Both the position numbers and the translations under genes were made by a program. From positions 237 to 64,236 of the forward strand of contig NZ_AOLY01000002.1 of assembly GCF_000336635.1 (NCBI RefSeq): 64,000 nucleotides of DNA. Direction: 5' to 3'. Each line of letters starts with the position of its first letter. Positions within the stretch are counted from its first letter, which is position 1. The DNA is from Haloarcula japonica DSM 6131 (GTDB taxonomy: Archaea; Halobacteriota; Halobacteria; Halobacteriales; Haloarculaceae). The notes under the pieces are model-generated. The model ran no database searches. It saw nothing but the letters and a program-made list of their open reading frames with translations, and was not told the origin of the DNA. Positions 1-64,000 of this stretch are shown here, piece by piece.

Positions 1-215
1 CAGCCACATCCTACAGCGCCGGAACGTTTCTAACTCTCGGCACTCCAGCATGAGAGTTATATCCGCTATTGGCCTCAGTTTCCCGAGGTTATTGCGGTCT
101 GTAGGGTAGTTTGGCCACGTGTTACTGAGCTATATGCTACGAGTCTAAACTCGTACAACTAGCATGGCTAAATCGGACTCCGATAGCAATGGCCTCCGGC
201 AGGATCAACCGGAAT
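1..215 (-). rRNA. rrs: 16S ribosomal RNA, 5' part (truncated by window edge)
   Basis: Read on the minus strand, the segment starts at about 215 with the universal archaeal 16S 5' end (ATTCCGGTTGATCCTGCCGG) and continues into the familiar haloarchaeal helix region, including TAGCTCAGTAACACGTGG. Only about 215 nt lie in the window; the rest of the rRNA operon lies beyond position 1. The upstream side (216-700) carries leader hairpins and three tandem promoters. The 5' end is placed by alignment with the conserved sequence, so it may be off by a base or two. Confidence 0.97.
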
Positions 216-494
216 GTATCCCGGCACAAGGCCGGGGGGTTAGGCGGGATCACACCCATATAATGGGTGTGGTCGCTATCGAAGGGTGTTCGAGGACACC
301 CGTCGACCGAGTGTCACCGAACTATCAGGGCTAACATCAGATCCCATCTTGACGGCGGACCGCAGGGGTGGAATCCTCATTTCTTCGGACCTGATTGTTG
401 TCTCGAAGCCACCATAAAGGCTTCGAGTTTCGTTGGCGAGTCGACCCCGCCTGGTCCGTGTCGGCAGGGGTTCGATGTCCCCGACCGAACGTCG
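216..494 (-). other. 16S rRNA leader with hairpins (pre-rRNA processing region)
   Basis: Transcribed leader between the promoter-proximal start near 497 and mature 16S. It holds three clear inverted repeats: 251-258/264-271 (8-bp arms, 5-nt loop), 284-289/296-301 (6-bp arms) and 402-410/419-427 (9-bp arms, 8-nt loop). No coding region here is credible. In haloarchaea this leader forms one side of the long stem cut by the bulge-helix-bulge endonuclease; the other side lies outside the window, so the exact processing motif cannot be confirmed. Confidence 0.7.
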
Positions 495-537
495 TTCGCG
501 TTCATTCCAAGTGCCCTGTTACACTTAAGGGCATCGG
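495..537 (-). promoter_or_regulatory. rRNA promoter, 16S-proximal copy
   Basis: On the minus strand this contains the haloarchaeal rRNA box A TTAAGTGT (521-528), and about 25 nt downstream the GAACGCGAA start region (about 495-505). It is one of three copies of the same arrangement; the box spacing to the next copy is 79 bp. Confidence 0.8.
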
Positions 538-573
538 ATCGGGCTCGCGTCGAACCGCACGACGTGAGCGACC

Positions 574-616
574 TTCGCGTTCATTCCGAACACCCTGTTA
601 CACTTAAGGGCGTCGG
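574..616 (-). promoter_or_regulatory. rRNA promoter, middle copy
   Basis: Second copy of the tandem rRNA promoter. The box A TTAAGTG is at 601-607 and the GGAATGAACGCGAA start region is at 574-587, read on the minus strand. It is nearly identical to the copy at 495-537, including the CAGGGTG segment between box and start. Confidence 0.8.
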
Positions 617-656
617 AACGAGTCCGTTCGTTCGGGGGCCATCGCCCCTGACCGCG

Positions 657-700
657 TTCGCATTTCATTCCGATGGGCGAGCCACACTTAACCCCGTCGA
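657..700 (-). promoter_or_regulatory. rRNA promoter, distal copy
   Basis: Third, more divergent copy. TTAAGTGTGG is at about 682-691 on the minus strand with GGAATGAAATGCGAA at 657-671. The interval to the middle copy is 84 bp. Tandem rRNA promoters of this form are typical of haloarchaeal rRNA operons. Confidence 0.75.
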
Positions 701-877
701 AGGAAGTTGTCTTCGGGACGCGATTACACGGGTGTGAGTGTTCCACACGTGTACAAACGGGGAGTATGGATACTGAACAGATAGCTGTGATGGACATTTG
801 TCCCTTCGCTCGCGCGCACGTGAACGCGAACAAGAGTGATAGACTCTGAAGGCCAGCGAAAATGTCGGGAATGCGAC
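701..877. other. Spacer between MC1 gene and rRNA promoters
   Basis: No credible ORF or RNA gene is seen. This stretch separates the stop of the MC1 gene from the distal rRNA promoter; both are on the minus strand. A GAACGCGAA stretch occurs near 821-829 but in the orientation opposite to the rRNA promoters and without a TTAAGT box, so I do not call a promoter there. Confidence 0.5.
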
Positions 878-1186
878 CTAGATTTCGTCTAGGTGTTCGA
901 CGCCCTGCTTCGAGACGTTCCCTTTCGTGATATCGCCGGGCATCCAGTCGGGTTTGTCGTCGGGTGCTTCTTCAACCCATGCCCACGCTTCGTAGATGTG
1001 GACTTTGTGGGTTCCCTTCTCCCGTAGTCGTATCTCCTCAGGGTCAGCCTGATCTTCACCGTCGGCCGGCTCGAGTCGACGTGCTGCCTTCAGCGCAGCC
1101 TGTCGAGGTGTTCCGCCCGAGAAGACGCTCGATTCGTCACCGTCTTCGCGCAGTGCGAAGTTGCGCTTGTCACTGTCGGGTGCCAT
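878..1186 (-). CDS. MC1 family non-histone chromosomal protein
   Basis: 102-aa DNA-binding chromatin protein. The order of conserved blocks matches MC1 of Methanosarcina and haloarchaea: RNFALREDG, then PRQAALKAARR, IRLREKGTHKVHIYEAW, and DKPDWMPGDITK. MC1 is a monomer that binds and sharply bends DNA, thereby compacting the chromosome. The chosen ATG at 1186 begins MAPDSDKRNF, which matches the usual family start; the longer reading to 1243 adds an atypical Cys/His-rich head lying over the promoter. TATA-like elements sit at 1226-1235 and 1265-1273 on the minus strand. The gene precedes the rRNA operon in the same direction, so read-through towards rRNA is conceivable but not shown. Confidence 0.93.
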   Translation of the reverse strand: MAPDSDKRNFALREDGDESSVFSGGTPRQAALKAARRLEPADGEDQADPEEIRLREKGTHKVHIYEAWAWVEEAPDDKPDWMPGDITKGNVSKQGVEHLDEI

Positions 1187-1225
1187 GGATTTCACCGCTC
1201 CATGCCAATTCAGCACATGGCAGAA

Positions 1226-1235
1226 CATAAATATA
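1226..1235 (-). promoter_or_regulatory. TATA box for MC1 gene
   Basis: TATATTTATG on the minus strand, about 42 nt before the ATG at 1186, implying a short leader. A second TATA-like element, GTATAAAAG (minus strand, 1265-1273), lies further upstream, so the gene may have two start sites. Confidence 0.5.
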
Positions 1236-1392
1236 CCCCCCAATCCGCCCTCCGTCGGGGGATGCTTTTATACAGTGGAACCGCTATGTCCCATTTCAAA
1301 CCTGCAAACCGGCTGGTTCAAACCGTATATTCGAGTCAAAATCGTCACGCGCGCCCAGAAAACCACCAGCCAGCGGCCGACGGCACGGTAGA

Positions 1393-1400
1393 CTTAAGTG
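1393..1400 (+). promoter_or_regulatory. TATA-like box for AbrB-like gene
   Basis: CTTAAGTG, about 38 nt before the ATG at 1435. It resembles the strong haloarchaeal TTAAGT box also used by the rRNA promoters in this window. Confidence 0.45.
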
Positions 1401-1434
1401 TATCCTGCGGTGAAGTGCGGAGTAGGATAGCGCG

Positions 1435-1632
1435 ATGGTGCGAAAGAAGAAGCTCAGCCCGAGTGGCGCCAAAGATGAGGACGGCGAGTACCACAACGTA
1501 CATATCAACATTCACGAAGACGAGCTAGCCGTCGCCGGGATGGAGATCGGTGACGAAGTGTTCGTCCGTGTCCGCGATAACAAAATTATCATCCAGAAAG
1601 CTGACCCGGAAGAGGTCGAACACGACTTTTGA
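1435..1632 (+). CDS. AbrB-like small DNA-binding protein
   Basis: 65-aa acidic protein. Residues about 20-55 (INIHEDELAVAGMEIGDEV followed by FVRVRDNKIIIQKA) form the beta-strand pattern of the SpoVT/AbrB swapped-hairpin domain found in transition-state regulators and antitoxins. A basic N-terminus (VRKKKLSPSG) could contact DNA. It lies 104 bp upstream of pyrD on the same strand; no toxin gene is adjacent, so a regulator or architectural role is more likely than a toxin-antitoxin pair. The target is unknown. The family call rests on pattern only. Confidence 0.75.
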   Translation: MVRKKKLSPSGAKDEDGEYHNVHINIHEDELAVAGMEIGDEVFVRVRDNKIIIQKADPEEVEHDF

Positions 1633-1736
1633 GGCACCATCGACGGTGATACAGTGCCACTGGGCGGGGCTGTTGGGCCGACGCCCGATACCGGACGTAC
1701 ACCACCGTTCTTCGAGCCAACCCGAACACCCACACA

Positions 1737-2789
1737 ATGAGACCCTACGATATCGCGAAACCACTCCTGTTTTCGCTGCCAGCAGAAACCGCCAACTGGA
1801 GCGTCCATCGACTGTTAGAGGCAGTTGACGGTACCCGGGTCGCCGACGCGATGGCCGACCGCTACACGGTCGCCGACGACCGACTCGCAGTGGAGGCGTT
1901 CGGCCACGCGTTCGATAACCCGGTCGGCGTCGCAGCCGGGTTCGACAAGAACGCCACCATCCCCGGGGCGCTGGCGTCACTCGGCTTCGGCTTCGCCGAA
2001 GTCGGCGGTGTCACAGCCGAACCACAGACAGGGAATGCTCGCCCGCGGATGTTCCGGCTCAAAGCGGACGATGCAATCATCAACCGAATGGGGCTGAACA
2101 ACGACGGGGCCATCATCATCGGCGAGCGACTGAAGAACATCGACGCCCCGTTCCCGGTCGGCGTCAACATCGCCAAGACGGAACACGTCGGAACGGATGA
2201 GGCCCCAGACGACTACCGGACCACGTACGAACACGTCGCCGAAGGCGGGGACTTCTTTGTCATCAACGTCTCCTGCCCCAACTCCGAGGGGTTCGAGGAA
2301 CTCCAGAACCGCGACGCAATGGAGGCCATCCTCGGCGAGCTACAGGACGCGGGCGCGGCCCCGCTGCTCGTGAAGCTCTCGCCGGACCTTCCCGAACCGG
2401 CGGTCGAGGACGCGCTGGACATCGTGACCGAACTCGGCCTCGACGGCGTCGTCGCGACGAACACGACGACGGATCGGCCCGCCAGCCTGCGTTCGCCGAA
2501 CGCGGTCGAGACGGGGGGCCTCTCAGGGAAGCCAATCGAGAACGAGGCGACCGAGATGGTGCGGTTCGTCGCTGAGCGCGTCGACGTGCCCGTCGTCGGC
2601 GTCGGCGGCGTCTCGACGGCGGAGGGTGCATACCGGAAGATCCGCGCCGGGGCCTCGCTCGTCCAGCTGTACACCGGCCTGGTCTACCGCGGCCCGTCTA
2701 TCGCCCGCGAGATCAATTCGGGACTGCTCGACCTGCTCGCGGAGGACGGCTTCGACTCCGTCGAGGACGCCGTCGGCGCGGACCTGTAG
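1737..2789 (+). CDS. pyrD: Dihydroorotate dehydrogenase (quinone), class 2
   Basis: 350 aa, the normal length for class 2 PyrD. It oxidises dihydroorotate to orotate in pyrimidine synthesis, passing electrons from FMN to membrane quinone. Visible features are an N-terminal helical part (about 1-45) that docks to the membrane in this class, the FMN-site block GVAAGFDKNA (about 62-71), NVSCPNSEGF with the class 2 catalytic serine at about 179, and GVGGVSTAEGAYRKIRAGA near 286-304. ATG at 1737. The upstream AbrB-like gene and the downstream RDD gene run in the same direction. Confidence 0.95.
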   Translation: MRPYDIAKPLLFSLPAETANWSVHRLLEAVDGTRVADAMADRYTVADDRLAVEAFGHAFDNPVGVAAGFDKNATIPGALASLGFGFAEVGGVTAEPQTGNARPRMFRLKADDAIINRMGLNNDGAIIIGERLKNIDAPFPVGVNIAKTEHVGTDEAPDDYRTTYEHVAEGGDFFVINVSCPNSEGFEELQNRDAMEAILGELQDAGAAPLLVKLSPDLPEPAVEDALDIVTELGLDGVVATNTTTDRPASLRSPNAVETGGLSGKPIENEATEMVRFVAERVDVPVVGVGGVSTAEGAYRKIRAGASLVQLYTGLVYRGPSIAREINSGLLDLLAEDGFDSVEDAVGADL

Positions 2790-2828
2790 CTGGCGAATCT
2801 TGAAGTACAGTTGCGGCGAACCGCCGGC

Positions 2829-3305
2829 ATGGATGACAGTCCCCGTACCCTGCATATCGCCGCCTGGGACGACCGATTTCTCGCGTGGCTCCTCGACGTC
2901 CTGCTCGTCGGCGTCGTCCTCTCCGCACTGGGCGAGGCCGCTGGCGTGTTCTCTCTCCTGACCGGCAGCCTCTCAGTTACCACCCCGTTCACCGGTCTGA
3001 ACGGGCTCGGCCTGTTCGTCTACTGGACGGTCTTGGAAGGCCGACAGGGCCAGTCTGCGGGCAAGATGGTGATGAACATCGCCGTCACGGACGAACGCGG
3101 TGAGGCTATCGACTACGGGACGGCGGCAATCGAGAGCTTCGGGAAGGCGTTCCTGCTTCCCCTCGATATCCTTGTGGGCTGGCTGGCCTACGACGAAGAA
3201 GGGATCAGGCTGTTCAACAAGCTCTCCTCGACCATCGTGATCGAGACCGACGAAGAGGATGGGAAACCGACTGATGTGGAGTACGTGTATCCGGACGATA
3301 AGTAG
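2829..3305 (+). CDS. RDD family membrane protein
   Basis: 158 aa. It contains AAWDDRFLAWLLDVLLVGVV (a variant of the Arg-Asp-Asp motif at the start of the first helix), a second hydrophobic stretch with FVYWTVLEGRQGQSAGKM (the conserved RDD G-x-S-xGK signature), and a third helix near LLPLDILVGWLAY. RDD proteins are three-helix membrane proteins, some linked to Na+/H+ exchange or compatible-solute protection, but the role here is unknown. ATG at 2829 is preferred over the in-frame TTG at 2811. The gene starts 39 nt after pyrD and is convergent with pheT. Confidence 0.85.
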   Translation: MDDSPRTLHIAAWDDRFLAWLLDVLLVGVVLSALGEAAGVFSLLTGSLSVTTPFTGLNGLGLFVYWTVLEGRQGQSAGKMVMNIAVTDERGEAIDYGTAAIESFGKAFLLPLDILVGWLAYDEEGIRLFNKLSSTIVIETDEEDGKPTDVEYVYPDDK

Positions 3306-3359
3306 AGCAGTACGGGCAGAACGGAGAAAACCGAGCGCTCGGTACGCTCGGAGTCGATC

Positions 3360-5102
3360 TTACTCCAGTGCGTCCAGACGGAACTCGAACGCGGCGACCG
3401 GCAGTTCCAGGTCGTGCTCGACGAGCACTTTCGGGTGAATCTCGCCGATGACGCCGACCGACTCCCCGTCGAGGACCACTTCGGCGGCGCGGCCACCGAT
3501 GAACGACGGATGTGTGGTCGGGGGCGTTTCGAGGTCCTTGTCAAAGGCGTCTGCAAGGGCCTGCAGGCGGGCCTTCGCGTCCTCGTAGGAGGCATCCGTG
3601 CGCGCGAGCGCGGCAGCGACGGTACGGTGTTCGGCGACACCGGTGTTCTCGGAGTCGTCAAGACCCGCGGCCAGTCCGATCTCGGCGAGGTCCTGCGGGT
3701 AGCTCCGGTGGGTGTTGTTCTCCAGCACCATCATGATGGAGGGGAGCGCCCACGTCCGGAGGATGGTGTAGTCCTCGCTGTAGGGCTCCTGAATGGTGAC
3801 CGGGTCGGCCTGGCCGACGACATCCCCACCCGTGTTATCGGGATCCAGCTCCATCCGCTCGAAGTTCTCGGCCTCGTTTATCATGTGGAAGTTCAGCAGG
3901 TCCTCGAAACCCAGGCCAACGAGCGCATCGCGGGCGGCGTCTTCAAGCCGGGACCGCTCGTGGCGGCCGCCGACCGTCGACACGTCGGGATACGTCGGTT
4001 CGAGGCTGTTGAACCCGAGCGCCCGGCCGATGTCGTCAATGATATCCAGTGGGTGGATGACATCGACGCGGTACGGCGGAACCTCGACTTCGTAGGCCAT
4101 GCCGTCATCAGATTCGGTTTCGGTGGCGTCGAGGCCGGCGCGCTCGGCGTAGTCGATGACCTCGCGGCTGTCCAGCGAGACGCCGAGGATGGACTCGATA
4201 CGGTCGTGGGTGACCGTCTTCGTCCGGACCGAGAAGTCCGGCCGTTCCAGCGTCTTGCCGGCGTACTCCCCAGGCGCGTCGTCAGCGTAGGACACGTCGA
4301 CCTTCTCGACCTGTCCGCCACGGGCGGCGAGCGCATAGCAGACGATGTTACACATGTGGTCGATGGTCCACTGGTCGGTCCCCGTCATCTCGATGAACAG
4401 ATCCCGGGAGTCGACGCTGACCTCTGTCCGGCGGCCGTTGATAACTGGCGGGAACGAAAACAGCCCGATGGCGTCGTAGATAGCTGGAGTGCGGTCGAAA
4501 TCGGCCACGAGATCGCCGTACGTCTGACCGGTTTCGTGGGATTCCATGACCTCGCGAGGGGTCATCTCCGCGTCGGCATCCAGCGGGACGAACGTAGCCT
4601 CACCGGGGTCAGCGCTGGTGTAGGTGATGGACTTGCCCGTCTCGTCCGTGACCGAGTCGCCTTTCAGCATTGTGAGGTCGTGAACCCCAATCGCGCCTTT
4701 CGCCCGCTTGCGACCCATCGTCGCGTGAAGTTTCTCCTGCAGTTGGATGAGCGATTCCAGTGCAGCCTCGTCCATGTCGAGGCCGCGGACGATAGCGCCG
4801 GTGACGTACGGGCGCTCATCGGGCTGGTCCTCGACCTCGATGCTCCAGTCGGCGCTGTTCGTGTTGGGGATCTCCACCCCGCGGTCGTCGGCGTAGTGGT
4901 AGCGAAGCGACCGCGCGACACCCTCGACAGAGAGGCGGTCCAGTCGGTCCGGCGCGAACTCCAGCTGGAACTCGTCGTCCTCGGTCCAGCCCTCGAATTC
5001 GAGGCCGAGGTTGAACAGGTCCGATTTGAGTTCGTCATCGTCTTTCTCGTCGTGGCCGGTCAGATACCGAAGTTCATCGGGGTCGACGTCGACGACTGGC
5101 AT
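3360..5102 (-). CDS. pheT: Phenylalanyl-tRNA synthetase, beta subunit
   Basis: 580 aa, the length of the archaeal/eukaryal-type beta subunit. It starts MPVVDVDPDEL and has the conserved block RGLDMDEAALESLIQLQEKL followed by GRKRAKGAIGVHDL (about 125-145), a B5 domain, and a C-terminal pseudo-catalytic core ending in GEIHPKVLVEHDLELPVAAF. With PheS it forms the alpha2/beta2 enzyme that charges tRNA-Phe. The start codon overlaps the pheS stop by one base (TAATG), a sign of translational coupling. The gene ends 54 nt from the convergent RDD gene. Confidence 0.95.
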   Translation of the reverse strand: MPVVDVDPDELRYLTGHDEKDDDELKSDLFNLGLEFEGWTEDDEFQLEFAPDRLDRLSVEGVARSLRYHYADDRGVEIPNTNSADWSIEVEDQPDERPYVTGAIVRGLDMDEAALESLIQLQEKLHATMGRKRAKGAIGVHDLTMLKGDSVTDETGKSITYTSADPGEATFVPLDADAEMTPREVMESHETGQTYGDLVADFDRTPAIYDAIGLFSFPPVINGRRTEVSVDSRDLFIEMTGTDQWTIDHMCNIVCYALAARGGQVEKVDVSYADDAPGEYAGKTLERPDFSVRTKTVTHDRIESILGVSLDSREVIDYAERAGLDATETESDDGMAYEVEVPPYRVDVIHPLDIIDDIGRALGFNSLEPTYPDVSTVGGRHERSRLEDAARDALVGLGFEDLLNFHMINEAENFERMELDPDNTGGDVVGQADPVTIQEPYSEDYTILRTWALPSIMMVLENNTHRSYPQDLAEIGLAAGLDDSENTGVAEHRTVAAALARTDASYEDAKARLQALADAFDKDLETPPTTHPSFIGGRAAEVVLDGESVGVIGEIHPKVLVEHDLELPVAAFEFRLDALE

Positions 5103-6613
5103 TAGCGAATCACCTCCGTCTCCCGCAGCAGTTCAAGATCACACAGCGTCCCGTGCACGTCGCGGATGTCCTCGAAGCCGTACATGAGCATGAGTAGTCG
5201 TTCGAGCGAGAGGCCCCACGCCATCACGTCGCAGTCGACGCCAAGCGGCGTGAGCACCTCGTCGCGGAAGATTCCGGAATTACCGACCTCGACGACCTCG
5301 CCGGTCTCGGGGTGGGTGCCGAACAGTTCGAAGCTCGGCTCGGTGTAGGGGTTGTAGTGGGGTTTGAACTCCAGATCGGTGATGCCGAACTGCTCGTAGA
5401 ACTCCGTGAACGTCCCCATCAGGTCTCGTACGGAGAGGTCCTCGGCCATCACCCAGCCCTCGATCTGGAAGAACTCAAGGAGGTGGGTCGGGTCGAGCGT
5501 GTCGTTGCGGTACACCTTCTCGACGCTGAAGTAGCGTTCGGGCGGGTCGAGTTCGCCGATCTGATGGCCCGAGAGGTAGCGCATCGACAGCGACGTGGTG
5601 TGACCGCGCAGGTCCATCCCGCGGGCGATGTCCTCAGTCCAGGGCGAGTGATACCCCTCGCCATCGGGGCCGACGCCCTCCTTGTGCGCCGAGCGGACCC
5701 GTTCGACGAGGTCCGGTGGGAGGTGGCCGATCTCTTCGGGTTCTTCCAGCGCGAACTGGTCCCAGTGGGTCCGGGCCGGGTGGTCCTGGGGCATGAACAG
5801 GCAGTCGTTGATCCAGAACTGGGCGTCAGCGTGGGGGCCTTCCATCTCGGAGAAGCCCATGCCGACGAGCGTGTCTTTCACGCGGTTGGCCGTCTGGCGG
5901 AGGATGTGCTCCTTGCCGTGACTCACGTCTTCGGCGTCAGCCTCGACGTTGTACTCGGTGAAAGCAACGTCCTCCCACTCGCCGCTGGTGAGCATCTCAG
6001 GGGTAAGCTGGTCGACCGTCTCGGCGGCTTCGATGCCCTCCATCAGCGCGGTGACGCCGTCGTCAGTGAGCTGGACCGAGCGGACGGTTTCCTCACGCAT
6101 ATCGAGGAGGCCACGCCGTTCCAGCTGGTCGAGCGCGTCCGTGTCGGCGTCCTCGACGCGCCCGTCGGCGACCGCCTCCAGCGCCAGCATCTCGGGGTCG
6201 GACCCGGGGTCGGCGTCTTGGTTGGCCGTGATCTCGCCGCTGTCAATCTCTCCGTAGGCCTTGCGGGCGTAGTTCGAGAGCGCGATGTCGACCGCGCCGC
6301 CTTCGAGGCCGGACGCACCGATGACCTGTCCCATCTGGACCGGGCCGTCGGCAGCGCCGGCGTCGATAGCCGCCTCGTAGAGGTCCTGTTCGGGCAGGCT
6401 CTCGCGGACGTACCGGTCGCCCTCCTCGGTGAGTTCGTAGTGTTCCAGCGTCTCCTCGGCGACGGACACCAGTCCGTCGGCTTCGAGTTCGAACGCCGCT
6501 CTGGTGGCCGCTTCCGGCTTGAGGTCAGCCTCCGCAGCCACGTCGTCGATGCGCCTGTCTTCCTGTGCGTCGGCGGCCTGCAGGACGGCCACCTGTGCCT
6601 GTGGTCGTTTCAT
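5102..6613 (-). CDS. pheS: Phenylalanyl-tRNA synthetase, alpha subunit
   Basis: 503 aa class II aminoacyl-tRNA synthetase subunit that carries the catalytic site. The N-terminal ~200 residues form winged-helix tRNA-binding modules typical of archaeal PheS. The core has DAQFWINDCLFMPQDHPART (motif region near 265-285), FQIEGWVMAEDLSVRDLMG (motif 2 area), and the motif 3 stretch CDVMAWGLSLERLLMLMYG near 465-483. A TTATCC-like promoter element lies about 30 nt before the ATG on the minus strand. It is first gene of the pheS-pheT operon. Confidence 0.95.
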   Translation of the reverse strand: MKRPQAQVAVLQAADAQEDRRIDDVAAEADLKPEAATRAAFELEADGLVSVAEETLEHYELTEEGDRYVRESLPEQDLYEAAIDAGAADGPVQMGQVIGASGLEGGAVDIALSNYARKAYGEIDSGEITANQDADPGSDPEMLALEAVADGRVEDADTDALDQLERRGLLDMREETVRSVQLTDDGVTALMEGIEAAETVDQLTPEMLTSGEWEDVAFTEYNVEADAEDVSHGKEHILRQTANRVKDTLVGMGFSEMEGPHADAQFWINDCLFMPQDHPARTHWDQFALEEPEEIGHLPPDLVERVRSAHKEGVGPDGEGYHSPWTEDIARGMDLRGHTTSLSMRYLSGHQIGELDPPERYFSVEKVYRNDTLDPTHLLEFFQIEGWVMAEDLSVRDLMGTFTEFYEQFGITDLEFKPHYNPYTEPSFELFGTHPETGEVVEVGNSGIFRDEVLTPLGVDCDVMAWGLSLERLLMLMYGFEDIRDVHGTLCDLELLRETEVIR

Positions 6614-6889
6614 ACGGGTGTCTCGGTCTTGTGGGGATAACCGCGGGTCGCTCAGTTAACGGTTCTCACTTCCTGCTCGCGGTTTCATCCGACCACGCCT
6701 CTCGACGCCGTCAGAGTCCACACGCGGTCAGGCAGTGAAAAAGAAGCCGAACCCCGGACTATCGGATAGCTGGCGAGCGACGCCGGCACGGTGGGATTCG
6801 GATGCCATGTCTGAGCGGTTGTGACTGGCAGATATAAACGTTATGCGTGTGCTTGTCTCGACACGAAACGAGCGGTGGCGGCCCAGTTC
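6614..6889. other. Spacer between trpS 3' end and pheS start
   Basis: 276 nt with the pheS promoter at its left side (TTATCCCC on the minus strand, about 6636-6643). Nothing else is supported. I checked 6728-6815 for a tRNA on either strand and did not find a cloverleaf or canonical T-arm. Confidence 0.4.
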
Positions 6890-8539
6890 TCAGTCTGCAC
6901 TCGTCGGCGCGCGGTCGGAGTCGAGGTCGATGTCGAGTTCGTCGAGTTTGTCTTCCCACTCGGCGCGTTTCTCCTGGTGGTCTTCGAGGAACTGTTCCAT
7001 CAGTTCGGCAGCCTGTTCCTTGCAGCCGCCACAGAGACGCTCGCCGCCGACACACTCGTCATAGACCTCTTTCGCGAACTCGTCGTCGTCGCCCGAGAGC
7101 AGGTAGGCGTACAGCTCGTACACCGGGCACTCGTCGGCCTTCCCACCTTTCTCGCGCTGTTCCTCGGCTGTGGAGCGACCGCCAGTAGTCGCCGATTTCA
7201 CTTTGTCGTAGCCGTCCTCCGGGTCGTCCAGCAGCGAGATGTGGGAAGCTGGAATCGACGAGGACATTTTGCCGCCGGTGAGGCCGGTCATGAACCGGTG
7301 GTAGATCGACGACGGCGGCTGGAAGCCGTAGCCGCCGTTGTCGAGTTCGACCTGCCGGGCCAGTTCCTCGGCCTCGGCGTGGTCCAAGTCGAACGTATCG
7401 ATGTGTTCGTCGTACACTCGCTTCTCGCCGTCGATAGCCTCGATGAGTGCCTCGAAGGCCACATCAGTGGCGTTGCGGTCGAGGAACCGGATCCGCGGCC
7501 GGAGCGGTTCCTTCCCCGCCTCGTCGAGTTTCGCGACGACGGACTGGCGGGCGTCGGCGGGCGCTGGCTGATGGTCGCGCAGCCAGTCGGCGGCCTCGCC
7601 ACAGCGGGGCCGGTCGGCATCCTCGGCGTACTCCTCACGGGCGTCGTAAGCCTGCCGGAGCAGCGTCCGCTCAACCGAATCTGCTTCGAAGCTGGCGAAG
7701 GCCTCCGTCACGCCGAAAAAGCGCATCCGCGCGGCGAGGTCCCGCGCCAGCCGCATGTGCGGGTCTTGGTCCGGGCCGACGGGGATGACCGTTGGCTTCG
7801 GCTCGTCCAGTTGCGGATAGAGGATGTCGGCCATCTGGGTGACCACCGACTGCATGTGCGAGACGTCGGTCTCGCCGTCGAAATCGTAGATGGCCTGCAG
7901 TTCCGAGAAGTTCGCCTCGGCCCCGAGTTCGAAGGCGAGGTCCTGCACCGCGCGGTTGTCGGACTGGCGGTACAGCGTCCCCTCGTCGGGGTCGAAGCCC
8001 AGCGCGAGCAGGGACAGCAGGTAGTTCGTCGCGTGCTCGTCGATCTCGTCCCACGACAGCCCGCGGGCGCTGTGGGCTTCGAGGTCCGCGATGAGCGCGT
8101 AGGCGTCCCCGCCCTGCTGCTGGTGCCAGATGATCTCGTCGAAGACGAGCTTGTGGCCGATATGGGGGTCGCCGGTCGGCATGAACCCCGACAGCGCGGC
8201 GAAGGGGTCGTCGTTGCGCATCGCCTCGGCGACCGGTCGGTAGTCCCGGTGGCCGAAGATGACGCCCCGCCGCATCAGGTAGTGGGGGTTAGGGACCTCG
8301 GAGAGCACCTCGTCGAACTCTTCGATGCCGAACTGCTCGAACAGCTTGCGGTAGTCGGCGATAGTCGAGGAGCCCCACGGGTCGAGCGTTGCCTCGTCGG
8401 CCCCCTCGGCCTCAGTGCCGCCGTCCGGTAGCACTGGGTTGCCGCCGGAGCGGGCGTCAGGCTCCCGCCACGCTCCGCCCGACTGGCGGCGGTCCTCGTC
8501 GGGCGATGCGTCGTCGTGGTGGGAGTCGTCCGTTGTCAT
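6890..8539 (-). CDS. trpS: Tryptophanyl-tRNA synthetase
   Basis: 549 aa class I synthetase that charges tRNA-Trp. The HIGH signature is PTGDPHIGHKL (about residues 118-128) and the KMSKS signature is GGKMSSSIPAS (about 418-428). A Cys-containing C-terminal element (CVGGERLCGGC, about 492-502) could bind metal. The first ~60 residues are an acidic, low-complexity extension (DDSHHDDASPDEDRR) common in haloarchaeal proteins. ATG at 8539 is chosen; reading further upstream to 8701 overlaps endA and gives an unlikely Arg-rich head. The gene lies 131 nt downstream of endA. Confidence 0.94.
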   Translation of the reverse strand: MTTDDSHHDDASPDEDRRQSGGAWREPDARSGGNPVLPDGGTEAEGADEATLDPWGSSTIADYRKLFEQFGIEEFDEVLSEVPNPHYLMRRGVIFGHRDYRPVAEAMRNDDPFAALSGFMPTGDPHIGHKLVFDEIIWHQQQGGDAYALIADLEAHSARGLSWDEIDEHATNYLLSLLALGFDPDEGTLYRQSDNRAVQDLAFELGAEANFSELQAIYDFDGETDVSHMQSVVTQMADILYPQLDEPKPTVIPVGPDQDPHMRLARDLAARMRFFGVTEAFASFEADSVERTLLRQAYDAREEYAEDADRPRCGEAADWLRDHQPAPADARQSVVAKLDEAGKEPLRPRIRFLDRNATDVAFEALIEAIDGEKRVYDEHIDTFDLDHAEAEELARQVELDNGGYGFQPPSSIYHRFMTGLTGGKMSSSIPASHISLLDDPEDGYDKVKSATTGGRSTAEEQREKGGKADECPVYELYAYLLSGDDDEFAKEVYDECVGGERLCGGCKEQAAELMEQFLEDHQEKRAEWEDKLDELDIDLDSDRAPTSAD

Positions 8540-8670
8540 GGATGTGGTCGGCTCGCGGTGAGCCACGTTACAGGTGCTTTGGTTCCGGTCGGCGCAAAAA
8601 GGGTTCGTTTCGGTGCGCCGACCGGACCGGCCAACAGACACCAACCGGCCGACCGCGACACGCAGCCAAC

Positions 8671-9681
8671 TCAAGGGGTCAGTCGCTCGACGGCGATCCA
8701 CTCGATGTCGCCGTCACCGCCGTCCGTCGTGAGCGCGAACACCATCGTCTTCCGGACACCGTGGGCGAGCCGCACGTCCAGTGCGAGGTCCCGCGGTTCG
8801 AACCGGTGGTCGTGCGGCAACACCCGGACCAGTAGCTCCGAGTGCCCGAGGTTTTCGGCACTTTCGACGTCGGCGTAGGTCCGGAAGTCAGCGCCGAATT
8901 TGAAGCCGGTCTTCGGCGCGACGCCGCTTGCTCGCAGGGCCGCATAGACGGTCAGTCGGCGGTCGAAGCGGTCGCCCTCGACCTCGCGGCCCCGCTCGAC
9001 AACAGCGTCAGCCCCGCCATCCACCGTGAGCAGCCCTTCCTGTGTGAGATACGCAGCCTCTACGAGCGAGAGTTGAACCGCGCCCTCGTCGCCGAGTTGC
9101 TGCCCGTAGAACGCCTGATCGTACAGCTCCGCCGGCGGTTCCCAACACACCACCCGCTCCCCGAGCAGTTCACCCGCCGTCGCTGGGACAGCAGCGTCAC
9201 TGGTCCCGGAGACGTCACGCCGGTCGATGTCGAGGTAGGTGACCTCGCTCTCCTCGTCGACGACCGCCAGCACACAGTCGCCCAGATCAGTGGCCACAAC
9301 TGTGTCACGCTCACCAACTATCCTGACGCGATAGGCTACCTCGTTGTCCCACGGCCCCTTCCCACGCGGGTAGACCACGAAGTCCGCGCCTGCGGCGTCG
9401 TCGACCCATCCCTCGCGGGCCGGTGTGAGGTAGAAACCGCGATCACGAAGGTCTTTGTAGACGGCGAAGTCCACCTCGGAAACGGCCGCAGACCCGAGGA
9501 ACGCCCGGAAGTCCATGCCGTCGATGCTCTCGATGTCCCCGCGATAGAGGAGGTGTGCGGCCTCCACCGGTGCCAGGTCGATATCGCCGTTGCGGACTTT
9601 CCCGTACCCGCGAGAGTCGTAAAACCGCTCGCGCGCCTCGTAGCCGGCCCGCACGACATCGCCGTCGAGCGTCAGTTCCAT
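8671..9681 (-). CDS. endA: tRNA-splicing endonuclease
   Basis: 336 aa, about twice the single-domain EndA length, i.e. the tandem-repeat form that works as a homodimer. It cuts bulge-helix-bulge introns in tRNA and processes pre-rRNA. The C-terminal half carries the catalytic triad: Tyr in ADFRTYADVE (about 268), His in NLGHSELLVRV (about 279) and Lys in HGVRKTMVFAL (about 310). The N-terminal half keeps the fold (DFAVYKDLRDRGFYL) but lacks a complete triad. ATG at 9681 gives MELTLDGDVV, the usual start. Next to trpS: in haloarchaea, intron-containing tRNA-Trp is a well known EndA substrate. Confidence 0.94.
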   Translation of the reverse strand: MELTLDGDVVRAGYEARERFYDSRGYGKVRNGDIDLAPVEAAHLLYRGDIESIDGMDFRAFLGSAAVSEVDFAVYKDLRDRGFYLTPAREGWVDDAAGADFVVYPRGKGPWDNEVAYRVRIVGERDTVVATDLGDCVLAVVDEESEVTYLDIDRRDVSGTSDAAVPATAGELLGERVVCWEPPAELYDQAFYGQQLGDEGAVQLSLVEAAYLTQEGLLTVDGGADAVVERGREVEGDRFDRRLTVYAALRASGVAPKTGFKFGADFRTYADVESAENLGHSELLVRVLPHDHRFEPRDLALDVRLAHGVRKTMVFALTTDGGDGDIEWIAVERLTP

Positions 9682-9763
9682 GCTCTGACGTGGCCCCCGC
9701 GGCGACAAAGCCCCTGCGGGTCCGAACCGGGAGCGAAGTCGGACGGGGGCGGAGAGTCAGTGC

Positions 9764-10486
9764 TCACTCCCGTTCTGTACAAGAACGGTCCAGACACCGC
9801 GTCCCGCCAGCGGTTTCGAACAGCGGTAGGCCGCAGTCACAGTCGCCGACGACCACGCCGGACGGTATCGAGAAGCCGGTGTCACAGTCGGGATAGTGTT
9901 CACAGCCGGCGAGCAGGCCGCCACGGCGGAGAATCAGCAGGTCGCCGTCACAGTGGGGACAGTCCCACTCGCGGTCAAAAGCCGCGGTGACGGCATCATC
10001 GAGCGAGTCACACTCTCGGTCGAGACACAGTTCGAAGGCTCGGCCGCGTTCGACACGAAGCGTCGGGAGTCCGCAGTCGTCACAGCGGCCGCCAGTGACC
10101 GCGGCATCGCTCGGAATCCCATAGGCGGCGTCACAGCCGGTACAGGTGACTTCACTCCGGGCCCGGACCAGCGTTCCGGCGCAGTCGGGGCAGTCACGCA
10201 CCGGGACACCGGCGTTCGAGGCCGGATAGCGGGCACTGCCGTGTTCCTCGTGGGTGACCACCCGGAGGAGTTCGTCGCCGTCGCGGGCGGTCACCGCCCC
10301 GTCGTCGATGGTGACACTTTCAGCGCGTGTAAGCCATGCAATCGGCTGATACCCCGCGGCATCGTGGACCAAGACGGTGTTGTCGGGCTTGATCACCACG
10401 AGCACGTCGCCGCGCTGTTCCCGCTCGCGCGTTCCCTCGAAAACGGTCGTACACTCGCCGGCCATCACACGGATTCCGTCATGCAT
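9764..10486 (-). CDS. NucS-type N-terminal domain fused to four zinc ribbons
   Basis: 240 aa. Residues about 8-85 resemble the N-terminal domain of NucS/EndoMS encoded at 43942-44661: both have a G-x-CTxxxEG block, a KPDxxxLVH block (IKPDNTVLVHDAAGYQPIAW here) and a DDGxxxxR block. The RecB-like nuclease domain is absent. Instead there are four C4 zinc-ribbon units, roughly CPDC..CTGC, CDDC..CLDREC, CPHC..CEHYPDC and CDC..CLDRSC, like those at the C-terminus of bacterial topoisomerase I. I infer a DNA-binding, probably non-catalytic protein. It lies 82 nt upstream of endA on the same strand. The ATG at 10486 is used; a second Met lies eight codons in. Confidence 0.8.
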   Translation of the reverse strand: MHDGIRVMAGECTTVFEGTREREQRGDVLVVIKPDNTVLVHDAAGYQPIAWLTRAESVTIDDGAVTARDGDELLRVVTHEEHGSARYPASNAGVPVRDCPDCAGTLVRARSEVTCTGCDAAYGIPSDAAVTGGRCDDCGLPTLRVERGRAFELCLDRECDSLDDAVTAAFDREWDCPHCDGDLLILRRGGLLAGCEHYPDCDTGFSIPSGVVVGDCDCGLPLFETAGGTRCLDRSCTERE

Positions 10487-10726
10487 GGACCGGTCTGGTT
10501 ACGTACTGGTATTTGAACGTTCCCACGTGGACAGTTTTAGTTGTGTATTTGATATCTAAACTACGGTCTGAGACAGTAACAGATGGGGACGGTACAGCCG
10601 CCAATACGTCTGTCAGTTTGCAGAATTGCAACTGGAAAATCTAGGCTTATTAGCGTTATGGCCGTTAATTATCAACGTAGATAACACGGCGAGAAAGATT
10701 AAGGTGCGAATTATACGACCCTTGGT
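10487..10726. promoter_or_regulatory. AT-rich divergent promoter region
   Basis: 240 nt between the NucS-head gene and the transducer gene, clearly richer in A/T than the neighbours. A TATA-like AGATTAAGGTG (10694-10704) lies about 25-30 nt before the transducer ATG at 10727, so that gene may be leaderless. No RNA gene is recognised. Confidence 0.45.
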
Positions 10727-13700
10727 ATGGATCTGAAGATCAAGCTAATAGTTCTTCTTCTAACAATTTCGCTGGTACCGCTAGCCGGTGTCGGATTGCT
10801 ATCGGCCAACAGTATGGGAGAGCTGAATCAGGACGCCCAGACCCAGAGCGGGAACTACCTCCGGGGGGCGATGACCGATCAGCTGAACAACAGCGTCGAA
10901 GCGAGACAGGAAGGCATCCAGAACCAAGTGAACCAGCGCGAGGTCGACGTCCGGTCGCTGTCGGACTCCTCGACGATGGACAACTACCTGGCCGCACAGG
11001 ACGGCGAGATGGAGCTCGTCCAGGAGTCGAGCCAGCGCCAGCTCGGGTACACGTCCCTCCAGATGCGCACCAGCATCGACAACGCGATGCAGATGGTGCT
11101 GGAAAAGCAGTACGACGGCCGGGACTGGGAGGACCTCTCCTCCTCGGAACAGGAGCAAGTCAAACAGGAAGTCGAGGCGATGATCGGCGGGACGGCCGGG
11201 GACCAGACGCGTCCGGCAGGAACCATGTACGACTCGTTCCAGCCCGGCTACTTTGGTAATACGGGATACGCGTACATCACTGACAGCGATTCCAACGTCG
11301 TCGTCCACCACAGCCTCGACGACGGCCACAACCTCGTCGAGGACAGCGGCGGGACGCTGGTCGTCTTCGAGGATATCGAGACCGAAGTCGAGTCCAACCA
11401 GGCGATCCGCAACGGCGAGGAGTGGGGCATCGCCGAGTACGAGTGGGAGGATACGACCCAGGAGGGGAACCCCGAGATGACGAAGTTCATCGCCTACACC
11501 TACTACGAGCCCTTCGACTGGGTCATCGCCCCGAGCGTCTACTACTATGAGCTTCAGGAGACTGCGGTCAACGACGCCGAAAGCGAGATGGCGGATTCGT
11601 TCGAGCGGTACCTCTTGACGCGGACAGTCACCATCGGTGACGAGGAACACCTGGCGTATGAACACATCACGTTCGCGGGGCCGAATGGTGACGAAATCCT
11701 CCACGCTGACCGGACGGGCCGGAACGTGACGACCGGCTCGGACAGCTCGCAGTCATACGCCGATGCGGACTGGTTCACCGCCGCGAAGTCCGGGAGTCAG
11801 GGCGAGGCGTACTTCGGTGAGGTTCAGACTTCGGACGGCCATGAAACGCAGTATGTCTCCACGCCAGTCTACAGAAACGGGGAGTTCCGAGGCGTCGTCG
11901 CGGCACAGTTCAACTACTCGCTCATCACGGAGACGACGAACCGTGTGACAGTCGGTGAGAGCGGCTACCTCTACATCCTCAACGACCGCGGTGAGATAGT
12001 CAGCCATCCGGAGAGGGCCATGATCGAACAGCGAACGAACGTTCCGGAGGGCGAGTACGGTGCGGAGCTCGGGACAATCGCACAGAATCAGATGCTCGCC
12101 GGTGAGTCGGGGATGACAACCCATACGAAACAGGGCGAGGACGGGGAAAACGCAACGAGCTACGTCGGCTTCGCGCCGCTCGAACTCGGCGATAAGCAGT
12201 TCACCCTCGTCGCCACCGTCCCCGAACAGGACATCAACGAACCGATAGCGGCGCTGGGCGCAGCGCTACAGCGTACGACGGACTCCGCACAGACGCTCGT
12301 CATCGGGCTGTTCGGCCTCGCAGCGGTCGTGGTCTCGGTGACCGGATACGCCGCGGCCAGGTATATTTCGAGGCCGATCGAACAGATCCGCGACCGGGCG
12401 ATGGCGCTGTCGAAGGGCCAGTTCGACCAGACTGACGATATCTCGACCGGCGACGACGAGATCGGTGAGATGGTGACGGCCTTTGAGGAGATGCAGGCGA
12501 ACTTGAATCGGCAGGTCGACCAGATCGAATCCGTCAGTGACTCACTCAGAGAGGGGGATCTCGACGACGAGATCCAGACCGACATGCCCGGGAAGTTCGG
12601 TGAGATCATGGAGGGGCTCGAAGACGGAATGATCCAGCTCGGAGCGAGCTTCACCGAGATCAGCCGAGCGAGCCGGAACATCCGTGCCGGAGAGCTAAAC
12701 CAGGACCTCGACACCGACCTGCCCGGTGACTACGGCGAGGTCATGAACGAACTCAACTCCGGCCTCACGCAGCTTTCGGAGAGCTTCGAACAGCTCCGTG
12801 ACGTGAGCGCGGACCTCCGGGAGGGACACCTCGACCAGAACCTCGACACCGACCTGCCCGGGGCCTACGGCGACGTCCTCGCAAACATCGACGAAGGCCT
12901 CGACGCAGTCGACGAAAGTATCGCAAAGGTCCAGTCGATCGCACAGGACGTGAACGAGGCGAGCCAGGAAGTCGCAGCGAGTACAACCGAGATCGAGGAG
13001 GCGAGCCAGGAAGTCGCCAAGTCGGTCCAAGAGATATCGAGCGGGGCCGACACCCAGTCCGGCAACCTCCAAGAGGTCGCCAATGAGATGAACGACATGT
13101 CGGCGACCATCGAGGAGATAGCATCCTCGTCGGTCGACGTGGCCGACACAGCCCAGGAAGCGGCCAAGCGAGCGCAGATGGGAAGCGAACAGGCCGCCGA
13201 GGCGTCAACGGAGATCCAGGAGATCGAGGACGGCGCCGACGACGCGGTCGAGCAGGTCTCCGACCTCCAGACGGAGATGGAGGAGATCAGCGAAATCGTC
13301 GCGATGATCACCGACATCGCCGAACAGACGAACATGCTCGCACTGAACGCGTCTATCGAGGCCGCCCGGGCCGGTGAGGCCGGCGAAGGCTTCGCCGTTG
13401 TCGCCGACGAGATCAAGTCCCTCGCAGTGGAAGCCGGCGAGGCGACCGAGGAGGTCGAGTCGCTCATCACCGAGATACAGAACTCGACGGACGAGACGGT
13501 CGACGACATCGAAGCGATGCGCGACCAGGTCGAGAGCGGCGTCGAGACGACCGAGAACGCCATCGACCTGTTCGACGAAATCGCCGAGGTCGTCGACGAG
13601 GCCGAGAGCGGCGTCACGGAGATCAGCGACGCCACGGACGAGCAGGCCGCCACCACCGAGGAGGTTGTCGCGATGGTCGACGAGGTCAGCAGCGTCAGCG

Positions 13701-13915
13701 AGGAGACGGCCGCTGAGGCGAGTAACGTCTCGGCCGCCTCCGAGGAACAGTCGAGTTCGCTCACCAGCGTCTCCGAGAACGTCCGGTCGGTCGCCGGCCT
13801 CGCGGACGACCTTGAGGACCTGGTCGACGAATTCGAGGTCAGCGACGACACGGACGCGACCGAACAGGACTCAATGGACATCGGCGAGACCGGTCCGGCG
13901 GCTGTGGACGATTGA
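10727..13915 (+). CDS. Transducer (methyl-accepting chemotaxis protein) with poly-HAMP
   Basis: 1062 aa Htr-type receptor. Layout: transmembrane helix 1 at about 6-27; a large extracellular sensor of about 490 residues with two Cache-like parts ([20 protein letters not shown] near 180, and [20 protein letters not shown] near 412); transmembrane helix 2 at about 523-545; a HAMP domain; three exact 45-residue HAMP-like repeats starting at residues 601, 646 and 691 (each with REGxL/RAGEL and DxDLPGxYGEV); then a long signalling coiled coil whose hairpin tip carries [20 protein letters not shown] (about 865-885). It should modulate CheA activity in chemotaxis. The ligand is unknown; the Cache domains suggest a small extracellular molecule. 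Confidence 0.92.
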
Positions 13916-14044
13916 TTGACACGCGAACACGAAATCATCGCGTACGTCCGGGATTCACAATCGGCAGTTGCTGACAGCGACGGTATCGGCATATCGCTGC
14001 CGGAGTCGCAACAGCCAAACCAATCGCCGAGCGACAGGGAGGCA

Positions 14045-14701
14045 ATGAGCCAACCACCGGCGGCGGTCTGTTTCGATATGGACGGCGTGCTCGTCCAGTC
14101 CGAAGATCACTGGGTCCGCGCCCAGCGTGGGGAGATTCTCCCGACAGCCGCACCGAACGACGATATCCCTCTGTCCGCGATTACCGGTCGAAACTACCGA
14201 GAAGTGTATCCGGACCTCGACGCCGAGTACGACCTCGAAATCAGCCGAGAAGCATTCGAGGGACTGTTCGAGAAGCACGGCGAACGGATTTACGGCGAAG
14301 AAGCGACCTTCCTCGATGGGGCACACGAACTGCTCGACGATTTGCGGGACGCTGGCGTGGCGCTGGCGCTGACGACATCCGCGCCGTGGGCTTGGATCGA
14401 TGTGGCCGACAAGCGCTTCGATCTCCTCTCGAAGTTCGACGTCGCCATCAGCGCCGGCGACATCGACGGCCCCGGCAAGCCGGAGCCGGACATCTATGAG
14501 CGGGGTGCGGCAGAACTCGGCGTCGCGCCCGAGGACTGTTGGGCCGTCGAGGACTCCACCGCAGGCGCACGCGCCGCCGTCGCCGCCGGGATGACGACCA
14601 TCGGGTTCCGCGGCGACGGTGATGAGACTGACCTGTCGATGGTCCACGAGATCGCGGACGACGCCGCGTCGCTGCGACAGGTGCTGTTAGGCGGTGTGTA
14701 A
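14045..14701 (+). CDS. HAD superfamily phosphatase / beta-phosphoglucomutase-like
   Basis: 218 aa. Motif I is CFDMDGVLVQSEDHW (about residues 8-22) with the nucleophile Asp and the general acid two residues later; motif II ALTTSAP gives a Thr-Ser; motif III Lys lies in GPGKPEPDIYERGA; motif IV is the acidic EDSTAGARAAVAAGM. A helical cap lies between motif I and II, typical of subfamily I HADs that act on sugar phosphates, phosphoglycolate or similar. The exact substrate cannot be read. ATG at 14045 is preferred; the open frame extends to 13916 but that part is not conserved in character. Confidence 0.85.
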   Translation: MSQPPAAVCFDMDGVLVQSEDHWVRAQRGEILPTAAPNDDIPLSAITGRNYREVYPDLDAEYDLEISREAFEGLFEKHGERIYGEEATFLDGAHELLDDLRDAGVALALTTSAPWAWIDVADKRFDLLSKFDVAISAGDIDGPGKPEPDIYERGAAELGVAPEDCWAVEDSTAGARAAVAAGMTTIGFRGDGDETDLSMVHEIADDAASLRQVLLGGV

Positions 14702-14909
14702 CAGCCGAGTAGAGTGTCTTTGAAGCGGTGTTTGAGAAATGCCAGAAGTCAGAAGCGGTGGGAAATAGCGAACCGATACGGAACTGAACCAGAGACCGAA
14801 GGACGATACCGGACGGGTGTTAGTACGGTGAGCAGAGATGCAAGGGCCACGAAACCAGAAAACTGCGTGCCGGAAATGCCAGCATGGAGGGGAGGAAGTC
14901 CCGGCCAGG
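14702..14909. other. Convergent spacer after HAD gene
   Basis: 208 nt between convergent genes. It has a short direct repeat GAAGCGGTG (14725-14733 and 14752-14760 approximately). No gene is supported. Confidence 0.3.
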
Positions 14910-15149
14910 TCAGGCGGGATCACCGTATCCTCGGCCCGCCAGCAGGCCGAAGACGTTGAGGGCAACGACACCCACGAAGACGAGGAAGCTCTGGCTGTCC
15001 AGTCCGCCCAGCAGCAGCGGCGGGTACGCCAGTGGCGTGACGATAGCCAGCCAGAACGCGATGAACTGTAGGGGACGAGTGAGTGATCGGAGGGCGACGC
15101 TACTGTGGGCGGCTTCCATCGGGGAACGAAAGGGCGATGCACTGGACAT
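14910..15149 (-). CDS. Small haloarchaeal membrane protein
   Basis: 79 aa with two clear hydrophobic segments: FIAFWLAIVTPLAYPPLLLG (about 29-48) and FLVFVGVVALNVFGLLAG (about 55-72), ending GYGDPA. It resembles short two-helix proteins of unknown function seen in many haloarchaea. A TATA element (GTTTATAT on the minus strand, 15189-15196) lies about 43 nt before the ATG at 15149. An internal ATG at 15119 (MEAAHSSV) is an alternative start. It is convergent with the HAD gene and downstream of the Hel308-type helicase on the same strand. Confidence 0.7.
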   Translation of the reverse strand: MSSASPFRSPMEAAHSSVALRSLTRPLQFIAFWLAIVTPLAYPPLLLGGLDSQSFLVFVGVVALNVFGLLAGRGYGDPA

Positions 15150-15354
15150 GGTGGGCTTCCTCAGTTCTTCGTAAGGACCCAGACCCCCATATAAACGCCA
15201 GACCCTTGGGGAGAATTCGAACTCTTTTCGGAATATTAACCGGAGTTCAGCACCTTTCAGCGATATTTCACGGAGCGGTATAACGATTCGAGAAGTATTT
15301 ATAAATTTTATCGGGCATTTTGAGAGTGTTTCAGAGCAACAGCCGAAGCGGCAG
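15150..15354. other. AT-rich spacer between helicase and small membrane protein
   Basis: Contains the TATA box of the small membrane protein at 15189-15196 and a second AT-rich core TATTTATAAATTTTATC at 15294-15310, just past the helicase stop. The latter could be a promoter on either strand or part of the helicase terminator; I cannot tell which. Confidence 0.35.
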
Positions 15355-17754
15355 TTACCGAACGAGAACGGACCGGGTTTCGGTAATCGTCGGGAGCGGC
15401 AGCGCGGGGAACGCGACTTCGACAGTGAAAGTGAGTTCGTCCGCGTCCGCGCCGAAGACAGCGACCGGAAGCGTGGCTTCGCCGAGATACGACGGCTTGG
15501 CGGTCATCTCACGCCCGTTGACCGTGACTCGCAGGCCCGCCCGGGCGCTCCCGCCGGTGTTTTCCACCGTTACCTCCCGCATGTCGTTGTCGCCGGGGGC
15601 GATTGTCTCGGGGAAATCGCCCCAGTCGATGGAGACGACGGGGAGGTCCCGCGCGTTCGCGAGCACCTGTTCCGCGACGCCCTCGGAGAGCCCCGCACGG
15701 ACGAGGCCGTCCTCGCCGGCTTCGACCACATCGGCGGGCGACGTGAGTCCCGCTGCAGCGAGTTTCCCTGCGCGGCCGCTGCCGACGCCATCGATAGCCG
15801 TCAGCCCCACCGCATCGGCGCTGATACCGTGTTCGACGCGGGCCTCGACCCGGCAGGCCAGATTCGCGTAGCGTGCCGGCCCGAGCGTGTCGACGAACTC
15901 CCGCATCGCGGCTAGCAGGCGAAGGGCGTTCTGGCGGATGACCCACGCGTCGCTTTTCAGTTCCGTCGGCGTCGTCCCGGTCATGCCCGAGCGGAGGATG
16001 GCCAGTACCTTCCGCTGGCCGGCGTCGAGGCTGTCGTCGACGCTGTCTCCCAGGACCGCGTGAACCGCATCCTCCTCGTCGGAGCGGGCGCTGACGCTGT
16101 CGAACTCGGTTGCGCCGGCCACCGCCGTCAGCAGGTCGTCCGCATCAACGGAGACAGCCGAGTCGGGGTCCGCGGCGTCCTGACACCGTTCGGCGACGTC
16201 CGCGAACCGGCGGGCGGTCGACAGCCGAAGGTAGAATTTCGAGGCCAGTTGGCCGAGCCGCGTCGGCTCGACGTTGAGGCCGTCCTGCTCGACGAAGCCC
16301 TCGTCGACGAGCGCCGAGAGCGTGTCGCTGACCCTGTTTCGGAGGTCGCTGCCGGCGTCGTACTCGTCGGGAGCCGACTGCGAGCGGGCGTAGTAAAACG
16401 TCGTCGCGAGCCAGTCCATCACGTCGTCCACGTCGTCGATAGTCCCGAGCGCGATTTCGGCGTTCAGGTGGGCGTCGAGTTCCGCCGCCAGCCGTGACTC
16501 TATCTCCTTCCCGTCCCGGAGCAGGCGGCGGTACTTGTCGGCGTCCGAGCGGTCACAGACGACCCAGGCGTAGCCCATGTCGTCATAGCCGGGCCGGCCC
16601 GCGCGGCCGAGCATCTGGAGCACGTCGAGCGGGCTCATGTCGACCTCGCCTTCGAGCGGGTCGTGGAGTTTGGTGTCGCGAATGACGACACAGCGGGCGG
16701 GGAGGTTCACGCCCCAGGCCAGCGTCGAGGTCGAGAAAAGGAGCTGAATCTTGCCCTCTTTGAACCACTGCTCGACTTTGTTCTTGTCCTCCCGTGCGAG
16801 GCCGGCGTGGTGAAAGCCCACGCCGTCCAGCACGGACTGGCGGAGCGTGTCGTTCGAGAGGTCGGCGGCGTCGTTGTGGAAGTCGTAGTCCCCGCGTGCG
16901 CCCATGGGGATGTCGCGCTCGGTGATCTCGTCGCGGGCCTTCTTTGCGGCCTGCACCGTGTCCTGGCGGGAGGAGACGAACACGAGCGCCTGGCCCTCCT
17001 CGCGGATGTGTGGCTCGGTGAGGTCGAGCGCCCGGTAGAGCCGCCGGTACTTGTCGGCGAAGGCGTTCTCGCCGTGGGAGTAGGTCTTCACGTCGGCGTT
17101 GAGCGGCACCGGACGGTACTTTTCGCCGAAAGCGAACGTGGTTTCATCCGGCGCGTCGAGCCAGTCGGCCACGTCGTCGATGTTCGGCATTGTCGCCGAC
17201 AGCGCCACGACGCGCGGGTCACAGAGCCGGCGGAGCCGCGAGACGGTGACTTCGAGCACCGCCCCCCGACGGTCCGAGTCCAGCAGGTGGACCTCGTCGA
17301 TGACACAGCAGTCCACGTCGGTGATGAACGAATAGCGGCTGGTTTCGTGTTTCCGGGTGGCTGAGTCGGCTTTCTCCGGCGTCATCACGAGGATATCGGC
17401 CCGCTCGGCCCGGCGGGGATTGAGGTCCCGCTCACCGGTGACGACGTAGACGGAGTAGCCCAGGTCTTCGAACCGCTCCCACTCGCTTTCCTTTTCGTTT
17501 GTGAGCGCGCGCAACGGTGCGAGAAAGAGCGCGGTCCCGTCCTCGGCGAGCGTCTTGCAGATGGCCAGTTCGGCCAGCGCGGTCTTCCCGCTGGCCGTCG
17601 GCGCGCTGACGACGACGTTGTCGTCGCGGTTCAGCAGGGCCGGCAGGGCCGCCGACTGCATCCGGTTGAACTCCTCGAAGGGGAAGGCGTCGGCGAATTC
17701 GGGGAGCACCTCCGCGACCGCCACAGTCGGTTCGCTGTCGGTTCGGGATGACAC
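15355..17754 (-). CDS. hel308: Hel308-type Ski2-like DNA helicase with beta-rich C-terminal tail
   Basis: 799 aa superfamily 2 helicase. Motif I SAPTASGKTALAEL is at residues 50-63, motif II DEVH near 150, motif III ALSATMPN near 187, and motif VI QMLGRAGRPGYD near 385. A winged helix and ratchet region follow, then a helix-hairpin-helix (AIDGVGSGRAGKLAAAGL, about 650-668). Hel308 proteins unwind lagging-strand DNA at stalled forks. After about residue 705 there is an extra ~95-residue segment (ITVENTGG-like pattern VTVENTGGSARAGLRVTVNG, ending TETRSVLVR) that looks like an immunoglobulin-like CARDB fold. I use the GTG at 17754; the in-frame ATG at 17826 would add 24 Cys/Pro-rich residues. 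Confidence 0.88.
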   Translation of the reverse strand: MSSRTDSEPTVAVAEVLPEFADAFPFEEFNRMQSAALPALLNRDDNVVVSAPTASGKTALAELAICKTLAEDGTALFLAPLRALTNEKESEWERFEDLGYSVYVVTGERDLNPRRAERADILVMTPEKADSATRKHETSRYSFITDVDCCVIDEVHLLDSDRRGAVLEVTVSRLRRLCDPRVVALSATMPNIDDVADWLDAPDETTFAFGEKYRPVPLNADVKTYSHGENAFADKYRRLYRALDLTEPHIREEGQALVFVSSRQDTVQAAKKARDEITERDIPMGARGDYDFHNDAADLSNDTLRQSVLDGVGFHHAGLAREDKNKVEQWFKEGKIQLLFSTSTLAWGVNLPARCVVIRDTKLHDPLEGEVDMSPLDVLQMLGRAGRPGYDDMGYAWVVCDRSDADKYRRLLRDGKEIESRLAAELDAHLNAEIALGTIDDVDDVMDWLATTFYYARSQSAPDEYDAGSDLRNRVSDTLSALVDEGFVEQDGLNVEPTRLGQLASKFYLRLSTARRFADVAERCQDAADPDSAVSVDADDLLTAVAGATEFDSVSARSDEEDAVHAVLGDSVDDSLDAGQRKVLAILRSGMTGTTPTELKSDAWVIRQNALRLLAAMREFVDTLGPARYANLACRVEARVEHGISADAVGLTAIDGVGSGRAGKLAAAGLTSPADVVEAGEDGLVRAGLSEGVAEQVLANARDLPVVSIDWGDFPETIAPGDNDMREVTVENTGGSARAGLRVTVNGREMTAKPSYLGEATLPVAVFGADADELTFTVEVAFPALPLPTITETRSVLVR

Positions 17755-17912
17755 GTCACAGTCGCAGTTCCGCGACGGCAAAGGCGTTTCTATGGGGGAG
17801 CGACAGTGTGTGAGAAGCGGATGCATTCTCTGGCTTCGCTGTGCGGTTCATCAGTGTGAGTGTCCAACAGACCTGGCAAAAAATTAACTCAGCCGGCTGA
17901 TAGTGCGCAGGT

Positions 17913-18746
17913 GTGCCTATCAGTGACCCCGAGGACTATTACGACGAGAACGACGAGAGCGAGTGGGACCGCCTGACAGCCACGCTACACGGGCAGTTGG
18001 AGTGGGCGGAGACCGTTGCACAGCTCGAAGCGAACCTCCCCGATACGGGGCACGTCCTCGACGTAGGCGGCGGTGCTGGTCGGTACGCCGTCTGGCTGGC
18101 CGAACAGGGATACGATGTCACACTCGTCGACCCCAGTGAGGGTCAGCGAGCTATCGCACAGGAAAAAATCGCCGAGCACGGACATGAGGAGCGGGTGACA
18201 GTTGGGGCGGGGGACGTACGCGACCTCGGGTTTGACCGGGATGTATTCGACGCGACGCTGTGTCTGGGTGGGCCGCTGTCACATGTACTCGACGCCGACG
18301 AACGGGTGGCCGCCGTGCGGGAGCTTCGCCGGGTGACAGACACCGGAGGGCCGGTGTTCGCCTCCGTCATGGGGCGGCTCAACTGGCTGGTGCTCTCGCT
18401 GGTCGGCAGGTCGGAACACCTCGTCCACGCGGACGAACTCGCCGAAACGGGTGATTACGACCGTTCGTTCGTGGCGCAGCTCGGTCACGAGGCGGCGTTC
18501 ACCGAGACCCATTTTTTCCGCGCCGACGAGTTCGAGGCCCTGTTGGAGGCGGGCGGGATGACCGTCGAGACGCTGGTCGGACTGGAGGGGCTGGCGTCAG
18601 TACTCGCCGCCGCACCGCTCCGGGAGACCGCTGACGAACTGTCAGCACACGAGCGGGCCGGTGTTCAAGCGCTTGTGGACGAACTCCGTACAGACCGAAC
18701 CGTCGTGGATATGTCCGCACATATGCTTGCTGTCTGTCGTGCGTGA
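17913..18746 (+). CDS. Class I SAM-dependent methyltransferase
   Basis: 277 aa. The SAM-binding motif I HVLDVGGGAGRYAVWLAEQG is at about 47-66, followed by an acidic end of strand 2 (VTLVDPSEGQ) and GAGDVRDLGF (motif II). The middle part (LCLGGPLSHVLDADERVAAV) fits UbiE/Coq5- or Tam-like small-molecule methyltransferases. The substrate is not deducible. The start is GTG at 17913 (PISDPEDYY follows). The gene is transcribed towards lipA, 155 nt away. Confidence 0.82.
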   Translation: MPISDPEDYYDENDESEWDRLTATLHGQLEWAETVAQLEANLPDTGHVLDVGGGAGRYAVWLAEQGYDVTLVDPSEGQRAIAQEKIAEHGHEERVTVGAGDVRDLGFDRDVFDATLCLGGPLSHVLDADERVAAVRELRRVTDTGGPVFASVMGRLNWLVLSLVGRSEHLVHADELAETGDYDRSFVAQLGHEAAFTETHFFRADEFEALLEAGGMTVETLVGLEGLASVLAAAPLRETADELSAHERAGVQALVDELRTDRTVVDMSAHMLAVCRA

Positions 18747-18901
18747 GGTGGGCACGCGGGCAGTAGCGTTGATGCCCTTGAGTACGCAGGTGGCGGTTGG
18801 TTCGGCTGGACCGCCTGACCGCTCGATTGTCCTGCTAGACGGGATGTGACAGCACACGCGACCCCCGTACGTTTTTGACCAACCGAACCTAACTCCCGAT
18901 A

Positions 18902-19831
18902 ATGAGTCGTTCGCGCAAGCCCGACTGGCTGAAGATGCGGCCACCGTCGGGCGAGCGGTTCACCGATATCAAGCAGACGCTCCGGGATCGGAACCTCAAC
19001 ACGGTCTGTGAGGAGGCCAACTGCCCCAACCTCGGGGAGTGCTGGAGCGGGCGTGACGGACCGGGGACGGCGACGTTCATGCTGATGGGCGATCGCTGTT
19101 CCCGGGGCTGTAACTTCTGTGACGTGGAGACTGGCGGGATGGAACCGCTGGACCCCGACGAGCCACAGCAGGTGGCCGACGCCGTCGCGGAGATCGGGCT
19201 TGACTACGTGGTGCTGACCAGCGTCGACCGCGACGACCTGCCCGACCAGGGCGCAGGCCACTTCGCCGAGACGATCCGGGCCATCAAAGAGCGTGACCCG
19301 TCAATCCTCGTCGAGTGCCTCATCCCCGATTTTCAGGGAGAAACGGACCTCGTACAGAAGATTATCGACGCCGACCCGGACGTCATCGCACACAATATCG
19401 AGACGGTCGACCGCCTCCAGTGGCCAGTCAGGGACCGCCGGGCCGGATACGAGCAGTCCCTCTCGGTGCTTCGGCAGATCGACCGGGAGAGCGACTGCTA
19501 CAGCAAGACCAGCCTGATGCTGGGCGTCGGCGAGTACGCGCATGAGGTGTACCAGACGCTGTCGGACCTCCGGCAGGCCGGCGTCGACGTGGTCACCTTC
19601 GGCCAGTACCTCCAGCCCTCCCGCTCACATCTGGAAGTCTCGGAGTACGTTCATCCGGACACCTTCGACACCTGGCAGCGGGTGGCCGAGGAAGAGTTCG
19701 ACTTCCTGTACTGTGCCTCGGGACCGATGGTCCGGTCGTCCTACCGCGCCGGCGAACTGTTCGTCGAGAGCATCCTGCGCGAGGGGCGAAGTGCCGACGA
19801 GGCCCGGGCAGAAGTCCGTGCCGGCAACTGA
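18902..19831 (+). CDS. lipA: Lipoyl synthase
   Basis: 309 aa radical-SAM enzyme that inserts two sulfurs into octanoyl groups on lipoyl domains. Both iron-sulfur clusters are visible: the auxiliary cluster motif CEEANCPNLGECW (about 38-50) and the radical-SAM CX3CX2C motif CSRGCNFC (about 66-73). The C-terminal part has the usual ASGPMVRSSYRAGELF with the conserved serine. It lies directly upstream of the oxoacid dehydrogenase genes, whose E2 (22109-23743) carries the lipoyl domain it would modify. ATG at 18902. Confidence 0.95.
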   Translation: MSRSRKPDWLKMRPPSGERFTDIKQTLRDRNLNTVCEEANCPNLGECWSGRDGPGTATFMLMGDRCSRGCNFCDVETGGMEPLDPDEPQQVADAVAEIGLDYVVLTSVDRDDLPDQGAGHFAETIRAIKERDPSILVECLIPDFQGETDLVQKIIDADPDVIAHNIETVDRLQWPVRDRRAGYEQSLSVLRQIDRESDCYSKTSLMLGVGEYAHEVYQTLSDLRQAGVDVVTFGQYLQPSRSHLEVSEYVHPDTFDTWQRVAEEEFDFLYCASGPMVRSSYRAGELFVESILREGRSADEARAEVRAGN

Positions 19832-19841
19832 TACACCGGAG

Positions 19842-19854
19842 TTATCAGTGATAA
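19842..19854. promoter_or_regulatory. 13-bp perfect palindrome upstream of oxoacid dehydrogenase operon
   Basis: TTATCAGTGATAA (6-bp arms, 1-nt centre), 11 nt past the lipA stop and 150 nt before the E1-alpha ATG. It could be an operator or part of a lipA terminator. Confidence 0.45.
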
Positions 19855-19882
19855 ATCGGGCAGAATTAAAACCGCCGTAGCG

Positions 19883-19897
19883 TCGCTGTAACAGCGA
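19883..19897. promoter_or_regulatory. 15-bp perfect palindrome upstream of oxoacid dehydrogenase operon
   Basis: TCGCTGTAACAGCGA: 7-bp arms around a single A. It is 29 bp downstream of the previous palindrome and about 107 nt before the E1-alpha ATG. A GC-rich palindrome with no loop is more like a protein-binding site than a hairpin. Confidence 0.5.
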
Positions 19898-19990
19898 TAC
19901 TATCAGTAATACCTACGCCGGAGATATTTTTCAGCACCGCGAAAGCTCTAAAGGTAGTGCGAGTGAACAGTCGTCGTATGCCACTTCGAG

Positions 19991-19995
19991 GGAGG
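19991..19995 (+). promoter_or_regulatory. Shine-Dalgarno of E1-alpha gene
   Basis: GGAGG, 8 nt before the ATG at 20004. This is notable because most genes in the window look leaderless; it supports the chosen start. Confidence 0.7.
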
Positions 19996-20003
19996 CGGTT
20001 TCT

Positions 20004-21110
20004 ATGAGTGTCCTCCAGCGCGACCCCACGGACAGGGTACAGATTCTCGATGAAGACGGGACAGTGGTCGACGGCGCAACGATACCTAACCTCTCGGACG
20101 ACGAACTGGTGGAGATGTACCGATATCTCAAACTCGGCCGGCACTTCGACCAGCGGGCAGTGAGTTTGCAGCGACAGGGGCGGATGGGGACGTACCCCCC
20201 GATGTCGGGGCAGGAGGCCTCACAGGTCGGTAGCGCCTTCGCCTTGCGAGACGGCGACTGGGCCTTCCCAAGCTACCGGGAACACCTCGCGATGTACGTC
20301 AAGGGATGGCCCCTGTCGGACGACCTGTTGTACTGGATGGGGTCCGAAGCGGGTAATTCGCCGCCGGAGGACGTCCAGGCGTTTTCGTTTGCGGTCCCGA
20401 TTGCGACACAGATTCCACACGCGACCGGGGCCGCGTGGGCATCGAAACTCAGGGGCGATGACACCGCTGTCCTCGTGTACTTCGGTGACGGTGCGACCTC
20501 CGAGGGCGACTTTCACGAAGGGCTGAACTTCGCGGGCGTGTTCGACGTGCCAGCGGTATTTTTCTGCAACAACAACCAGTGGGCTATTTCGGTCCCGCGG
20601 GAGCGCCAGACGGCCAGCGAGACGCTCGCCCAGAAGGCTAACGCCTACGGCTTCGACGGCGTGCAGGTCGACGGGATGGACCCGCTGGCGGTGTATCAGG
20701 TAACCCGCGAGGCCATCGACAAGGCACACGACCCGCCCGAGGGCGGACTCCGGCCAACGATGATCGAGGCGGTGCAGTACCGCTTTGGCGCACACACGAC
20801 TGCTGACGACCCATCAGTGTACCGTGATGACAACGAGGTCGAGCGCTGGAAGCAAAAAGACCCCATCCCGCGGATGGAGGCGTTCCTCCGGGACCGGGGC
20901 CTGCTCGACGACGAGCGGGTCGACGCCATCGACGAATCGATTCAGGACGAGGTGGCCACGGCCATCGACGAGGCCGAGGCAACCGAGCGGCCGAAACCGG
21001 AGGAGATGTTCGCGGACGTGTACGCGGAGATGCCACAGCGACTCAAACAGCAACTAAACTACCTCGAAGACCTGCGCGAGCGACACGGCGACGAGGTGCT
21101 ACTGGAATGA
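20004..21110 (+). CDS. pdhA: 2-oxoacid dehydrogenase E1 component, alpha subunit
   Basis: 368 aa thiamine-diphosphate enzyme subunit. The ThDP/Mg motif [19 protein letters not shown] followed by an NNNQWAIS stretch (about 160-195) is complete, and the active-site loop region [15 protein letters not shown] is present (about 258-272). It decarboxylates a 2-oxoacid and transfers the acyl group to the E2 lipoyl arm. Haloarchaea oxidise pyruvate mainly with ferredoxin oxidoreductases, so the true substrate may be branched-chain 2-oxoacids or another acid despite the usual pyruvate label. The stop overlaps the E1-beta start (ATGA). Confidence 0.92.
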
Positions 21111-22105
21111 GCACACAGGACGCAGACACACAGAGTTTGACGCTCGTACAGGCCGTCCGTGACGGCCTCTACGGCGAGATGGAGCGGAACGAAGACGTGG
21201 TTGTGATGGGTGAAGACGTCGGGAAGAACGGCGGTGTCTTCCGGGCGACACAGGGGCTCCACGAGGAGTTCGGTGACGACCGAGTCATCGACACGCCGCT
21301 TGCGGAGGCTGGCATCGTCGGGACGGCTATCGGCATGGCCGCCTACGGGCTCCGGCCGGTGCCGGAGATGCAGTTCTCCGGGTTCATGTACCCCGCATTC
21401 GACCAGATTGTCAGTCACGCCGCCCGCCTCCGCACGCGAAGCCGCGGCCGGTACAACTGCCCGCTTACCGTTCGCGCGCCCTACGGCGGTGGGATCCGCG
21501 CGCCGGAACACCACTCCGAATCGAAGGAGGCGTTCTACGTCCACGAAGCGGGGCTGAAGGTTGTCATCCCGTCGACGCCGAAGGAGACCAAGGGGCTGCT
21601 GACGGCGGCGATCCGGGACCCGGACCCCGTTATTTTCCTCGAACCGAAGCTCATCTACCGGTCGTTCCGCGAGGCGGTCCCCGACGATTCCTACACTATC
21701 GAACTCGGCGAGGCGAAGACCCGCCGCGAGGGAAGTGACGTGTCCGTGTTCACCTGGGGTGCAATGACCCGGCCAACACTCGAAGCCGCTGAAGAACTGG
21801 CCGAGGAGGGAATCGATGCCGAAGTGATCGACCTGCGAACGCTGTCGCCGATGGACACCGACGCCATCGTCGAGTCGTTCAAGAAGACCGGTCGAGCGGC
21901 CGTCGTTCACGAAGCGCCCAAGACCGGCGGGCTGGCCGGTGAAATCATCGCCACAATTCAGGAGGAAGTCCTGCTGTATCAGGAGGCTCCAGTTACCCGT
22001 GTAACGGGCTTCGACGTGCCCTACCCGCTGTACGCGTTAGAGGACTACTACCTCCCCGAACCCGCCCGCATCAAAGACGGTATCAGAGAGGCAGTGGAGT
22101 TCTGA
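21107..22105 (+). CDS. pdhB: 2-oxoacid dehydrogenase E1 component, beta subunit
   Basis: 332 aa. It has the transketolase pyrimidine-domain pattern [20 protein letters not shown] with the conserved ThDP-contacting Glu, then [20 protein letters not shown] and a C-terminal transketolase domain ([20 protein letters not shown]). It pairs with E1-alpha to form the alpha2/beta2 heterotetramer. The ATG overlaps the E1-alpha stop by 4 nt and the stop lies 3 nt before the E2 start, so the three genes are clearly one operon. Confidence 0.93.
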
Positions 22106-22108
22106 CGC

Positions 22109-23743
22109 ATGTTCGAGTTCAATCTCCCGGATCTCGGTGAAGGGGTTGCAGAGGGTGAGGTGCTGACCTGGCACGTTTCGCCGGGCGACGCCGTCACCGA
22201 GGATCAGGTCCTCGCGGAGGTGGAAACCGACAAGGCCGCCGTCGACGTCCCGTCGCCGGTCAACGGCATCGTACGGGAACTACATGCCGAAGTCGGTGAG
22301 ATGGTACAGACCGGCGAGGTGCTCGTCACCATCGAGGAAGAGGGCGACGCCGAAGCGGCTGATAGTACAGACGAAGCCGAACCATCGGAAGCCGACACAG
22401 CGCAGGCCGATAGCGATGCGGGCGAAGCCACAGCGGCCGACGCATCGGAACAGTCAGATGCAAACACAAGCACGGCCGACGGCCGCGTGTTCGCCTCGCC
22501 GAGCGTACGACGGCTCGCCCGTGAGAAGGGGGTCGATATCGCGGCCGTCGACGGGAGCGGACCGGGCGGCCGTGTCACCGAAGGAGATGTCGAGGCGGCC
22601 ACAGCGTCGGCCGGCGAGACGGCTGACAGTGACGACGGCCCGACGTCGGTCGTTTCGAAGGTGTCCGACGACGGTGACGGCCCGACCACAGGGGTTTCAC
22701 AGGGCGACGACGCAAGCGACACAGACGACGAGGGTGCTGTCAAGTCAGCCGTCAGAAGGGTCTCCGACGACGGACAGGAAGCCGCCAGTCGCGACCAGAC
22801 GCTGGCGACGCCGGCAACCAGAAAGGTCGCCCGCGAGCTTGACGTGAACATCAACGCCGTCCCGACCGACCAGACGCGGGACGGCGAACCCTACGTCGAT
22901 GAGTCGGCCGTGCGGACGTACGCGGAGGCCCAGCAGGCCGCGCAGGCAGCCGATGCCGAAGCCGTCAGCGCCGAAGGCGACGCGGCGGGAACGGCAGCCG
23001 AGGCGGGCAGTGCTGGGGCCGAAACGACAGCCGTCGAGACAGGCGACGGCGAGCGCCGCGAACCGTACCGTGGCGTCCGCCGGTCTATCGGCGAACAGAT
23101 GGCGCGCTCCCGCCGAGAGGTGCCCCACGCGACCCACCATGACCAGGTAGTCGTGTCCGGCCTCGTCGAGGCCCGTGAGCGGCTCGCGCCACTCGCCAAG
23201 GAGCGAGATATCACGCTGACGTACACACCGTTTGTGGTGAAATGCGTCGCCGCGGCGCTGGACCAGCACCCGGTACTCAACACGGCACTGGACACCGAAA
23301 ACGAGGAGATCGTCTACAGGGACGTCCACAACATCGGCGTGGCGGCAGCGACCGACCACGGCCTTGTCGTGCCGGTCGTCAACGACGTAGACAGGAAGGG
23401 TTTGGTCGAACTCGCCGACGAGATCAACGACCTCGTCGGGCGAGCCAGAGAGCGGGACATCGAACGGTCGGAGATGCAGGGCGGGACGTTCACCGTCACG
23501 AACTTCGGGGCCATCGGCGGCGAGTACGCCAGCCCGATCATCAACGTCCCCGAGACGGCGATTCTCGGGATCGGGGCGCTGAAAGAGCGGCCGGTGGCCG
23601 AAGACGGCGAAGTCGTCGCAAAACCCACGCTCCCGCTCTCGCTGGCGATTGACCACCGCGTCATCGACGGGGCCGACGCGGCGCGCTTCGTCAACACACT
23701 CAAGGAGTATCTATCGGACCCGACACGACTCCTGCTGGAGTAA
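22109..23743 (+). CDS. pdhC: 2-oxoacid dehydrogenase E2 (dihydrolipoyl acyltransferase) with two E3-binding domains
   Basis: 544 aa. The N-terminal lipoyl domain has the modification motif VETDKAAVDVPSPV (Lys near residue 42). An acidic Ala/Asp/Glu linker follows, then a peripheral-subunit-binding domain VFASPSVRRLAREKGVDIAA with GPGGRVTEGDVEAA (about 127-165). After a second linker with imperfect VSDDGDG repeats comes a second such domain, TLATPATRKVARELDVNINA (about 230-250). The catalytic acyltransferase core ends with the HXXXD motif DHRVIDGADAARF (His near 516). It receives acyl groups from E1 and passes them to CoA. Two E3-binding domains in one chain are unusual. Confidence 0.93.
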   Translation: MFEFNLPDLGEGVAEGEVLTWHVSPGDAVTEDQVLAEVETDKAAVDVPSPVNGIVRELHAEVGEMVQTGEVLVTIEEEGDAEAADSTDEAEPSEADTAQADSDAGEATAADASEQSDANTSTADGRVFASPSVRRLAREKGVDIAAVDGSGPGGRVTEGDVEAATASAGETADSDDGPTSVVSKVSDDGDGPTTGVSQGDDASDTDDEGAVKSAVRRVSDDGQEAASRDQTLATPATRKVARELDVNINAVPTDQTRDGEPYVDESAVRTYAEAQQAAQAADAEAVSAEGDAAGTAAEAGSAGAETTAVETGDGERREPYRGVRRSIGEQMARSRREVPHATHHDQVVVSGLVEARERLAPLAKERDITLTYTPFVVKCVAAALDQHPVLNTALDTENEEIVYRDVHNIGVAAATDHGLVVPVVNDVDRKGLVELADEINDLVGRARERDIERSEMQGGTFTVTNFGAIGGEYASPIINVPETAILGIGALKERPVAEDGEVVAKPTLPLSLAIDHRVIDGADAARFVNTLKEYLSDPTRLLLE

Positions 23744-23798
23744 CTGTTCGGGTTCACAACCGAAAACCAGACAAGTAACTGGAACGACAGGGTTCGTG

Positions 23799-24197
23799 AT
23801 GCCCTCCACGAGAGACACATGGGTTTGGTCCGGGTTGGCCACGCTGTTTGTGCTAGTTCCGAGCTGTGCCGTCCTCTCCCGGGTCGGGATGGAACTGTTC
23901 ATTTCGTCGGGATCGACCGGAGAGGGGAGTGTCGGAACGTACCTCGGCGCGTTTGCTCTGACCGTCCTCGCCGGTTGGGCGGGTGTGCTGTTCAGCCTGC
24001 TTCTCACGGTCGGCCTCTTTCTCGACAGTCGACAACTCCAGCGGACCGACAGGGACTGGTCCCCGACACCGCTGTATGCGCTCGCCGGCATCGCCCACGC
24101 CGTGGGGACAACACTGTTCGCGGCGTTTGCGGTGTCAGTGCCAGTCATCGGGTACTACCTGTACCGCCGGCGCGAGAGAGACACGACAGCGATCTGA
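23799..24197 (+). CDS. Membrane protein within the oxoacid dehydrogenase cluster
   Basis: 132 aa. Three hydrophobic segments can be seen: LATLFVLVPSCAVLSRVGM (about 12-30), LGAFALTVLAGWAGVLFSLL (about 48-67) and GIAHAVGTTLFAAFAVSVPV (about 98-117), ending in a basic YRRRERDTTAI. I do not recognise the family. It sits between E2 (55 nt upstream) and E3 (39 nt downstream) on the same strand, so it is probably co-transcribed, but no link to the complex is shown. ATG at 23799. Confidence 0.72.
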   Translation: MPSTRDTWVWSGLATLFVLVPSCAVLSRVGMELFISSGSTGEGSVGTYLGAFALTVLAGWAGVLFSLLLTVGLFLDSRQLQRTDRDWSPTPLYALAGIAHAVGTTLFAAFAVSVPVIGYYLYRRRERDTTAI

Positions 24198-24236
24198 AGG
24201 GCGATAGCTTTTCACGGACCCGGACGAGGCACCGCT

Positions 24237-25655
24237 ATGGTCGTCGGAGATGTCACTACGGGAACGGAACTGCTTGTTATCGGCGGCGGTCCGGGCGGCT
24301 ACGTCGCCGCGATCCGGGGCGCGCAACTGGGGCTGGACACGACGCTCGTCGAGCGGGACGCCTACGGCGGGACCTGCCTGAATCACGGCTGTATCCCCTC
24401 GAAAGCGCTCATCTCGGCCTCGGACGTGGCCCACGACGCCCGGCAGGCCGAGTCGATGGGCGTGTTCGCGGACCCGGCCGTCGACATGGCTGGGATGACA
24501 GAGTGGAAAGACGGCGTCGTCACACGGCTGACACGGGGTGTCGAATCGCTGTGTAAGAACGCCGGCGTCAATCTGGTGGAGGGCACTGCCGAGTTCGTCG
24601 ACGACGGGACGGTCCGGGTCGCCCACGGCGGCGAAGGGCAGGGCTCGGAATCGCTGTCGTTCGAACACGCCATCGTCGCCACGGGGAGCCGCCCGATGAC
24701 GGTCCCGGACTTCGAGTTCGACGGCGAGCATATCCTCTCGTCGAAGGATGCGCTCGCACTCGAATCAGTCCCCGAGAAGCTGCTCGTCGTCGGTGCGGGC
24801 TACATCGGCATGGAGCTCTCGACGGTGTTCGCGAAACTGGGTGCGGAGGTCACGGTCGTCGAGATGCTCGATGACGTGTTGCCCGGCTACGAGGACGACA
24901 TCTCGGCGGTCGTCCGCGACCGCGCCGAGGAGCTGGGGATCGATTTCAACTTCGGCGAGGCGGCAGACGACTGGAGCGAGACGGACGAGGGCATTCGCGT
25001 CCAGACCGTCGACGAAGACGACGCGGTCACCGAGTACAACGCCGAGAAATGTCTTGTCGCGGTCGGCCGCGAGCCAGTCACGGAGACACTCGCACTGGAG
25101 AACATCGACCTCCAGACGGACGAGAACGGCGTCATTCCGACCGACGACCAGTGCCGAACGGCGTTCGAGTCGGTGTTCGCAGTCGGCGACGTGGCCGGCG
25201 AGCCGATGCTCGCCCACAAGGCGATGGCTGAGGGCGAGGTCGCTGCGAGAGCCGCCGCCGGCGAACCGGCCGCATTCGATCATCAGGCGATTCCCGCCGC
25301 GGTGTTCACCGACCCCGAGATCGGCACCGTCGGTATGACTGCGGCGGAGGCCGAGGCGGCGGGCTTCGAGCCGGTCATCGGACAGATGCCGATACGGGCT
25401 AACGGCCGTGCACTCACCGTCAACGAAAAGGAAGGTTTCGTCCGCGTCGTTGCCGATGCCGACGAGGAGTTCCTGCTCGGGGCACAGATCGTCGGTCCCG
25501 AAGCGTCGGAGCTTATCGCCGAACTCGGGCTAGGTATCGAGATGGGCGCACGGCTTGAAGACATCGCCGGGACGATCCACACACACCCGACGCTTTCCGA
25601 AGCGGTCCACGAAGCGGCCGCGGCGGCACGCGGCGAAGCAGTTCACACGCGCTGA
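24237..25655 (+). CDS. lpdA: Dihydrolipoamide dehydrogenase (E3)
   Basis: 472 aa FAD-disulfide oxidoreductase that reoxidises the E2 dihydrolipoyl group with NAD+. Features: FAD-binding GGGPGGYVAAIRGAQLG (about 15-31), the redox disulfide GGTCLNHGCIPSKAL (Cys near 47 and 52), NAD-binding VVGAGYIGMELSTVFAKLG (about 184-202), FAD motif FAVGDVAGEPMLAHKAM (about 315-331), and the C-terminal base HTHPTLSEAVHEA. It completes the E1-E2-E3 set and could also serve a glycine cleavage system encoded elsewhere. ATG at 24237. Confidence 0.95.
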   Translation: MVVGDVTTGTELLVIGGGPGGYVAAIRGAQLGLDTTLVERDAYGGTCLNHGCIPSKALISASDVAHDARQAESMGVFADPAVDMAGMTEWKDGVVTRLTRGVESLCKNAGVNLVEGTAEFVDDGTVRVAHGGEGQGSESLSFEHAIVATGSRPMTVPDFEFDGEHILSSKDALALESVPEKLLVVGAGYIGMELSTVFAKLGAEVTVVEMLDDVLPGYEDDISAVVRDRAEELGIDFNFGEAADDWSETDEGIRVQTVDEDDAVTEYNAEKCLVAVGREPVTETLALENIDLQTDENGVIPTDDQCRTAFESVFAVGDVAGEPMLAHKAMAEGEVAARAAAGEPAAFDHQAIPAAVFTDPEIGTVGMTAAEAEAAGFEPVIGQMPIRANGRALTVNEKEGFVRVVADADEEFLLGAQIVGPEASELIAELGLGIEMGARLEDIAGTIHTHPTLSEAVHEAAAAARGEAVHTR

Positions 25656-25747
25656 GAACGTACTGGGCTGGCTCACAAAGGCCCAGTTAAACACAACTTC
25701 GTGAGGGTTTACTGTCAGAGAGTCGGAATCTTGCGCCGTGCAAAAGG

Positions 25748-25756
25748 GTTATATTG
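25748..25756 (+). promoter_or_regulatory. TATA box for membrane protein at 25797
   Basis: GTTATATTG about 41-49 nt before the ATG at 25797, in an AT-rich gap after lpdA, implying a short leader. Confidence 0.45.
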
Positions 25757-25796
25757 AGGATTGAGTAAACTGTCGGTGAATAGGTACCGGTAAGAG

Positions 25797-26426
25797 ATGT
25801 CTACTGACTCACAACCCGACGACACCATCGCCCAGGCGATCATTTCGGGGTCGACGTACGAGCGACTCCGCTACGAACGCCACTCGTATCTCAGACAGAC
25901 CGTCCCACGAACCCTCGCACTGCAGAGTGCCTTGCTCGGTGCGCTAGCACTGTTGTTGCCGATTTACGGTTTGTATCCGGACAGCACCGCGACGTTTCTC
26001 CCGGCAGTTGACCCCGCCATCGCCTCGCCGAAAGTGCTGTTGCTCGGACTGTTCGGGGGGTTCTTGCAGTTGTTCGGTGCGACGTTGCTCGTCGGGTCAG
26101 TCCTCTACCGAGTCCGGCTTGCCCCGCTGACTGAGCGACAGGCACACGCGGCGCTCAACGCCGAGGACTTCGCCCGCTACGTCGGCCTCGGAACCGGCGG
26201 TCTGGCAACCGTGCTCTCGCTTTGCCTGTTCGCTGTAGGCCTGGGCGGCGGTGACGCAGTGTCCGCATACATCGCGTTCACGGGTCGAAACCCGTTCGTC
26301 GACTCCGGGTTCGGTCTGTCGGTTGCGGCCGTCTCGCTGTTCGCCTTCGTCGCCAGCGTGACAGTTTTTTACGCCTCACGATACCTCCTCGTTCACCTCG
26401 CGCTGTTCCACCGTAGCAACGAGTGA
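25797..26426 (+). CDS. Multi-pass membrane protein of unknown function
   Basis: 209 aa. A soluble head of about 40 residues (with YERLRYERHSYLRQTVP) precedes four hydrophobic segments: ALQSALLGALALLLPIYG (about 42-59), VLLLGLFGGFLQLFGATLLV (about 80-99), GTGGLATVLSLCLFAVGLG (about 134-152) and GLSVAAVSLFAFVASVTVFY (about 178-197). I do not recognise the family. It is preceded by its own TATA box and faces the gene at 26489-26821. Confidence 0.72.
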   Translation: MSTDSQPDDTIAQAIISGSTYERLRYERHSYLRQTVPRTLALQSALLGALALLLPIYGLYPDSTATFLPAVDPAIASPKVLLLGLFGGFLQLFGATLLVGSVLYRVRLAPLTERQAHAALNAEDFARYVGLGTGGLATVLSLCLFAVGLGGGDAVSAYIAFTGRNPFVDSGFGLSVAAVSLFAFVASVTVFYASRYLLVHLALFHRSNE

Positions 26427-26488
26427 GCGGTCACCAGTAGCGATGATCGGTACCGGGATTTCGCGTCCAAGAAACGTCGAGGACGCCG

Positions 26489-26821
26489 TCAATTAGTCGC
26501 GACGTCGTTGATACCGGACTGTATCAAGAACCACGAAATGGGACCGAAGACGACGAACAGTAGGAACAGGACTACACCACTCTGGTCGGTGACGGCTTCG
26601 GCCGCGTTTGAGATCTGCCAGATCCCGATGATGTTTACGAGAGGAATGACCGCCAAGATGGGGGTCAGGTTCTGGTCTGTCCCTGCATCGAGTTGCTTGG
26701 CAGTCTTGTACAGCCAGTACAGGCCGTAGAGCGTTCCAGTCACGACAAACAGGACGACCTGCAGGCCGAGTGATCCGTCTTCGAACGCGGTTGCGTCAGT
26801 CACTTGCGGTGATGCTGACAT
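26489..26821 (-). CDS. Small membrane protein, DUF4234-like
   Basis: 110 aa with a pattern of about three hydrophobic segments: VVLFVVTGTLYGLYWLYKTA (about 22-41), LTPILAVIPLVNIIGIWQIS (about 52-71) and VVLFLLFVVFGPISWFLIQS (about 83-102). The LYGLYWLYKTAKQLD element is characteristic of DUF4234 proteins, whose function is unknown. The start is ATG at 26821. It is divergent from pheA and convergent with the membrane protein at 25797. Confidence 0.72.
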   Translation of the reverse strand: MSASPQVTDATAFEDGSLGLQVVLFVVTGTLYGLYWLYKTAKQLDAGTDQNLTPILAVIPLVNIIGIWQISNAAEAVTDQSGVVLFLLFVVFGPISWFLIQSGINDVATN

Positions 26822-27049
26822 ACAGTCGCTATTCGCTCACGCTTGCTGAAAAAAGTACACCCGGCTGTGCTCGGTGCTCGAACAGAACGTGGGCGTGAGC
26901 CCCATCGGCCTCACTGACGAGGAACCGGCGTGGTTGTCCCGAACGAGGGCCGACACCACTGGACAGCGGCAGACGAATACCGCGACCGCCCCGGCACAGC
27001 GCTTGCCGATGACCACGGTTCTTTTGGTTCCCACCGCTGTACGCCGGGT

Positions 27050-27865
27050 ATGACCACTGTTACCCTGGGTCCCGAAGGGACCTACTCCCACCGCGCCGCA
27101 CAGGCAGTCACCGACGACGCAATCTCCTTCTCCGAGTCGGTGACCGCTATCGTCGAGGCCGTCGCTGACGGCGAGGCCGAACGTGGCGTCGTCCCCGTCG
27201 AAAACAGCATCGAAGGCTCCGTCACGGAATCGCTCGACGCCTTCGCGGAATACGACGTTGCCGTCGTCGAAGAGATCATCACGCCGATCCGCCACGCTCT
27301 GCTCGCACAGAACGAGTCGTTCTCGCTGGTCGCCAGCCACGCCCAAGCGCTGGCTCAGTGTCGCGGCTGGCTCGACGAGCACTACCCTGGCGTCAATGTC
27401 GAGGCCGTCGCGTCGACGGCCCGCGGCGTCGAGCGTGCCCGCGGCGACGCGGACATCGCCGCCATCGGCCACCCTGAGAACGCGACCAACGGGACCGAGC
27501 TAAAAGTGCTTGCCGAGGACATTCAGGACCGGTCCTCGAACGCCACCCGCTTCGTCGTCGTGGCTCCGACGAGCGAGCGCAGCGAGGCCGGCGGCAAGAG
27601 TTCCTTCATCGTCTACCCCGACGTTGACTACCCCGGTCTGTTGCTCGAACTGCTGGAACCGTTCGCCGACCGCGACATCAACCTCACCCGCGTCGAGTCC
27701 CGGCCCAGCGGCGAGCGGCTTGGCGACTACGTCTTCCACATCGATATCTCGGCCGGGCTCTACGAGCAGCGAACGCAGGACGCGCTGGCCGACATCGAGG
27801 ATATCGCCGAGAAGGGGTGGGTCCGCCGACTGGGATCGTACGACTCGCGGACCGTCGTCAACTGA
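27050..27865 (+). CDS. pheA: Prephenate dehydratase
   Basis: 271 aa. It converts prephenate to phenylpyruvate in phenylalanine synthesis. The N-terminal catalytic part begins TTVTLGPEGTYSHRAAQA and has VPVENSIEGSVTESLDAF (substrate-binding Asn-Ser). The C-terminal ACT domain contains NLTRVESRPSGERLGDYVF, the ESRP motif that binds phenylalanine for feedback inhibition. No chorismate mutase domain is attached. ATG at 27050 is the conserved start; the frame is open to 26930 but that portion overlaps the promoter. Confidence 0.94.
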   Translation: MTTVTLGPEGTYSHRAAQAVTDDAISFSESVTAIVEAVADGEAERGVVPVENSIEGSVTESLDAFAEYDVAVVEEIITPIRHALLAQNESFSLVASHAQALAQCRGWLDEHYPGVNVEAVASTARGVERARGDADIAAIGHPENATNGTELKVLAEDIQDRSSNATRFVVVAPTSERSEAGGKSSFIVYPDVDYPGLLLELLEPFADRDINLTRVESRPSGERLGDYVFHIDISAGLYEQRTQDALADIEDIAEKGWVRRLGSYDSRTVVN

Positions 27866-27926
27866 GTCGTCGGGCACCGCCGGTCTCGCTTCAAGTGTTA
27901 AGTCCCGGGCCCGTGTACCCCCGTGT

Positions 27927-28334
27927 ATGTCTGACCGCGATCCGTTCAGCGAGATCGAGCGCGCGTTCGATATGCTGGGAGAGCAGTTCGGCGTCGACAT
28001 GGGCGCTGTCCCAGTCGATATCGTCGACGAGGGCGACGCCTTCGTCGTCCACGCGGACCTGCCCGGCTACGACAGCGCGGACATCGACGTCCAACTCGTC
28101 GAGGACCGGAAGCTCACCATCAGCGCCGCGTCGAGTCAAGAGCGGGAAGCCACCGACGGCCAGTACGTCCAGCGCGAGCGCCGCCAGCAGTCGCTGAGCC
28201 GGTCGGTCCGCCTTCCCGAAGCCGTCGACGAAGCCGAGACCACCGCGAGCTACGACAACGGCGTCCTCACGGTTCGGCTGGCGAAGGTCGTCCACAGCGA
28301 GGACGACGACGGCACGGACATCCCGGTAAACTGA
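27927..28334 (+). CDS. Hsp20/alpha-crystallin family small chaperone
   Basis: 135 aa. The alpha-crystallin domain spans about 28-120: VDEGDAFVVHADLPGYDSAD, then DRKLTISAASSQ, ERRQQSLSRSVRLPEAVDEA and the closing ASYDNGVLTVRLAK with the GVLTV beta-strand signature. Small heat-shock proteins hold unfolding proteins in an ATP-independent way. The gene ends 2 nt before the peroxiredoxin gene, so the two stress genes are probably co-transcribed. ATG at 27927. Confidence 0.92.
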   Translation: MSDRDPFSEIERAFDMLGEQFGVDMGAVPVDIVDEGDAFVVHADLPGYDSADIDVQLVEDRKLTISAASSQEREATDGQYVQRERRQQSLSRSVRLPEAVDEAETTASYDNGVLTVRLAKVVHSEDDDGTDIPVN

Positions 28335-28336
28335 CG

Positions 28337-28789
28337 ATGGTGCTCGAACCCGGCACGGACGTGCCGACGATCAGAGCGACGAACCAGCGCGGGGACGCGG
28401 TCCAGCCCGCCTTCGAGCAGCCGACGGTGCTGTATTTCTATCCGGCTGACGACACCCCAGGCTGTACGACAGAGGCGGAACAGTTCGAGGAGTACGCACA
28501 GCAGTTTGCGGACGCCGGCGTCTCGGTGTACGGCGTCTCGACGGACGGCGTGGCGAGCCACCGCGACTTCGCCGAGGCGAACGGTATCAGCTTCGACCTG
28601 CTGGCCGACCCCGAGGGGCGGCTGTCCGAAGCGTTCGACGTGCCGCTCGTCGACGGGCGGAGCCAGCGGACGACGTACGTCATCGCACGGGAACGCGTCG
28701 TCGCCGTCTACGAACGGGTCGCCCCCGATGGCCACGCGACGAACGTCTTCGAAGACCTCGTCGACACTGGGATCATCGCGGCCGAGTAG
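28337..28789 (+). CDS. bcp: Peroxiredoxin, Bcp/PrxQ type
   Basis: 150 aa thiol peroxidase that reduces hydrogen and organic peroxides. The peroxidatic cysteine is in PADDTPGCTTEAEQFEEY (Cys near 42), with the supporting Pro and Thr upstream; the Arg site is in SQRTTYVIARERVV. No other cysteine is present, so it is a 1-Cys form or uses an external resolving thiol. It follows hsp20 after 2 nt, pointing to joint stress expression. Confidence 0.93.
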   Translation: MVLEPGTDVPTIRATNQRGDAVQPAFEQPTVLYFYPADDTPGCTTEAEQFEEYAQQFADAGVSVYGVSTDGVASHRDFAEANGISFDLLADPEGRLSEAFDVPLVDGRSQRTTYVIARERVVAVYERVAPDGHATNVFEDLVDTGIIAAE

Positions 28790-28803
28790 TCCGGGACGGC
28801 CGC

Positions 28804-30180
28804 CTACGGGGACCCGAGCAGCGTCGCACCGCCGAACAGGAGCGCGACGAGCAACGCGGCCAACAGCGCACCGAACTCATCGTCGACCGGCGGGACGCCC
28901 CCGTCATCGTCCGACGAGTCCGTCGCCGTCGCGTCCGAAGACATGCCAGCCGAGTTCGCGGTCTCGGAGTCAGAATCCGTCGGGGCTGTCGGCGATGCCG
29001 TCTCCGATGCGGTCGCCGTCTCGGTGTCAGTCGACGCGGAGGTCGTCTCCCCGTCCGTATCGCCACCGCCGGCGCTCGAATCGGTCCCGGTTGCAGTCGG
29101 CGTCGGCGTTGCTGTCTCGGTCGCTGAGGCAGTTTCGGTGGGCGTCGGCGTTGCTGTCTCGGTCGCTGTGGCAGTTTCGGTAGACGTTGCCGTCGCAGTC
29201 GGTGTCGGCGTTGCCGTCTCGGTTGCCGTAGCAGTTTCAGTGGACGTTGGCGTTGCCGTCTCGGTTGCAGTCGGCGTCGACCCGGCGTCAGGGTCGTAGG
29301 TCACCGTCAGCGTGTCCGAACCGATGACGTTGTCGTCAGTGTTGCGGTAAGGCCCGTCGACTTCGCCGCCGGAGGCCGCGTAGTCGAAGTCACGGTCGGC
29401 GTTGCTGTCGGTGTAGGACTGCGCGACGAGGTCCCGTGTCGAGTCCAGCGGCGCGTTGAGCGGCACCTCGACATCTTGGTGCGTCCCTGGACCGAGGTAC
29501 GCCGACGCCCCTCTGATTTCACCGGGCGACGCGCCGGACGCGTTCTGGATGGCGACGAAGCCGCCTTCGGAGAGCGTCACCTCGTCGATGACGACCGTCT
29601 CGCCGGCGCTGGTCTGGTCGGCAGCGGTGACCGTGGCGTCGTGCTGTTCGTAGGTGGCGCTGCCGGTACGGCTGACGGCCGCCCCCTGCGTGTTGACAGC
29701 CAGTTCGACGTCGGCGGTCCCGGCGTTCTGTGGGTTCTGGACCGGTCGGATGACGGCGACGACCTGGTCGCCCTGCCGCAGTTCGCGGTCGCCGGCCAGG
29801 ATAATCTGGACCGCCGCGCCGTCAGCACCGCCGCTAACTTCGCTGATTTCGGCGGCGCGAACGTCGACCTGCGAGCCGGGGTCGTCGTTGCCGCGGTCGA
29901 TACCGACCCGCTCGATGGTACTGGCCCCGACGTTCGACACGTCGGCGGCCGGCGCATCGACGCTGTAATCGATGCGGATGTCCTCGAACGCGGTGCCGGC
30001 GACAGCGCTGTCACCGACGGCGAACGTCACCGCGTGGATCGACTCCGCCTCGTTCGGGCCGGACGGGGTCGGGTCGACCGTCGCGGCCTGTTGTTGTGCG
30101 GCGACGCCGCTGAGCGCCACCGTAGTGGTAAGTAAGACGAGTAAAACGATACCAATTCGGCGAGTACTGAGCACGTCCAC
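28804..30180 (-). CDS. Surface protein with DUF7282-like domain, Thr-rich stalk and C-terminal anchor
   Basis: 458 aa exported protein. A Sec signal peptide (IGIVLLVLLTTTVALSGVAA, about 9-28) is followed by a globular region with a BGTF-like first half and a second half EGGFVAIQNASGASPGEIRG (about 210-229) and ASGGEVDGPYRN, the pattern of haloarchaeal DUF7282. Next comes a Thr/Ala/Pro/Glu-rich stalk of about 110 residues made of TETATPT and TATET units, an acidic linker, and a final hydrophobic helix (FGALLAALLVALLFGGATLL). The stalk is likely heavily O-glycosylated. It probably sits at the S-layer. It lies 41 nt after leuS on the same strand. Confidence 0.82.
   Translation of the reverse strand: MDVLSTRRIGIVLLVLLTTTVALSGVAAQQQAATVDPTPSGPNEAESIHAVTFAVGDSAVAGTAFEDIRIDYSVDAPAADVSNVGASTIERVGIDRGNDDPGSQVDVRAAEISEVSGGADGAAVQIILAGDRELRQGDQVVAVIRPVQNPQNAGTADVELAVNTQGAAVSRTGSATYEQHDATVTAADQTSAGETVVIDEVTLSEGGFVAIQNASGASPGEIRGASAYLGPGTHQDVEVPLNAPLDSTRDLVAQSYTDSNADRDFDYAASGGEVDGPYRNTDDNVIGSDTLTVTYDPDAGSTPTATETATPTSTETATATETATPTPTATATSTETATATETATPTPTETASATETATPTPTATGTDSSAGGGDTDGETTSASTDTETATASETASPTAPTDSDSETANSAGMSSDATATDSSDDDGGVPPVDDEFGALLAALLVALLFGGATLLGSP
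29085..29283 (-). repeat. Degenerate tandem repeat encoding the Thr-rich stalk
   Basis: About 200 nt of repeated GTCTCGGT and GTCGGCGTTGC units (plus-strand reading), with a period near 60 nt in the central part. It encodes TETATPT/TATET repeats of the surface protein. Such repeats can change copy number between strains. Confidence 0.75.
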
Positions 30181-30221
30181 GGCCAGTGGGTCGAGCCTAA
30201 TGGGTCTGGTGACCGATGCCG

Positions 30222-32909
30222 TTACTCGGCGATGTCGATAGCTGGCCGGCCGGGACCGGCCTTGCCGACGAGGTCGGGGTCCGCTTCCTCGGGCCCCTGA
30301 ACAACCACGTCAGCGCCGAACTCGCGTTCGACGAGCCACGCGGCCCGTTCGAGCGCCGCCTGTTCGCGCTCGGGTGGCAGTTGTTCGTCCAGCGACTGTG
30401 CGCGGCCGGCCAGTTCCTTGGCGAAGTCCGCGGCTGCCTCGCCCTGCTCGCGTAGTTCTTCGTCCTGCATGACGGTCCCGACGACGTTGCCGTCGGCGTT
30501 CCGGGCGAGGTTGAGAACGCGGTGCTTCCACTCCGGCGCGACCGCGAGCGTGATGGTCTGTGGGTCCTCGATACCGACTGTGTCGACAATGTCTCGGATG
30601 TCCTCGCGGGTGTTCTCGACCAGTTGACGCTCCATCCCGTAGTCGGCGGGTGCCTCGGCGGCCGGCCACTCGGCCTCCGCGATGAGGTCGTCGTGGCCCA
30701 GTTCGGCCCACATCTCCTCGGCGGCGTGAGGGGCAACCGGGGCGAGCAGTTTCGCCGCCGTCGCCAGCCCGCGCTCGAAGGTGTCGGCGTCAGGGGTGGT
30801 TGCCTCCTGGTACCGGCGCAGCAGCGACACCAGTTCCCGAACGGCCTGGAGCGCGTGGTTGAACCGGAGTTCCTCGAACTCCGCCGTCGCGTTCGCGGCG
30901 GTGGCGTCGATTTCACGGGCGACGTAGTCCGCGATGTCAGCCCCGTTCCCCGTGTCAGCGGCGGTCCCCGCCTCGCCCTCTGCGTACGCCGAAACCAGCG
31001 TGTACACGTTCTGGAGGAAGCTGTGGGCGGACTGGACGCCCTCGGGACTCCAGGCGAACTCCTTCTCGGGCTGGGCGGCCTCCATGATGAACAGCCGGGC
31101 CGTGTCCGCGCCGTACTCCTCGATGATGCGCTGGGGCGAGACGCCGTTGCCCAGGCTCTTGGACATCTTGTTGCCGTCCTCACCCAGCACCATCCCCTGG
31201 TTCGTGAGGTTGGTGAAGGGTTCGCGGACGCCGTCGACCATGTCGAGGTCGTCCAGCACCTTCGTGAAGAAGCGGGCGTACAGCAGGTGCATCACGGCGT
31301 GTTCGATGCCGCCGACGTACTGGTCGACCGGCATCCAGTCGCTGGCCCGTTCGGCGTCGAAGGGGGCCTCCTCCATTTCTGGCGAGGTGTACCGCAGGAA
31401 GTACCACGAGGAGTCGACGAAGGTGTCCATCGTATCCGTCTCCCGCACCGCGTCGGCCCCGCAGTCGGGACAGTCGACGTGTTTCCACTCGTCGGCCGCG
31501 TCGAGTGGGTTGCCTGTGGTGTGGACGAACTCCGGCAGTTCGACGGGGAGGTCCTCGTCGGGGACCTCGACGTAGCCACAGTCGTCGCAGTGGATCATCG
31601 GAATCGGCGTGCCCCAGTACCGCTGGCGAGAGATACCCCAGTCCCGGAGGTTGTACTCCGTCCTGTGTTCGCCGTCGAACGCCTCGACGAAGCGGTCGCG
31701 GGCCTCGGCGCTCTCCAGCCCGTCGAACTCGCCGCTGTTGACCAGCACACCGTCTTCAGGGTAGGCCGCTTCCTGCACATCGATGGCCTCGGGGTCAGCG
31801 TCCGCGTCGTCGGTCGGTTCGACGACCTGGACGATGTCGATGTCGTGGGCCTCCGCAAACTCGTGGTCGCGCTCGTCGTGGGCCGGCACAGCATACAGCG
31901 CGCCCGTCCCCACGTCGGTCAGCACGTAGTCGGCGACGTAGACGGGGATCTCCTCACCGGTGGCGGGATTGATCGCGTACTCGCCGGTGAACACGCCGGA
32001 GGTCACGTCCAGGTCGTCCTCGTCGGCCTGTTCGGCCATCTCGATGTACTCCGAAACCTCGTCGTTCTGTTGGGCGATTTCCTGTGCGACGGGATGGCCG
32101 GGGGCCAGCGAAAAGAACGTCGCCCCGTGGATGGTGTCCAGACGGGTCGTGAAGATGTCGACCTCACCGTAGTCGCCGACCTCGAAGGCGACGCTCGCGC
32201 CCTCCTGCTTGCCGATCCAGTTGCGCTGCATCTCCCGGACATTGTTCGGCCAGCCGTCCAGGTCGTCCAGCGACTCCAGCAGTTCCTCGGCGTAGTCGGT
32301 GATGGTGAAAAACCACTGGTCCATCTCGCGGGCCTCGATAGGGGTGTCACACCGCCAGCAGAGTTCGTCTTCGCCCTCGACCTGCTCATCGGCGAGGACG
32401 GTCTCACAGGAGGGACACCAGTTCAGTTCGGCGGCCTGGCGCTCGACCAGTCCTTCCTCGCGGAGCTGCTTGAACAGCCACTGGTTCCACTGGTAGTACT
32501 CGGGCTCACAGGTCGCCAGCTCGCGGTCCCAGTCGTAGCCAAAGCCCATCTCCGTGAGCTGGTCGCGCATCGAGTCGATGCACTGCATCGTCCAGTCCCG
32601 CGGGTTGGTGTCCCGTTCCTCGGCGGCGTTCTCTGCGGGGAGGCCAAAGGAGTCCCAGCCCATCGGGTGGAGGACGCTCTCGCCGCGCATCCGCTCGAAG
32701 CGGGCGTAGGCGTCGGTGATGGTGTAGTTCCGGACGTGGCCCATGTGGAGGCTTCCGGAGGTGTAGGGGAACATCGCCAGGACGTACTCCGGGTCGGTCT
32801 CGTCGTCGTCGATCCGGAACACGTCGGCCTCGTCCCACGTGCGCTGCCACCGGGGTTCGATCTCCGTGTGGTCGAACCCCCGCTCGCGTTCCTCACCGGT
32901 CGTAGTCAT
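30222..32909 (-). CDS. leuS: Leucyl-tRNA synthetase
   Basis: 895 aa class Ia synthetase. The HIGH signature is SGSLHMGHVRNYT (about residues 48-60) and the KMSKS signature is DGNKMSKSLGNGV (about 580-592). A zinc-binding pair CPSC..CWRC (about 150-175), a second CDDC..CPDC in the middle, and an editing (CP1) domain with TSGVFTGEYAINPATGE are present. The overall length and the single-chain layout are of the bacterial-like LeuRS found in haloarchaea. ATG at 32909 (MTTTGEERERGFDH); the reading to 33272 overlaps the histidine kinase gene and is not credible. Confidence 0.94.
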   Translation of the reverse strand: MTTTGEERERGFDHTEIEPRWQRTWDEADVFRIDDDETDPEYVLAMFPYTSGSLHMGHVRNYTITDAYARFERMRGESVLHPMGWDSFGLPAENAAEERDTNPRDWTMQCIDSMRDQLTEMGFGYDWDRELATCEPEYYQWNQWLFKQLREEGLVERQAAELNWCPSCETVLADEQVEGEDELCWRCDTPIEAREMDQWFFTITDYAEELLESLDDLDGWPNNVREMQRNWIGKQEGASVAFEVGDYGEVDIFTTRLDTIHGATFFSLAPGHPVAQEIAQQNDEVSEYIEMAEQADEDDLDVTSGVFTGEYAINPATGEEIPVYVADYVLTDVGTGALYAVPAHDERDHEFAEAHDIDIVQVVEPTDDADADPEAIDVQEAAYPEDGVLVNSGEFDGLESAEARDRFVEAFDGEHRTEYNLRDWGISRQRYWGTPIPMIHCDDCGYVEVPDEDLPVELPEFVHTTGNPLDAADEWKHVDCPDCGADAVRETDTMDTFVDSSWYFLRYTSPEMEEAPFDAERASDWMPVDQYVGGIEHAVMHLLYARFFTKVLDDLDMVDGVREPFTNLTNQGMVLGEDGNKMSKSLGNGVSPQRIIEEYGADTARLFIMEAAQPEKEFAWSPEGVQSAHSFLQNVYTLVSAYAEGEAGTAADTGNGADIADYVAREIDATAANATAEFEELRFNHALQAVRELVSLLRRYQEATTPDADTFERGLATAAKLLAPVAPHAAEEMWAELGHDDLIAEAEWPAAEAPADYGMERQLVENTREDIRDIVDTVGIEDPQTITLAVAPEWKHRVLNLARNADGNVVGTVMQDEELREQGEAAADFAKELAGRAQSLDEQLPPEREQAALERAAWLVEREFGADVVVQGPEEADPDLVGKAGPGRPAIDIAE

Positions 32910-33009
32910 GATATCGGAACATCCGGCAGCGACCGTGCTATACCTTTCCCTTCGGGAGGCTGTCGGGGCACGGCGTGGGGAGCGTCGTGACAAGTCGACC
33001 GGCGACCCG

Positions 33010-34401
33010 CTATTCCTGACAGTCCACGTTCCCGATGTCGAAGCGAGCGCCGCCCGACTCGCTCTCCGCCATGGAGAGCGTCCAGCCCTGATCCGCGGCG
33101 ACCCGTCGAGCGACGTAGAGCCCGAATCCAGTGTTCTCCGCGACTGCGGTGTGGCCCGCGTCAAACACCCGCTCCGGCGGCTCGACATCGATTCCTGGGC
33201 CGTCGTCGGCGACGAAGAAGCCGTCGTCCGTCGTGCCGACGGTGACGGTGACCGACGGTCCGGCGTGTTCAAGCGCGTTCTGGAACAGGATCTGGAGAAG
33301 CAGCCCGGTCGACTCCTGATCGGCGACGATGCGGGTGTCGCCGTCGAAGGTCAGGCTCGCCTGACTGCCGGCGAGGGTGTTCCATACCTCCCGACTGAGA
33401 CGGGAGAGCCACACGTGTTTTTGCTTCGGGACCTGTTCGATCTCGTCGTGCTGGATCGGCCCATTCGGATCGCTCGTGGAGAGCTCGACCACGGTGTCGA
33501 TGATCGTGGAAATCTGGGAGAGCGACTCCTCGATTTCGGCGGCCGTATCGTCGCAGTCATCCAGGTCTTCGAGCCGGCCGTATGCGATCTGGAGTTCGTT
33601 TCGGAGCTCGTGTGACGCCACAAGCGCGACTTTCACCATCCGTTCGTTCTGGCGACGAAACGCGTGCTCGCGGAGCCTCCGCTCGGTGATGTCCTGTGTG
33701 TGGCCGACGATACCCTGGATCTCCCCCGCAGCGTCGTACCACGGCATCTTACGAGTTCGGACATACGTCGCGTCGAGGTCGAGGAACTCCTCGACATCGA
33801 TCCGCTCTGTTTCCGCCTCGATGACGTCCATCTCATCACGCAGGGCCGCTTTCGCGTGTTCATCAGCCAGTTCCGGGACTTCGACGTCAGTGAGGCCGAG
33901 CCGGTCTGTCGGCTCATTGAACCCCCGGCCCATCAGGACGTGTCGAGCCTGCTCGTCTTTCGCGTAGAGGTGGTCCGGCAGTTCGTTGAACAACGAGAGC
34001 AACAGCGTCTCCATCGGGGACGGTGGGCGTCCGGCAACAGCCGGCGGCTCGGCGTCGAGGCTATCCCGGACGGCCGCGGCAACGGCGTCTTCGAGATGTG
34101 CCGACGGCTCGACGGCCGTCACGTCAAGGGCATCCGGGACTGCCGCCGGGTCCTCGCCAGCGACGATCACCGGCAGGTCGGGAAACAGCTTCCTGACGCC
34201 GTACGCGATATCGGTTCCGGACTGGCCATCGGCTGTTTCGGGCAGCACGAGCGCGTGGAACGCCGAATAGGTGAGCGTATCAAAGAGGTCCGTGAGGTCC
34301 GACAGGTACGTGATCGAAGCCTGCGTCCCAGCGAGGGCAGATTCGAGAGTGACAGTATCCAGCCCGTCGGTCGTGACGACTAAGACAGGTTTGCTACCCA
34401 T
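33010..34401 (-). CDS. Hybrid-like sensor histidine kinase with degenerate receiver and PAS domain
   Basis: 463 aa, no membrane segment. Residues 1-115 look like a receiver domain (VLVVTTDGLDTVTLESALAG, later VRKLFPDLPVIVAGED), but the phosphoacceptor site reads ALVLPETADG with no Asp. A PAS domain follows (about 140-255, ending GEIQGIVGHTQDITERR). The H-box is VASHELRNELQIAYG (His near 264), and the ATPase domain has ILFQNALEHAG, VADDGPGIDVEP and ENTGFGLYVARRVAADQGW. It should autophosphorylate; no cognate response regulator is adjacent. ATG at 34401. Confidence 0.88.
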   Translation of the reverse strand: MGSKPVLVVTTDGLDTVTLESALAGTQASITYLSDLTDLFDTLTYSAFHALVLPETADGQSGTDIAYGVRKLFPDLPVIVAGEDPAAVPDALDVTAVEPSAHLEDAVAAAVRDSLDAEPPAVAGRPPSPMETLLLSLFNELPDHLYAKDEQARHVLMGRGFNEPTDRLGLTDVEVPELADEHAKAALRDEMDVIEAETERIDVEEFLDLDATYVRTRKMPWYDAAGEIQGIVGHTQDITERRLREHAFRRQNERMVKVALVASHELRNELQIAYGRLEDLDDCDDTAAEIEESLSQISTIIDTVVELSTSDPNGPIQHDEIEQVPKQKHVWLSRLSREVWNTLAGSQASLTFDGDTRIVADQESTGLLLQILFQNALEHAGPSVTVTVGTTDDGFFVADDGPGIDVEPPERVFDAGHTAVAENTGFGLYVARRVAADQGWTLSMAESESGGARFDIGNVDCQE

Positions 34402-34599
34402 GGTGCGTTCCCAGTGAGCAGACCATAGCGTGTGGCGGACTGTCACTGTTTCGGGTGTCTCGACGGCCAGACGCCACGCATAACTGCCAGTTCAGTGATG
34501 TCGCTCGGAGTGTCGGACCGAGAGCGTCGCCGGGACGCCGACCGAGAGAGCGGCACCCCACACAAGATTTTTGCCGGTCTCGGCTGGTGTCGGGAGTGT

Positions 34600-34785
34600 A
34601 TGGTACACTGCCCTGACTGCCAGACCTCGCTCGAAACGGCCGACGACATCGATTTCGTCGAAGTGGACGCCACGACCGGCTTCATCAAAGCCTCCAAGCG
34701 CTTTTACACCGCCAACTGCGCAGCCTGCGGTGTGACTATCGGTAGCGGCGTCGCCGGCGCGAAGTCCAACGGAGGTGCGGCCTGA
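34600..34785 (+). CDS. Small zinc-ribbon protein, first of an overlapping pair
   Basis: 61 aa. Two CxxC pairs, CPDC near the start and CAAC near residue 44, flank a core with VEVDATTGFIKASKRFYTAN and end with IGSGVAGA. The pattern fits a single zinc ribbon, perhaps for protein or nucleic-acid contact. The next gene encodes a close paralogue and its ATG overlaps this stop (TGATG). ATG at 34600; an open frame further upstream overlaps the histidine kinase promoter and is not needed. Confidence 0.8.
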   Translation: MVHCPDCQTSLETADDIDFVEVDATTGFIKASKRFYTANCAACGVTIGSGVAGAKSNGGAA

Positions 34786-34952
34786 TGGTTCACTGTCCCG
34801 AATGTGACGCGGAGATGGCCGACCCGGACGACGTAGAATTCCTCGACATGGAATCGACGACTGGGTTCTTCACGGCCTCGAAACGGTTCTACCTCGTGGC
34901 CTGTGACAACTGCGGGGCCGCCATCGGCAGCGGCGTCGCCGGTGCCATGTAG
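34785..34952 (+). CDS. Small zinc-ribbon protein, second of an overlapping pair
   Basis: 55 aa: CPEC near the start and CDNC near residue 42, with LDMESTTGFFTASKRFYLVA between and the same IGSGVAGA ending as the gene before it. It overlaps the stop of the upstream paralogue by one base (TGATG), so it is translationally coupled. About half of the residues are shared, including TTGF and SKRFY, indicating a tandem duplication. The function is unknown. Confidence 0.8.
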   Translation: MVHCPECDAEMADPDDVEFLDMESTTGFFTASKRFYLVACDNCGAAIGSGVAGAM

Positions 34953-34965
34953 CCGCCGGGCCTAG

Positions 34966-34973
34966 GCTTATAC
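34966..34973 (+). promoter_or_regulatory. TATA box for small membrane protein at 34996
   Basis: GCTTATAC, about 25 nt before the ATG at 34996, so the transcript is likely leaderless. Confidence 0.55.
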
Positions 34974-34995
34974 ACGTTTCAGTACAAGAGAAAGT

Positions 34996-35217
34996 ATGGC
35001 GGAATCAACTGACGACGACACGAAGGACAGCGGACGACTGCCGAAGGCCCTCCGGTCGGTCACGCCGGGGTCGCGGAGCCGTCGCAATGAGGGGATGGAT
35101 GTGTTCGGCTGGGGGATACTCACCGGCCTGCTCATCCTGCTGATGCCGCTCCTGCCGTTTATCATCATCGTCTGGGGCATCTCGAAAGTGACCGAGATGC
35201 TCACGCCCTCGTCGTAA
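34996..35217 (+). CDS. Small haloarchaeal single-helix membrane protein
   Basis: 73 aa. A charged N-terminal half (SRSRRNEGMDV) precedes one long hydrophobic segment, GILTGLLILLMPLLPFIIIV (about 41-60), and a short tail. It resembles a small conserved haloarchaeal family of unknown function. The TAA stop directly abuts the stop of the convergent gene at 35218. It has its own TATA box. Confidence 0.75.
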   Translation: MAESTDDDTKDSGRLPKALRSVTPGSRSRRNEGMDVFGWGILTGLLILLMPLLPFIIIVWGISKVTEMLTPSS

Positions 35218-36213
35218 TCAGGTCGCGTCAGTGTCGACGAGCGAGAACGCCGTCCCGTCACCGTCGGCGCTGGCGTTCTCGTAAACGACATGTGCGGTCG
35301 CCACGTCCTGAATCGCCAGCCCCGTCGAGTCAAAGAGCGTGATGCCGTCGTCGTTGGTCCGCCCCGAAAGCGTGCCCGCAACGATGTCTCCGAGTTCCCC
35401 GTGAAGGTCGGCATCAGTCAGGACCCCCTCGCCCCACGGGACGTTGATCTCGCCGGAGTGGGTACACTGCTCGTAGTTGTCGATGACGAGTTTCGCGTCG
35501 AGCAGCGTGCGTTCGTCGTGTTCCTGCTTGCCGGCGGCATCAGCCCCAATGGCGTTGATATGTGTGCGTTCGCCGAGCCACTCCCGGTCCACAATGGGCG
35601 ACCTGACCGGCGTAATCGTCGACAGCACGTCACAGCCGGCGGCGTCCTCGATGGTTCCCGCTCGCACATCGAATCGGTCGGTGAACGTATCGACGAACGC
35701 CTGCTGTTTCTCCGTATCCCGGTCGGCGACGACGACCGTCTCGATGTCTCGGACCGACGAGATGGCCGCCAGTTGCGTGTACGCCTGTGTGCCGGCCCCG
35801 ACCAGACCGAGTGAGTCTGCATCGGCAACAGCGAGGTGGTCAGTAGCGACGGCGGCCGCCGCCCCGGTCCGCAAGCGCGTCAGGACGGTCCCGTCCATCA
35901 CGGCCAGCGGGAACGCCGTCTCGGGGTCCGAGTAGATGAGCGTCCCGAGGACGGTCGGTAGGTCGTGATCACGGGGGTTGTCCAGATGGACGTTGACCCA
36001 CTTGATCGCGGCGGCGTCCCACGTCTCCGCGTTGACGTAGGCCGGCATCGACCTGAAGTCGCCGTTGTACTGCGGCAGGTCGATGTAGGACTTGGCCGGC
36101 ATGATGGTGTTCCCCCTGGCATCGGCGGCGAAGGCCGCGGCAACCGCGTCGATGACTGCTGGCATCGTCGCGTGGTCCTCGACCGCGTCCGCGCCGAGAA
36201 GCAGCGTCTGCAT
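35218..36213 (-). CDS. Ornithine cyclodeaminase / mu-crystallin family enzyme
   Basis: 331 aa. The family signature runs from VIDAVAAAFAAD through MPAKSYIDLPQ and RSMPAYV (substrate-binding Arg/Lys area, about 38-60) to the Rossmann motif LGLVGAGTQAYTQLAAI (about 134-150). The C-terminal HSGEINVPWGEG and LFDSTGLAIQD blocks are typical. Members include ornithine cyclodeaminase, NAD-dependent alanine dehydrogenase of Archaeoglobus type, and imine reductases; sequence alone does not separate them. ATG at 36213. Its neighbours give no pathway context. Confidence 0.85.
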   Translation of the reverse strand: MQTLLLGADAVEDHATMPAVIDAVAAAFAADARGNTIMPAKSYIDLPQYNGDFRSMPAYVNAETWDAAAIKWVNVHLDNPRDHDLPTVLGTLIYSDPETAFPLAVMDGTVLTRLRTGAAAAVATDHLAVADADSLGLVGAGTQAYTQLAAISSVRDIETVVVADRDTEKQQAFVDTFTDRFDVRAGTIEDAAGCDVLSTITPVRSPIVDREWLGERTHINAIGADAAGKQEHDERTLLDAKLVIDNYEQCTHSGEINVPWGEGVLTDADLHGELGDIVAGTLSGRTNDDGITLFDSTGLAIQDVATAHVVYENASADGDGTAFSLVDTDAT

Positions 36214-36260
36214 ACGGTATGTTGACGCTCGACGATATTTAGCCCTCCGCCGTCACAGGG

Positions 36261-36268
36261 GTTATACC
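36261..36268 (+). promoter_or_regulatory. TATA box for lipoprotein gene
   Basis: GTTATACC, 22-29 nt before the ATG at 36290; leaderless transcript likely. Confidence 0.5.
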
Positions 36269-36289
36269 ACCACGCGCCCAGTCACCGGT

Positions 36290-37153
36290 ATGCGCCGCGG
36301 GGCGGCGATTGCCGTGATCTGTCTTTGTCTGCTGAGCGCCGGGTGTGCCGGACTGTTCGGGGACGGCGCAGCCACCAGAGAGACGGTGACACCGGCCCCC
36401 GTCCCGACCGGGGACACGCCAACGAGCGCCGAACAACACGCCCCGGGTGTCGTCGGCGAGCGCGTCGTCAACGCCACCGCGCTCGGTCGCGCTCACGTCA
36501 GCCAACTCTCGAACATCTCCTATCGAGTCCACCACACGAAAACCGTCATGAACGGCAGCGGCCTGCACAGACGCGTCCGGACCCGTGCCAGCATCAGCGC
36601 GGGCTACGAGTCGTACACGGCCACCCGAACGATAACCGGACAAAGTGTGACAGCGCGTGAGATTCACGGCACCTGGCGGGACGGCCGTGCACTCAGGCGG
36701 ACGACCGTCAACGGGTCGACATCGGCGGAAGTAGTCGCTGATTCCCGTGGTATCGGTGGCCCGCCACGCCCACCTCGGGCCGCACTGTTCTTCGAGCCCA
36801 CGTTCAACGGACGTCTCATAGCGCTGCTTTCCGCCACGAACATCACATCCATCCGCCCCGGCGATGAGGTCATCAAGCAACTGTACGGCGTTTCCGTGTA
36901 TCGCATCAAAGGAACCGGGTCGGCCGATGACAGCGCAGTTGCCACCCGTCCCGCCGACCGTGTGACTAACGTCTCCCTCTCGGCGACTGTGACGCCAAGC
37001 GGCATCGTCCGGAGCTACGCGCTCCAGTACACGGTCGACAACGGAACGGACACCTACCGGGTGACCGAAATCCTCCGCTACAGCGACCTCGGGACGACGG
37101 ACGTAGTGTTCGAAGACCGAGGCCACCGAAACCGAACAACACGCCCCGACTGA
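36290..37153 (+). CDS. Haloarchaeal lipoprotein (DUF7537-like)
   Basis: 287 aa. An N-terminal signal peptide with a lipobox (AIAVICLCLLSAGCAG, Cys near 18) is followed by a Thr/Pro-rich linker and a domain with VVNATALGRAHVSQLSNISY, then beta-rich segments (ATRTITGQSVTAREIHGTW, NVSLSATVTPSGIVRSYALQ). The pattern resembles the DUF7537 lipoproteins that are numerous in haloarchaea and bear similarity to outer-layer lipid-carrier-like folds. It would be anchored to the outer face of the membrane. No substrate is known. ATG at 36290. Confidence 0.78.
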   Translation: MRRGAAIAVICLCLLSAGCAGLFGDGAATRETVTPAPVPTGDTPTSAEQHAPGVVGERVVNATALGRAHVSQLSNISYRVHHTKTVMNGSGLHRRVRTRASISAGYESYTATRTITGQSVTAREIHGTWRDGRALRRTTVNGSTSAEVVADSRGIGGPPRPPRAALFFEPTFNGRLIALLSATNITSIRPGDEVIKQLYGVSVYRIKGTGSADDSAVATRPADRVTNVSLSATVTPSGIVRSYALQYTVDNGTDTYRVTEILRYSDLGTTDVVFEDRGHRNRTTRPD

Positions 37154-37606
37154 TGCGAGCGACGGCTGGATACCGTCGAATCAGTCGCGAAACGGAAAGA
37201 GGCCCCACCCGCTGTCACCAGTCCGTCCCACCAAACGAACCGGGACAGTCGTTACTTCGCAGAGAAATACCTAACTGTTTCTCCGGTTTCACGTTTCGAT
37301 ATCGATGGCGTCACAACGTCTCCGTTAGAAACTGACCTGCTATCGGGTAAACTATCGTCTGCAGGTCGGTTAGAAAGCGACGCACACCTCGGGGCTGCTT
37401 CGGCGTTCGTTCAGAAAGGCTACTTCCGGTCAGCTACGTGGTTCGCGGGTCAGGTCGTTCGGAGGTCTCCCTCCTGTCGACCTCCTGCTTGCGGGTCACT
37501 TCGTTCCCCGCTCGCAATCCGAGGGTCTTCGCTTCGTTCAGAACCTCGCGGTTCGCGGCTTTCGCCGCTCACTATTCGAGGGCCCTCACTTCGTTCGGCC
37601 CCTCGC
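37154..37606. other. Convergent 453-nt non-coding region with repeated CTTCGTTC units
   Basis: It lies between the convergent lipoprotein and thermosome genes. The left half (37154-37430) has nothing I recognise. The right half (37440-37606) is made of short imperfect repeats, e.g. TCACTTCGTTC at about 37498 and 37585 and CGCTTCGTTC at 37531, interleaved with small inverted repeats such as GCGGC TTTC GCCGC. A 94-codon open frame here (37438-37722) is low-complexity and overlaps the thermosome gene; I do not call it. Confidence 0.55.
37577..37605 (-). terminator. Hairpin directly after the thermosome stop codon
   Basis: CGAGGGCC and GGCCCCTCG form 8-bp arms with one bulged base around a 12-nt loop, beginning 1 nt after the thermosome TAA. 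No T-tract follows. It may act in transcript end formation or mRNA protection. Confidence 0.5.
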
Positions 37607-39286
37607 TTACATCATGCCGCCCATGCCGCCACCCATGCCGCCCATGCCGCCAGGAGCGCCACCGGGGCCGCCGGGGCCGCCTTCGTCGCCGCCGGAGGTC
37701 GAGAGCTCGCCGGCAGCGATGATGTCGTCGATCTTGAGGACCAGGTTCGCGGCCTCTGCAGCCGAGGAAATCGCCTGGCGCTTGGCGTGCGCTGGCTCGA
37801 CGACGCCGGTGTCGAGCGTGTTCTCGACGTCACCGGAGAAGACGTTCAGGCCGGCGCTGACGTCGCCGTCCTCGTGGGCGGCGCGCAGGTCGACCAGCGT
37901 ATCGATGCTGTCGAGACCAGCGTTTTCAGCGAGCGTGCGCGGGATGATCTCCAGCGCGTCGGCGAAGGACTCGATTGCGAGCTGTTCGCGGCCTTCGACG
38001 CTGTCGGCGTAGTCGCGGAGCCGGCGGGCGACTTCGACTTCAGGTGCGCCGCCGCCACCGAGGACGCTGCCGTTGGCGACCGTGGACGCGACAACGTCGA
38101 GCGCGTCCGTGACACCGCGTTCGAGTTCGTCGACGACGTGGTCGGTCGAGCCACGGAGCAGGAGCGTGACGCCGTGAGCTCCGTCGCCGCTGCCCTCGAC
38201 GTAGAACAGGCCTTCGGCGTCGTCGCGGGTGACGGAGCCGTGACCCAGGTCTTCCGCGGTCGCGGAGTCGAGGTCGGAGACGATGCGAGCACCCAGAACC
38301 TCTTTGAGGAACTCGATGTCGGATTTCTTGGCGCGGCGCACGGCCAGAATACCCTTCTCGGCGAGGTAGTGCTGGGCCATGTCGTCGATGCCCTTCTGGC
38401 AGAAGACGACGTCAGCGCCGGTGTCAGCGATCTGGTCGACCATCTGCTTGAGCTGCTCTTCTTCCTTGTCGAGGAAGTTCTGGAGCTGGCTCGGGTCGTC
38501 GACGGAGAGCTGGGCGTCGACTTCGGTCTCGTCGAGTTCGATGGCCGTGTCGACGAGCAGGACGTCAGCGTCGTCGACTTCGGTCGGCATCTCCTCGTGG
38601 ACCGGGTCCTTGTCGATGACCGCGCCTTCGAGGAGTTCGGAGTTGCCGGCAGAGCTGCCGGTCTGGGTCTCGATGTTGAGGTATTCGAGGTCGGCGACGA
38701 CGGAACCGTCATCGGCCTCGACGGTCACGGCGTTGACCGCGTCGACGATGATCTGGGCGAGCAGCTCCTTGTTGAGCTCTGCGCCCTTGCCCGTCATCGA
38801 GGTCTCTGCGACCTTCTTCAGGAGTTCCTCGTCGTCGGGGTCGACTTCCGTGGCGATGTCGTCGAGTTCGTCCTTGGCCTGCGTGGCGGCCATATTGAAC
38901 CCTTTGATGATCGCCGTCGGGTGGATGTCCTGTTCGAGGAGGTCCTCGGCGTTCTTGAGGAGTTCGCCTGCGATGGCGACGGCGGAGGTGGTGCCATCGC
39001 CGGCCTCGTCTTCCTGTGTCTCGGCAACCTCGACGATCATCGAGGCTGTCGGGTTGTCGATGTCCATCTCCGAGAGGATGGTGACGCCGTCGTTCGTGAC
39101 GGTCACGTCACCCATCGAGGAGACGAGCATCTTGTCCATCCCCTTCGGGCCGAGGGTCGAGCGTACCGACTCGGCGACCGCGCGAGCGGCCGAGATGTTG
39201 TGTTCCTGCGCAGACTTGTCCTTCATCCGCTGGGAGTCCTCTCCCAGGATGATCATCGGCTGGCCCTGCATCTGGCGTTGGCTCAT
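37607..39286 (-). CDS. thsA: Thermosome subunit (group II chaperonin)
   Basis: 559 aa. It folds proteins in an ATP-driven double ring. Diagnostic stretches are VRSTLGPKGMDKMLV (about 42-56), DVTVTNDGVTILSEMDI, the ATPase motif GDGTTSAVAIAGELL (about 96-110), and the Gly/Met-rich tail GGMGGMGGGMGGMM typical of archaeal thermosomes. Conserved NVFSGDVENTLDTGVVEPA is near the C-terminus. ATG at 39286 is chosen over an in-frame TTG two codons upstream. A strong TATA sequence at 39312-39321 precedes it. Haloarchaea have two or three paralogues; the alpha label is tentative. Confidence 0.94.
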   Translation of the reverse strand: MSQRQMQGQPMIILGEDSQRMKDKSAQEHNISAARAVAESVRSTLGPKGMDKMLVSSMGDVTVTNDGVTILSEMDIDNPTASMIVEVAETQEDEAGDGTTSAVAIAGELLKNAEDLLEQDIHPTAIIKGFNMAATQAKDELDDIATEVDPDDEELLKKVAETSMTGKGAELNKELLAQIIVDAVNAVTVEADDGSVVADLEYLNIETQTGSSAGNSELLEGAVIDKDPVHEEMPTEVDDADVLLVDTAIELDETEVDAQLSVDDPSQLQNFLDKEEEQLKQMVDQIADTGADVVFCQKGIDDMAQHYLAEKGILAVRRAKKSDIEFLKEVLGARIVSDLDSATAEDLGHGSVTRDDAEGLFYVEGSGDGAHGVTLLLRGSTDHVVDELERGVTDALDVVASTVANGSVLGGGGAPEVEVARRLRDYADSVEGREQLAIESFADALEIIPRTLAENAGLDSIDTLVDLRAAHEDGDVSAGLNVFSGDVENTLDTGVVEPAHAKRQAISSAAEAANLVLKIDDIIAAGELSTSGGDEGGPGGPGGAPGGMGGMGGGMGGMM

Positions 39287-39311
39287 AATCAAGCGAAGAT
39301 TGCATGTGGTT

Positions 39312-39321
39312 CTATATAAAA
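39312..39321 (-). promoter_or_regulatory. TATA box for thermosome gene
   Basis: TTTTATATAG on the minus strand, about 26-35 nt before the ATG at 39286, a near-ideal archaeal box. Confidence 0.65.
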
Positions 39322-39460
39322 GTAGGGGTTACGGAGCGCTCGGCGGCCACCTGTTGACGCAGCCAGAACAGGTGAAATCACCCGACTGAAGGAGTACTAG
39401 CCGGTAGTGATGGTAGCTGTTGGCACGCCACATCAGAACGACGGCGACCTGTTTATATAT

Positions 39461-39850
39461 TCACTCGATTGGTTCCGTCCAGTGGACCGTGACCGACCCA
39501 ACGACGAATGCGTCCTTCGAGTCGGTGTCCCGTCGGAACTGAATCGTGTTCTCGCCGAGGTGCAGTTGCTCGGGCGCGATCGTGTCCATCCAGAGCTGCC
39601 ACCCCTCGCCCGGCGCGATATCGAACCCTGACAGTGCCTCGCCGTTGACCACGATTTCGTGGTCGAAATCCTCGACATCGTAGACCTGCATCTCCACGTA
39701 CGGGTCCGCCGATGACGAGGTGGGGATGTCGAAGGAAACCGGATCGGTCGAATCGCCGGTGTACTCGGCCCAAGGAACGTCGAGCGAGTCCGCCGACGGG
39801 CCGAGGTGCTGCTGGAACTGACAGAGCGCGTAGTTGGCGCGACGTGACAT
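39461..39850 (-). CDS. Conserved haloarchaeal protein, beta-rich
   Basis: 129 aa, acidic, no signal peptide or membrane segment. The predicted strands SADPYVEMQVYDVEDFDHEI and GENTIQFRRDTDSKDAFVVG suggest a jelly-roll or carbohydrate-binding-like beta sandwich. It begins SRRANYALCQFQQHLGPSAD. I know similar haloarchaeal proteins (DUF7383-like) but no function. A TATA-like TTTTTATG on the minus strand (39873-39880) about 25 nt upstream supports ATG at 39850 and leaderless expression. It is divergent from mutS. Confidence 0.75.
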   Translation of the reverse strand: MSRRANYALCQFQQHLGPSADSLDVPWAEYTGDSTDPVSFDIPTSSSADPYVEMQVYDVEDFDHEIVVNGEALSGFDIAPGEGWQLWMDTIAPEQLHLGENTIQFRRDTDSKDAFVVGSVTVHWTEPIE

Positions 39851-39872
39851 ACAGGCTACGACTCTCGGGCGA

Positions 39873-39880
39873 CATAAAAA
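39873..39880 (-). promoter_or_regulatory. TATA box in the mutS divergent region
   Basis: CATAAAAA on the plus strand (TTTTTATG on the minus strand), 23-30 nt before the ATG at 39850. It could also serve mutS on the plus strand, with a start near 39900. Confidence 0.5.
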
Positions 39881-39956
39881 TTAGTGGCCGGTCACCGTCG
39901 TACACGTGGCGAGGGAGAGCGGAGCGCCTATGAGTGGTCGGCTGTTGCCCACCGGT

Positions 39957-42767
39957 ATGGACGCTGCGCTTGGCCCGCCCGAGAAGATGGCCGAGCTCGA
40001 GGAAGACCTGACGCCGATGATGGCGCAGTACTACGAGCTGTGCCGGCAGTACGATGACGCCCTGGTCCTCTTTCAGGTCGGGGACTTCTACGAAGCCTTC
40101 TGTGCGGCCGCACAGCGGGTCGCTCGGCTGTGTGAAATTACGCTGACCCAGCGCGAGGACTCGACCGGGGAGTACCCGATGGCCGGCATCCCCATCGACA
40201 ACGCTGAGTCGTACGTCGAGACGCTGCTTGACGCGGGCTACCGGGTCGCAATTGCCGATCAGGTCGAGGACCCCGACGAGGTCAGCGGCGTGGTCGAGCG
40301 GGCAGTGACTCGGATCGTCACCCCCGGCACACTCACTGAGAGCGAACTGCTGGGCGGGGCGGACAACAATTACGTCGCGGCTCTGGCCGCCGGTGAGGGA
40401 TACGGGCTGGCGCTACTGGACATCTCGACCGGTGACTGCTACGCGACCAGTGTCGGCTCCGAAAGCGCCGTCGCCGACGAACTCAGCCGGTTCGGTCCCG
40501 CCGAGGCCATCGTCGGGCCGGACGTCGACGTGGACCGGGACGCCGTCTTCGGGCCGGCCTGTCTGGTGACGCGCTACGACGCGGATGCATTCGCCCGGGG
40601 TCGCGCCGAGGACCGCGTGGGACAGTACTTCGGCCCGCCGGAGCGTCTGCTCGCCGGCGATGCAGAAATCCGGGCCTGTGGCGGCCTGCTGGCCTACGCG
40701 GAGTACACCCGTGGGAGCAGCGGCGCGGTCGGCCCCGACGGCGAGCCGGTCGATCCAGATGTCGACCCCGCAGGCACGCTCGACTACCTCAATCACCTCA
40801 CGCGGTACGACCCGCGGGAGTACATGCTGCTCGACGCCGTGGCCGTCGAGAGCCTCGAACTGTTCGAGCGGCGCTCCGTACGGGGCCACGAGAACCGCAC
40901 GCTCGTCGATACAGTCGACGAGACGGCGTGTGCACTGGGGCGGCGGAAACTGACCGACTGGCTCCGTCGGCCGTTGCTCGACGTGGACCGCATCGAGGCC
41001 CGCCACGGCGCGGTCGCGGAACTCCAGCGCGACCCCGCCACCAGAGAGGAGCTATCTTCCCTTCTGGCGGAGGTGTACGACCTCGAACGGCTCATTTCAC
41101 GCGTGTCGCGTGGCCGGGCCAACGCCCGTGACCTGCGGTCGCTGGCCGCAACGCTGTCGGTCGTGCCGGAGATCCGGGACCGCTTAGTTGATGCCGACGC
41201 CCGCCTGCTGGCGGACCTGCACGCAACGCTGGACCCGCTGGCCGAGACCCGCGAGGAGATCGAAGCGGCAATTCGCACGGACCCGCCACAGCAGGTGACC
41301 GAGGGCGGTGTCATCTGCGAGGGCTACGACGACGAACTGGACCGGTTGCGCTCGACCGAGCAGTCGGGCAAGCAGTGGATCGACGACCTCGAAGCCAGCG
41401 AGCGCGAGCGCACCGGCGTCGACTCGCTAAAGGTCGGACACAACTCCGTCCACGGCTATTACATCGAGGTAACGAACGCCAACCTCGATGCCGTCCCCGA
41501 GGACTACCAGCGCCGCCAGACGCTGAAAAACAGCGAGCGCTACTACACGCCGGAACTCAAGGAGCGCGAGGACGAGATCCTGCGGGCCGAGAGCGCGGCC
41601 GACGACCTGGAGTACGACCTGTTCTGTGCCGTCCGGGACAAGGTGGCCGACGAGGCAGAGCGCGTGCAGGCGCTCGCCGACCGCCTCGCGCGCCTGGACG
41701 TGCTGGTCTCCTTCGCCGAGGTCGCGGCGCAGTACGACTACTGCCGGCCCACCGTCGGCGGGGACGGGATCGACATCACCGCCGGCCGCCATCCGGTCGT
41801 CGAGCGGACCGAGGACGCCTTCGTCCCCAACGACACGCATCTCGGTAGCGGGCCGCTTCGGGAGTCCGACGACCGGCAATCGAGCGATGGTGATACGGCG
41901 ACCGACGGAAAGCGCGAGGGCGAAAGCGCCCCGGCTCAGGACCCGTTTCTCGCTGTCGTCACGGGACCGAACATGAGCGGCAAGTCGACGTACATGCGCC
42001 AGGTCGCGTTGATCTGTCTGCTCGCACAGGCGGGCGGCTTCGTCCCCGCGAAGGCGGCCGACCTCCCGATTCTCGACCGCGTGTTTACCCGCGTTGGAGC
42101 CAGCGACGACATCGCCGGTGGCCGCTCAACGTTCATGATCGAGATGACCGAACTGGCGACGATTCTCGACGCGGCGACCGCTGACTCGCTGGTGCTGCTG
42201 GACGAGGTCGGCCGCGGCACGTCGACGGCTGACGGGCTTGCTATCGCCCGCGCCGTCACCGAACATCTCCACGACGAGGTCGGCGCGTACACGCTGTTTG
42301 CGACCCACCACCACGACCTGACTGCCGTCGCCGCGGCGCTGCCCAGCGCGACAAACCGCCACTTCGAGACCAGCCGCGAGGACGGCGACGTTCGCTTCGA
42401 CCACGAACTCGCACCCGGTCCCGCGGCGGCCTCCTACGGCGTCGAGGTGGCGAGCATGGCCGGCGTGCCCGAATCCGTTGTCGAACGGTCACGGGACCTT
42501 CTGGCGGATGCCGAGACGGCCGACACCGACACGGATTCCACCGTCACGGAGACGACTGGTCCGACGGAGAACGGAACAGCGGCGGGTTCAGCCAGCGAGG
42601 GTGGAGCGGACGGCCACACACAGGAGACGCTTCGAACGAACGGAGCCACCGTCGGGGGAGAGTTACCGGGGTCAGTGGCACAGCAGTTAGCGTCGCTCGA
42701 TGTCGCGACGATGACGCCGATAGAAGCGATGAACGCGCTCGCCGAGCTACAGGACCGACTCGAATAA
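39957..42767 (+). CDS. mutS: DNA mismatch repair protein MutS
   Basis: 936 aa, MutS1 type. The mismatch-recognition motif is [10 protein letters not shown] (Phe-x-Glu, about residues 40-49). Connector, lever and clamp domains follow ([17 protein letters not shown]). The ATPase has Walker [14 protein letters not shown] (about 670-682), [18 protein letters not shown], Walker [17 protein letters not shown] and FATHHHDL. A low-complexity Thr/Glu-rich segment precedes the C-terminal [17 protein letters not shown] dimerisation helix. ATG at 39957 ([10 protein letters not shown]) matches haloarchaeal MutS1; an in-frame GTG at 39906 and an ATG at 39930 are alternatives. It has no mutL neighbour in the window. 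Confidence 0.94.
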
Positions 42768-42776
42768 CAGCAGCAG

Positions 42777-43517
42777 TCAGCTATCTCCGTCAGCGGCCAG
42801 TTCCTCGTGCGGGCAGGCGAACATGGCCGTGACGAGTTTCTGTTCGGCAGCCCGTAGATGCTTGTGGAGCGTGGGCTCCGAGATATCGAGGAGTGCAGCC
42901 AGGTCCGCGGCCGTCGCCTCGCGGGGCCAACTGTAGTACCCCGCTTCGTGGGCCGTCACGAGGACCTCCCGCTGGCGGTCGGTCAGTGACTCGGTGTGGG
43001 ACGCGTAGTTCTTGAACCCGAACAGTGGGGCGATGGACTCACGCTGTTTTTTCGCTGCGAGTTCGGCCTCCGAATGGGCCGCCAGGAACGACTCGATAAC
43101 CGCAGCCGTCTCAGTTTGCCTCGGAACATCGGCTACGACAGTCCCTTGGCCATCGACACTCCGGACGGTCTGTGGTACCGCCCCGACATCTGCGAGCGAG
43201 ACAACGGGGCAGTTATCCCGCACGTCGATTTCGACGAGCCCTCCGTCGTTGGTACGCTCAAGCACCCGCGCCTCACCGCCGTTGCCGTCCTCGATGCGCT
43301 CGACAAGCCGGCTGGGGTGAGCACCCCCGACTGAAAAAAACTCCGCGTACGTGTCGTCCGTCTGCGGGAGGCATTTTTCAAGAATCACTGAACACGATTC
43401 GGCTTCAGACACCGACACAAATGGATACGACCCATCAGAGAGGGCAAACTCCACACGGGTTACCGCCCGGCTGTCGCCAAGCTGTCGGGACATACACAGG
43501 TGTAGTCGATACCTCAT
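42777..43517 (-). CDS. HTH-10 (bacterio-opsin activator type) regulator
   Basis: 246 aa. The N-terminal ~170 residues form a variable ligand or sensor part. The C-terminal HTH-10 domain is LTDRQREVLVTAHEAGYYSW followed by AADLAALLDISEPTLHKHLR and AEQKLVTAMF, the standard end of Bat-like haloarchaeal transcription factors. ATG at 43517 (MRYRLHLCMSRQ) is used; ATG at 43493 is possible. The gene is 9 nt from the mutS stop (convergent) and divergent from the HalOD1 gene, with a perfect palindrome in between (43549-43573). Confidence 0.85.
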   Translation of the reverse strand: MRYRLHLCMSRQLGDSRAVTRVEFALSDGSYPFVSVSEAESCSVILEKCLPQTDDTYAEFFSVGGAHPSRLVERIEDGNGGEARVLERTNDGGLVEIDVRDNCPVVSLADVGAVPQTVRSVDGQGTVVADVPRQTETAAVIESFLAAHSEAELAAKKQRESIAPLFGFKNYASHTESLTDRQREVLVTAHEAGYYSWPREATAADLAALLDISEPTLHKHLRAAEQKLVTAMFACPHEELAADGDS

Positions 43518-43548
43518 GAAGAATGTTGTCATGAATCGTGGTATCAAC

Positions 43549-43573
43549 GTTCACTATGCTAGCCATAGTGAAC
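43549..43573. promoter_or_regulatory. Perfect 10-bp-arm inverted repeat in divergent promoter region
   Basis: GTTCACTATG, a 5-nt centre CTAGC, then CATAGTGAAC. It lies 31 nt upstream of the HTH-10 gene start and 41 nt upstream of the HalOD1 start, in an AT-rich gap, exactly where an operator for one or both genes would be expected. Confidence 0.65.
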
Positions 43574-43614
43574 TTTACATCTTCAGGATAAATCCAGCAT
43601 GAGGTCAGAGAACC

Positions 43615-43863
43615 GTGTCTGGAATATCACCATCCGTCGTAGAAGTCCACGGCACCGACCAGTCTATCATCACCGCGGTCGTTCGTGCCGTGGCAACTGC
43701 GGAGAGACAGCCGGTCGAGAGGCTTCCGCCGCTGGCCGACAGTATCAATCCGGATGCACTGACGGCGTGCATCGCCGATTCGAACACCAGCGGACATGTG
43801 GCGTTCGACTACAGTGGCTACCGCGTGGTTGTCAATACCGATGGAACAGTCACTGTAGAGTAG
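43615..43863 (+). CDS. Stand-alone HalOD1 output-domain protein
   Basis: 82 aa, one domain. The pattern SIITAVVRAVATAERQPVER, then LPPLADSINPDALTACI, and HVAFDYSGYRVVVNTDGTVT matches HalOD1, a domain usually attached to haloarchaeal response regulators as output module. Here it stands alone. The start is GTG at 43615. It is divergent from the HTH-10 gene and convergent with nucS. The mechanism of HalOD1 is unknown. Confidence 0.85.
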   Translation: MSGISPSVVEVHGTDQSIITAVVRAVATAERQPVERLPPLADSINPDALTACIADSNTSGHVAFDYSGYRVVVNTDGTVTVE

Positions 43864-43941
43864 CGCCGCCATCCGGCTGTGTGGCAACCGCGGTAGTCGG
43901 TACAGTCGCAGGACGGACACGGGCCAAAAGCGACGTGTCAG

Positions 43942-44661
43942 TTACGGTGGCTCCAGCGAGACGAACTCCAGTCCTTTCTCGGCGAGCAACTGACGCGCCC
44001 GGTCAGTCACCGACGGAGCGACGAGGATACCCCGGACTTCAGTGTCGGCGTGCAGGTCGCGTTCTAACGCATCGACGTACCGGCCCAGCTGGCCGACTGC
44101 GTCGGGACCCACACGCCGGCGCTTGAGTTCGAGTATCGTCGTCCGGCCGTCGGCGTCCTCGCCATAGATGTCGACCGCGCCGGCGGGAGTCTCGCGCTCG
44201 GTCGCAAGCGGCGTAAAGCCCGACTCGACCAGCCCCGGTTCATCAAGGATCCGGTCTTTCAGGTCAGCCTCGGTCCCGGTGAGCGCGAGGTCTTTCGAGT
44301 CGGTCACGTCGAAGGCGGCGGCGTGAGCGACTGTCTCAAAGGTCACTTCGAGCAACTCCTCGGGGGTCGACCGCGTGGAGCGGACGACCAGCGACCCGTC
44401 GTCGACGCTGATGCTGTGTTCACAGCCCGGCGGTTGCCAGTTCACCGGTTGTTGGCCCTCGTCGGTGTGGACCAGCGCGGCCCCGTCGGGCTTGAGCATC
44501 ACGTGGCGGTCGCCAAGCCCCAGCGAACTGGCCGCTCGTCCCTCGTACTCGACCGTACAGGTACCGACGAGCGTCACCAGCGCGCCGCGGTCGGCGTTGC
44601 GCGACGCGAGGTCCAGCGCGTCAGCGGGGTCGGGGTACGTCAGTGTCTCGACGGCGGTCAC
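43942..44661 (-). CDS. nucS: Endonuclease NucS/EndoMS
   Basis: 239 aa. The N-terminal DNA-binding/dimerisation domain has LVTLVGTCTVEYEGRAASSL and HVMLKPDGAALVHTDEGQQP. The C-terminal RecB-like nuclease has GAVDIYG (catalytic Asp near 161), ILELKRRRVGPDAVGQLGRY (Glu-x-Lys near 180, Gln near 191). NucS (EndoMS) cuts both strands at mismatched bases and is tied to the sliding clamp. The C-terminus FVSLEPP lacks an obvious extended PCNA peptide. The start is GTG at 44661, 9 nt after the upstream gene's stop. mutS lies about 1.2 kb away. Confidence 0.93.
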   Translation of the reverse strand: MTAVETLTYPDPADALDLASRNADRGALVTLVGTCTVEYEGRAASSLGLGDRHVMLKPDGAALVHTDEGQQPVNWQPPGCEHSISVDDGSLVVRSTRSTPEELLEVTFETVAHAAAFDVTDSKDLALTGTEADLKDRILDEPGLVESGFTPLATERETPAGAVDIYGEDADGRTTILELKRRRVGPDAVGQLGRYVDALERDLHADTEVRGILVAPSVTDRARQLLAEKGLEFVSLEPP

Positions 44662-44670
44662 GGGTGGCGG

Positions 44671-45108
44671 TTAGCGGTCCCGGCGTAAAAAGGACGCGTC
44701 GTCGGGGCAGTGCATGGACGAGACGCGGTCTCGGAGCGACGCAAGCAGGGCACGTCGGGCGTTCGCCGGATCGGTGCCTTCGCTGTCGAGGGCGCGACAG
44801 GCCTCGTCCTTGCGGTCGACCCACCACGTCCGGAACGCATCCGGGTCGGCAGTACGGGCGAGGACGATATCGTCGAGGTCCGATAGCGTCGGATCAAGCC
44901 AGCAGACAGCGTAGGTCCGAACCGACTCGTCGAGCACGACCAATTGGTCGTAGGTAGCGTCGATGGTAGCGAGGACAGCAGCGGCCGTCCAGTCGTTCCC
45001 GAGCGGTCGGGACTGGGTGATGGGGTCGGCGTCGACACCCCAGTGTGCGAGGCGGCAGTCGTAGCGGCCATCGGGACGGGCGAGAGCCACGAGCGTTCGG
45101 CGACCCAT
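44671..45108 (-). CDS. Conserved haloarchaeal protein (DUF6735-like), upstream of nucS
   Basis: 145 aa, soluble. It starts GRRTLVALARPDGRYDCRLA and HWGVDADP, with a Trp-rich centre FRTWWVDRKDEACRALD and ends in a basic HCPDDASFLRRDR. I recognise it as a short haloarchaeal family without known function. It sits 9 nt upstream of nucS on the same strand, so it is likely co-transcribed and may be functionally linked. ATG at 45108. Confidence 0.75.
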   Translation of the reverse strand: MGRRTLVALARPDGRYDCRLAHWGVDADPITQSRPLGNDWTAAAVLATIDATYDQLVVLDESVRTYAVCWLDPTLSDLDDIVLARTADPDAFRTWWVDRKDEACRALDSEGTDPANARRALLASLRDRVSSMHCPDDASFLRRDR

Positions 45109-45292
45109 CAGGGACCACCGAGCGTGTGAGCGGGCATAGACACCCCTGGCTGCGTGGTCCTATTTGAACACTGGCCCACAGGACACCCGTCTGCTCCCAC
45201 TCAGTATCGGAGAAGGTTCCAAACCCGGCGAAACCACCGACCATTGGTAACTCGGCACAACCCTCAAGTAGTACGTTCACGTATCGTTACAT

Positions 45293-45580
45293 ATGATGGT
45301 GAGCGAGTGGCTCTACGGCGCAATCGCGCTTCTCGTGGGGCTCCACGTCCTGACCATGCTGTACGCGTACCGACATCGGGGTGACCCGGCCGGGGCGACA
45401 GGGCAGGGCGATACCGAAGGGCGCCGTGGCAGCGCCACCGACGACAGCACTGAATCCATCGACTGTCCCCACTGCGGGGCGAGGAACGAGCAGGACTACC
45501 AGTTCTGCCGGCAGTGCGTCGCCGACCTGACGAGCGGGAGCCCGCAGCGGCAGCCGACGGATCGGAGCCAGCCGTACTGA
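45293..45580 (+). CDS. Membrane-anchored zinc-ribbon protein
   Basis: 95 aa. One transmembrane helix (WLYGAIALLVGLHVLTMLYA, about 6-25), a polar linker and a C-terminal zinc ribbon CPHCGARNEQDYQFCRQC (about 57-74). The layout resembles DUF7577 haloarchaeal proteins. The ribbon would face the cytoplasm. Two adjacent ATGs (45293, 45296) are possible starts. It lies about 110 nt before the PH-domain gene on the same strand. Confidence 0.75.
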   Translation: MMVSEWLYGAIALLVGLHVLTMLYAYRHRGDPAGATGQGDTEGRRGSATDDSTESIDCPHCGARNEQDYQFCRQCVADLTSGSPQRQPTDRSQPY

Positions 45581-45689
45581 CACCGTTGCAAGGCTGTGGT
45601 CGAAACAATCTGTTTGAGCGCTGTCGTCGGCCAAAGAATTTATTTCCCCGAAGAAATATTTGAATATACTGTCACGAACGGGGAAGACC

Positions 45690-46970
45690 GTGGAAACTGT
45701 TATTGACGTACGTTCCTCGGATCGACCGGAGATATTCGACCGGGCGAACACCGACGGGCTATTCGGACGCACGCGCCGCCTTCAGCAGCCGCTGGGGCAG
45801 TACTTAGAAGGAACAGAGATGCCGCGATATCTCGCGTACAACGACCGGTCCGGCGTCGGCGCTACTCAGGGGAACGACGAGTCGCTCACGCCGGCTGGCG
45901 ACTACCGCGCGTATTTGCTCGCAACGAACGTCCGAGTCGTGTTCGTCGTCGGCGACGACGACGGTGACCGGACCATCTCGCTTCCCTACGAAGACATCGT
46001 GGCCGTAGACTGTACGTCGGGGCTCCGCACGTCGACACTCGAACTCGCCACTGTCGACGAAGACCGCTGGGCGTTCGAGTGTAAAGGCGACCTGACACCG
46101 GTTCGGGAATACGTCGACGAAGCCACACAGGTCTGGACGCGCACGCTAACCGAGCTTGATCGGGTAGAATCCCAGATCGAGGCTGCTGTGTCGGCACTGG
46201 AGACAACGGACCTCGATACAGCAGCCACGCATATCACAACTGCACAGGAAGCGCTCGACAACGGGCGAAAGCGAGTCGAAGCGCTGGGGGAAGGGGCGAG
46301 AGCGACAATCGATGGACGCCTCCAGTCAACGCAAGCACGGATTGACACATGCCAGCGCCGGCGCCACGTCAACGCGGGAGATGAGCACCGTGATACGGCC
46401 CGACGCGCGTGGGAGAACCGGGCGTACGAACGGGCCGCAGATGCGTACGCACGGGCCAAGGCCGAGTACGAACGAGCACTGACCGTGACGGCATCGGAGC
46501 CGCCCGCAGAAGTCATCACGGATGCTCGAAACGCAGTCGAGGCGGAATACACCGAACTCCTGTCAGCGCCGGTCGACGCGGCACAGGTGGCTGCGAGTGC
46601 GGCCAGAGCCGCGACAGACCCGGCAGCGCGGGCCAGGCACTGGGAAGACGCCCTCGACCGCTACCGGACAGCGTACGAACTGGACTGGGGTCGTGACCGC
46701 CGCTTCGACGGCGACCGGGCGTCACTCCGACAGGCACTCGCGGACACCGCCGTTGAACTGGTCGATGCACACCGCGAAGCGGGCCGACAGGAACTCGGTG
46801 AGGGTAGCGACGGGTCAAATAGAGAGGGTTCCGGGACCGCGTGTGACAGTGCAACAGCCCACTTCGAGCGCGCACGCGAGGTGGCCACCGAACTCGTGCC
46901 AGACAGACGCGACCCGACGATGGATGCACCGGCCACCACGGCCAAACAGGGAGCCGGCATCGAGCCCTGA
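45690..46970 (+). CDS. PH-like domain protein with long helical region
   Basis: 426 aa, soluble. Residues about 60-135 form a bacterial-PH-like fold: YRAYLLATNVRVVFVVGDDD, then SLPYEDIVAVDCTSGLRTST and ELATVDEDRWAFECKG. The rest (about 145-400) is helical, with Ala/Arg/Glu-rich segments reminiscent of coiled coils or TPR-like helices (YERAADAYARAKAEYERALT). This could bind membrane lipid at one end and a partner at the other; I do not know its function. I use GTG at 45690; a TTG at 45660 would add 10 residues but lies too close to the likely TATA box near 45640. Confidence 0.7.
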   Translation: METVIDVRSSDRPEIFDRANTDGLFGRTRRLQQPLGQYLEGTEMPRYLAYNDRSGVGATQGNDESLTPAGDYRAYLLATNVRVVFVVGDDDGDRTISLPYEDIVAVDCTSGLRTSTLELATVDEDRWAFECKGDLTPVREYVDEATQVWTRTLTELDRVESQIEAAVSALETTDLDTAATHITTAQEALDNGRKRVEALGEGARATIDGRLQSTQARIDTCQRRRHVNAGDEHRDTARRAWENRAYERAADAYARAKAEYERALTVTASEPPAEVITDARNAVEAEYTELLSAPVDAAQVAASAARAATDPAARARHWEDALDRYRTAYELDWGRDRRFDGDRASLRQALADTAVELVDAHREAGRQELGEGSDGSNREGSGTACDSATAHFERAREVATELVPDRRDPTMDAPATTAKQGAGIEP

Positions 46971-47015
46971 TCGAAATGTCGATAATTGTTTATCTGAGGG
47001 TGTTCGGATACCGGT

Positions 47016-47999
47016 ATGCGCTTTGGCGTCATCTCAACAGCGAAAATCGCACGCGAAGACGTGATTCCGGGCATCCGGAAATCGGACCACACGGTCGCGG
47101 CAATCAGCTCCCGGTCCCGAGAGCAGGCCAGCGAGGCGGCCGAGGCCCTTGGTATCGAGAGCGCCTTCGGAGACTACGAGACGATGTTCGCCGAGGCGGA
47201 CATCGACGCGGTGTACAACCCACTTCCGAACGCGCTCCACGCCGAGTGGAGCCAGCGGGCCGCCGACCACGGCCTCGACGTGCTCTGTGAGAAGCCGTTG
47301 ACTGTCGATACGGCCGGGGCAGTGGACCTCTTCGACTACTGTGCCGACCAGGGCGTCACGCTGATGGAGGCGTTCATGTATCAGTTCCACCCGCGGACCC
47401 GGCGGGCCAGAGACATCGTCGAAAACGAACTGGGCGAGGTACACACTGTCGACGCGTCGTTCAAGTTCCCGCTCGAAGACCCCGACAACATCCGGCTGGA
47501 CCCGGAACTGGCCGGCGGGAGCCTGATGGACGTGGGTTGTTACGCCGTCAGCGCGGCGCGGGGCTTCCTCGGCGAGCCGGACCGAGCGTTTGCGCATGCC
47601 CGGGACTCCCGGGACAGCGGCGTTGATACGAACCTCAGCGGCGTCCTCTCGTACGATGACGGACAGGTCGCCTCGATTTCCTGCGGGTTCGACGGCCCGG
47701 ACCGGGACTACTACCGGGTCGAGACCGACGACGGCTGGCTCGAAGCGCCGAGCTGCTTCGGCCCGGAACACGACCAGTCCGTCTCGCTGACCTACAGCGT
47801 CGACGGCCGCGAGGTCACCGAGACGTTCGACCCCGTCGACCACTACCAGTTGCAGGTCGAGGCGTTCGCGGACGCCGTCGAAAACGGCGAAACGCCACCC
47901 GTCGACCGCGCCGAGACGCTGGGGAACATGCGCGCCATGGACGCGCTGGCCCGGAGCGCCGACACCGGGGAGCCGGTCGACGTGGCCCAGCCGGAGTGA
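47016..47999 (+). CDS. Gfo/Idh/MocA family oxidoreductase
   Basis: 327 aa. The Rossmann dinucleotide-binding part begins MRFGVISTAKIAREDVIPGI; the catalytic Lys is in DVLCEKPLTVDTA (near 96), and the C-terminal domain has GGSLMDVGCYAVSAARGFLG (about 168-187) and VEAFADAVENGE. Members oxidise sugars or other polyols with NAD(P). The specific substrate is not deducible; it is not the long-form haloarchaeal D-xylose dehydrogenase. The following gene is an aldo/keto reductase on the same strand, so a joint carbonyl/sugar metabolism role is possible. Confidence 0.88.
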   Translation: MRFGVISTAKIAREDVIPGIRKSDHTVAAISSRSREQASEAAEALGIESAFGDYETMFAEADIDAVYNPLPNALHAEWSQRAADHGLDVLCEKPLTVDTAGAVDLFDYCADQGVTLMEAFMYQFHPRTRRARDIVENELGEVHTVDASFKFPLEDPDNIRLDPELAGGSLMDVGCYAVSAARGFLGEPDRAFAHARDSRDSGVDTNLSGVLSYDDGQVASISCGFDGPDRDYYRVETDDGWLEAPSCFGPEHDQSVSLTYSVDGREVTETFDPVDHYQLQVEAFADAVENGETPPVDRAETLGNMRAMDALARSADTGEPVDVAQPE

Positions 48000-48072
48000 G
48001 ACACGGGGCGGTCGTGTGCCCTGCCGCGACGAGCGCGAAACGGTTTTGACTGCGGCGAGTGAGGCACGTACT

Positions 48073-48912
48073 GTGACACCCCCAACAGTGACACTACCGA
48101 GTGGCGACGAACTCCCGATGGTCGGCGTCGGGACGTGGGACATCGACGGCGACACCGTACAGGAATCCGTTCGAGCGGGACTCGACGCCGGCTACGCCCA
48201 CGTCGACACCGCCGAAGGGTACAAGAACGAGGCCGAAATCGGCGAGGCCCTGGCCGACTACGACCGCGAGGACGTGTTCCTCACGTCGAAGGTACTGCCA
48301 AAGCACCTCGACTACGAGTCCGTCATCGAGGCCTGTGAGGCCTCGCTCGACCGCCTCGGAACGGACTACCTCGACCTGTATCTCGTCCACTGGCCCAACC
48401 CAGCGACCTCCATCCGCGAGACGATGAACGCGATGGCGACGCTCCGCGACCAGGGGAAGATCCGCAACGTCGGCGTCTCGAACTTCAGCGCGTACCAGCT
48501 CGGGGCCGCCCAGCACGTCGCCGACGTGCCCATCGCCGTCAACCAGATCGAGTACCACCCTTGGAACACCCAGGACCAGGTCGTCGAGTTCTGCCGCGAC
48601 ACCGACACCGTCGTCGAAGCGGCCGCGCCGCTCGGGCGGACCGAGGTGTTCGCCGACGACGTCATTCAGGACCTGGCGGAAAAATACGATAAGTCGCCGG
48701 CCCAGGTCATCCTGAAATGGGCGGTCGAGAACGACGTGGTGGTGCTGCCGAAGTCCTCCTCGCCCGAACACGTCCGGCAGAATCTCGCGTTGTTCGACTG
48801 GGACCTCGACGACGCTGACCGCGAGCGCATCGACGCCATCGAGCGCGAGCAGGCGGTCTACGACACCGGCATCAACGACTGGGACAACGACACCTACGGC
48901 ATCTCGCAGTAA
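48073..48912 (+). CDS. Aldo/keto reductase
   Basis: 279 aa (beta/alpha)8 NADPH-dependent reductase. The catalytic tetrad is visible: Asp and Tyr in AHVDTAEGYKNEAEIG, Lys in LTSKVLPKHL, His in DLYLVHWPNP. The NADPH site includes VLPKSSSPEHVRQNL. It resembles the 2,5-diketo-gluconate reductase-like branch. The natural substrate is unknown. GTG at 48073 gives the start TPPTVTLPSGDELPMVG; the open reading frame to 48016 is less likely. It lies 73 nt after the Gfo/Idh/MocA gene. Confidence 0.9.
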   Translation: MTPPTVTLPSGDELPMVGVGTWDIDGDTVQESVRAGLDAGYAHVDTAEGYKNEAEIGEALADYDREDVFLTSKVLPKHLDYESVIEACEASLDRLGTDYLDLYLVHWPNPATSIRETMNAMATLRDQGKIRNVGVSNFSAYQLGAAQHVADVPIAVNQIEYHPWNTQDQVVEFCRDTDTVVEAAAPLGRTEVFADDVIQDLAEKYDKSPAQVILKWAVENDVVVLPKSSSPEHVRQNLALFDWDLDDADRERIDAIEREQAVYDTGINDWDNDTYGISQ

Positions 48913-48918
48913 TCCCAG

Positions 48919-49104
48919 ATGGTCGAACCGCCCGCACTGGACCGCTGGGACGCCGCCGCGGCGGCAAGCATCGCCGCTTTGCTTGTCGTGGCGTACGTTC
49001 TGGTTCCGAACCCGACGGTCCAGTACGGGACGTGGCTGGTCATCTTCTGCATCTGGATGGCCTGGTTCGTCTTCTTCGGGGCCAAATGGTTATACGGCCC
49101 CTAG
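48919..49104 (+). CDS. Small membrane protein following aldo/keto reductase
   Basis: 61 aa with two hydrophobic helices: AAAASIAALLVVAYVLVPNP (about 13-32) and GTWLVIFCIWMAWFVFFGAK (about 37-56). It starts 6 nt after the aldo/keto reductase stop, so it is part of the same transcript. Its family is unknown to me beyond similar short haloarchaeal ORFs. Confidence 0.68.
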   Translation: MVEPPALDRWDAAAAASIAALLVVAYVLVPNPTVQYGTWLVIFCIWMAWFVFFGAKWLYGP

Positions 49105-49146
49105 AGGGGCGCGTTGAAGCTTTTACTCGATTCCGTGTCAGCGGAG

Positions 49147-49156
49147 ATTTATTTAC
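49147..49156 (+). promoter_or_regulatory. TATA box for 45-aa protein
   Basis: ATTTATTTAC, 23-32 nt before the ATG at 49179. It supports a leaderless mRNA and that this very short gene is real. Confidence 0.6.
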
Positions 49157-49178
49157 TCCCGCTCTCTATACACACTCG

Positions 49179-49316
49179 ATGCCCCGTATCGAAGTCTCGG
49201 AAAACCTGTACCGGCAGATCGAGAGCGAAGCCAATAACGACGACTTCAACGACACGCTGTGGAAGATGGTGGGCTCCTATCGGCGGACGAACAACCCGGA
49301 AGCGGACCAGACGTAA
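49179..49316 (+). CDS. Very small DUF7557-like protein (antitoxin-like)
   Basis: 45 aa: PRIEVSENLYRQIESEANND, then DTLWKMVGSYRRTN and an acidic tail. The N-terminal strand followed by two helices resembles ribbon-helix-helix antitoxins of VapB/RelB type. It has its own near-ideal TATA box. No toxin-like gene is adjacent: the next gene is a glutamine amidotransferase. Short proteins with this start are common in haloarchaea, which supports a real gene. Confidence 0.72.
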   Translation: MPRIEVSENLYRQIESEANNDDFNDTLWKMVGSYRRTNNPEADQT

Positions 49317-49488
49317 CGCACGTATCGCAGTCGGTGACGTCCCGTAGCGAGACAGTTTTGAACGGCCAGTCATCTCCGATAGCCGCTGTATCCGTGGTCG
49401 ATCTAACGCCGGTGTCCCCGTCACTGTGAGCGGCAATCACTGCCGTCGGTACGCATGTTTTTACCATTTGAGCCGCTGCGTATTGGTA

Positions 49489-50205
49489 ATGAGGCCACGA
49501 ATCGCCCTGCTGAACGCGGCCCACGACGGCGAGGACAACCGCCGGAACTTCCGGCGGGAACTCGACGCCGACCTCGTGGAATACGACGTGACCGAGCGCG
49601 AACTGCCCGACACATTCGCGTTCGACGGCTGTCTGGTCACGGGCAGTCGCGCGTCTGTCTACTGGGATGAGCCCTGGATCCGGGACCTCGAAGCCTGGGT
49701 TACGGACGCAGTCGACCGCGACATCGCGTTCCTGGGCGTCTGTTTCGGCCACCAGCTGCTCGCACACGCACTCGGCGGCACCGTCGAGCCGATGGACGAG
49801 TACGAGATCGGCTACCGGACCGTCGAACACGACGGCGAGAACGAACTGCTCGCCGGCGTCGACGAGTCGTTCACCGTCTTTACGACGCATTCGGACCGCG
49901 TCGCCGAGGTGCCCCCGGGTGCGACCACGTTCGCCGAGAACGACTACGGCGTCCACGGGTTCCGGAAAGAGAACGTCTTCTCGGTGCAGTTCCACCCCGA
50001 GTATGACCCCGGAACGGCCGAGACGGTGACGAAAGGCAAGGACGAGCAACTCTCCGACGAGCGTATCGAGACGGTACTAGACGGCGTCACCGAAGAGAAC
50101 TACCGCGCCGCCTGCGAGGCCAAGCAGCTGTTCGACAACTTCACCGAGTTCGCCGCGCGTCACGCGGATGGCGGGACCGGTGCTGCCGCCGCTGCTGACG
50201 ACTAG
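49489..50205 (+). CDS. Class I glutamine amidotransferase-like protein
   Basis: 238 aa. The nucleophile elbow is AFLGVCFGHQLLAHALGG (Cys near 85) and the His-x-Glu pair is in SVQFHPEYDPGT (near 168). It is a free-standing amidotransferase resembling the GMP-synthase-type GATase subunit and gamma-glutamyl-peptide hydrolases. No synthase partner is adjacent. The C-terminal ~50 residues are helical (YRAACEAKQLFDNFTEFAAR). ATG at 49489 (MRPRIALLNAAHDG) is the natural start. Confidence 0.88.
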   Translation: MRPRIALLNAAHDGEDNRRNFRRELDADLVEYDVTERELPDTFAFDGCLVTGSRASVYWDEPWIRDLEAWVTDAVDRDIAFLGVCFGHQLLAHALGGTVEPMDEYEIGYRTVEHDGENELLAGVDESFTVFTTHSDRVAEVPPGATTFAENDYGVHGFRKENVFSVQFHPEYDPGTAETVTKGKDEQLSDERIETVLDGVTEENYRAACEAKQLFDNFTEFAARHADGGTGAAAAADD

Positions 50206-50228
50206 CTCATCGAAGTGGTTGTCGACAG

Positions 50229-50705
50229 TCAGGTGAATCGGCCGGTTTCGGCGTCACATTCCGCACAGCGTGTCACGAGCGCGTCGCGGTCGTCCGTCAT
50301 CTCGACGTAGTTGTGCGTGCGGCCGCCACAGTCGTCGCAGTGCCGGAGCATATCCGTATCACCCATTTCCTGTGGTGCGCCGAGCGCAAGCGCGACAACA
50401 CGCTCGTCGCCCTCGTTGCGACCGCGTTGCCACTCACCAGGCGCAAAACGGATGGCCTCTCCGGCCTCGACGCGTACGTCGCCGTCCTCCGTTTCGAACG
50501 TCGCTGTGCCCGACTGAATGAGAAACACCTCCTCCTGGTTCGGGTGGCGGTGATAGCCGAAGCCGAAGGACTCGCCCGGTGCCAGTTCGTAGTGGTTCAG
50601 TGCGATATCATCGGTGCCGAGTGGACCAGCAAGCGCCCGCTTGACCGACGCCGGCCCCATCCGCGATTCGACGGCGTCGATGCTGACTTTCTCCATGGTT
50701 GCCAT
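50229..50705 (-). CDS. Cupin-domain protein with C-terminal zinc ribbon
   Basis: 158 aa. The cupin motif 1 is GFGYHRHPNQEEVFLIQSGT (metal-binding His and Glu, about 48-67) and motif 2 is EAIRFAPGEWQRGRN. The C-terminal ~45 residues carry CDDCGGRTHNYVEM and CAECDAETG, i.e. an added zinc ribbon. The function is unknown: it could be a redox or sugar-isomerase-like cupin. ATG at 50705; a Met three codons later is also possible. Confidence 0.83.
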   Translation of the reverse strand: MATMEKVSIDAVESRMGPASVKRALAGPLGTDDIALNHYELAPGESFGFGYHRHPNQEEVFLIQSGTATFETEDGDVRVEAGEAIRFAPGEWQRGRNEGDERVVALALGAPQEMGDTDMLRHCDDCGGRTHNYVEMTDDRDALVTRCAECDAETGRFT

Positions 50706-50797
50706 GTACGGCGGGCAGTCCTTAACGGTTAGTCAGAGCGGTCACAACGGTGACACGCAGGAGACGCCACAGCAAAAGCAGAGAAACGGAGCGTCGG

Positions 50798-50962
50798 TCA
50801 CTCGCGTCGGTCGATATCGAGTTCTTCGTCGAGGTCTTCGAGCCAGTCGGCGTCCTCCAGTTCCGCCATCTGTTCACGGAAGTGCGTCTTGCAGACACCG
50901 ACCTTGACGCCGTCGTTCTCGACGGCGATGTCGGCTTCACGGTCGCAGTAGTGACACTGCAT
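50798..50962 (-). CDS. Small zinc-finger protein (DUF6757-like)
   Basis: 54 aa: MQCHYCDREADIAVENDGVK at the N-terminus with a CxxC, then GVCKTHFREQMAELEDADWL, giving a likely Cys3-His zinc site, and an acidic tail ending DIDRRE. The arrangement is typical of a widespread short haloarchaeal family of unknown function. The gene sits alone between the cupin and PHP genes, all on the minus strand. Confidence 0.78.
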   Translation of the reverse strand: MQCHYCDREADIAVENDGVKVGVCKTHFREQMAELEDADWLEDLDEELDIDRRE

Positions 50963-51016
50963 ACTTGAATTATATACCCGAACGACATTGAACCCTCGGG
51001 TTCCGTCTGCCGGTTG

Positions 51017-51793
51017 TCAGACACTGAGGGCTGTTTTGACCCGGTCCCAGGCAGCCGCGTCCAGGCCGGTGTCACCCAGCGTCTCGCCGTGAGCGTCGCT
51101 GCCGCCAGTCGGCACGAGGTCGTACCGCTCGACAGCGTCGTCGACGAGGCTGTCGTCGACCGTGCGACCGTACGGGTACCAGCGTTCGACGGCATCGAGT
51201 GACGCACACTTCGACAGCGCAGCCGCCGTATCGGGGTATCTGAACGGGTGCGCGAGGCCGACCAGCCCGCACGCGTCTGAGAGGACAGCACAGCCGTGCT
51301 CGAAAGACGGGACTTCCCGCGGGACGTAACAGGGGCAGTCATCGCCGATGAGTTCATCGAACGCCCCCTGAAAGGTGTAGTCCGACACCTCGGCGATTGC
51401 GCGGGCGATATGGGGACGACCGAGGCCGTCGCGTGGCTCGACGGGTAGCGAGACGCCCAGGCGGTCCTCGACACACTCAATGATACGTGCGCCGCGCTCG
51501 CGGCGGTTCCGCTGGATGCGTGTACACTCGGCCCGGAGTTCCTCGGTCGGGTCAACGCCGTAGCCCAGCAGGTCAAGTCGCTGGGCCTCGGTCTCGACGC
51601 GGAGTTCGATGCCGTGGAGAAGCCACACACCGTCTCGCTCGGTGACAGGGCCGTCGAGTGCAGGCTGAAGTCTGTCGTGGTCCGTGACAGCGACAATCTC
51701 GACACCTGCTCGCTCGGCGGCCGCCGGGACCGCATCGAGCGTGAGTGTCCCGTCGGAGCGAGTAGTATGTACGTGTAAGTCAGCGACGACCAT
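51017..51793 (-). CDS. PHP-domain phosphoesterase
   Basis: 258 aa. The metal-binding motifs of the PHP family are in order: DLHVHTTRSDG (about 5-15), VTDHDRL (about 36-42), a middle Glu in HGIELRVETEAQ and LAHPFRYPDTA, and the closing GGSDAHGETLG (about 233-243). It probably hydrolyses a nucleotide or sugar phosphate; related proteins are RNases or 3'-phosphoadenosine phosphatases. The gene is divergent from the DUF5789-like gene, with an 8-bp-arm inverted repeat between (51864-51886). The start may be at 51793 (ATG). Confidence 0.88.
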   Translation of the reverse strand: MVVADLHVHTTRSDGTLTLDAVPAAAERAGVEIVAVTDHDRLQPALDGPVTERDGVWLLHGIELRVETEAQRLDLLGYGVDPTEELRAECTRIQRNRRERGARIIECVEDRLGVSLPVEPRDGLGRPHIARAIAEVSDYTFQGAFDELIGDDCPCYVPREVPSFEHGCAVLSDACGLVGLAHPFRYPDTAAALSKCASLDAVERWYPYGRTVDDSLVDDAVERYDLVPTGGSDAHGETLGDTGLDAAAWDRVKTALSV

Positions 51794-51863
51794 ACCACTT
51801 CCACATCCCCCAGCAGGAAGCCGCTTCTGGTCGAATCATGTGTCGTGGGCACACGAAACGTGA

Positions 51864-51886
51864 GTCCCTTATACGCATTAAGGGAC
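51864..51886. promoter_or_regulatory. Perfect 8-bp-arm inverted repeat between PHP and DUF5789-like genes
   Basis: GTCCCTTA, a 7-nt spacer TACGCAT, then TAAGGGAC. It sits 70 nt upstream of the PHP start and 53 nt upstream of the DUF5789-like start, within an AT-rich divergent region; an operator or a pair of TATA-like half sites is plausible. Confidence 0.55.
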
Positions 51887-51909
51887 ATTATGATTATCTA
51901 TAGTGAAGG

Positions 51910-51916
51910 TTTATTA
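51910..51916 (+). promoter_or_regulatory. TATA box for DUF5789-like gene
   Basis: TTTATTA, 24-30 nt before the ATG at 51940; leaderless mRNA likely. Confidence 0.55.
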
Positions 51917-51939
51917 TCGACCATGAACTTTCCCGAGAT

Positions 51940-52227
51940 ATGCGAATGCTAAGCAACGCGACGGACGCCTTCCAATCGTACGACTACCCGGTTTCCGCTG
52001 AAGAAATCATCGAGGGTGACGGCGACATGGAACTCGAACTGCCAAACGGCACCGAACGGCTGGGCGACGCGCTGAGCCGGTCAGCTCCGGAAACCTTCGA
52101 AAGCGCGGAAGACGCCGAGTTCGCGGCGTTCTCGGGTGTGTCGAGCAAGGCCATCGGCCGGAAGGGCTACTCCGACCGCGACCCGATCTGCATGGGTGAG
52201 GACGGCCCGGACGAAGTCTCCTTCTAA
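51940..52227 (+). CDS. DUF5789-like haloarchaeal protein
   Basis: 95 aa, acidic. The conserved pattern NATDAFQSYDYPVSAEEIIE, LELPNGTERLGDALSRS and SKAIGRKGYSDRDP is widespread in haloarchaea; function unknown. Two ATGs (51940 and 51946) are near the transcription start expected from the TATA box; the first is used. The gene ends 114 nt before the convergent 136-aa gene. Confidence 0.8.
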   Translation: MRMLSNATDAFQSYDYPVSAEEIIEGDGDMELELPNGTERLGDALSRSAPETFESAEDAEFAAFSGVSSKAIGRKGYSDRDPICMGEDGPDEVSF

Positions 52228-52341
52228 CGGCCCAGAACGACCTGCAGTCACTCAGCTCTGGACGGGTTTCCCGTCTCCATCGTTTTTCACACAGACGAGC
52301 AACAGCGCTATCGCTGTCGGTGAGTGCACACACTAGAGCGA

Positions 52342-52752
52342 CTATCTGTCGAGAAAGTCCGGCCTGTCGACAGCATCAGTGCTGTCGACTGACTGCCTGT
52401 CCAACAACTCCGAGGAATCGAGCGCCGACGGCAGGCCGTCACGGCCGCCAGTCGGTACGTCCGCTTCGTCGATGTACGTCTTCTCGCCGTTGATCAGATC
52501 GGCCCAGAGGGCGTCCCGGTCGGCGTTGGTCGTCTCCGCCGCTTCCTTCGCTTCGTTCCGCCCTTCGTCGTACGCGAGTTCGACCATGCTCTTGTGATAC
52601 GCCGAGTTCATCTCGGCGTAGATGGCTTCGAGTTCCTCGCGGTTGTACTCCCCGAGGCGCTCGGCGACGCCGATGGCGTAGGCCCGGTCGGTGGCCTCGT
52701 CCTTGTCGAGGCGTTCCCAGTCGGTCCCGAACTCGCGCTCGTAGCGGCTCAT
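52342..52752 (-). CDS. Partner protein of RAD55-like ATPase
   Basis: 136 aa, soluble, acidic. It begins SRYEREFGTDWERLDKDEAT and has a helical core LGEYNREELEAIYAEMNSAY and VELAYDEGRNEAKEAAE. I do not recognise a family. Its ATG overlaps the stop of the RAD55-like gene by 4 nt (ATGA), so the two are translationally coupled and may form a complex. Confidence 0.72.
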   Translation of the reverse strand: MSRYEREFGTDWERLDKDEATDRAYAIGVAERLGEYNREELEAIYAEMNSAYHKSMVELAYDEGRNEAKEAAETTNADRDALWADLINGEKTYIDEADVPTGGRDGLPSALDSSELLDRQSVDSTDAVDRPDFLDR

Positions 52753-53462
52753 GACTCCACTTTCCGGTCAGGATGGACCTGCAGTCCGGCGTCGGAGAAG
52801 GATATCTGTCGGATGTCGCAGTCGATGGCGGTGCCCCGCATCTTGATGACCTGGACGCCGCGGGTCATGCTCCCGTTTTCGAGGAAGTTGTGGAAGAAGA
52901 CGACGCCGTGGGCAAGGTAGTGTTCGTCGCTGTAGGACGATGGATCGGTCATCTCAGAGATGAGCAGCGTCGTCGCGTCCGTCTGTTTCAGCGCGGAGAG
53001 AAAGCCCGTGATCTCGTCTTCGACGTCGTTCATGAAATGCTGCAACAGCATGGTCGAGTCGATGACGACCCGCTGGATGTCGTTCTGTCTGATATAAGCG
53101 ACGAGCCGGTTCGTCAGACCGCCTTCGCTGCCGAACTGCGTGATCGTTCGTTTCCCACTCTCGGTGACGAGGTTCAGGAACTGAATGGCGTCGGACTGCA
53201 TCGCGCGGTCGAAGCCGAAGTCGTAGCCGGCCATGTCCTGCATCAGCTCCGTCTTGGTCTCGTGCATCGTTACGTACAGGCACGTCTCGCCCTCTTTGAC
53301 GCCCTGCGTGATGAACTGCGAACAGAAGGTGGTCTTCCCGCTGCCCGGCGGGCCGCTGACCACGTAGAGACGATTCGGGAGTAACCCCCCCTCAATGAGT
53401 TCGTCGAAGCCGGGGACCCCACTAGAGAGACGCATATCAGCTATCTGAGTCCGTCTGGACAT
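52749..53462 (-). CDS. RAD55/KaiC-like RecA-superfamily ATPase
   Basis: 237 aa, one RecA-type domain. Walker A is VVSGPPGSGKTTFCSQF (about 35-51), Walker B is RVVIDSTMLLQHF (about 134-146) with a Glu/Asp-free end, and a catalytic Glu lies in YVTMHETKTELM. Haloarchaeal proteins of this kind are labelled HTR-like or RAD55 family and may take part in signal transduction or DNA repair. It is coupled to the 136-aa gene. ATG at 53462 or 53435 (MRLSSGVPGFDEL) could be the start. Confidence 0.85.
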   Translation of the reverse strand: MSRRTQIADMRLSSGVPGFDELIEGGLLPNRLYVVSGPPGSGKTTFCSQFITQGVKEGETCLYVTMHETKTELMQDMAGYDFGFDRAMQSDAIQFLNLVTESGKRTITQFGSEGGLTNRLVAYIRQNDIQRVVIDSTMLLQHFMNDVEDEITGFLSALKQTDATTLLISEMTDPSSYSDEHYLAHGVVFFHNFLENGSMTRGVQVIKMRGTAIDCDIRQISFSDAGLQVHPDRKVES

Positions 53463-53508
53463 ATGCTTTCACATTCTATTTTCACCGGTGATAACTCATT
53501 CGGCTGCG

Positions 53509-54216
53509 TCAGCGTTCGATAGCGCTGGGGTGGCTATCGGCCAGTTCGAGCAGTCGCTCCGTCCCGGTCCCGTCGAACCGCATCGGCCGTCGCCACCACG
53601 GTCCCTTCCCCGAATCTGACGACAGTTCGGTGACAAGTCCGTTCGCATCGGTGCCGCCGCTCGGTGCCGACAGCGGGACCACTGTGTCGTACAGTCGTGA
53701 CTCCTCGGCGTTGCCACGAATGAGAACACGAGCGTCGAAGGGGTCGCGTTTCACGTGAGCGTTCGAGACGAACTGGGCCTGTTCCTCGGTCGAGAGGGTG
53801 CGATACTCCTCACCCGAGACCGCATCGCGGGCGAGTCGGAAGTGGCCGATGACGTGAGCCCCCCACTCCGGCGAAGCCCAGGCCGGGCACTCGCCAGCTA
53901 CCGATAGTGTCGCGTAGAAGAACAGGTAGTCGCCGGCCGACAGGTCCGAGAGTGGGCCGGCTTTCACGCCGTGTTCGTCGCCGTAGGTGTAGCGCTCGCC
54001 GCCGGCCTCGGGAAACTCCGGATCGAAGTGGACCGGTAGATCGGCCACCGCGGACACGTCGGTCCGCAGGTCGAGGTCGCCGTAGGTCGGCACGGGCTCG
54101 CTAGTCGATTTCGATTCAGGAATTGGGATATACTCGAATGTACCATCGGAGAACAGTGGCCCGCGAAAGCCGGGCTCGTTCGTGTTGGCTCCGACGTTGA
54201 TAGCGACGCTTCGCAT
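53509..54216 (-). CDS. Nmad3-like putative nucleotide-modification protein
   Basis: 235 aa, soluble. The start VAINVGANTNEPGFRGPLF followed by DGTFEYIPIPE matches the opening pattern of 'nucleotide modification associated domain 3' proteins, which are often found near DNA base-modification genes. Central GDYLFFYATLSVAGECPAWA and WGAHVIGHFRLARDAV support the same fold. A DNA-modification role is a hypothesis; no methylase or restriction gene is adjacent. ATG at 54216. Confidence 0.65.
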   Translation of the reverse strand: MRSVAINVGANTNEPGFRGPLFSDGTFEYIPIPESKSTSEPVPTYGDLDLRTDVSAVADLPVHFDPEFPEAGGERYTYGDEHGVKAGPLSDLSAGDYLFFYATLSVAGECPAWASPEWGAHVIGHFRLARDAVSGEEYRTLSTEEQAQFVSNAHVKRDPFDARVLIRGNAEESRLYDTVVPLSAPSGGTDANGLVTELSSDSGKGPWWRRPMRFDGTGTERLLELADSHPSAIER

Positions 54217-54267
54217 ACCAGGGGTTCGGTCGGTGCGGCAAAAGGACTGCCGGCGCGCTGTCGCCGA

Positions 54268-55173
54268 CTACTCCCTGTCTGGCGGCGAGAGGTCCCGCTG
54301 GAACTCGTCGAACTGCTCCAGCCCTTCTGGCAGGTCAACGGGCAGTTGCCGCTCGGCGCGGCGGTCGACGTTCGCCCCTTCGATGGGTTCTGCGACGGAC
54401 TCCCAGCCGTCCTTGACGGTCAGGGACTTCGCCGGCGTGCCGGCGGCGATGTGGTGGGCGGGGATGTCTTTACCGGCGATGGACTTCGCCGCGAGGATGG
54501 CGTTTTCGCCAATCTTGACGCCGGCCCGGACCATCGAGTCGTAGGTCAGACGCACGTCGTCCTCGATGATGGTGTGGTAGTTGTCGACATGGGTCTGGTC
54601 GACGGCATCGTGGTCGTGGCTGTAGACGTGAGTGTCATCGGAGATGGAGACACGGTCGCCGATAGTGAGCTTCCCGCGGTCGTCAAGATGGACGTCGTCG
54701 TGGACGACGACGTTGTCGCCGATCTCGATGTTGTGGCCGTAGGTAAAGGAGATACCCTTGAAGAAGCGACAGCCCTCGCCGCAGGACTCGAAGAGATGGT
54801 CAGCGAGCATCCGTCGGAACCGGAGCGCGAACTCGACGTTGTCCGCCATCGGCGTCGCGTCGAACTGCCGCCAGAGCCACTGCAGATGCTTCGAGCGTTT
54901 GAACCGCTCCTCGTCTTTCTCGGCGTAGTACTCGCTTTCGAGGGTCGTGTTACAGGGATCATACCCCTGCAGCCGGACCCGCTCGGCCGGAGAGATATCC
55001 GCGCCGTCCTGCCAGCGCTCGTAGGCCTCCCGGTCGCCGTGGAGGTCGACCAACACGTCAGTGACAACATCGCAGGTGTCCTCGTCACCGGAGAGGCGCT
55101 CGTCGACCTCGTCGATAAACGCCCTGAGCCCCTCTTCGGCGAGCGGTGGCAGCGACACGTGACGCTTCGTCAT
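54268..55173 (-). CDS. Left-handed beta-helix acyltransferase (LbetaH/hexapeptide family)
   Basis: 301 aa. The N-terminal ~130 residues are helical. The C-terminal part carries hexapeptide repeats typical of a left-handed beta-helix: YGHNIEIGDNVVVHDDVHLD, DRGKLTIGDRVSISDDTHVY, and VRAGVKIGENAILAAKSIAG, closing with DIPAHHIAAGTPAKSLTV. The nearest family is the maltose/galactoside O-acetyltransferase group. Catalytic His is likely in TYGHNIEI or THVYSHDHD. It probably acylates a sugar or other metabolite. ATG at 55173; the open frame to 56043 runs over the CPBP gene and is rejected. Confidence 0.85.
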   Translation of the reverse strand: MTKRHVSLPPLAEEGLRAFIDEVDERLSGDEDTCDVVTDVLVDLHGDREAYERWQDGADISPAERVRLQGYDPCNTTLESEYYAEKDEERFKRSKHLQWLWRQFDATPMADNVEFALRFRRMLADHLFESCGEGCRFFKGISFTYGHNIEIGDNVVVHDDVHLDDRGKLTIGDRVSISDDTHVYSHDHDAVDQTHVDNYHTIIEDDVRLTYDSMVRAGVKIGENAILAAKSIAGKDIPAHHIAAGTPAKSLTVKDGWESVAEPIEGANVDRRAERQLPVDLPEGLEQFDEFQRDLSPPDRE

Positions 55174-55311
55174 GTCGAGTACGTGGCTTCGCGGGCAGAT
55201 AGGGGTTTCCGTTACGTGAAACCTACCCAGTAACATCCGTGTCACGACACCGTGTGACACAGGATTCGGTGAGCAAGCCACAGTTAAGACGTCGCCGTTC
55301 CAGACGACGAC

Positions 55312-56325
55312 ATGGTCAGGTCGGACTTTATCATGGAGATACGGCGCTACATCGTCAATCCCGCCGAGCGCCGGCTGCGAGCGCCGTGGCGGGTCACACT
55401 GTGGGTGTTTCTCGCCGGGTTCGGCCTCATCCTCCTTTCGGGGGTGATCGCAGTGGTGTCGTCGGTAGTGCGCGTGACACCGACGGTCGCCGTCGCGCGC
55501 CAGATCGCGCTTTTCGCTGCCGGAACTGTCGTCGCCATCGGAGTCGGCTATCTGCTTGATCGGCGGACGCTTCCGGACTACGGGCTGGGATTTGACCACC
55601 AGTGGTGGCGCGACGCGGCTTTCGGCCTCGTGCTCGGAGTGGGACTTCCCACGCTCGTCCTGCTTATTGAGATGGCCGTCGGGTTCGTCACAGTCAGCGT
55701 CGCCCTCGCAACCGTCGACAGCGGGCCGCTCCCGCTGACTGCGTTCGGACCGCCGGTCGCCGTCCTTCTTCTGGGAGCCTTCTTCCTCGTTCAGGCGACC
55801 GCTGAGGAAATACTCGTCCGTGGCTATCTCCTGACGAACACGGCTGAGGGGCTCGCCGGCTGGGTGGGGAAGCGAGGCGCGGTCATCACTGCAACGGGAC
55901 TGACGGGCGCACTGTTCGGTGTCCTCCACTGGACGAATCCCAGCGCATCGCTGCTCAGTGTGGCCAACATCACCCTCTACGGCCTCCTGCTCGGTGCGTG
56001 TTACGTCCTGACCGGGCGACTCGGGGTCGCCAGCGGTTTCCACATCGCCTGGAACTACACACTGGCACTGCTTGGCTTCCCCGTCAGCGGCCTCCGGATG
56101 GGCGTCGCCCTACTCTCGACGACTGCGACCGGCCCCGAACTGGTGACCGGGGGTGGGTTCGGTCCCGAAGGGGGACTCATCGCCCTGCCGCTGCTCGCCG
56201 TCGGCGGAGCCGGACTGTACTGGTGGGTCCGCCGGGAGTACGGTGCGGTCGAGTTGCTCGACGACATTGCGACCCCACAGCTCCGGGTTCGGACGCGGTC
56301 CGACACGGCAAACCAAGACGGCTAA
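55312..56325 (+). CDS. CPBP family intramembrane metalloprotease
   Basis: 337 aa with about eight hydrophobic segments. The Abi/CPBP catalytic motifs are QATAEEILVRGYLLTNTAEG (Glu-Glu and Arg, about 160-178), LFGVLHWTNPSASL (His, about 203-216) and ASGFHIAWNYTLALLG (His and Asn). These enzymes cleave membrane-embedded peptides; in bacteria they relate to CAAX processing or bacteriocin immunity. Its substrate here is unknown. ATG at 55312, or the Met at 55333. Confidence 0.88.
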   Translation: MVRSDFIMEIRRYIVNPAERRLRAPWRVTLWVFLAGFGLILLSGVIAVVSSVVRVTPTVAVARQIALFAAGTVVAIGVGYLLDRRTLPDYGLGFDHQWWRDAAFGLVLGVGLPTLVLLIEMAVGFVTVSVALATVDSGPLPLTAFGPPVAVLLLGAFFLVQATAEEILVRGYLLTNTAEGLAGWVGKRGAVITATGLTGALFGVLHWTNPSASLLSVANITLYGLLLGACYVLTGRLGVASGFHIAWNYTLALLGFPVSGLRMGVALLSTTATGPELVTGGGFGPEGGLIALPLLAVGGAGLYWWVRREYGAVELLDDIATPQLRVRTRSDTANQDG

Positions 56326-56349
56326 GTGGACAGCGCCGCTACGTCGGGT

Positions 56350-57453
56350 ATGGAATATGCGACACTCGGAAACTCCGGCGTCGAAGTCTCGGAAGTCGGG
56401 TTCGGTGCCTGGGTTGTCGGTACGGACTGGTGGGGCGACCGCACTCGCGACGATGCCATCGACATGGTCCAGCACGCGCTCGACGAGGACGTGACGTTCT
56501 TCGATACCGGCGACGTATACGGCCACGGCGACAGCGAGGAGATCATCGGCGAGGCGCTGGCGGAACACCGCGACGAGGTGACGGTGTCGACGAAGATCGG
56601 CTACGATTTCTACAACAACCCACAGGCCGGCCACGGCGAACTCCCGAAGAAGGTCACGCCGGAGTGGGTCCACACCGCCGTCGACCGCTCGCTCGACCGC
56701 CTCGGCATGGACCACGTCGAACTGCTGATGCTCCACAACGCTAACGTCGACGAGGTCGACGAAGACGTGCTGGAGGCGCTCGACGAACTCCGCGAGGAAG
56801 GCAAGGTCGAGGCCATCGGCTGGGCGCTCGGCCCCTCCATCGGCTGGCTCGCCGAGGGCGACGCCGCCGTCGCCAACGAGTTCGACGCGCTCCAGACCGT
56901 CTTCAACCTCTTCGAGCAGACCCCCGGCCAGCACTTCATCGACACCATCCGTGAGCAAAACGCCGACACGTCGGTGCTCGCTCGCGTCCCCCATTCCTCG
57001 GGCCTGCTGAACGAGCAGGTCACCCCCGAGACGGAGTTCGAGGCCGACGACCACCGCGCGCACCGGCCGACGGAGTGGTACGAGACCGGCTTCGAGAAAC
57101 TGGAGACCCTGCGGTTCCTCGAACGCGCGGAACAGCGTTCCGCGGAGGATTCGAGCGGCGAACAGCCGCGAGAACGCGACGGCGAGCGGACGATGGGCCA
57201 GGCCGCTATCCAGTGGCTCCTCTACCACGACGAGGTGGCGTCGGTCACCCCGACGTTCCGGACCAACGCCGACATCGACGAGTGGGCCGGCGCGTCCGAC
57301 ACGCCGCCGCTCAGCGACGAAGAGTACGACCGCGTGCAAGAGCTGTACCAGGACAACTTCGGCATCGACCGTGACGACGGGATGGACGCCCTGCGCTCGT
57401 CGGTCGGCGGTGCGGACCTCGAAGAGACGGGCATGAAATCTGCTGGGGACTGA
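56350..57453 (+). CDS. Aldo/keto reductase, YghZ/tas-like
   Basis: 367 aa. The tetrad is in FFDTGDVYGHGDSEEI (Asp, Tyr), TVSTKIGYDFYNN (Lys) and VELLMLHNANVDEV (His). The C-terminal QAAIQWLLYHDEVASVTPTF and acidic tail are typical of the larger AKR subgroup (about 350 aa) that reduces methylglyoxal and other aldehydes. ATG at 56350 (EYATLGNSGVEVSEVGFG); GTG at 56326 would add eight residues. It follows the CPBP gene after 24 nt. Confidence 0.9.
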   Translation: MEYATLGNSGVEVSEVGFGAWVVGTDWWGDRTRDDAIDMVQHALDEDVTFFDTGDVYGHGDSEEIIGEALAEHRDEVTVSTKIGYDFYNNPQAGHGELPKKVTPEWVHTAVDRSLDRLGMDHVELLMLHNANVDEVDEDVLEALDELREEGKVEAIGWALGPSIGWLAEGDAAVANEFDALQTVFNLFEQTPGQHFIDTIREQNADTSVLARVPHSSGLLNEQVTPETEFEADDHRAHRPTEWYETGFEKLETLRFLERAEQRSAEDSSGEQPRERDGERTMGQAAIQWLLYHDEVASVTPTFRTNADIDEWAGASDTPPLSDEEYDRVQELYQDNFGIDRDDGMDALRSSVGGADLEETGMKSAGD

Positions 57454-57884
57454 CGGCAAGGCGTTGGAGCGCCGACCCACAGGCCACGGTAGACCAGGTG
57501 GGCAGCTACTTCTACCGCCGCTCACCTGATTTTCGCACCGTCCGAACACGGCGGTTGGACACTAAATCTCCAGTTGACAGTTTACCCCCGAAGAACACCG
57601 GCAACCAAACAGCCGTCTGTCGGTTCTCGGCTGGCACCCCTCTGTTTCAACAGGAGATGTACCGCCGTCTTGCGGTTGGGGTGGCGAAGTTTCACATTCA
57701 CCACGGTTCGTCTGACAGCCGCAAGACGCCAGACGGGAGTCGGTTCGAGGTGAAACGAAGGGGTTCGAGGCGCGAGACCGTTTCACATGCCTGTCCGGAT
57801 GAAGCGGTAGCAGGTGTCAGAGACTGCCGGAAAAATAGTCTGCAATCATCGGGTCGGGTAATAACTGCTACTAGCAGGTCCGGG
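57454..57884. other. 430-nt non-coding region, possibly with a transposase-tail fossil
   Basis: It lies between the aldo/keto reductase and radA stop codons. The minus strand at 57562-57786 keeps an open frame of 74 codons whose middle (ECETSPPQPQDGGTSPVETE) vaguely recalls C-terminal tails of haloarchaeal IS1341/TnpB-type proteins. No start, no core domain and no terminal repeats are visible. The right end (57787-57884) has nothing I recognise. Confidence 0.3.
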
Positions 57885-58940
57885 TTACTCGTTCAGCAGG
57901 CCGTCCTCTTCGACACGCATGACACCCTCGCCGTCCGGAAGGTTCGGCGCGTCGACGAGTTTGACGATCCGTTTGTTCCCCTTGGACTTCCGAAGGTACA
58001 TCCGGAACGTGGAGGTGTGGCCGAGGATGTTGCCACCGATGGGCTGTGTCGGGTCGCCGAAGAAGGAGTCCGGATTGGAGGCGACCTGGTTCGTGACGAC
58101 GACGGCGGTGTTGTTGAGGTCGCCGACCCGCATCAGGTCGTGGAGGTGCTTGTTGAGCTTCTGCTGACGGTCGGCGAGTTCGCCACGGCCGACGTACTCG
58201 GCCCGGAAGTGGGCGGTCAGCGAGTCGACGGCAAGCAGGCGGACGGGGAACTCCTCTTCCTGACTCTCGCTGGCGATCTCCTGGGCCTTCTCGGCCAGGA
58301 GGATCTGGTGGTTGGAGTTGAACGCCTTCGCGACGTGGATCTTCTCCAGCACGGAGGCGACGAGGTCATCAAGCAGGTCCTCGTCGGTGGGGTCTGCGTC
58401 GGCCTCCTCCTCGACGATGCCGTGGAGGACCATCGTGTCTGCCAGTACCTCGTCGGTGAGGCCCTTGACCATCTGTTCGATACGCTCGGGTCGGAACGTG
58501 TCCTCGGAGTCGACGAAGATAGCGCTACCCTCCAGACCGCCGTGTTCGGCCGGCAGCTGGACGTTGACCGAGAGCTGGTGGGTTACCTGGGACTTCCCGG
58601 CTCCGAATTCGCCGTACACCTCGGTGATGGACTGGGTCTCGACGCCGCCACCGAGCAGGTCGTCGACCTCGTCGACGCCCCAGGAGAGTTTCCCGATCTG
58701 TTCGCGGCGTTCGAGCACCGTCGATCCGGTTTCGAAGCCACCGATATCGGCCGCTTCGCGGGCGGCCTGGATGATGTCGGCTGCCGACGATTCGCCGATG
58801 TCGGCCGTGTTCGACAGTTCGCCGGGCGAGGCGACCGCAATCCCCTGGTAGGAGTCGTAGCCGTTGTCTTCGAGTTTCTCTGCTGTCGCCGGACCGACAC
58901 CCGGCAGCTCTTCGAGGTCCTCACTTGCGGACATGGACAT
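57885..58940 (-). CDS. radA: DNA repair and recombination protein RadA
   Basis: 351 aa archaeal RecA/Rad51 orthologue that forms filaments on single-stranded DNA and exchanges strands. The N-terminal helix-hairpin-helix domain has [20 protein letters not shown] (about 9-28). The ATPase core has Walker [16 protein letters not shown] (about 107-121) and Walker [22 protein letters not shown]2 loop region [20 protein letters not shown] is followed by the typical [20 protein letters not shown] ending. No intein is present. A TATA box at 58959-58965 is about 20 nt upstream, so expression is leaderless; ATG at 58940 or 58934. Confidence 0.96.
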
Positions 58941-58958
58941 GCCTTGTGCATCTGGGGG

Positions 58959-58965
58959 TATAAAG
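58959..58965 (-). promoter_or_regulatory. TATA box for radA
   Basis: CTTTATA on the minus strand, 19-25 nt before the ATG at 58940 and 25-31 nt before the ATG at 58934. The spacing slightly favours the downstream ATG. Confidence 0.6.
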
Positions 58966-59064
58966 CCTCGTTAACACCAGAGTGAAAGTGAAAGTGTGGG
59001 ACGGCAGCGGGACGGTTCGGGACGGAATCGGGAGTTTTAGATGGGGAGGGGAGTGGAAGTGCGG

Positions 59065-59535
59065 TCAAAACGGACTCAAACCGGGGACCGCCCGACCAAG
59101 GGAGAAGAGCAACAGCGCCCCTAGCAAAAAGAGCCCAGTCAACACCCTCTCGGACACTGGTAGTATCCCTTCGCCGAACGCACCGACAAGGAGGAGGGTA
59201 ATGGCAGCCATACCGGGAACCGGTCTGGAGCGGATCGAGTGCCAACGCAGCCACAGCGACCACTGGAGGCCGTCAAGCTGTGAGATAATGCGTGTCGCAA
59301 ATGAGCGACGTGCGTCCGGGTTCTCGGCGGGCTCGAGCGTATCGAGGTCCCCGCGAGCGACCGTCACCACTTCGCCGGTGTGGACCCGACGGCCGGCCGC
59401 GTCGCCGACTAACAGCAGCGTCACGGAATCATCGTCCGTGCCGACGATGCGGTAGACACCGTCGGGAACGCGGCTGTCGGGGCCGGCCGCAGTCGGCCGG
59501 ACGTGATTGCCGGGATCGACGCCGCCGTCGGTCAT
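59065..59535 (-). CDS. Membrane protein at the end of the htpX-pspAB group
   Basis: 156 aa. The soluble N-terminal ~95 residues include DGVYRIVGTDDDSVTLLLVG and RVHTGEVVTVARGDLDTLEP, resembling a small beta-barrel. Two hydrophobic segments follow: VPGMAAITLLLVGAFGEGIL (about 107-126) and VLTGLFLLGALLLFSLGRAV (about 132-151). I do not recognise the family. It starts just after the pspAB stop, hence it is probably co-transcribed with pspAB and htpX. Confidence 0.75.
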   Translation of the reverse strand: MTDGGVDPGNHVRPTAAGPDSRVPDGVYRIVGTDDDSVTLLLVGDAAGRRVHTGEVVTVARGDLDTLEPAENPDARRSFATRIISQLDGLQWSLWLRWHSIRSRPVPGMAAITLLLVGAFGEGILPVSERVLTGLFLLGALLLFSLGRAVPGLSPF

Positions 59536-59536
59536 G

Positions 59537-60154
59537 TCACTCCCAGGGGTGGTAGCCGGGGCGGTCAGGCCACAGCGGATACCAGTACTCCTTGTCGTCC
59601 TCGACGGAGATCTCGTCGCTGAGATTGCTGTCCAGTTTGAATTCTGCGGAGGTGTTGCGCTCGTGGCTGTCGTGGGGGTCCGGCGCGAACGGATAGTACG
59701 CGCCCCGTCGGAAGGAGTACACCCAGTAGACGGTCTGGTCGTCGCGCGTGTGCTCGAACGCGAACAGCGCCGCGAGCAGGCGCGAGCCGTAGCGCCGCTC
59801 GACGAGCGTGTCCGCGGCGAAGTGAATCGACGTGAGCAGGTCCTCGAAGTCGTTGTCGTGCAGGACGACCCACTGGTAGCCGTGGTCGTCGGTCTCGAAG
59901 GTCGCCCGTGTCCCCGTCTCGACCATCCCCGCGTCGAGGATGGACTCGACCTCGTCGACGGCATCTTGGAAGTCTGTACTATCCACGTCGGCGAAACACA
60001 GCGCCGCCTCGCCGGTCGACTCGTACCCCAGGTCGGCCTCCATCGTGATGTAGGCGGTACTCATCCCGAACAGGTCATCAGGGTCGGCATCGCGCGTCGC
60101 GTCGGCCTCGGCTTTCACCCCGAGAACGCTCTTGAGTCCGTCGAGCAGTCCCAT
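59537..60154 (-). CDS. pspAB: PspA-associated protein PspAB
   Basis: 205 aa soluble protein. It starts GLLDGLKSVLGVKAEADATR and has SIHFAADTLVERRYGSRLLA, FAFEHTRDDQTVYWVYSFRR and GAYYPFAPDPHDSHERN. This matches PspAB, a partner found with PspA and often with HtpX in archaea; the phage-shock response protects membranes under stress. No pspA gene is in the window. The upstream gene in the same direction is htpX. ATG at 60154. Confidence 0.85.
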   Translation of the reverse strand: MGLLDGLKSVLGVKAEADATRDADPDDLFGMSTAYITMEADLGYESTGEAALCFADVDSTDFQDAVDEVESILDAGMVETGTRATFETDDHGYQWVVLHDNDFEDLLTSIHFAADTLVERRYGSRLLAALFAFEHTRDDQTVYWVYSFRRGAYYPFAPDPHDSHERNTSAEFKLDSNLSDEISVEDDKEYWYPLWPDRPGYHPWE

Positions 60155-60258
60155 ATGCGAGCCCCTACGGGCCGGAGCCCAAGGTGGTTTGCGTCTCGAC
60201 TAGTCGGTGGGTCTGTATTCGGTGACGCGTATTCGAACAGCCAGAACGCCAGCTAAAA

Positions 60259-61137
60259 TTAGCGGCCTTCGAGTTCGCGTTCGAGGTTCTGGAGGCGGTC
60301 GATGCGCTTCTCGGTCGAGGGGTGAGTGCTGGCCAGACGGCCGATCCAGCCGACGCTGATCGGGATGATGAAGAAAGCGTTCATCTCAGCCTGGTCACGC
60401 ATATCGTCTTTCGGGACTTTGTCCATCCGACCGTCGATTTTCATCAGCGCGTTCGCAAGGGCGGCGGGCTTGCCGGTAATCATCGCGCCGCCGCGGTCGG
60501 CAGCGTACTCGCGGTAGCGGCTGAGCGTCCGAATCAACAGGAACGAGATGATCCAGACGACCAGCGAGATGAGGATGGCGACGATGACGGGGACCTGTTG
60601 CCCGCCGCGTTCGCGGCCGCCGCTGAACAGCCAACCCCAGCGGACGATGAGGAAGGCAATCGTCGAGAGAAACGACGCGATGGTCATCACCATCACGTCG
60701 CGGTTCTTGATGTGGGCCAGTTCGTGGGCGATGACGCCTTCCAGTTCGTCCTGGTCCAGCGTGTCCATGATGCCCGTCGTCACGCAGACAGCCGAACTGC
60801 TCTTTGACCGGCCGGTGGCGAAGGCGTTGGGCACCCGGGAGTCGGCGACGGCGACTTTCGGCTTCGGGAGGTCGGCCTGCTGGGCGAGGCGGTCGACGGT
60901 CCGGTGGAGTTCCGGATACTCCTCCGGTTCGACCGTCCGGGCCCCCATCGAGTACAGGGCGAGCTTGTCGCTGAAGAAGAACTGCGCGCCCAGGAACAGC
61001 CCCATGACGACGACGATGAGCGCGAGGTTCTCGAAATACAGCGTGAGCGCTCCGATAAAGACGAGATATAGCGCGAACAGCAGGAACATCGTCAGGGCCA
61101 TCCGGCCACGGAGCCCCCAGTCTGTTTGCCATTCCAT
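60259..61137 (-). CDS. htpX: Protease HtpX (M48 family)
   Basis: 292 aa membrane zinc metalloprotease. Two N-terminal hydrophobic segments (about 12-30, 34-52), the zinc-binding motif GVIAHELAHIKNRDVMVM (about 133-150), two more hydrophobic segments (about 152-210), and the third zinc ligand region SRYREYAADRGGAMITGKPA (Glu near 221). A motif EKRIDRLQNLERELEGR ends the protein. HtpX degrades misfolded membrane proteins. It forms a minus-strand group with pspAB and the 156-aa membrane protein. Confidence 0.94.
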   Translation of the reverse strand: MEWQTDWGLRGRMALTMFLLFALYLVFIGALTLYFENLALIVVVMGLFLGAQFFFSDKLALYSMGARTVEPEEYPELHRTVDRLAQQADLPKPKVAVADSRVPNAFATGRSKSSSAVCVTTGIMDTLDQDELEGVIAHELAHIKNRDVMVMTIASFLSTIAFLIVRWGWLFSGGRERGGQQVPVIVAILISLVVWIISFLLIRTLSRYREYAADRGGAMITGKPAALANALMKIDGRMDKVPKDDMRDQAEMNAFFIIPISVGWIGRLASTHPSTEKRIDRLQNLERELEGR

Positions 61138-61259
61138 ACGCAGTGATAGACGGTCGACACTCTAAAACCTCGCTATCATGGGAAAGTACCACACGGCAGG
61201 CGAGCGGCCCCGGCAGTCGGAACACACGGCTTAAACGGTTCAGTACAGTAGGACCGGTA

Positions 61260-62405
61260 ATGAGCCGGTCGGGAGAGTTCTGTCCACGCTGCGGCGACGA
61301 GATACCGGAGGGCACCGATGAGCGCCCGGAGCTTGCGGGTGCTGGCGGCCAGCGCAACTCCGAGCACGTCCTCTGTGACGCCTGCTACTTCGAGGAGTTC
61401 GATCTGGTGGACGCCCCCGACACCATTCAGGTGCGGGTCTGTTCGCGGTGTGGCGCGGTCCACAAGGGGAACCGCTGGGTCGACATCGGCGCGGAGGACT
61501 ACACCGACATCGCCGTCGAGCAGGTCAGCGAGGCGCTGGGCATCCACGTCGACGCCCAGTCGGTCGCCTGGCAGGTCGCTCCCGAGCAACTCGACAAGAA
61601 CAACATCCGGATGCACGCGGAGTTCTCCGGCGTCATCCGCGGGACGCCGGTCACCGAGGAGGTCACCGTCCCCGTCCGCATCTCCCGGCAGACGTGCAAG
61701 CGCTGCGGGAAGATCGCCGGGGGCTCCTTCGCCAGCATCGTCCAGGTGCGGGCCGACGGGCGCGTGCCGACCGACGATGAGCGCGAGCGGGCCGAAGAAA
61801 TCGCCCAGGAGTACGTCGCCGCCCGCGAGGAGACCGGCGACCGCAACGCCTTCATCACCGAGACCAAGTCCGTCGACGACGGGCTGGACATGAAGATCTC
61901 AACCAACCAGATGGGGCTGGGCATCGCCAAGCGCATCACCGCCCAGCTTGGGGGCTCGTACTCCGATTCGCGGCGGCTTATCTCCGAAGACGAAGACGGC
62001 CAGGAGCTGTACCGGATGACCTACGCCGTCCGCCTGCCTCGCTACCGACAGGGCGAGGTCATCGACCCGGAGGACGGCGACGGGCCGGTGCTGGTCCGCT
62101 CGGTCCAGGGGAACCTCAAGGGCGTCCGGCTGGCGACCGGCGAGGACTACGAGGCGAGTTTCGAGGACGGCGAGACGCCCGACGCCCGCCGGCTGGGGTT
62201 CCAAGAAGACGCCCAGACGACGACGCTCGTCGCCGTTGAGGACGATAGGGCCGTCCAGGTCCTCGACCCTGAAACCTTCGAGAGCAAGACCGTCCCGCGG
62301 CCGGACTACCTCGACACCGACGCTGACGAAGTGCCTGTGCTGAAGAGTCACACCGGGTTGCACATCCTTCCGGACGAGGAAGCCGACACGGATACCGATG
62401 AGTGA
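61260..62405 (+). CDS. nmd3: 60S ribosomal export protein NMD3 homologue
   Basis: 381 aa. The N-terminal half has the NMD3 zinc modules: CPRCGDEIPEG, CDACYFEEFDLVD, CSRCGAVHKGNRW and CKRCGKIAGGSF, followed by FASIVQVRADGRVPTDDE and the OB/IF5A-like core (TNQMGLGIAKRITAQLGG). Eukaryal NMD3 carries the 60S subunit; in archaea it is presumed to act in large-subunit maturation. ATG at 61260. The end overlaps the next gene's start by 8 nt, so the two are coupled. Confidence 0.92.
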   Translation: MSRSGEFCPRCGDEIPEGTDERPELAGAGGQRNSEHVLCDACYFEEFDLVDAPDTIQVRVCSRCGAVHKGNRWVDIGAEDYTDIAVEQVSEALGIHVDAQSVAWQVAPEQLDKNNIRMHAEFSGVIRGTPVTEEVTVPVRISRQTCKRCGKIAGGSFASIVQVRADGRVPTDDERERAEEIAQEYVAAREETGDRNAFITETKSVDDGLDMKISTNQMGLGIAKRITAQLGGSYSDSRRLISEDEDGQELYRMTYAVRLPRYRQGEVIDPEDGDGPVLVRSVQGNLKGVRLATGEDYEASFEDGETPDARRLGFQEDAQTTTLVAVEDDRAVQVLDPETFESKTVPRPDYLDTDADEVPVLKSHTGLHILPDEEADTDTDE

Positions 62406-63507
62406 GGACGGTGCTGGCCGCGAGTCGGGCGAGACGGACGACCAGCGCCTCGCCGCCGTCGTCGATAAACTCCGCTCGCAGGCGGCCATCGAATCCCTGC
62501 GGGCCGAGGGCGTCTACGACGACACCAGAAGCGTCACCGAGTGGACCGAGGACAGCGTCGCTATTCCGGTAACTGCCCCACCCCAGGAGACGCAGTTCCG
62601 GGAGATCGTCCGACAGGTCGGCGAGCGACGTCTCAAAACGCTCGATGACCACCTCCGGGAGCGCGGCTGGACCGACGCGGAAATCGATGCCGCCCCGAGT
62701 TCCTGGGCCGTCCTTGGCTCCGTCGTGCTGGTCGACATCGGCGACAGCCCCCGGCCAGCAGAAGTCGGCGACGCGCTGTTGGCGCTCCACGGCGAAGCCG
62801 AGACGGTGCTGGCCCGCCACGGAATCTCCGGCGAACACCGCGAGCCCAGCGTCGAGGTTATCGCCGGCGACGGCGACACCGAGACGGTCCACACCGAACA
62901 CGGCACGCGCTACGCGATGGACCTCGCGGAAGTGATGTTCTCGCCCGGCAATAAGGCCGAGCGGGCACGGATGGGTGACGTCGTCAGCGAGGGGCGGGGG
63001 ACCCGGCCCTCGGAACGGACGAGCGGTGAAGCCGCGAGCGAGGACGGCGAGCGCGTACTGGACATGTTCGCCGGCATCGGCTACTTCACCCTCCCGATGG
63101 CCCGCGCCGGCGCGAACGTCACCGCCGTCGAACGCAATCCGACCGCGTTCCGGTTTCTCGTCGAGAACGTCATGCTGAACGACGTAGACGCACAAGTCCA
63201 CCCCTACCGGGCCGACTGTCGTGATGTCGTTCCGAGGTTCGCCGAGGAGGGGCGAGCTGACCGAGTGGTGATGGGGTACTACGAGGCGCACGAATACCTC
63301 GACAGCGCGCTTGAGGCGCTCGCGCCCGGCGGCGTCCTCCACATGCACGAGGCGACGCCGGACGCGCTGGTGTTCGACCGCCCCATCGAGCGGCTGGAAG
63401 CGGCGGCAGCCGAAGCGGGTCGGGACGTGGAGATTCTGGACACCCGCCGCGTCAAGGAGTACAGCGAGGGCGTCGCCCACGTCGTCATCGACGCCAGAAT
63501 CGAGTGA
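62398..63507 (+). CDS. tRNA G37 methyltransferase / wyosine-pathway enzyme (Trm5/TYW2 family)
   Basis: 369 aa. The class I methyltransferase motif is RVLDMFAGIGYFTLPMARAG (about 220-239) followed by VTAVERNPTAFRFLVENVML. The N-terminal D1/D2-like part has PSSWAVLGSVVLVDIGDSPR and TRYAMDLAEVMFSPGNKAER, as in Trm5/TYW2. At the motif that distinguishes the two, it reads RVVMGYYEAHEYL, which is not a clear NPP-type m1G methylase. It may be a Trm5b, Taw2 or Taw3-like enzyme. The gene overlaps nmd3 by 8 nt. Confidence 0.85.
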   Translation: MSEDGAGRESGETDDQRLAAVVDKLRSQAAIESLRAEGVYDDTRSVTEWTEDSVAIPVTAPPQETQFREIVRQVGERRLKTLDDHLRERGWTDAEIDAAPSSWAVLGSVVLVDIGDSPRPAEVGDALLALHGEAETVLARHGISGEHREPSVEVIAGDGDTETVHTEHGTRYAMDLAEVMFSPGNKAERARMGDVVSEGRGTRPSERTSGEAASEDGERVLDMFAGIGYFTLPMARAGANVTAVERNPTAFRFLVENVMLNDVDAQVHPYRADCRDVVPRFAEEGRADRVVMGYYEAHEYLDSALEALAPGGVLHMHEATPDALVFDRPIERLEAAAAEAGRDVEILDTRRVKEYSEGVAHVVIDARIE

Positions 63508-63829
63508 CTGCTGTGTAGACCGTGACAGCACAGGGCCCGCGAAGTCACCGTATCCGCATCTGTGTAAAGAAAGTAATACTACTTCGAGCGGCGACACAGA
63601 CAAGCCGCTCGCGGCGGTCGAGAGAATAAGTTGACATGAACTTAGTTTCTGAAACCATCGTTTTAGTCCCTCTCAAAGGATTATAGTGAACGGTGCTCGG
63701 TTTTGACGGTTCCCTCGACAGGGGAAATTGGGAGAGAGTTCGGACGGAGTCCCGGCCCAGTCCCGAGGAAATCATGTCAAATTTCGGAAAATTGGTTTAG
63801 GGTGGGCCTGTCTCGGTAGTGATGTAGCC
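63508..63829. other. 322-nt AT-rich upstream region of Tat lipoprotein gene
   Basis: No credible gene. It includes TTATAGTGAAC at 63681-63691, a short TTCCC/GGGAA inverted repeat at 63710-63726 and a TATA-like TTGGTTTAGG (63792-63801) about 30 nt before the ATG at 63830. A 76-codon open frame on the minus strand (63545-63775) shows no haloarchaeal amino-acid bias (low Asp/Glu, high Ser/Thr) and is rejected. Confidence 0.45.
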
Positions 63830-64000
63830 ATGAACCCATCCGCCGACACATCCGACCGGACGCGACGCGCATTCCTCGGTACGACCGCCTCGCTGAGCCT
63901 GGCCGCGCTGGCCGGGTGCGCGGGGAGCGGCGACAGCGATGCGGGCACGACGGAGACCGATGCGATGGAGACGGAACCGATGGAAACCGAGACGGAGATG
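63830..64000 (+). CDS. Tat-exported lipoprotein, 5' part (runs off window)
   Basis: 57 codons are visible. The N-terminus has a twin-arginine signal DRTRRAFLGTTASLSLAALA followed by the lipobox LAGC (Cys near 30), then a Thr/Glu/Met-rich linker (TETDAMETEPMETETEM). This arrangement is typical of haloarchaeal secreted lipoproteins, e.g. halocyanin-like or spondin-domain proteins, but the functional domain lies outside. ATG at 63830. Confidence 0.8.
   Translation, partial: MNPSADTSDRTRRAFLGTTASLSLAALAGCAGSGDSDAGTTETDAMETEPMETETEM

Follow-up and report, generated by a model that had tools for sequence, protein, structure and literature searches.

A nuclease-free NucS-type head with four C4 ribbons in haloarchaea and its putative partnership with an SF2 helicase

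A NucS-type head and four C4 ribbons in one gene

We analyzed a window of 64,000 nucleotides from Haloarcula japonica DSM 6131, and the features discussed here are listed in Table 1. Residues 5-88 of the encoded protein match Pfam NucS_N (PF21003) with an E value of 1.7e-8 (34.7 bits; cut-off 23.9), and residues 175-207 match Zn_ribbon_Top1 (PF01396) with 33.5 bits (cut-off 32). The RecB-like PD-(D/E)xK nuclease domain of NucS (NucS_C, PF01939) gave no Pfam match in the 240-aa protein, and the single NucS_C match in the whole genome lies at NucS itself. Catalytic topoisomerase domains likewise gave no Pfam match in the protein at E <= 1. The architecture of NucS_N plus C4 ribbons follows from Pfam and can, in that sense, already be annotated. 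The gene is followed on the same strand by endA, 76 bases downstream, and then by an ORF (6890..8701) that we take to be trpS, as named in the original prediction.

Table 1. Features of the window that are discussed in the text
Feature	Coordinates	Strand	Basis or remark
trpS-like ORF, tryptophanyl-tRNA synthetase	6890..8701	-	true start may lie inside the ORF
endA, tRNA-splicing endonuclease	8671..9687	-	NCBIfam NF006794, 546 bits (cut-off 383); synteny
Head and four-ribbon gene, 240 aa (NucS_N head, four C4 ribbons)	9764..10486	-	ORF list, Pfam, BLASTP, profile-profile comparison
Ribbon 4, C216-C218...C231-C236	9779..9841	-	Cys pattern, family alignment
Ribbon 3, C176-C179...C195-C201, Zn_ribbon_Top1	9884..9961	-	Pfam PF01396, Cys pattern
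Ribbon 2, C135-C138...C154-C159	10010..10084	-	Cys pattern, family alignment
Ribbon 1, C99-C102...C115-C118	10133..10192	-	incomplete in 5/60 members
NucS N-terminal PH-like head, residues 5-88	10223..10474	-	Pfam PF21003, predicted head structure
Htr/methyl-accepting transducer ORF, separating the gene from the helicase	10727..13915	+	named by eye
HAD-family hydrolase, between the helicase and the gene	13916..14701	+	HAD gene in the same gap in L098
Putative partner: single-cassette SF2 helicase (Brr2/ASCC3/Hel308 type), 823 aa, without head or tail	15355..17826	-
NucS/EndoMS proper, comparison protein	43942..44661	-	NucS_C 108 bits; NCBIfam NF003270, 348 bits (cut-off 216)

The original prediction had described the C-terminal part as four ribbons of topoisomerase type. 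The four ribbons and their cysteine pattern are indeed there, but ribbon 3 is the single one to exceed a Pfam cut-off by itself. Because the other three fall below it, the label "topoisomerase type" rests on ribbon 3 and the cysteine pattern. The family profile additionally picks up long ORFs that have the size of a topoisomerase; unlike topoisomerase I, the protein has no topoisomerase catalytic domain and its ribbons are doubled as a two-ribbon unit, the tail being a tandem duplication of that unit (hhalign probability 98.5).

Family counts were made on 60 members, each from a different genome (L011-L070), and the window's own family supplies half of these; seven further loci (L004-L010) were left out of these counts because their genomes are near-copies of those of L011-L070. 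Residues K33, D35, H41, D42, G45, Y46, P48, W51, L52, T53 and R54 of the head are invariant in the 60 members, and all 16 ribbon cysteines are present in 54 of them. Ribbon 1 is incomplete in five members (L057, L058, L062, L069 and L070) and therefore seems to be the least needed of the four ribbons. A member in genome G056 (locus L090, gene at 3931-4467 of the locus) has a 231-aa frame in which the match skips approximately residues 134-191, and seems to be a natural variant in which the number of ribbons is reduced. Two short pieces, G136:C1:2451773-2451880 (in L091) and G117:C3:232994-233092, lie near a full gene and are 45-56% identical to approximately residues 3-38, as would result from a duplication of the head's 5' part.

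The spread of this nuclease-free protein, a question raised by the original prediction, turned out to be wide. The gene is present in 285 of 292 Halobacteria genomes; two of the other seven have no match and five have weak matches only, and a profile search of these seven genomes gave nothing beyond fragments, which lie in ORFs as long as those of NucS or topoisomerase. The gene thus belongs to the haloarchaeal core and is not peculiar to the Haloarcula genome studied here. A mobile or viral origin was also considered and rejected: tblastn against 72,556 plasmid and 50,697 phage records found no match, and the 109 stretches of viral contigs that fit the pattern include no relative of the gene.

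Relation of the head to NucS/EndoMS

The comparison gene in the window is a genuine NucS, as had been proposed, by both of the scores given in Table 1. BLASTP aligned the protein with this NucS at 36% identity over 76 residues (E 2e-9, a value for that one comparison only). An hhalign comparison of 28 family heads with 23 NucS heads gave a probability of 98.9 (E 1e-17), above background; one NucS row, cut to 62 residues in the head tree, was left out of it. The head profile scored a probability of 99.1 against the helicase-fused and HRDC-linked heads described below, and EndoMS and NucS were the sole PDB matches of the family profile at E <= 0.01.

The predicted fold agrees with the profiles. 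The best of five head-only structure models has a pLDDT of 74.8 (the other four, 63.6-43.6). Foldseek ranked EndoMS/NucS first to fifth for this model (E 4.6e-3 to 1.3e-2), and VIA against the PDB gave EndoMS/NucS with Z scores of 8.2, 8.0 and 7.9, the next match being at 6.0. A full-length model, built with 8 close sequences, had a mean pLDDT of 43.6 and was not used for the ribbons. The head is thus the same domain as the N-terminal domain of NucS/EndoMS (PF21003; PDB 2vld, 5gke) by profile and predicted fold, and the original prediction that a NucS head is re-used here without its nuclease holds: the PD-(D/E)xK domain is missing, with C-terminal ribbons in its place.

In PMC7343888, Y41, N76 and W77 of EndoMS are described as binding mismatch bases. 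Profile alignment places these residues at F16, A50 and W51 of the protein. Among the 60 members, the tryptophan is kept in all 60 and Phe or Tyr is found at the tyrosine position in 46, whereas the asparagine occurs in none and is replaced by alanine in 57. The head can probably still stack on a base, as inferred from these residues, but would read the base differently.

A tree of the heads contains three supported clades, namely the family (98/94), NucS (97/94) and the heads of archaeal family f19 (98/95). The tree has a midpoint root only, and its clade order does not tell whether the family heads are nearer to the helicase-fused heads or to NucS; we therefore do not claim that the family heads descend from the helicase-fused ones. 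Some haloarchaea (G003, G010, G070 and G024; L116, L117, L121 and L122) have a second, divergent NucS with a PVNWM motif, and these sequences form one clade (100/99).

A helicase in the same window and its fused orthologs

The window also contains an SF2 helicase 4.9 kb upstream of the gene, an association that the original prediction missed. The gap is filled by the HAD hydrolase gene and the transducer ORF, the latter occurring in only some Haloarcula-family loci. The helicase resembles Hel308 in its DEAD, Helicase_C and Sec63/HhH domains, and shares 33-44% identity with the Hel308-like matches found in the same genomes. However, it falls below every NCBIfam cut-off for Hel308-type equivalogs (378.5, 285.8, 264.6 and 253.7 bits against cut-offs of 887, 891, 1216 and 1200, respectively), and the genome has a Hel308-like match of its own besides (G000:C2:86359-87942). 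The best PDB profile matches are to the Brr2/ASCC3/Slh1 group, with 418 and 425 bits for the single cassettes of ASCC3; Hel308 reaches 369 bits. Unlike Brr2 and ASCC3, the helicase is archaeal, has one cassette and not a tandem double cassette, and is bare in haloarchaea. By these profile scores, it is a single-cassette relative of both ASCC3/Brr2 and Hel308.

We searched the family profile over the phylum (392 genomes). In one related archaeal family (f12), the four-ribbon tail was found in long ORFs in all 7 genomes (E 1e-35 to 1e-37), and the ORFs that we read are helicases of approximately 970-985 aa ending in this tail. In the three of the seven that were compared, the match to the tail keeps all 16 cysteines, at 37.5-42.6% identity over 141-144 residues. 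The fused gene is split between contigs in one f12 genome (G333). In family f19, the C-terminus of the orthologous helicase in G308 consists of a NucS_N head (29.4 bits) and an HRDC domain (71.3 bits), and by eye the helicase of G317 has the same kind of layout, with a NucS_N-type head and an HRDC-type end; a NucS-type head thus sits on the helicase in 2 of 4 f19 genomes. The f12 and f19 helicases are orthologs of that of the window, with 43-46% identity to it. Among 40 genomes (28 families) outside Halobacteria, the helicase ortholog was found in nine, seven of f12 and two of f19, and the remaining 31 gave matches of at most 37% at that length. The f12 helicases carry the tail only and the f19 helicases the head only; no fusion with both was seen.

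Two other f19 genomes (G299 and G326) encode a protein of NucS_N-HRDC type but no orthologous helicase, and therefore such a head can exist without the helicase. G299 may be Methanocella arvoryzae, in which case f19 would be Methanocellaceae. Stand-alone NucS_N-type proteins without nuclease were seen at L086:3880-4686 and L088:3713-4552, in two f19 genomes that lack the helicase ortholog; the HRDC domain of the L086 protein scores 48 bits, and the L088 protein is alike by eye. These Methanocella-type proteins share the nuclease-free NucS-type head with the haloarchaeal protein, and such a head sits on the same helicase in G308 and G317, but they have an HRDC-type end where the haloarchaeal protein has ribbons.

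Gene order, co-occurrence and the putative role of the protein

We determined the position of the helicase in 39 genomes that hold the gene. Upstream and in the same direction, it lies no more than 150 bp away in 8 genomes, 1 kb away in 15, 3 kb away in 20 and 20 kb away in 29. In any orientation, it lies within 20 kb in 31 of the 39 genomes, where about 0.5 would be expected, and in the other eight it is more than 80 kb away or on another contig.

The gene's linkage to endA is at least as tight. The tRNA-processing setting (endA, trpS) pointed out by the original prediction does exist and is conserved: the gene is followed immediately by endA in 55 of 60 flanks, and in 26 of 30 among diverse loci. 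The fused helicase-ribbon gene of f12 also adjoins endA, here divergent. In f12, the fused helicase gene has endA on one side and, on the other, a convergent pair of genes for an XPB helicase and a DUF790 protein (L080:1025-3935). The two linkages can be lost separately. G006, G014 and G066 have no endA in the 1.5-kb flank, whereas their helicase gene is close, at 450, 127 and 777 bp upstream, respectively; in G042, G213, G239 and G136 endA is near the gene and the helicase is not. Since the endA and helicase linkages erode independently, gene order alone does not choose between the two partners; the fusions do.

This bears on the alternative that the protein is an RNA-binding accessory of tRNA splicing or of a translation-linked process, together with EndA and TrpS, and that the helicase is an RNA helicase. 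The conserved endA neighborhood, in haloarchaea and beside the f12 fusion, speaks for it, as does the higher score of the helicase profile against the ASCC3 cassettes than against Hel308, since ASCC3, Slh1 and Brr2 are RNA-linked helicases. However, the fusions are to the helicase and none to EndA was seen, the helicase stays close in the three genomes without a flanking endA, both the head and ribbon 3 have their nearest known relatives among proteins that bind DNA, and the other neighbor of the f12 gene, the XPB-DUF790 pair, is of DNA repair type. We consider this RNA role unlikely, though a serious contender.

Co-occurrence in the 292 genomes gave 285 with both genes, four with the helicase only (G180, G002, G183 and G129), none with the gene only and three with neither; the last three fall in two families, so that few independent events are counted. 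The four helicase-only haloarchaea indicate that the helicase can do without the gene. Together with the helicase-free head-HRDC type protein of f19, they would be compatible with a free-standing single-strand or junction binder that acts independently of the helicase, the linkage being merely that of an old operon. Two different fusions to the same helicase, and the lack of any genome among the 292 with the gene and no helicase, make such a binder improbable.

A role in competing with NucS or modulating it at mismatches and branches, part of the original prediction, would be in keeping with the homologous head and its tryptophan, kept in all 60 members, but has very little probability, given that 2 of 17 haloarchaeal genomes searched (G044 and G136) have the gene and no other NucS-type match, that G129 has NucS without the gene, that the asparagine of the mismatch pocket is nearly always alanine and that NucS lies 34 kb away in the Haloarcula genome. 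The sensor or adaptor role named in the same prediction fits our data.

Our preferred reading, to which we give a probability of about two in three, is that the protein is a separately encoded substrate-recognition subunit of the neighboring SF2 helicase. The putative partnership itself is well supported by inference from the fusions, the gene order and the co-occurrence. In this model the NucS-type head, with its conserved tryptophan and usually an aromatic partner, would stack, at a junction, on a base that is either extruded or terminal, and the four TopA-like ribbons would hold the adjoining single strand. The protein would then position or load the helicase there through physical contact, and would not cut, because no nuclease domain remains. 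The substrate would be DNA rather than RNA, for which we see only slightly better odds. Several points weigh against a helicase subunit: four genomes have the helicase alone, G299 and G326 have head-HRDC type proteins and no helicase, the link to endA is just as strong, and the head tree does not order its clades.

A more far-reaching version of the subunit model, which we regard as speculative and rather doubtful, is a two-piece haloarchaeal helicase, composed of a single-cassette archaeal Brr2/ASCC3 relative and a detached targeting subunit with a mismatch-nuclease head and topoisomerase-type ribbons. Surveillance of nucleic acids may be linked through it to the operon's genes for tRNA splicing and charging, as a prokaryotic counterpart of ASC-1/RQT-like helicase complexes. 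The portions of the open-access literature on NucS, Hel308 and Brr2/ASCC3 that we covered contain no description of the protein or of a helicase partnership, which is not to say that none is in print.

If the protein is a helicase subunit, a near-universal haloarchaeal gene would gain a concrete partner and role. The protein shows the base-reading head of NucS in a setting other than nucleolysis, and one and the same helicase carries a NucS-type head in some genomes and this ribbon tail in others. That helicase, a single-cassette relative of eukaryotic Brr2 and ASCC3, has itself been little described. Since Haloferax and Haloarcula can be manipulated genetically, the model is directly testable in them.

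Follow-up and report, generated by a model that had tools for sequence, protein, structure and literature searches.

In Haloarcula japonica, a MutS protein belonging to a clade that lacks a MutL of its own and the protein NucS (EndoMS) are encoded tail to tail, and this convergent pair recurs in all but two of the 12 families of haloarchaea that carry NucS. The two proteins, here MutS-A1 and NucS, may constitute a single module that was ancestral in most haloarchaeal families and in which NucS would have been recruited in place of MutL; on comparative sequence evidence we put the probability of this reading at roughly 0.5. One module is favoured over two rival systems because the MutS clade has no MutL of its own and has lost some of the conserved residues that contact MutL.

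The locus lies in a window of 64,000 nucleotides, by which is meant the whole stretch of DNA that was analysed. The mutS gene (39957-42767, forward strand) encodes a type A1 protein with matches to NCBIfam mutS1 (896.8 bits against a cut-off of 641.7) and to Pfam MutS I-V; as in a MutS1 protein, all five domains are there, and both the mismatch motif (FYE) and the Walker A and B sequences are intact. The nucS product (43942-44661, reverse strand) has both the NucS_N and NucS_C domains, matches NCBIfam NucS with 348 bits (cut-off 216) and possesses the catalytic residues D164, E178 and K180. The two genes converge and therefore do not form an operon; their stop codons are 1174 bp apart, in agreement with the distance of about 1.2 kb given in a preliminary description of this DNA, and the domain matches likewise bear out the identities assigned there to mutS, HTH-10, HalOD1 and nucS. 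The junction (42768-43941) is filled here by two inserts of the Haloarcula lineage, a gene for a BAT and HTH_10 regulator (42777-43547, reverse strand) and one for a small HalOD1 protein (43615-43863, forward strand). Directly upstream of nucS, on the same strand, is a gene with the Pfam domain DUF6735 (44671-45108, reverse strand). No cognate mutL adjoins the window mutS. The preliminary description had advised looking for mutL elsewhere, and the sole mutL of the genome was indeed found, along with a second mutS, on a contig other than that of the window; this mutL is closer to the second mutS than to the one in the window. With two mutS genes and one mutL, the genome does not conform to the expectation that MutS-MutL is absent where NucS/EndoMS is present.

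Among 121 distinct loci holding mutS and nucS within about 10 kb of each other, the genes are convergent in 120 and on the same strand in one, and the gap between them is only 0-100 bp in many genera, with 28 gaps of 50 bp or less. The linkage is thus beyond chance and old, and since it spans 10 families it is not confined to one species. By comparison, the other window neighbours of mutS, the thermosome and DUF7383 genes, are kept in six of the 121 loci, all of them from Haloarcula. In most haloarchaeal families a DUF6735 gene immediately precedes nucS, as do 71 of the 76 members of the DUF6735 family that were found, and it is probably a third component of the module; the confident structure model of its product had no match in the PDB. 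The distribution of the genes was tabulated for sampled genomes with a completeness of at least 90%. Every MutS-A1 genome in this set has NucS (47 with, none without), compared with 19 with and 13 without among genomes in which MutS-A is accompanied by MutL-A, and 4 with and 12 without among those that have no MutS-A. NucS in the company of no MutS-A was seen in three genomes of family f5 (G085, G093, G108) and in G276, which counts against the module. It had been expected in advance that genomes with a single mutL and no nucS would also lack MutS-A, and this held in five of five; the adjacency of mutS and nucS means that a single deletion could account for the loss of both.

Two types of MutS, MutS-A and MutS-B, are present in the haloarchaea, and mutL partners MutS-B. 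In basal lineages MutS-A is followed by a mutL-A of its own (MutS-A2), an adjacency that in part of the genomes was judged from coordinates only, whereas none of the MutS-A1 genes examined has a mutL directly after it and the paired gene is nucS. All 59 MutS-A proteins without a mutL neighbour, including that of the window, form one clade (SH-aLRT 100), which is nested in a grade of MutS-A proteins whose genes precede mutL-A, and is of single origin. MutL-A is absent exactly in this clade of NucS-paired MutS. The MutL proteins themselves fall into two deep clades, MutL-A and MutL-B (support 100), and the NucS of family f4, which is unlinked to mutS, forms a clade of its own (support 97).

The NucS protein of the window ends in GLEFVSLEPP and stops before the tail of the Thermococcus kodakarensis and Pyrococcus abyssi enzymes, so that the PCNA-binding C-terminal (PIP) motif is missing. 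This tail was found in none of 60 NucS proteins from MutS-A1 genomes; the second NucS type has it, and so does the NucS of G049, a genome without MutS. At residues 202-204 the window protein carries a DLH motif that occurs in the A1-associated NucS only. Absence of the tail was also considered as a mark unique to MutS-A1 genomes, and was rejected in that role, as NucS of family f4 lacks it too; this family retains MutS-A together with MutL-A, so the two losses, of the tail and of MutL-A, are not coupled, a point against the module. Neither PIP nor beta-clamp motifs were found in MutS proteins of any type.

These observations bear on a scenario of two independent pathways, in which NucS acts alone as in thermophiles and actinobacteria, MutS-A1 has moved by drift to a different function, and the convergent linkage simply survives from an ancient arrangement of genes. 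NucS on its own does cleave mismatches in other organisms (PMC8228993), convergent genes are not co-transcribed, mutS-A1 and nucS are separate but both retained in about ten sampled genomes, and some NucS proteins occur without MutS-A. Such a scenario would nevertheless have to accommodate a link that stayed while other neighbours were lost, mismatch and ATPase motifs that are intact in MutS-A1, and the fact that MutS-A1 is never without NucS in good genomes; moreover, the lack of the clamp tail speaks against NucS being an autonomous enzyme of the type already described. On balance, two independent pathways appear rather unlikely.

The MutL-contact surface of MutS provides a further line of evidence. 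Four alignment columns are conserved in both MutL-paired MutS types yet lost in MutS-A1, and none shows the reverse pattern. The first list of such columns was drawn up before the comparison with the published E. coli MutS-MutL interface, in which interface 1 includes M759 and residues 673-686 are protected on MutL binding (PMC4521584); one of the four columns corresponds to M759 and one lies within 673-686. At the former (Asp815 of the window protein, 42399-42401, forward strand), leucine is found in 10 of 11 MutS-A encoded in an operon with MutL and in 10 of 11 MutS-B, while leucine or methionine occurs in none of 58 MutL-less MutS and the residue is polar in 57 of 59 MutS-A1. At the latter (Asp738, equivalent to E. 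coli H682; 42168-42170, forward strand), histidine is present in 22 of the 22 MutL-paired MutS compared and is lost in the MutL-less clade; this site is not universal, since Taq MutS has lysine there. His785 (42309-42311, forward strand), which yields FATHHH in place of FATHYH, is fixed in the MutL-less clade (58/58). With a MutS that comes from a clade without its own MutL and has lost some conserved MutL-contact residues, the division of labour between alternative systems suggested in the preliminary description becomes doubtful.

It could be argued that MutS-A1 uses MutL-B in trans, so that repair is canonical and NucS a bystander or backup, as nearly all MutS-A1 genomes still retain MutS-B and MutL-B. 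In MutS-A1 the equivalent of E. coli I597 is conserved, and so is the connector domain, a further part of MutS that contacts MutL; the contact positions are thus partly kept and partly lost. Relaxation of the connector was rejected as a sign of MutL loss when its conservation proved to be at least that of MutL-operon MutS-A, and this constraint also counts against the module. However, the substitutions at the M759 position are difficult to reconcile with such borrowing, and the two genomes of genus g39 (99% complete) have kept linked mutS-A1 and nucS while possessing no MutL whatsoever and no MutS-B. Borrowing of MutL-B seems quite improbable.

If MutS-A1 and NucS do form one module, MutS-A1 would find the mismatch, and its ATP-bound clamp would recruit or activate NucS through a putative MutS-NucS contact; NucS would then presumably make the incision that is made elsewhere by MutL, its recruitment no longer depending on a PCNA tail. 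DUF6735, whose gene usually lies upstream of nucS in the module, might also play some role. A bolder and more tentative proposal, to which we would give somewhat less than even odds, is that this amounts to a third kind of mismatch repair, in which a MutS clamp directly recruits a NucS freed from PCNA following a one-time exchange of MutL-A for NucS, with DUF6735 as a possible accessory. Should MutS-A1 work with NucS, NucS and MutS-MutL would be recombinable parts instead of alternatives, MutL would be replaceable, and there would be a possible explanation both for the tail-less haloarchaeal NucS and for the absence of a mutator phenotype in Halobacterium, where deletion of mutS1A, of both mutS1 genes or of mutL in H. 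salinarum had no such effect (PMC2816208). Taken by itself, this deletion result counts against the module, though the species has two nucS genes (PMC9997560).

The non-mutator mutS mutants could also be read as a sign that MutS-A1 and NucS act jointly in recombination or gene conversion among the many chromosome copies (heteroduplex rejection) and not in post-replicative repair, and in Haloferax volcanii gene conversion is impaired by deletion of nucS, either mutL or mutS1b (PMC11276520). The lineages behind these gene-conversion and mutator results possess MutL-A or a second NucS, however, and the present data do not tell the substrates apart; a role of this kind is considered improbable. 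Least credible, and very improbable, is the switch proposed in the preliminary description, taken to mean that HTH_10 and HalOD1, which separate mutS from nucS in the window as well as in several species of Haloarcula, control the two genes in opposite directions: these regulators are not conserved with the pair, a close HTH_10 gene (>55% identity) being confined to part of Haloarcula and absent from about half of that genus. In other lineages nothing lies in the gap, or else it is occupied by genes without relation to these (PEBP, EamA or GntP transporters, KaiC, an IS605 transposase). Repeated insertion of regulators at the junction was likewise rejected, the inserted genes being unrelated, and HTH_10 and HalOD1 are judged to be incidental inserts outside the module.

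The coexistence of NucS and MutS-MutL in haloarchaea is already published (PMC5290159, PMC7776575, PMC9997560), and neither in these papers nor elsewhere in the literature searched was any account found of the gene linkage, of a partner exchange or of lost interface residues; the suggestion that the locus represents an undescribed system stands as a possibility. In H. salinarum the consecutive locus tags VNG_0171 (nucS) and VNG_0172 (mutS) can be recognized, and the species has two nucS genes (PMC9997560); a second NucS is also present in both g39 genomes, which likewise counts against the module. Haloarcula has a single NucS. Two MutL proteins have been noted in Haloferax and Haloquadratum and one in Natrialba, Natrinema and Natronomonas (PMC11276520); there MutLa and MutLb were explained as a duplication, whereas in the present tree MutL-A is separated from MutL-B by a deep split into two clades.

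With respect to known systems, NucS and MutS-MutL have been regarded as convergent solutions that all but exclude each other and whose haloarchaeal interplay 'remains to be elucidated', and their coexistence in Halobacteria and some Deinococcus-Thermus as that of parallel systems (PMC5290159, PMC7776575). The haloarchaeal NucS paired with MutS-A1 is the same two-domain protein with the same D-E-K residues as NucS/EndoMS of Thermococcus, Pyrococcus and actinobacteria (188 bits to T. kodakarensis EndoMS, 5gke), but differs in having no clamp tail, in being linked to mutS, in its conserved DLH motif and in the DUF6735 gene that usually lies upstream. MutS-A1, in turn, shares the MutS domains, FYE and Walker motifs with the canonical MutS-MutL systems of E. 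coli and B. subtilis and with haloarchaeal MutS-B/MutL-B and MutS-A2/MutL-A, but it stands apart from them in lacking a cognate MutL and in the loss of four positions conserved in MutL-paired haloarchaeal MutS, including the E. coli M759 contact.

In the window, which belongs to a Haloarcula genome (family f1 and genus g1 in our numbering), mutS (39957-42767, forward strand) and nucS (43942-44661, reverse strand) are convergent with 1174 bp between their stop codons, and the closeness reported in the preliminary description is confirmed. Between them lie a BAT/HTH_10 gene (42777-43547, reverse strand) and a HalOD1 gene (43615-43863, forward strand), and a DUF6735 gene (44671-45108, reverse strand) ends 9 bases before the start of nucS. 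A second mutS and the only mutL of the genome lie about 14 kb from each other on a different contig.

The linkage of mutS and nucS is old and convergent. The sample comprised about 180 nucS regions, 80 of them from named genomes and the others chosen at roughly one per genus, with MutS placed by tblastn; after identical NucS had been dropped, a locus was counted if a window-type MutS lay no more than about 10 kb away. In this sample, which is biased to NucS relatives, 120 of 121 loci are convergent and one is same-strand, the gap being zero or overlapping in 10, at most 50 bp in 28 and at most 100 bp in 35. Linked loci occur in 10 of the 12 NucS-bearing families, the exceptions being f4 (17 genomes) and f9. 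The other genes next to mutS in the window, thermosome and DUF7383, are retained at only 6 of the 121 loci, and therefore the pair appears to have stayed together as the genes around it were exchanged. The HTH_10 and HalOD1 genes are inserts. A close HTH_10 gene is limited to part of Haloarcula, HalOD1 occurs without it in several Haloarcula species, one related genus has a diverged version (L067), and elsewhere the junction is empty or filled by a PEBP protein, EamA or GntP transporters, KaiC, DoxX or an IS605 transposase. This patchiness argues against the earlier proposal that the regulators act as a switch.

Scores for MutS domain I divide haloarchaeal MutS into two types. Type A scores about 119-141 bits, apart from a partial match at 94; type B, which lies near a mutL, scores about 89-104 bits. 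Type A is directly followed by its own mutL (MutL-A) in families f3, f4, f9 and f11, in part of f5 and in genera g26 and g28; in none of the other lineages examined does a mutL adjoin it. The type A proteins without a MutL (MutS-A1), of which 49 are linked to nucS and 10 lie at other genomic sites, are monophyletic in the MutS tree (support 100), nested in a grade of mutL-operon type A (MutS-A2). MutL-A and MutL-B, the MutL of type B, are separate deep clades (support 100), and hence window-type genomes carry MutL-B as their only MutL. The two MutL of Haloferax, set beside one in Natrialba, Natrinema and Natronomonas, have been attributed to duplication (PMC11276520). The f4 NucS form their own clade in the NucS tree. 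The simplest history would be that MutL-A was exchanged once for NucS, followed by descent, the genes later parting in several lineages. In g26 and g28, of the window's family Haloarculaceae (L298, L301, L305, L307), the MutS-A/MutL-A operon groups with f5 sequences and NucS is absent; it looks as if horizontal transfer replaced the MutS-NucS module there.

In a table compiled by hand from genomes at least 90% complete, NucS accompanies MutS-A1 in 47 of 47 genomes, is present in 19 of 32 having MutS-A with MutL-A, and occurs in 4 of 16 lacking MutS-A; Fisher tests on these counts ignore relatedness, Haloarcula supplies 23 of the 47, and the p values are not relied on. The prediction that five genomes with one mutL and no nucS would lack MutS-A proved right in all five. 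Genus g39 (G073, G146) has the linked pair, and also a second NucS, without MutL or MutS-B. MutS-A and NucS were jointly lost several times, although with adjacent genes a single deletion can take out both at once. G276 has lost MutS-A and kept NucS, and neither gene is left in three further genomes sampled from its genus, which hints at stepwise loss.

The nuclease residues of the window NucS are intact, and the protein stops where T. kodakarensis EndoMS and P. abyssi NucS continue into a C-terminal tail that binds PCNA (PMC8228993, PMC4929162). This tail is absent from 60 of 60 NucS of MutS-A1 genomes and from 17 f4 NucS. A second NucS type, ending in TLTDF, KLTDF or KLSDF, is found in several genera; it is diverged (about 40% identity), keeps the PCNA-binding motif and stands beside the MutS-linked NucS (L149, L151, L154, L155, L156). 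G049 (89% complete), the sole genome with NucS in which neither MutS nor MutL was found, has a NucS ending in TLDEF, and that of G085, which lacks MutS-A, has a PIP-like TDLSEY. A DLH at 202-204, where the second type mostly has a gap, is conserved in NucS of MutS-A1 genomes (His in 60 of 60). Other variants were also seen: a 240-aa window protein (9764-10486, reverse strand) with the PH-like NucS N-terminal domain and zinc ribbons in place of the nuclease domain, with similar weak NucS_N matches in nearly every sampled Haloarcula genome; some f7 NucS (L145, L146, L147, L150, L153) that align as two pieces separated by extra residues near residue 85-90; and a nucS with an in-frame TGA (L157, G101:C9:37766-38476) in a genome having MutS-A with MutL-A.

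An iterated profile found 76 DUF6735 members in the fetched regions, 71 of them directly upstream of nucS on the same strand, also at loci that no longer have MutS nearby; none was found upstream of nucS in f4 or most of f7. The AlphaFold model of the window protein is confident (pLDDT 89) and had no match in the PDB. Its one good viral match, a structural relative, is protein R4TG93 of Haloarcula hispanica tailed virus 2 (E 1.2e-3, probability 1.00).

The best reading is that MutS-A1 would sense the mismatch and recruit NucS, which would take the place of MutL as endonuclease, its recruitment freed from PCNA. Beside the observed linkage, phylogeny and losses of residues and tails, we infer the MutS-A1/NucS contact, the order of events and the role of DUF6735. 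The strongest contrary data are that H. salinarum mutS and mutL mutants have no mutator phenotype (PMC2816208), possibly masked by a second NucS, and that f4 combines a PIP-less NucS with a MutL-bearing MutS-A.

Columns conserved in MutL-paired MutS and lost in MutS-A1 were listed before the E. coli MutS/MutL structure (PMC4521584) was read. Under strict limits, and with only 11 full-length A2 rows, four of about 840 columns (280, 738, 785 and 815) are conserved in A2 and B and lost in A1; no column shows the reverse pattern, lost in A2 and kept in A1 and B. By gained variability in A1, columns 813, 815 and 738 rank 3, 5 and 6 of 780. Retention of the I597 equivalent and a connector domain, the second MutL contact, without relaxation in MutS-A1 count against loss of the MutL interface. 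Mapped onto E. coli by sequence alignment, column 785, where 58 of 58 MutS-A1 have His, matches Y729 next to the ATH motif, and column 738 is H682, within residues 673-686 that are protected upon MutL binding (PMC4521584). Column 815, which in MutS-A1 is D (as in the window), H, E, S, R or other and never L or M, corresponds to M759; in E. coli M759D alone neither abolishes repair nor impairs MutL binding, and the triple mutant P595A/I597A/M759D does both (PMC4521584).
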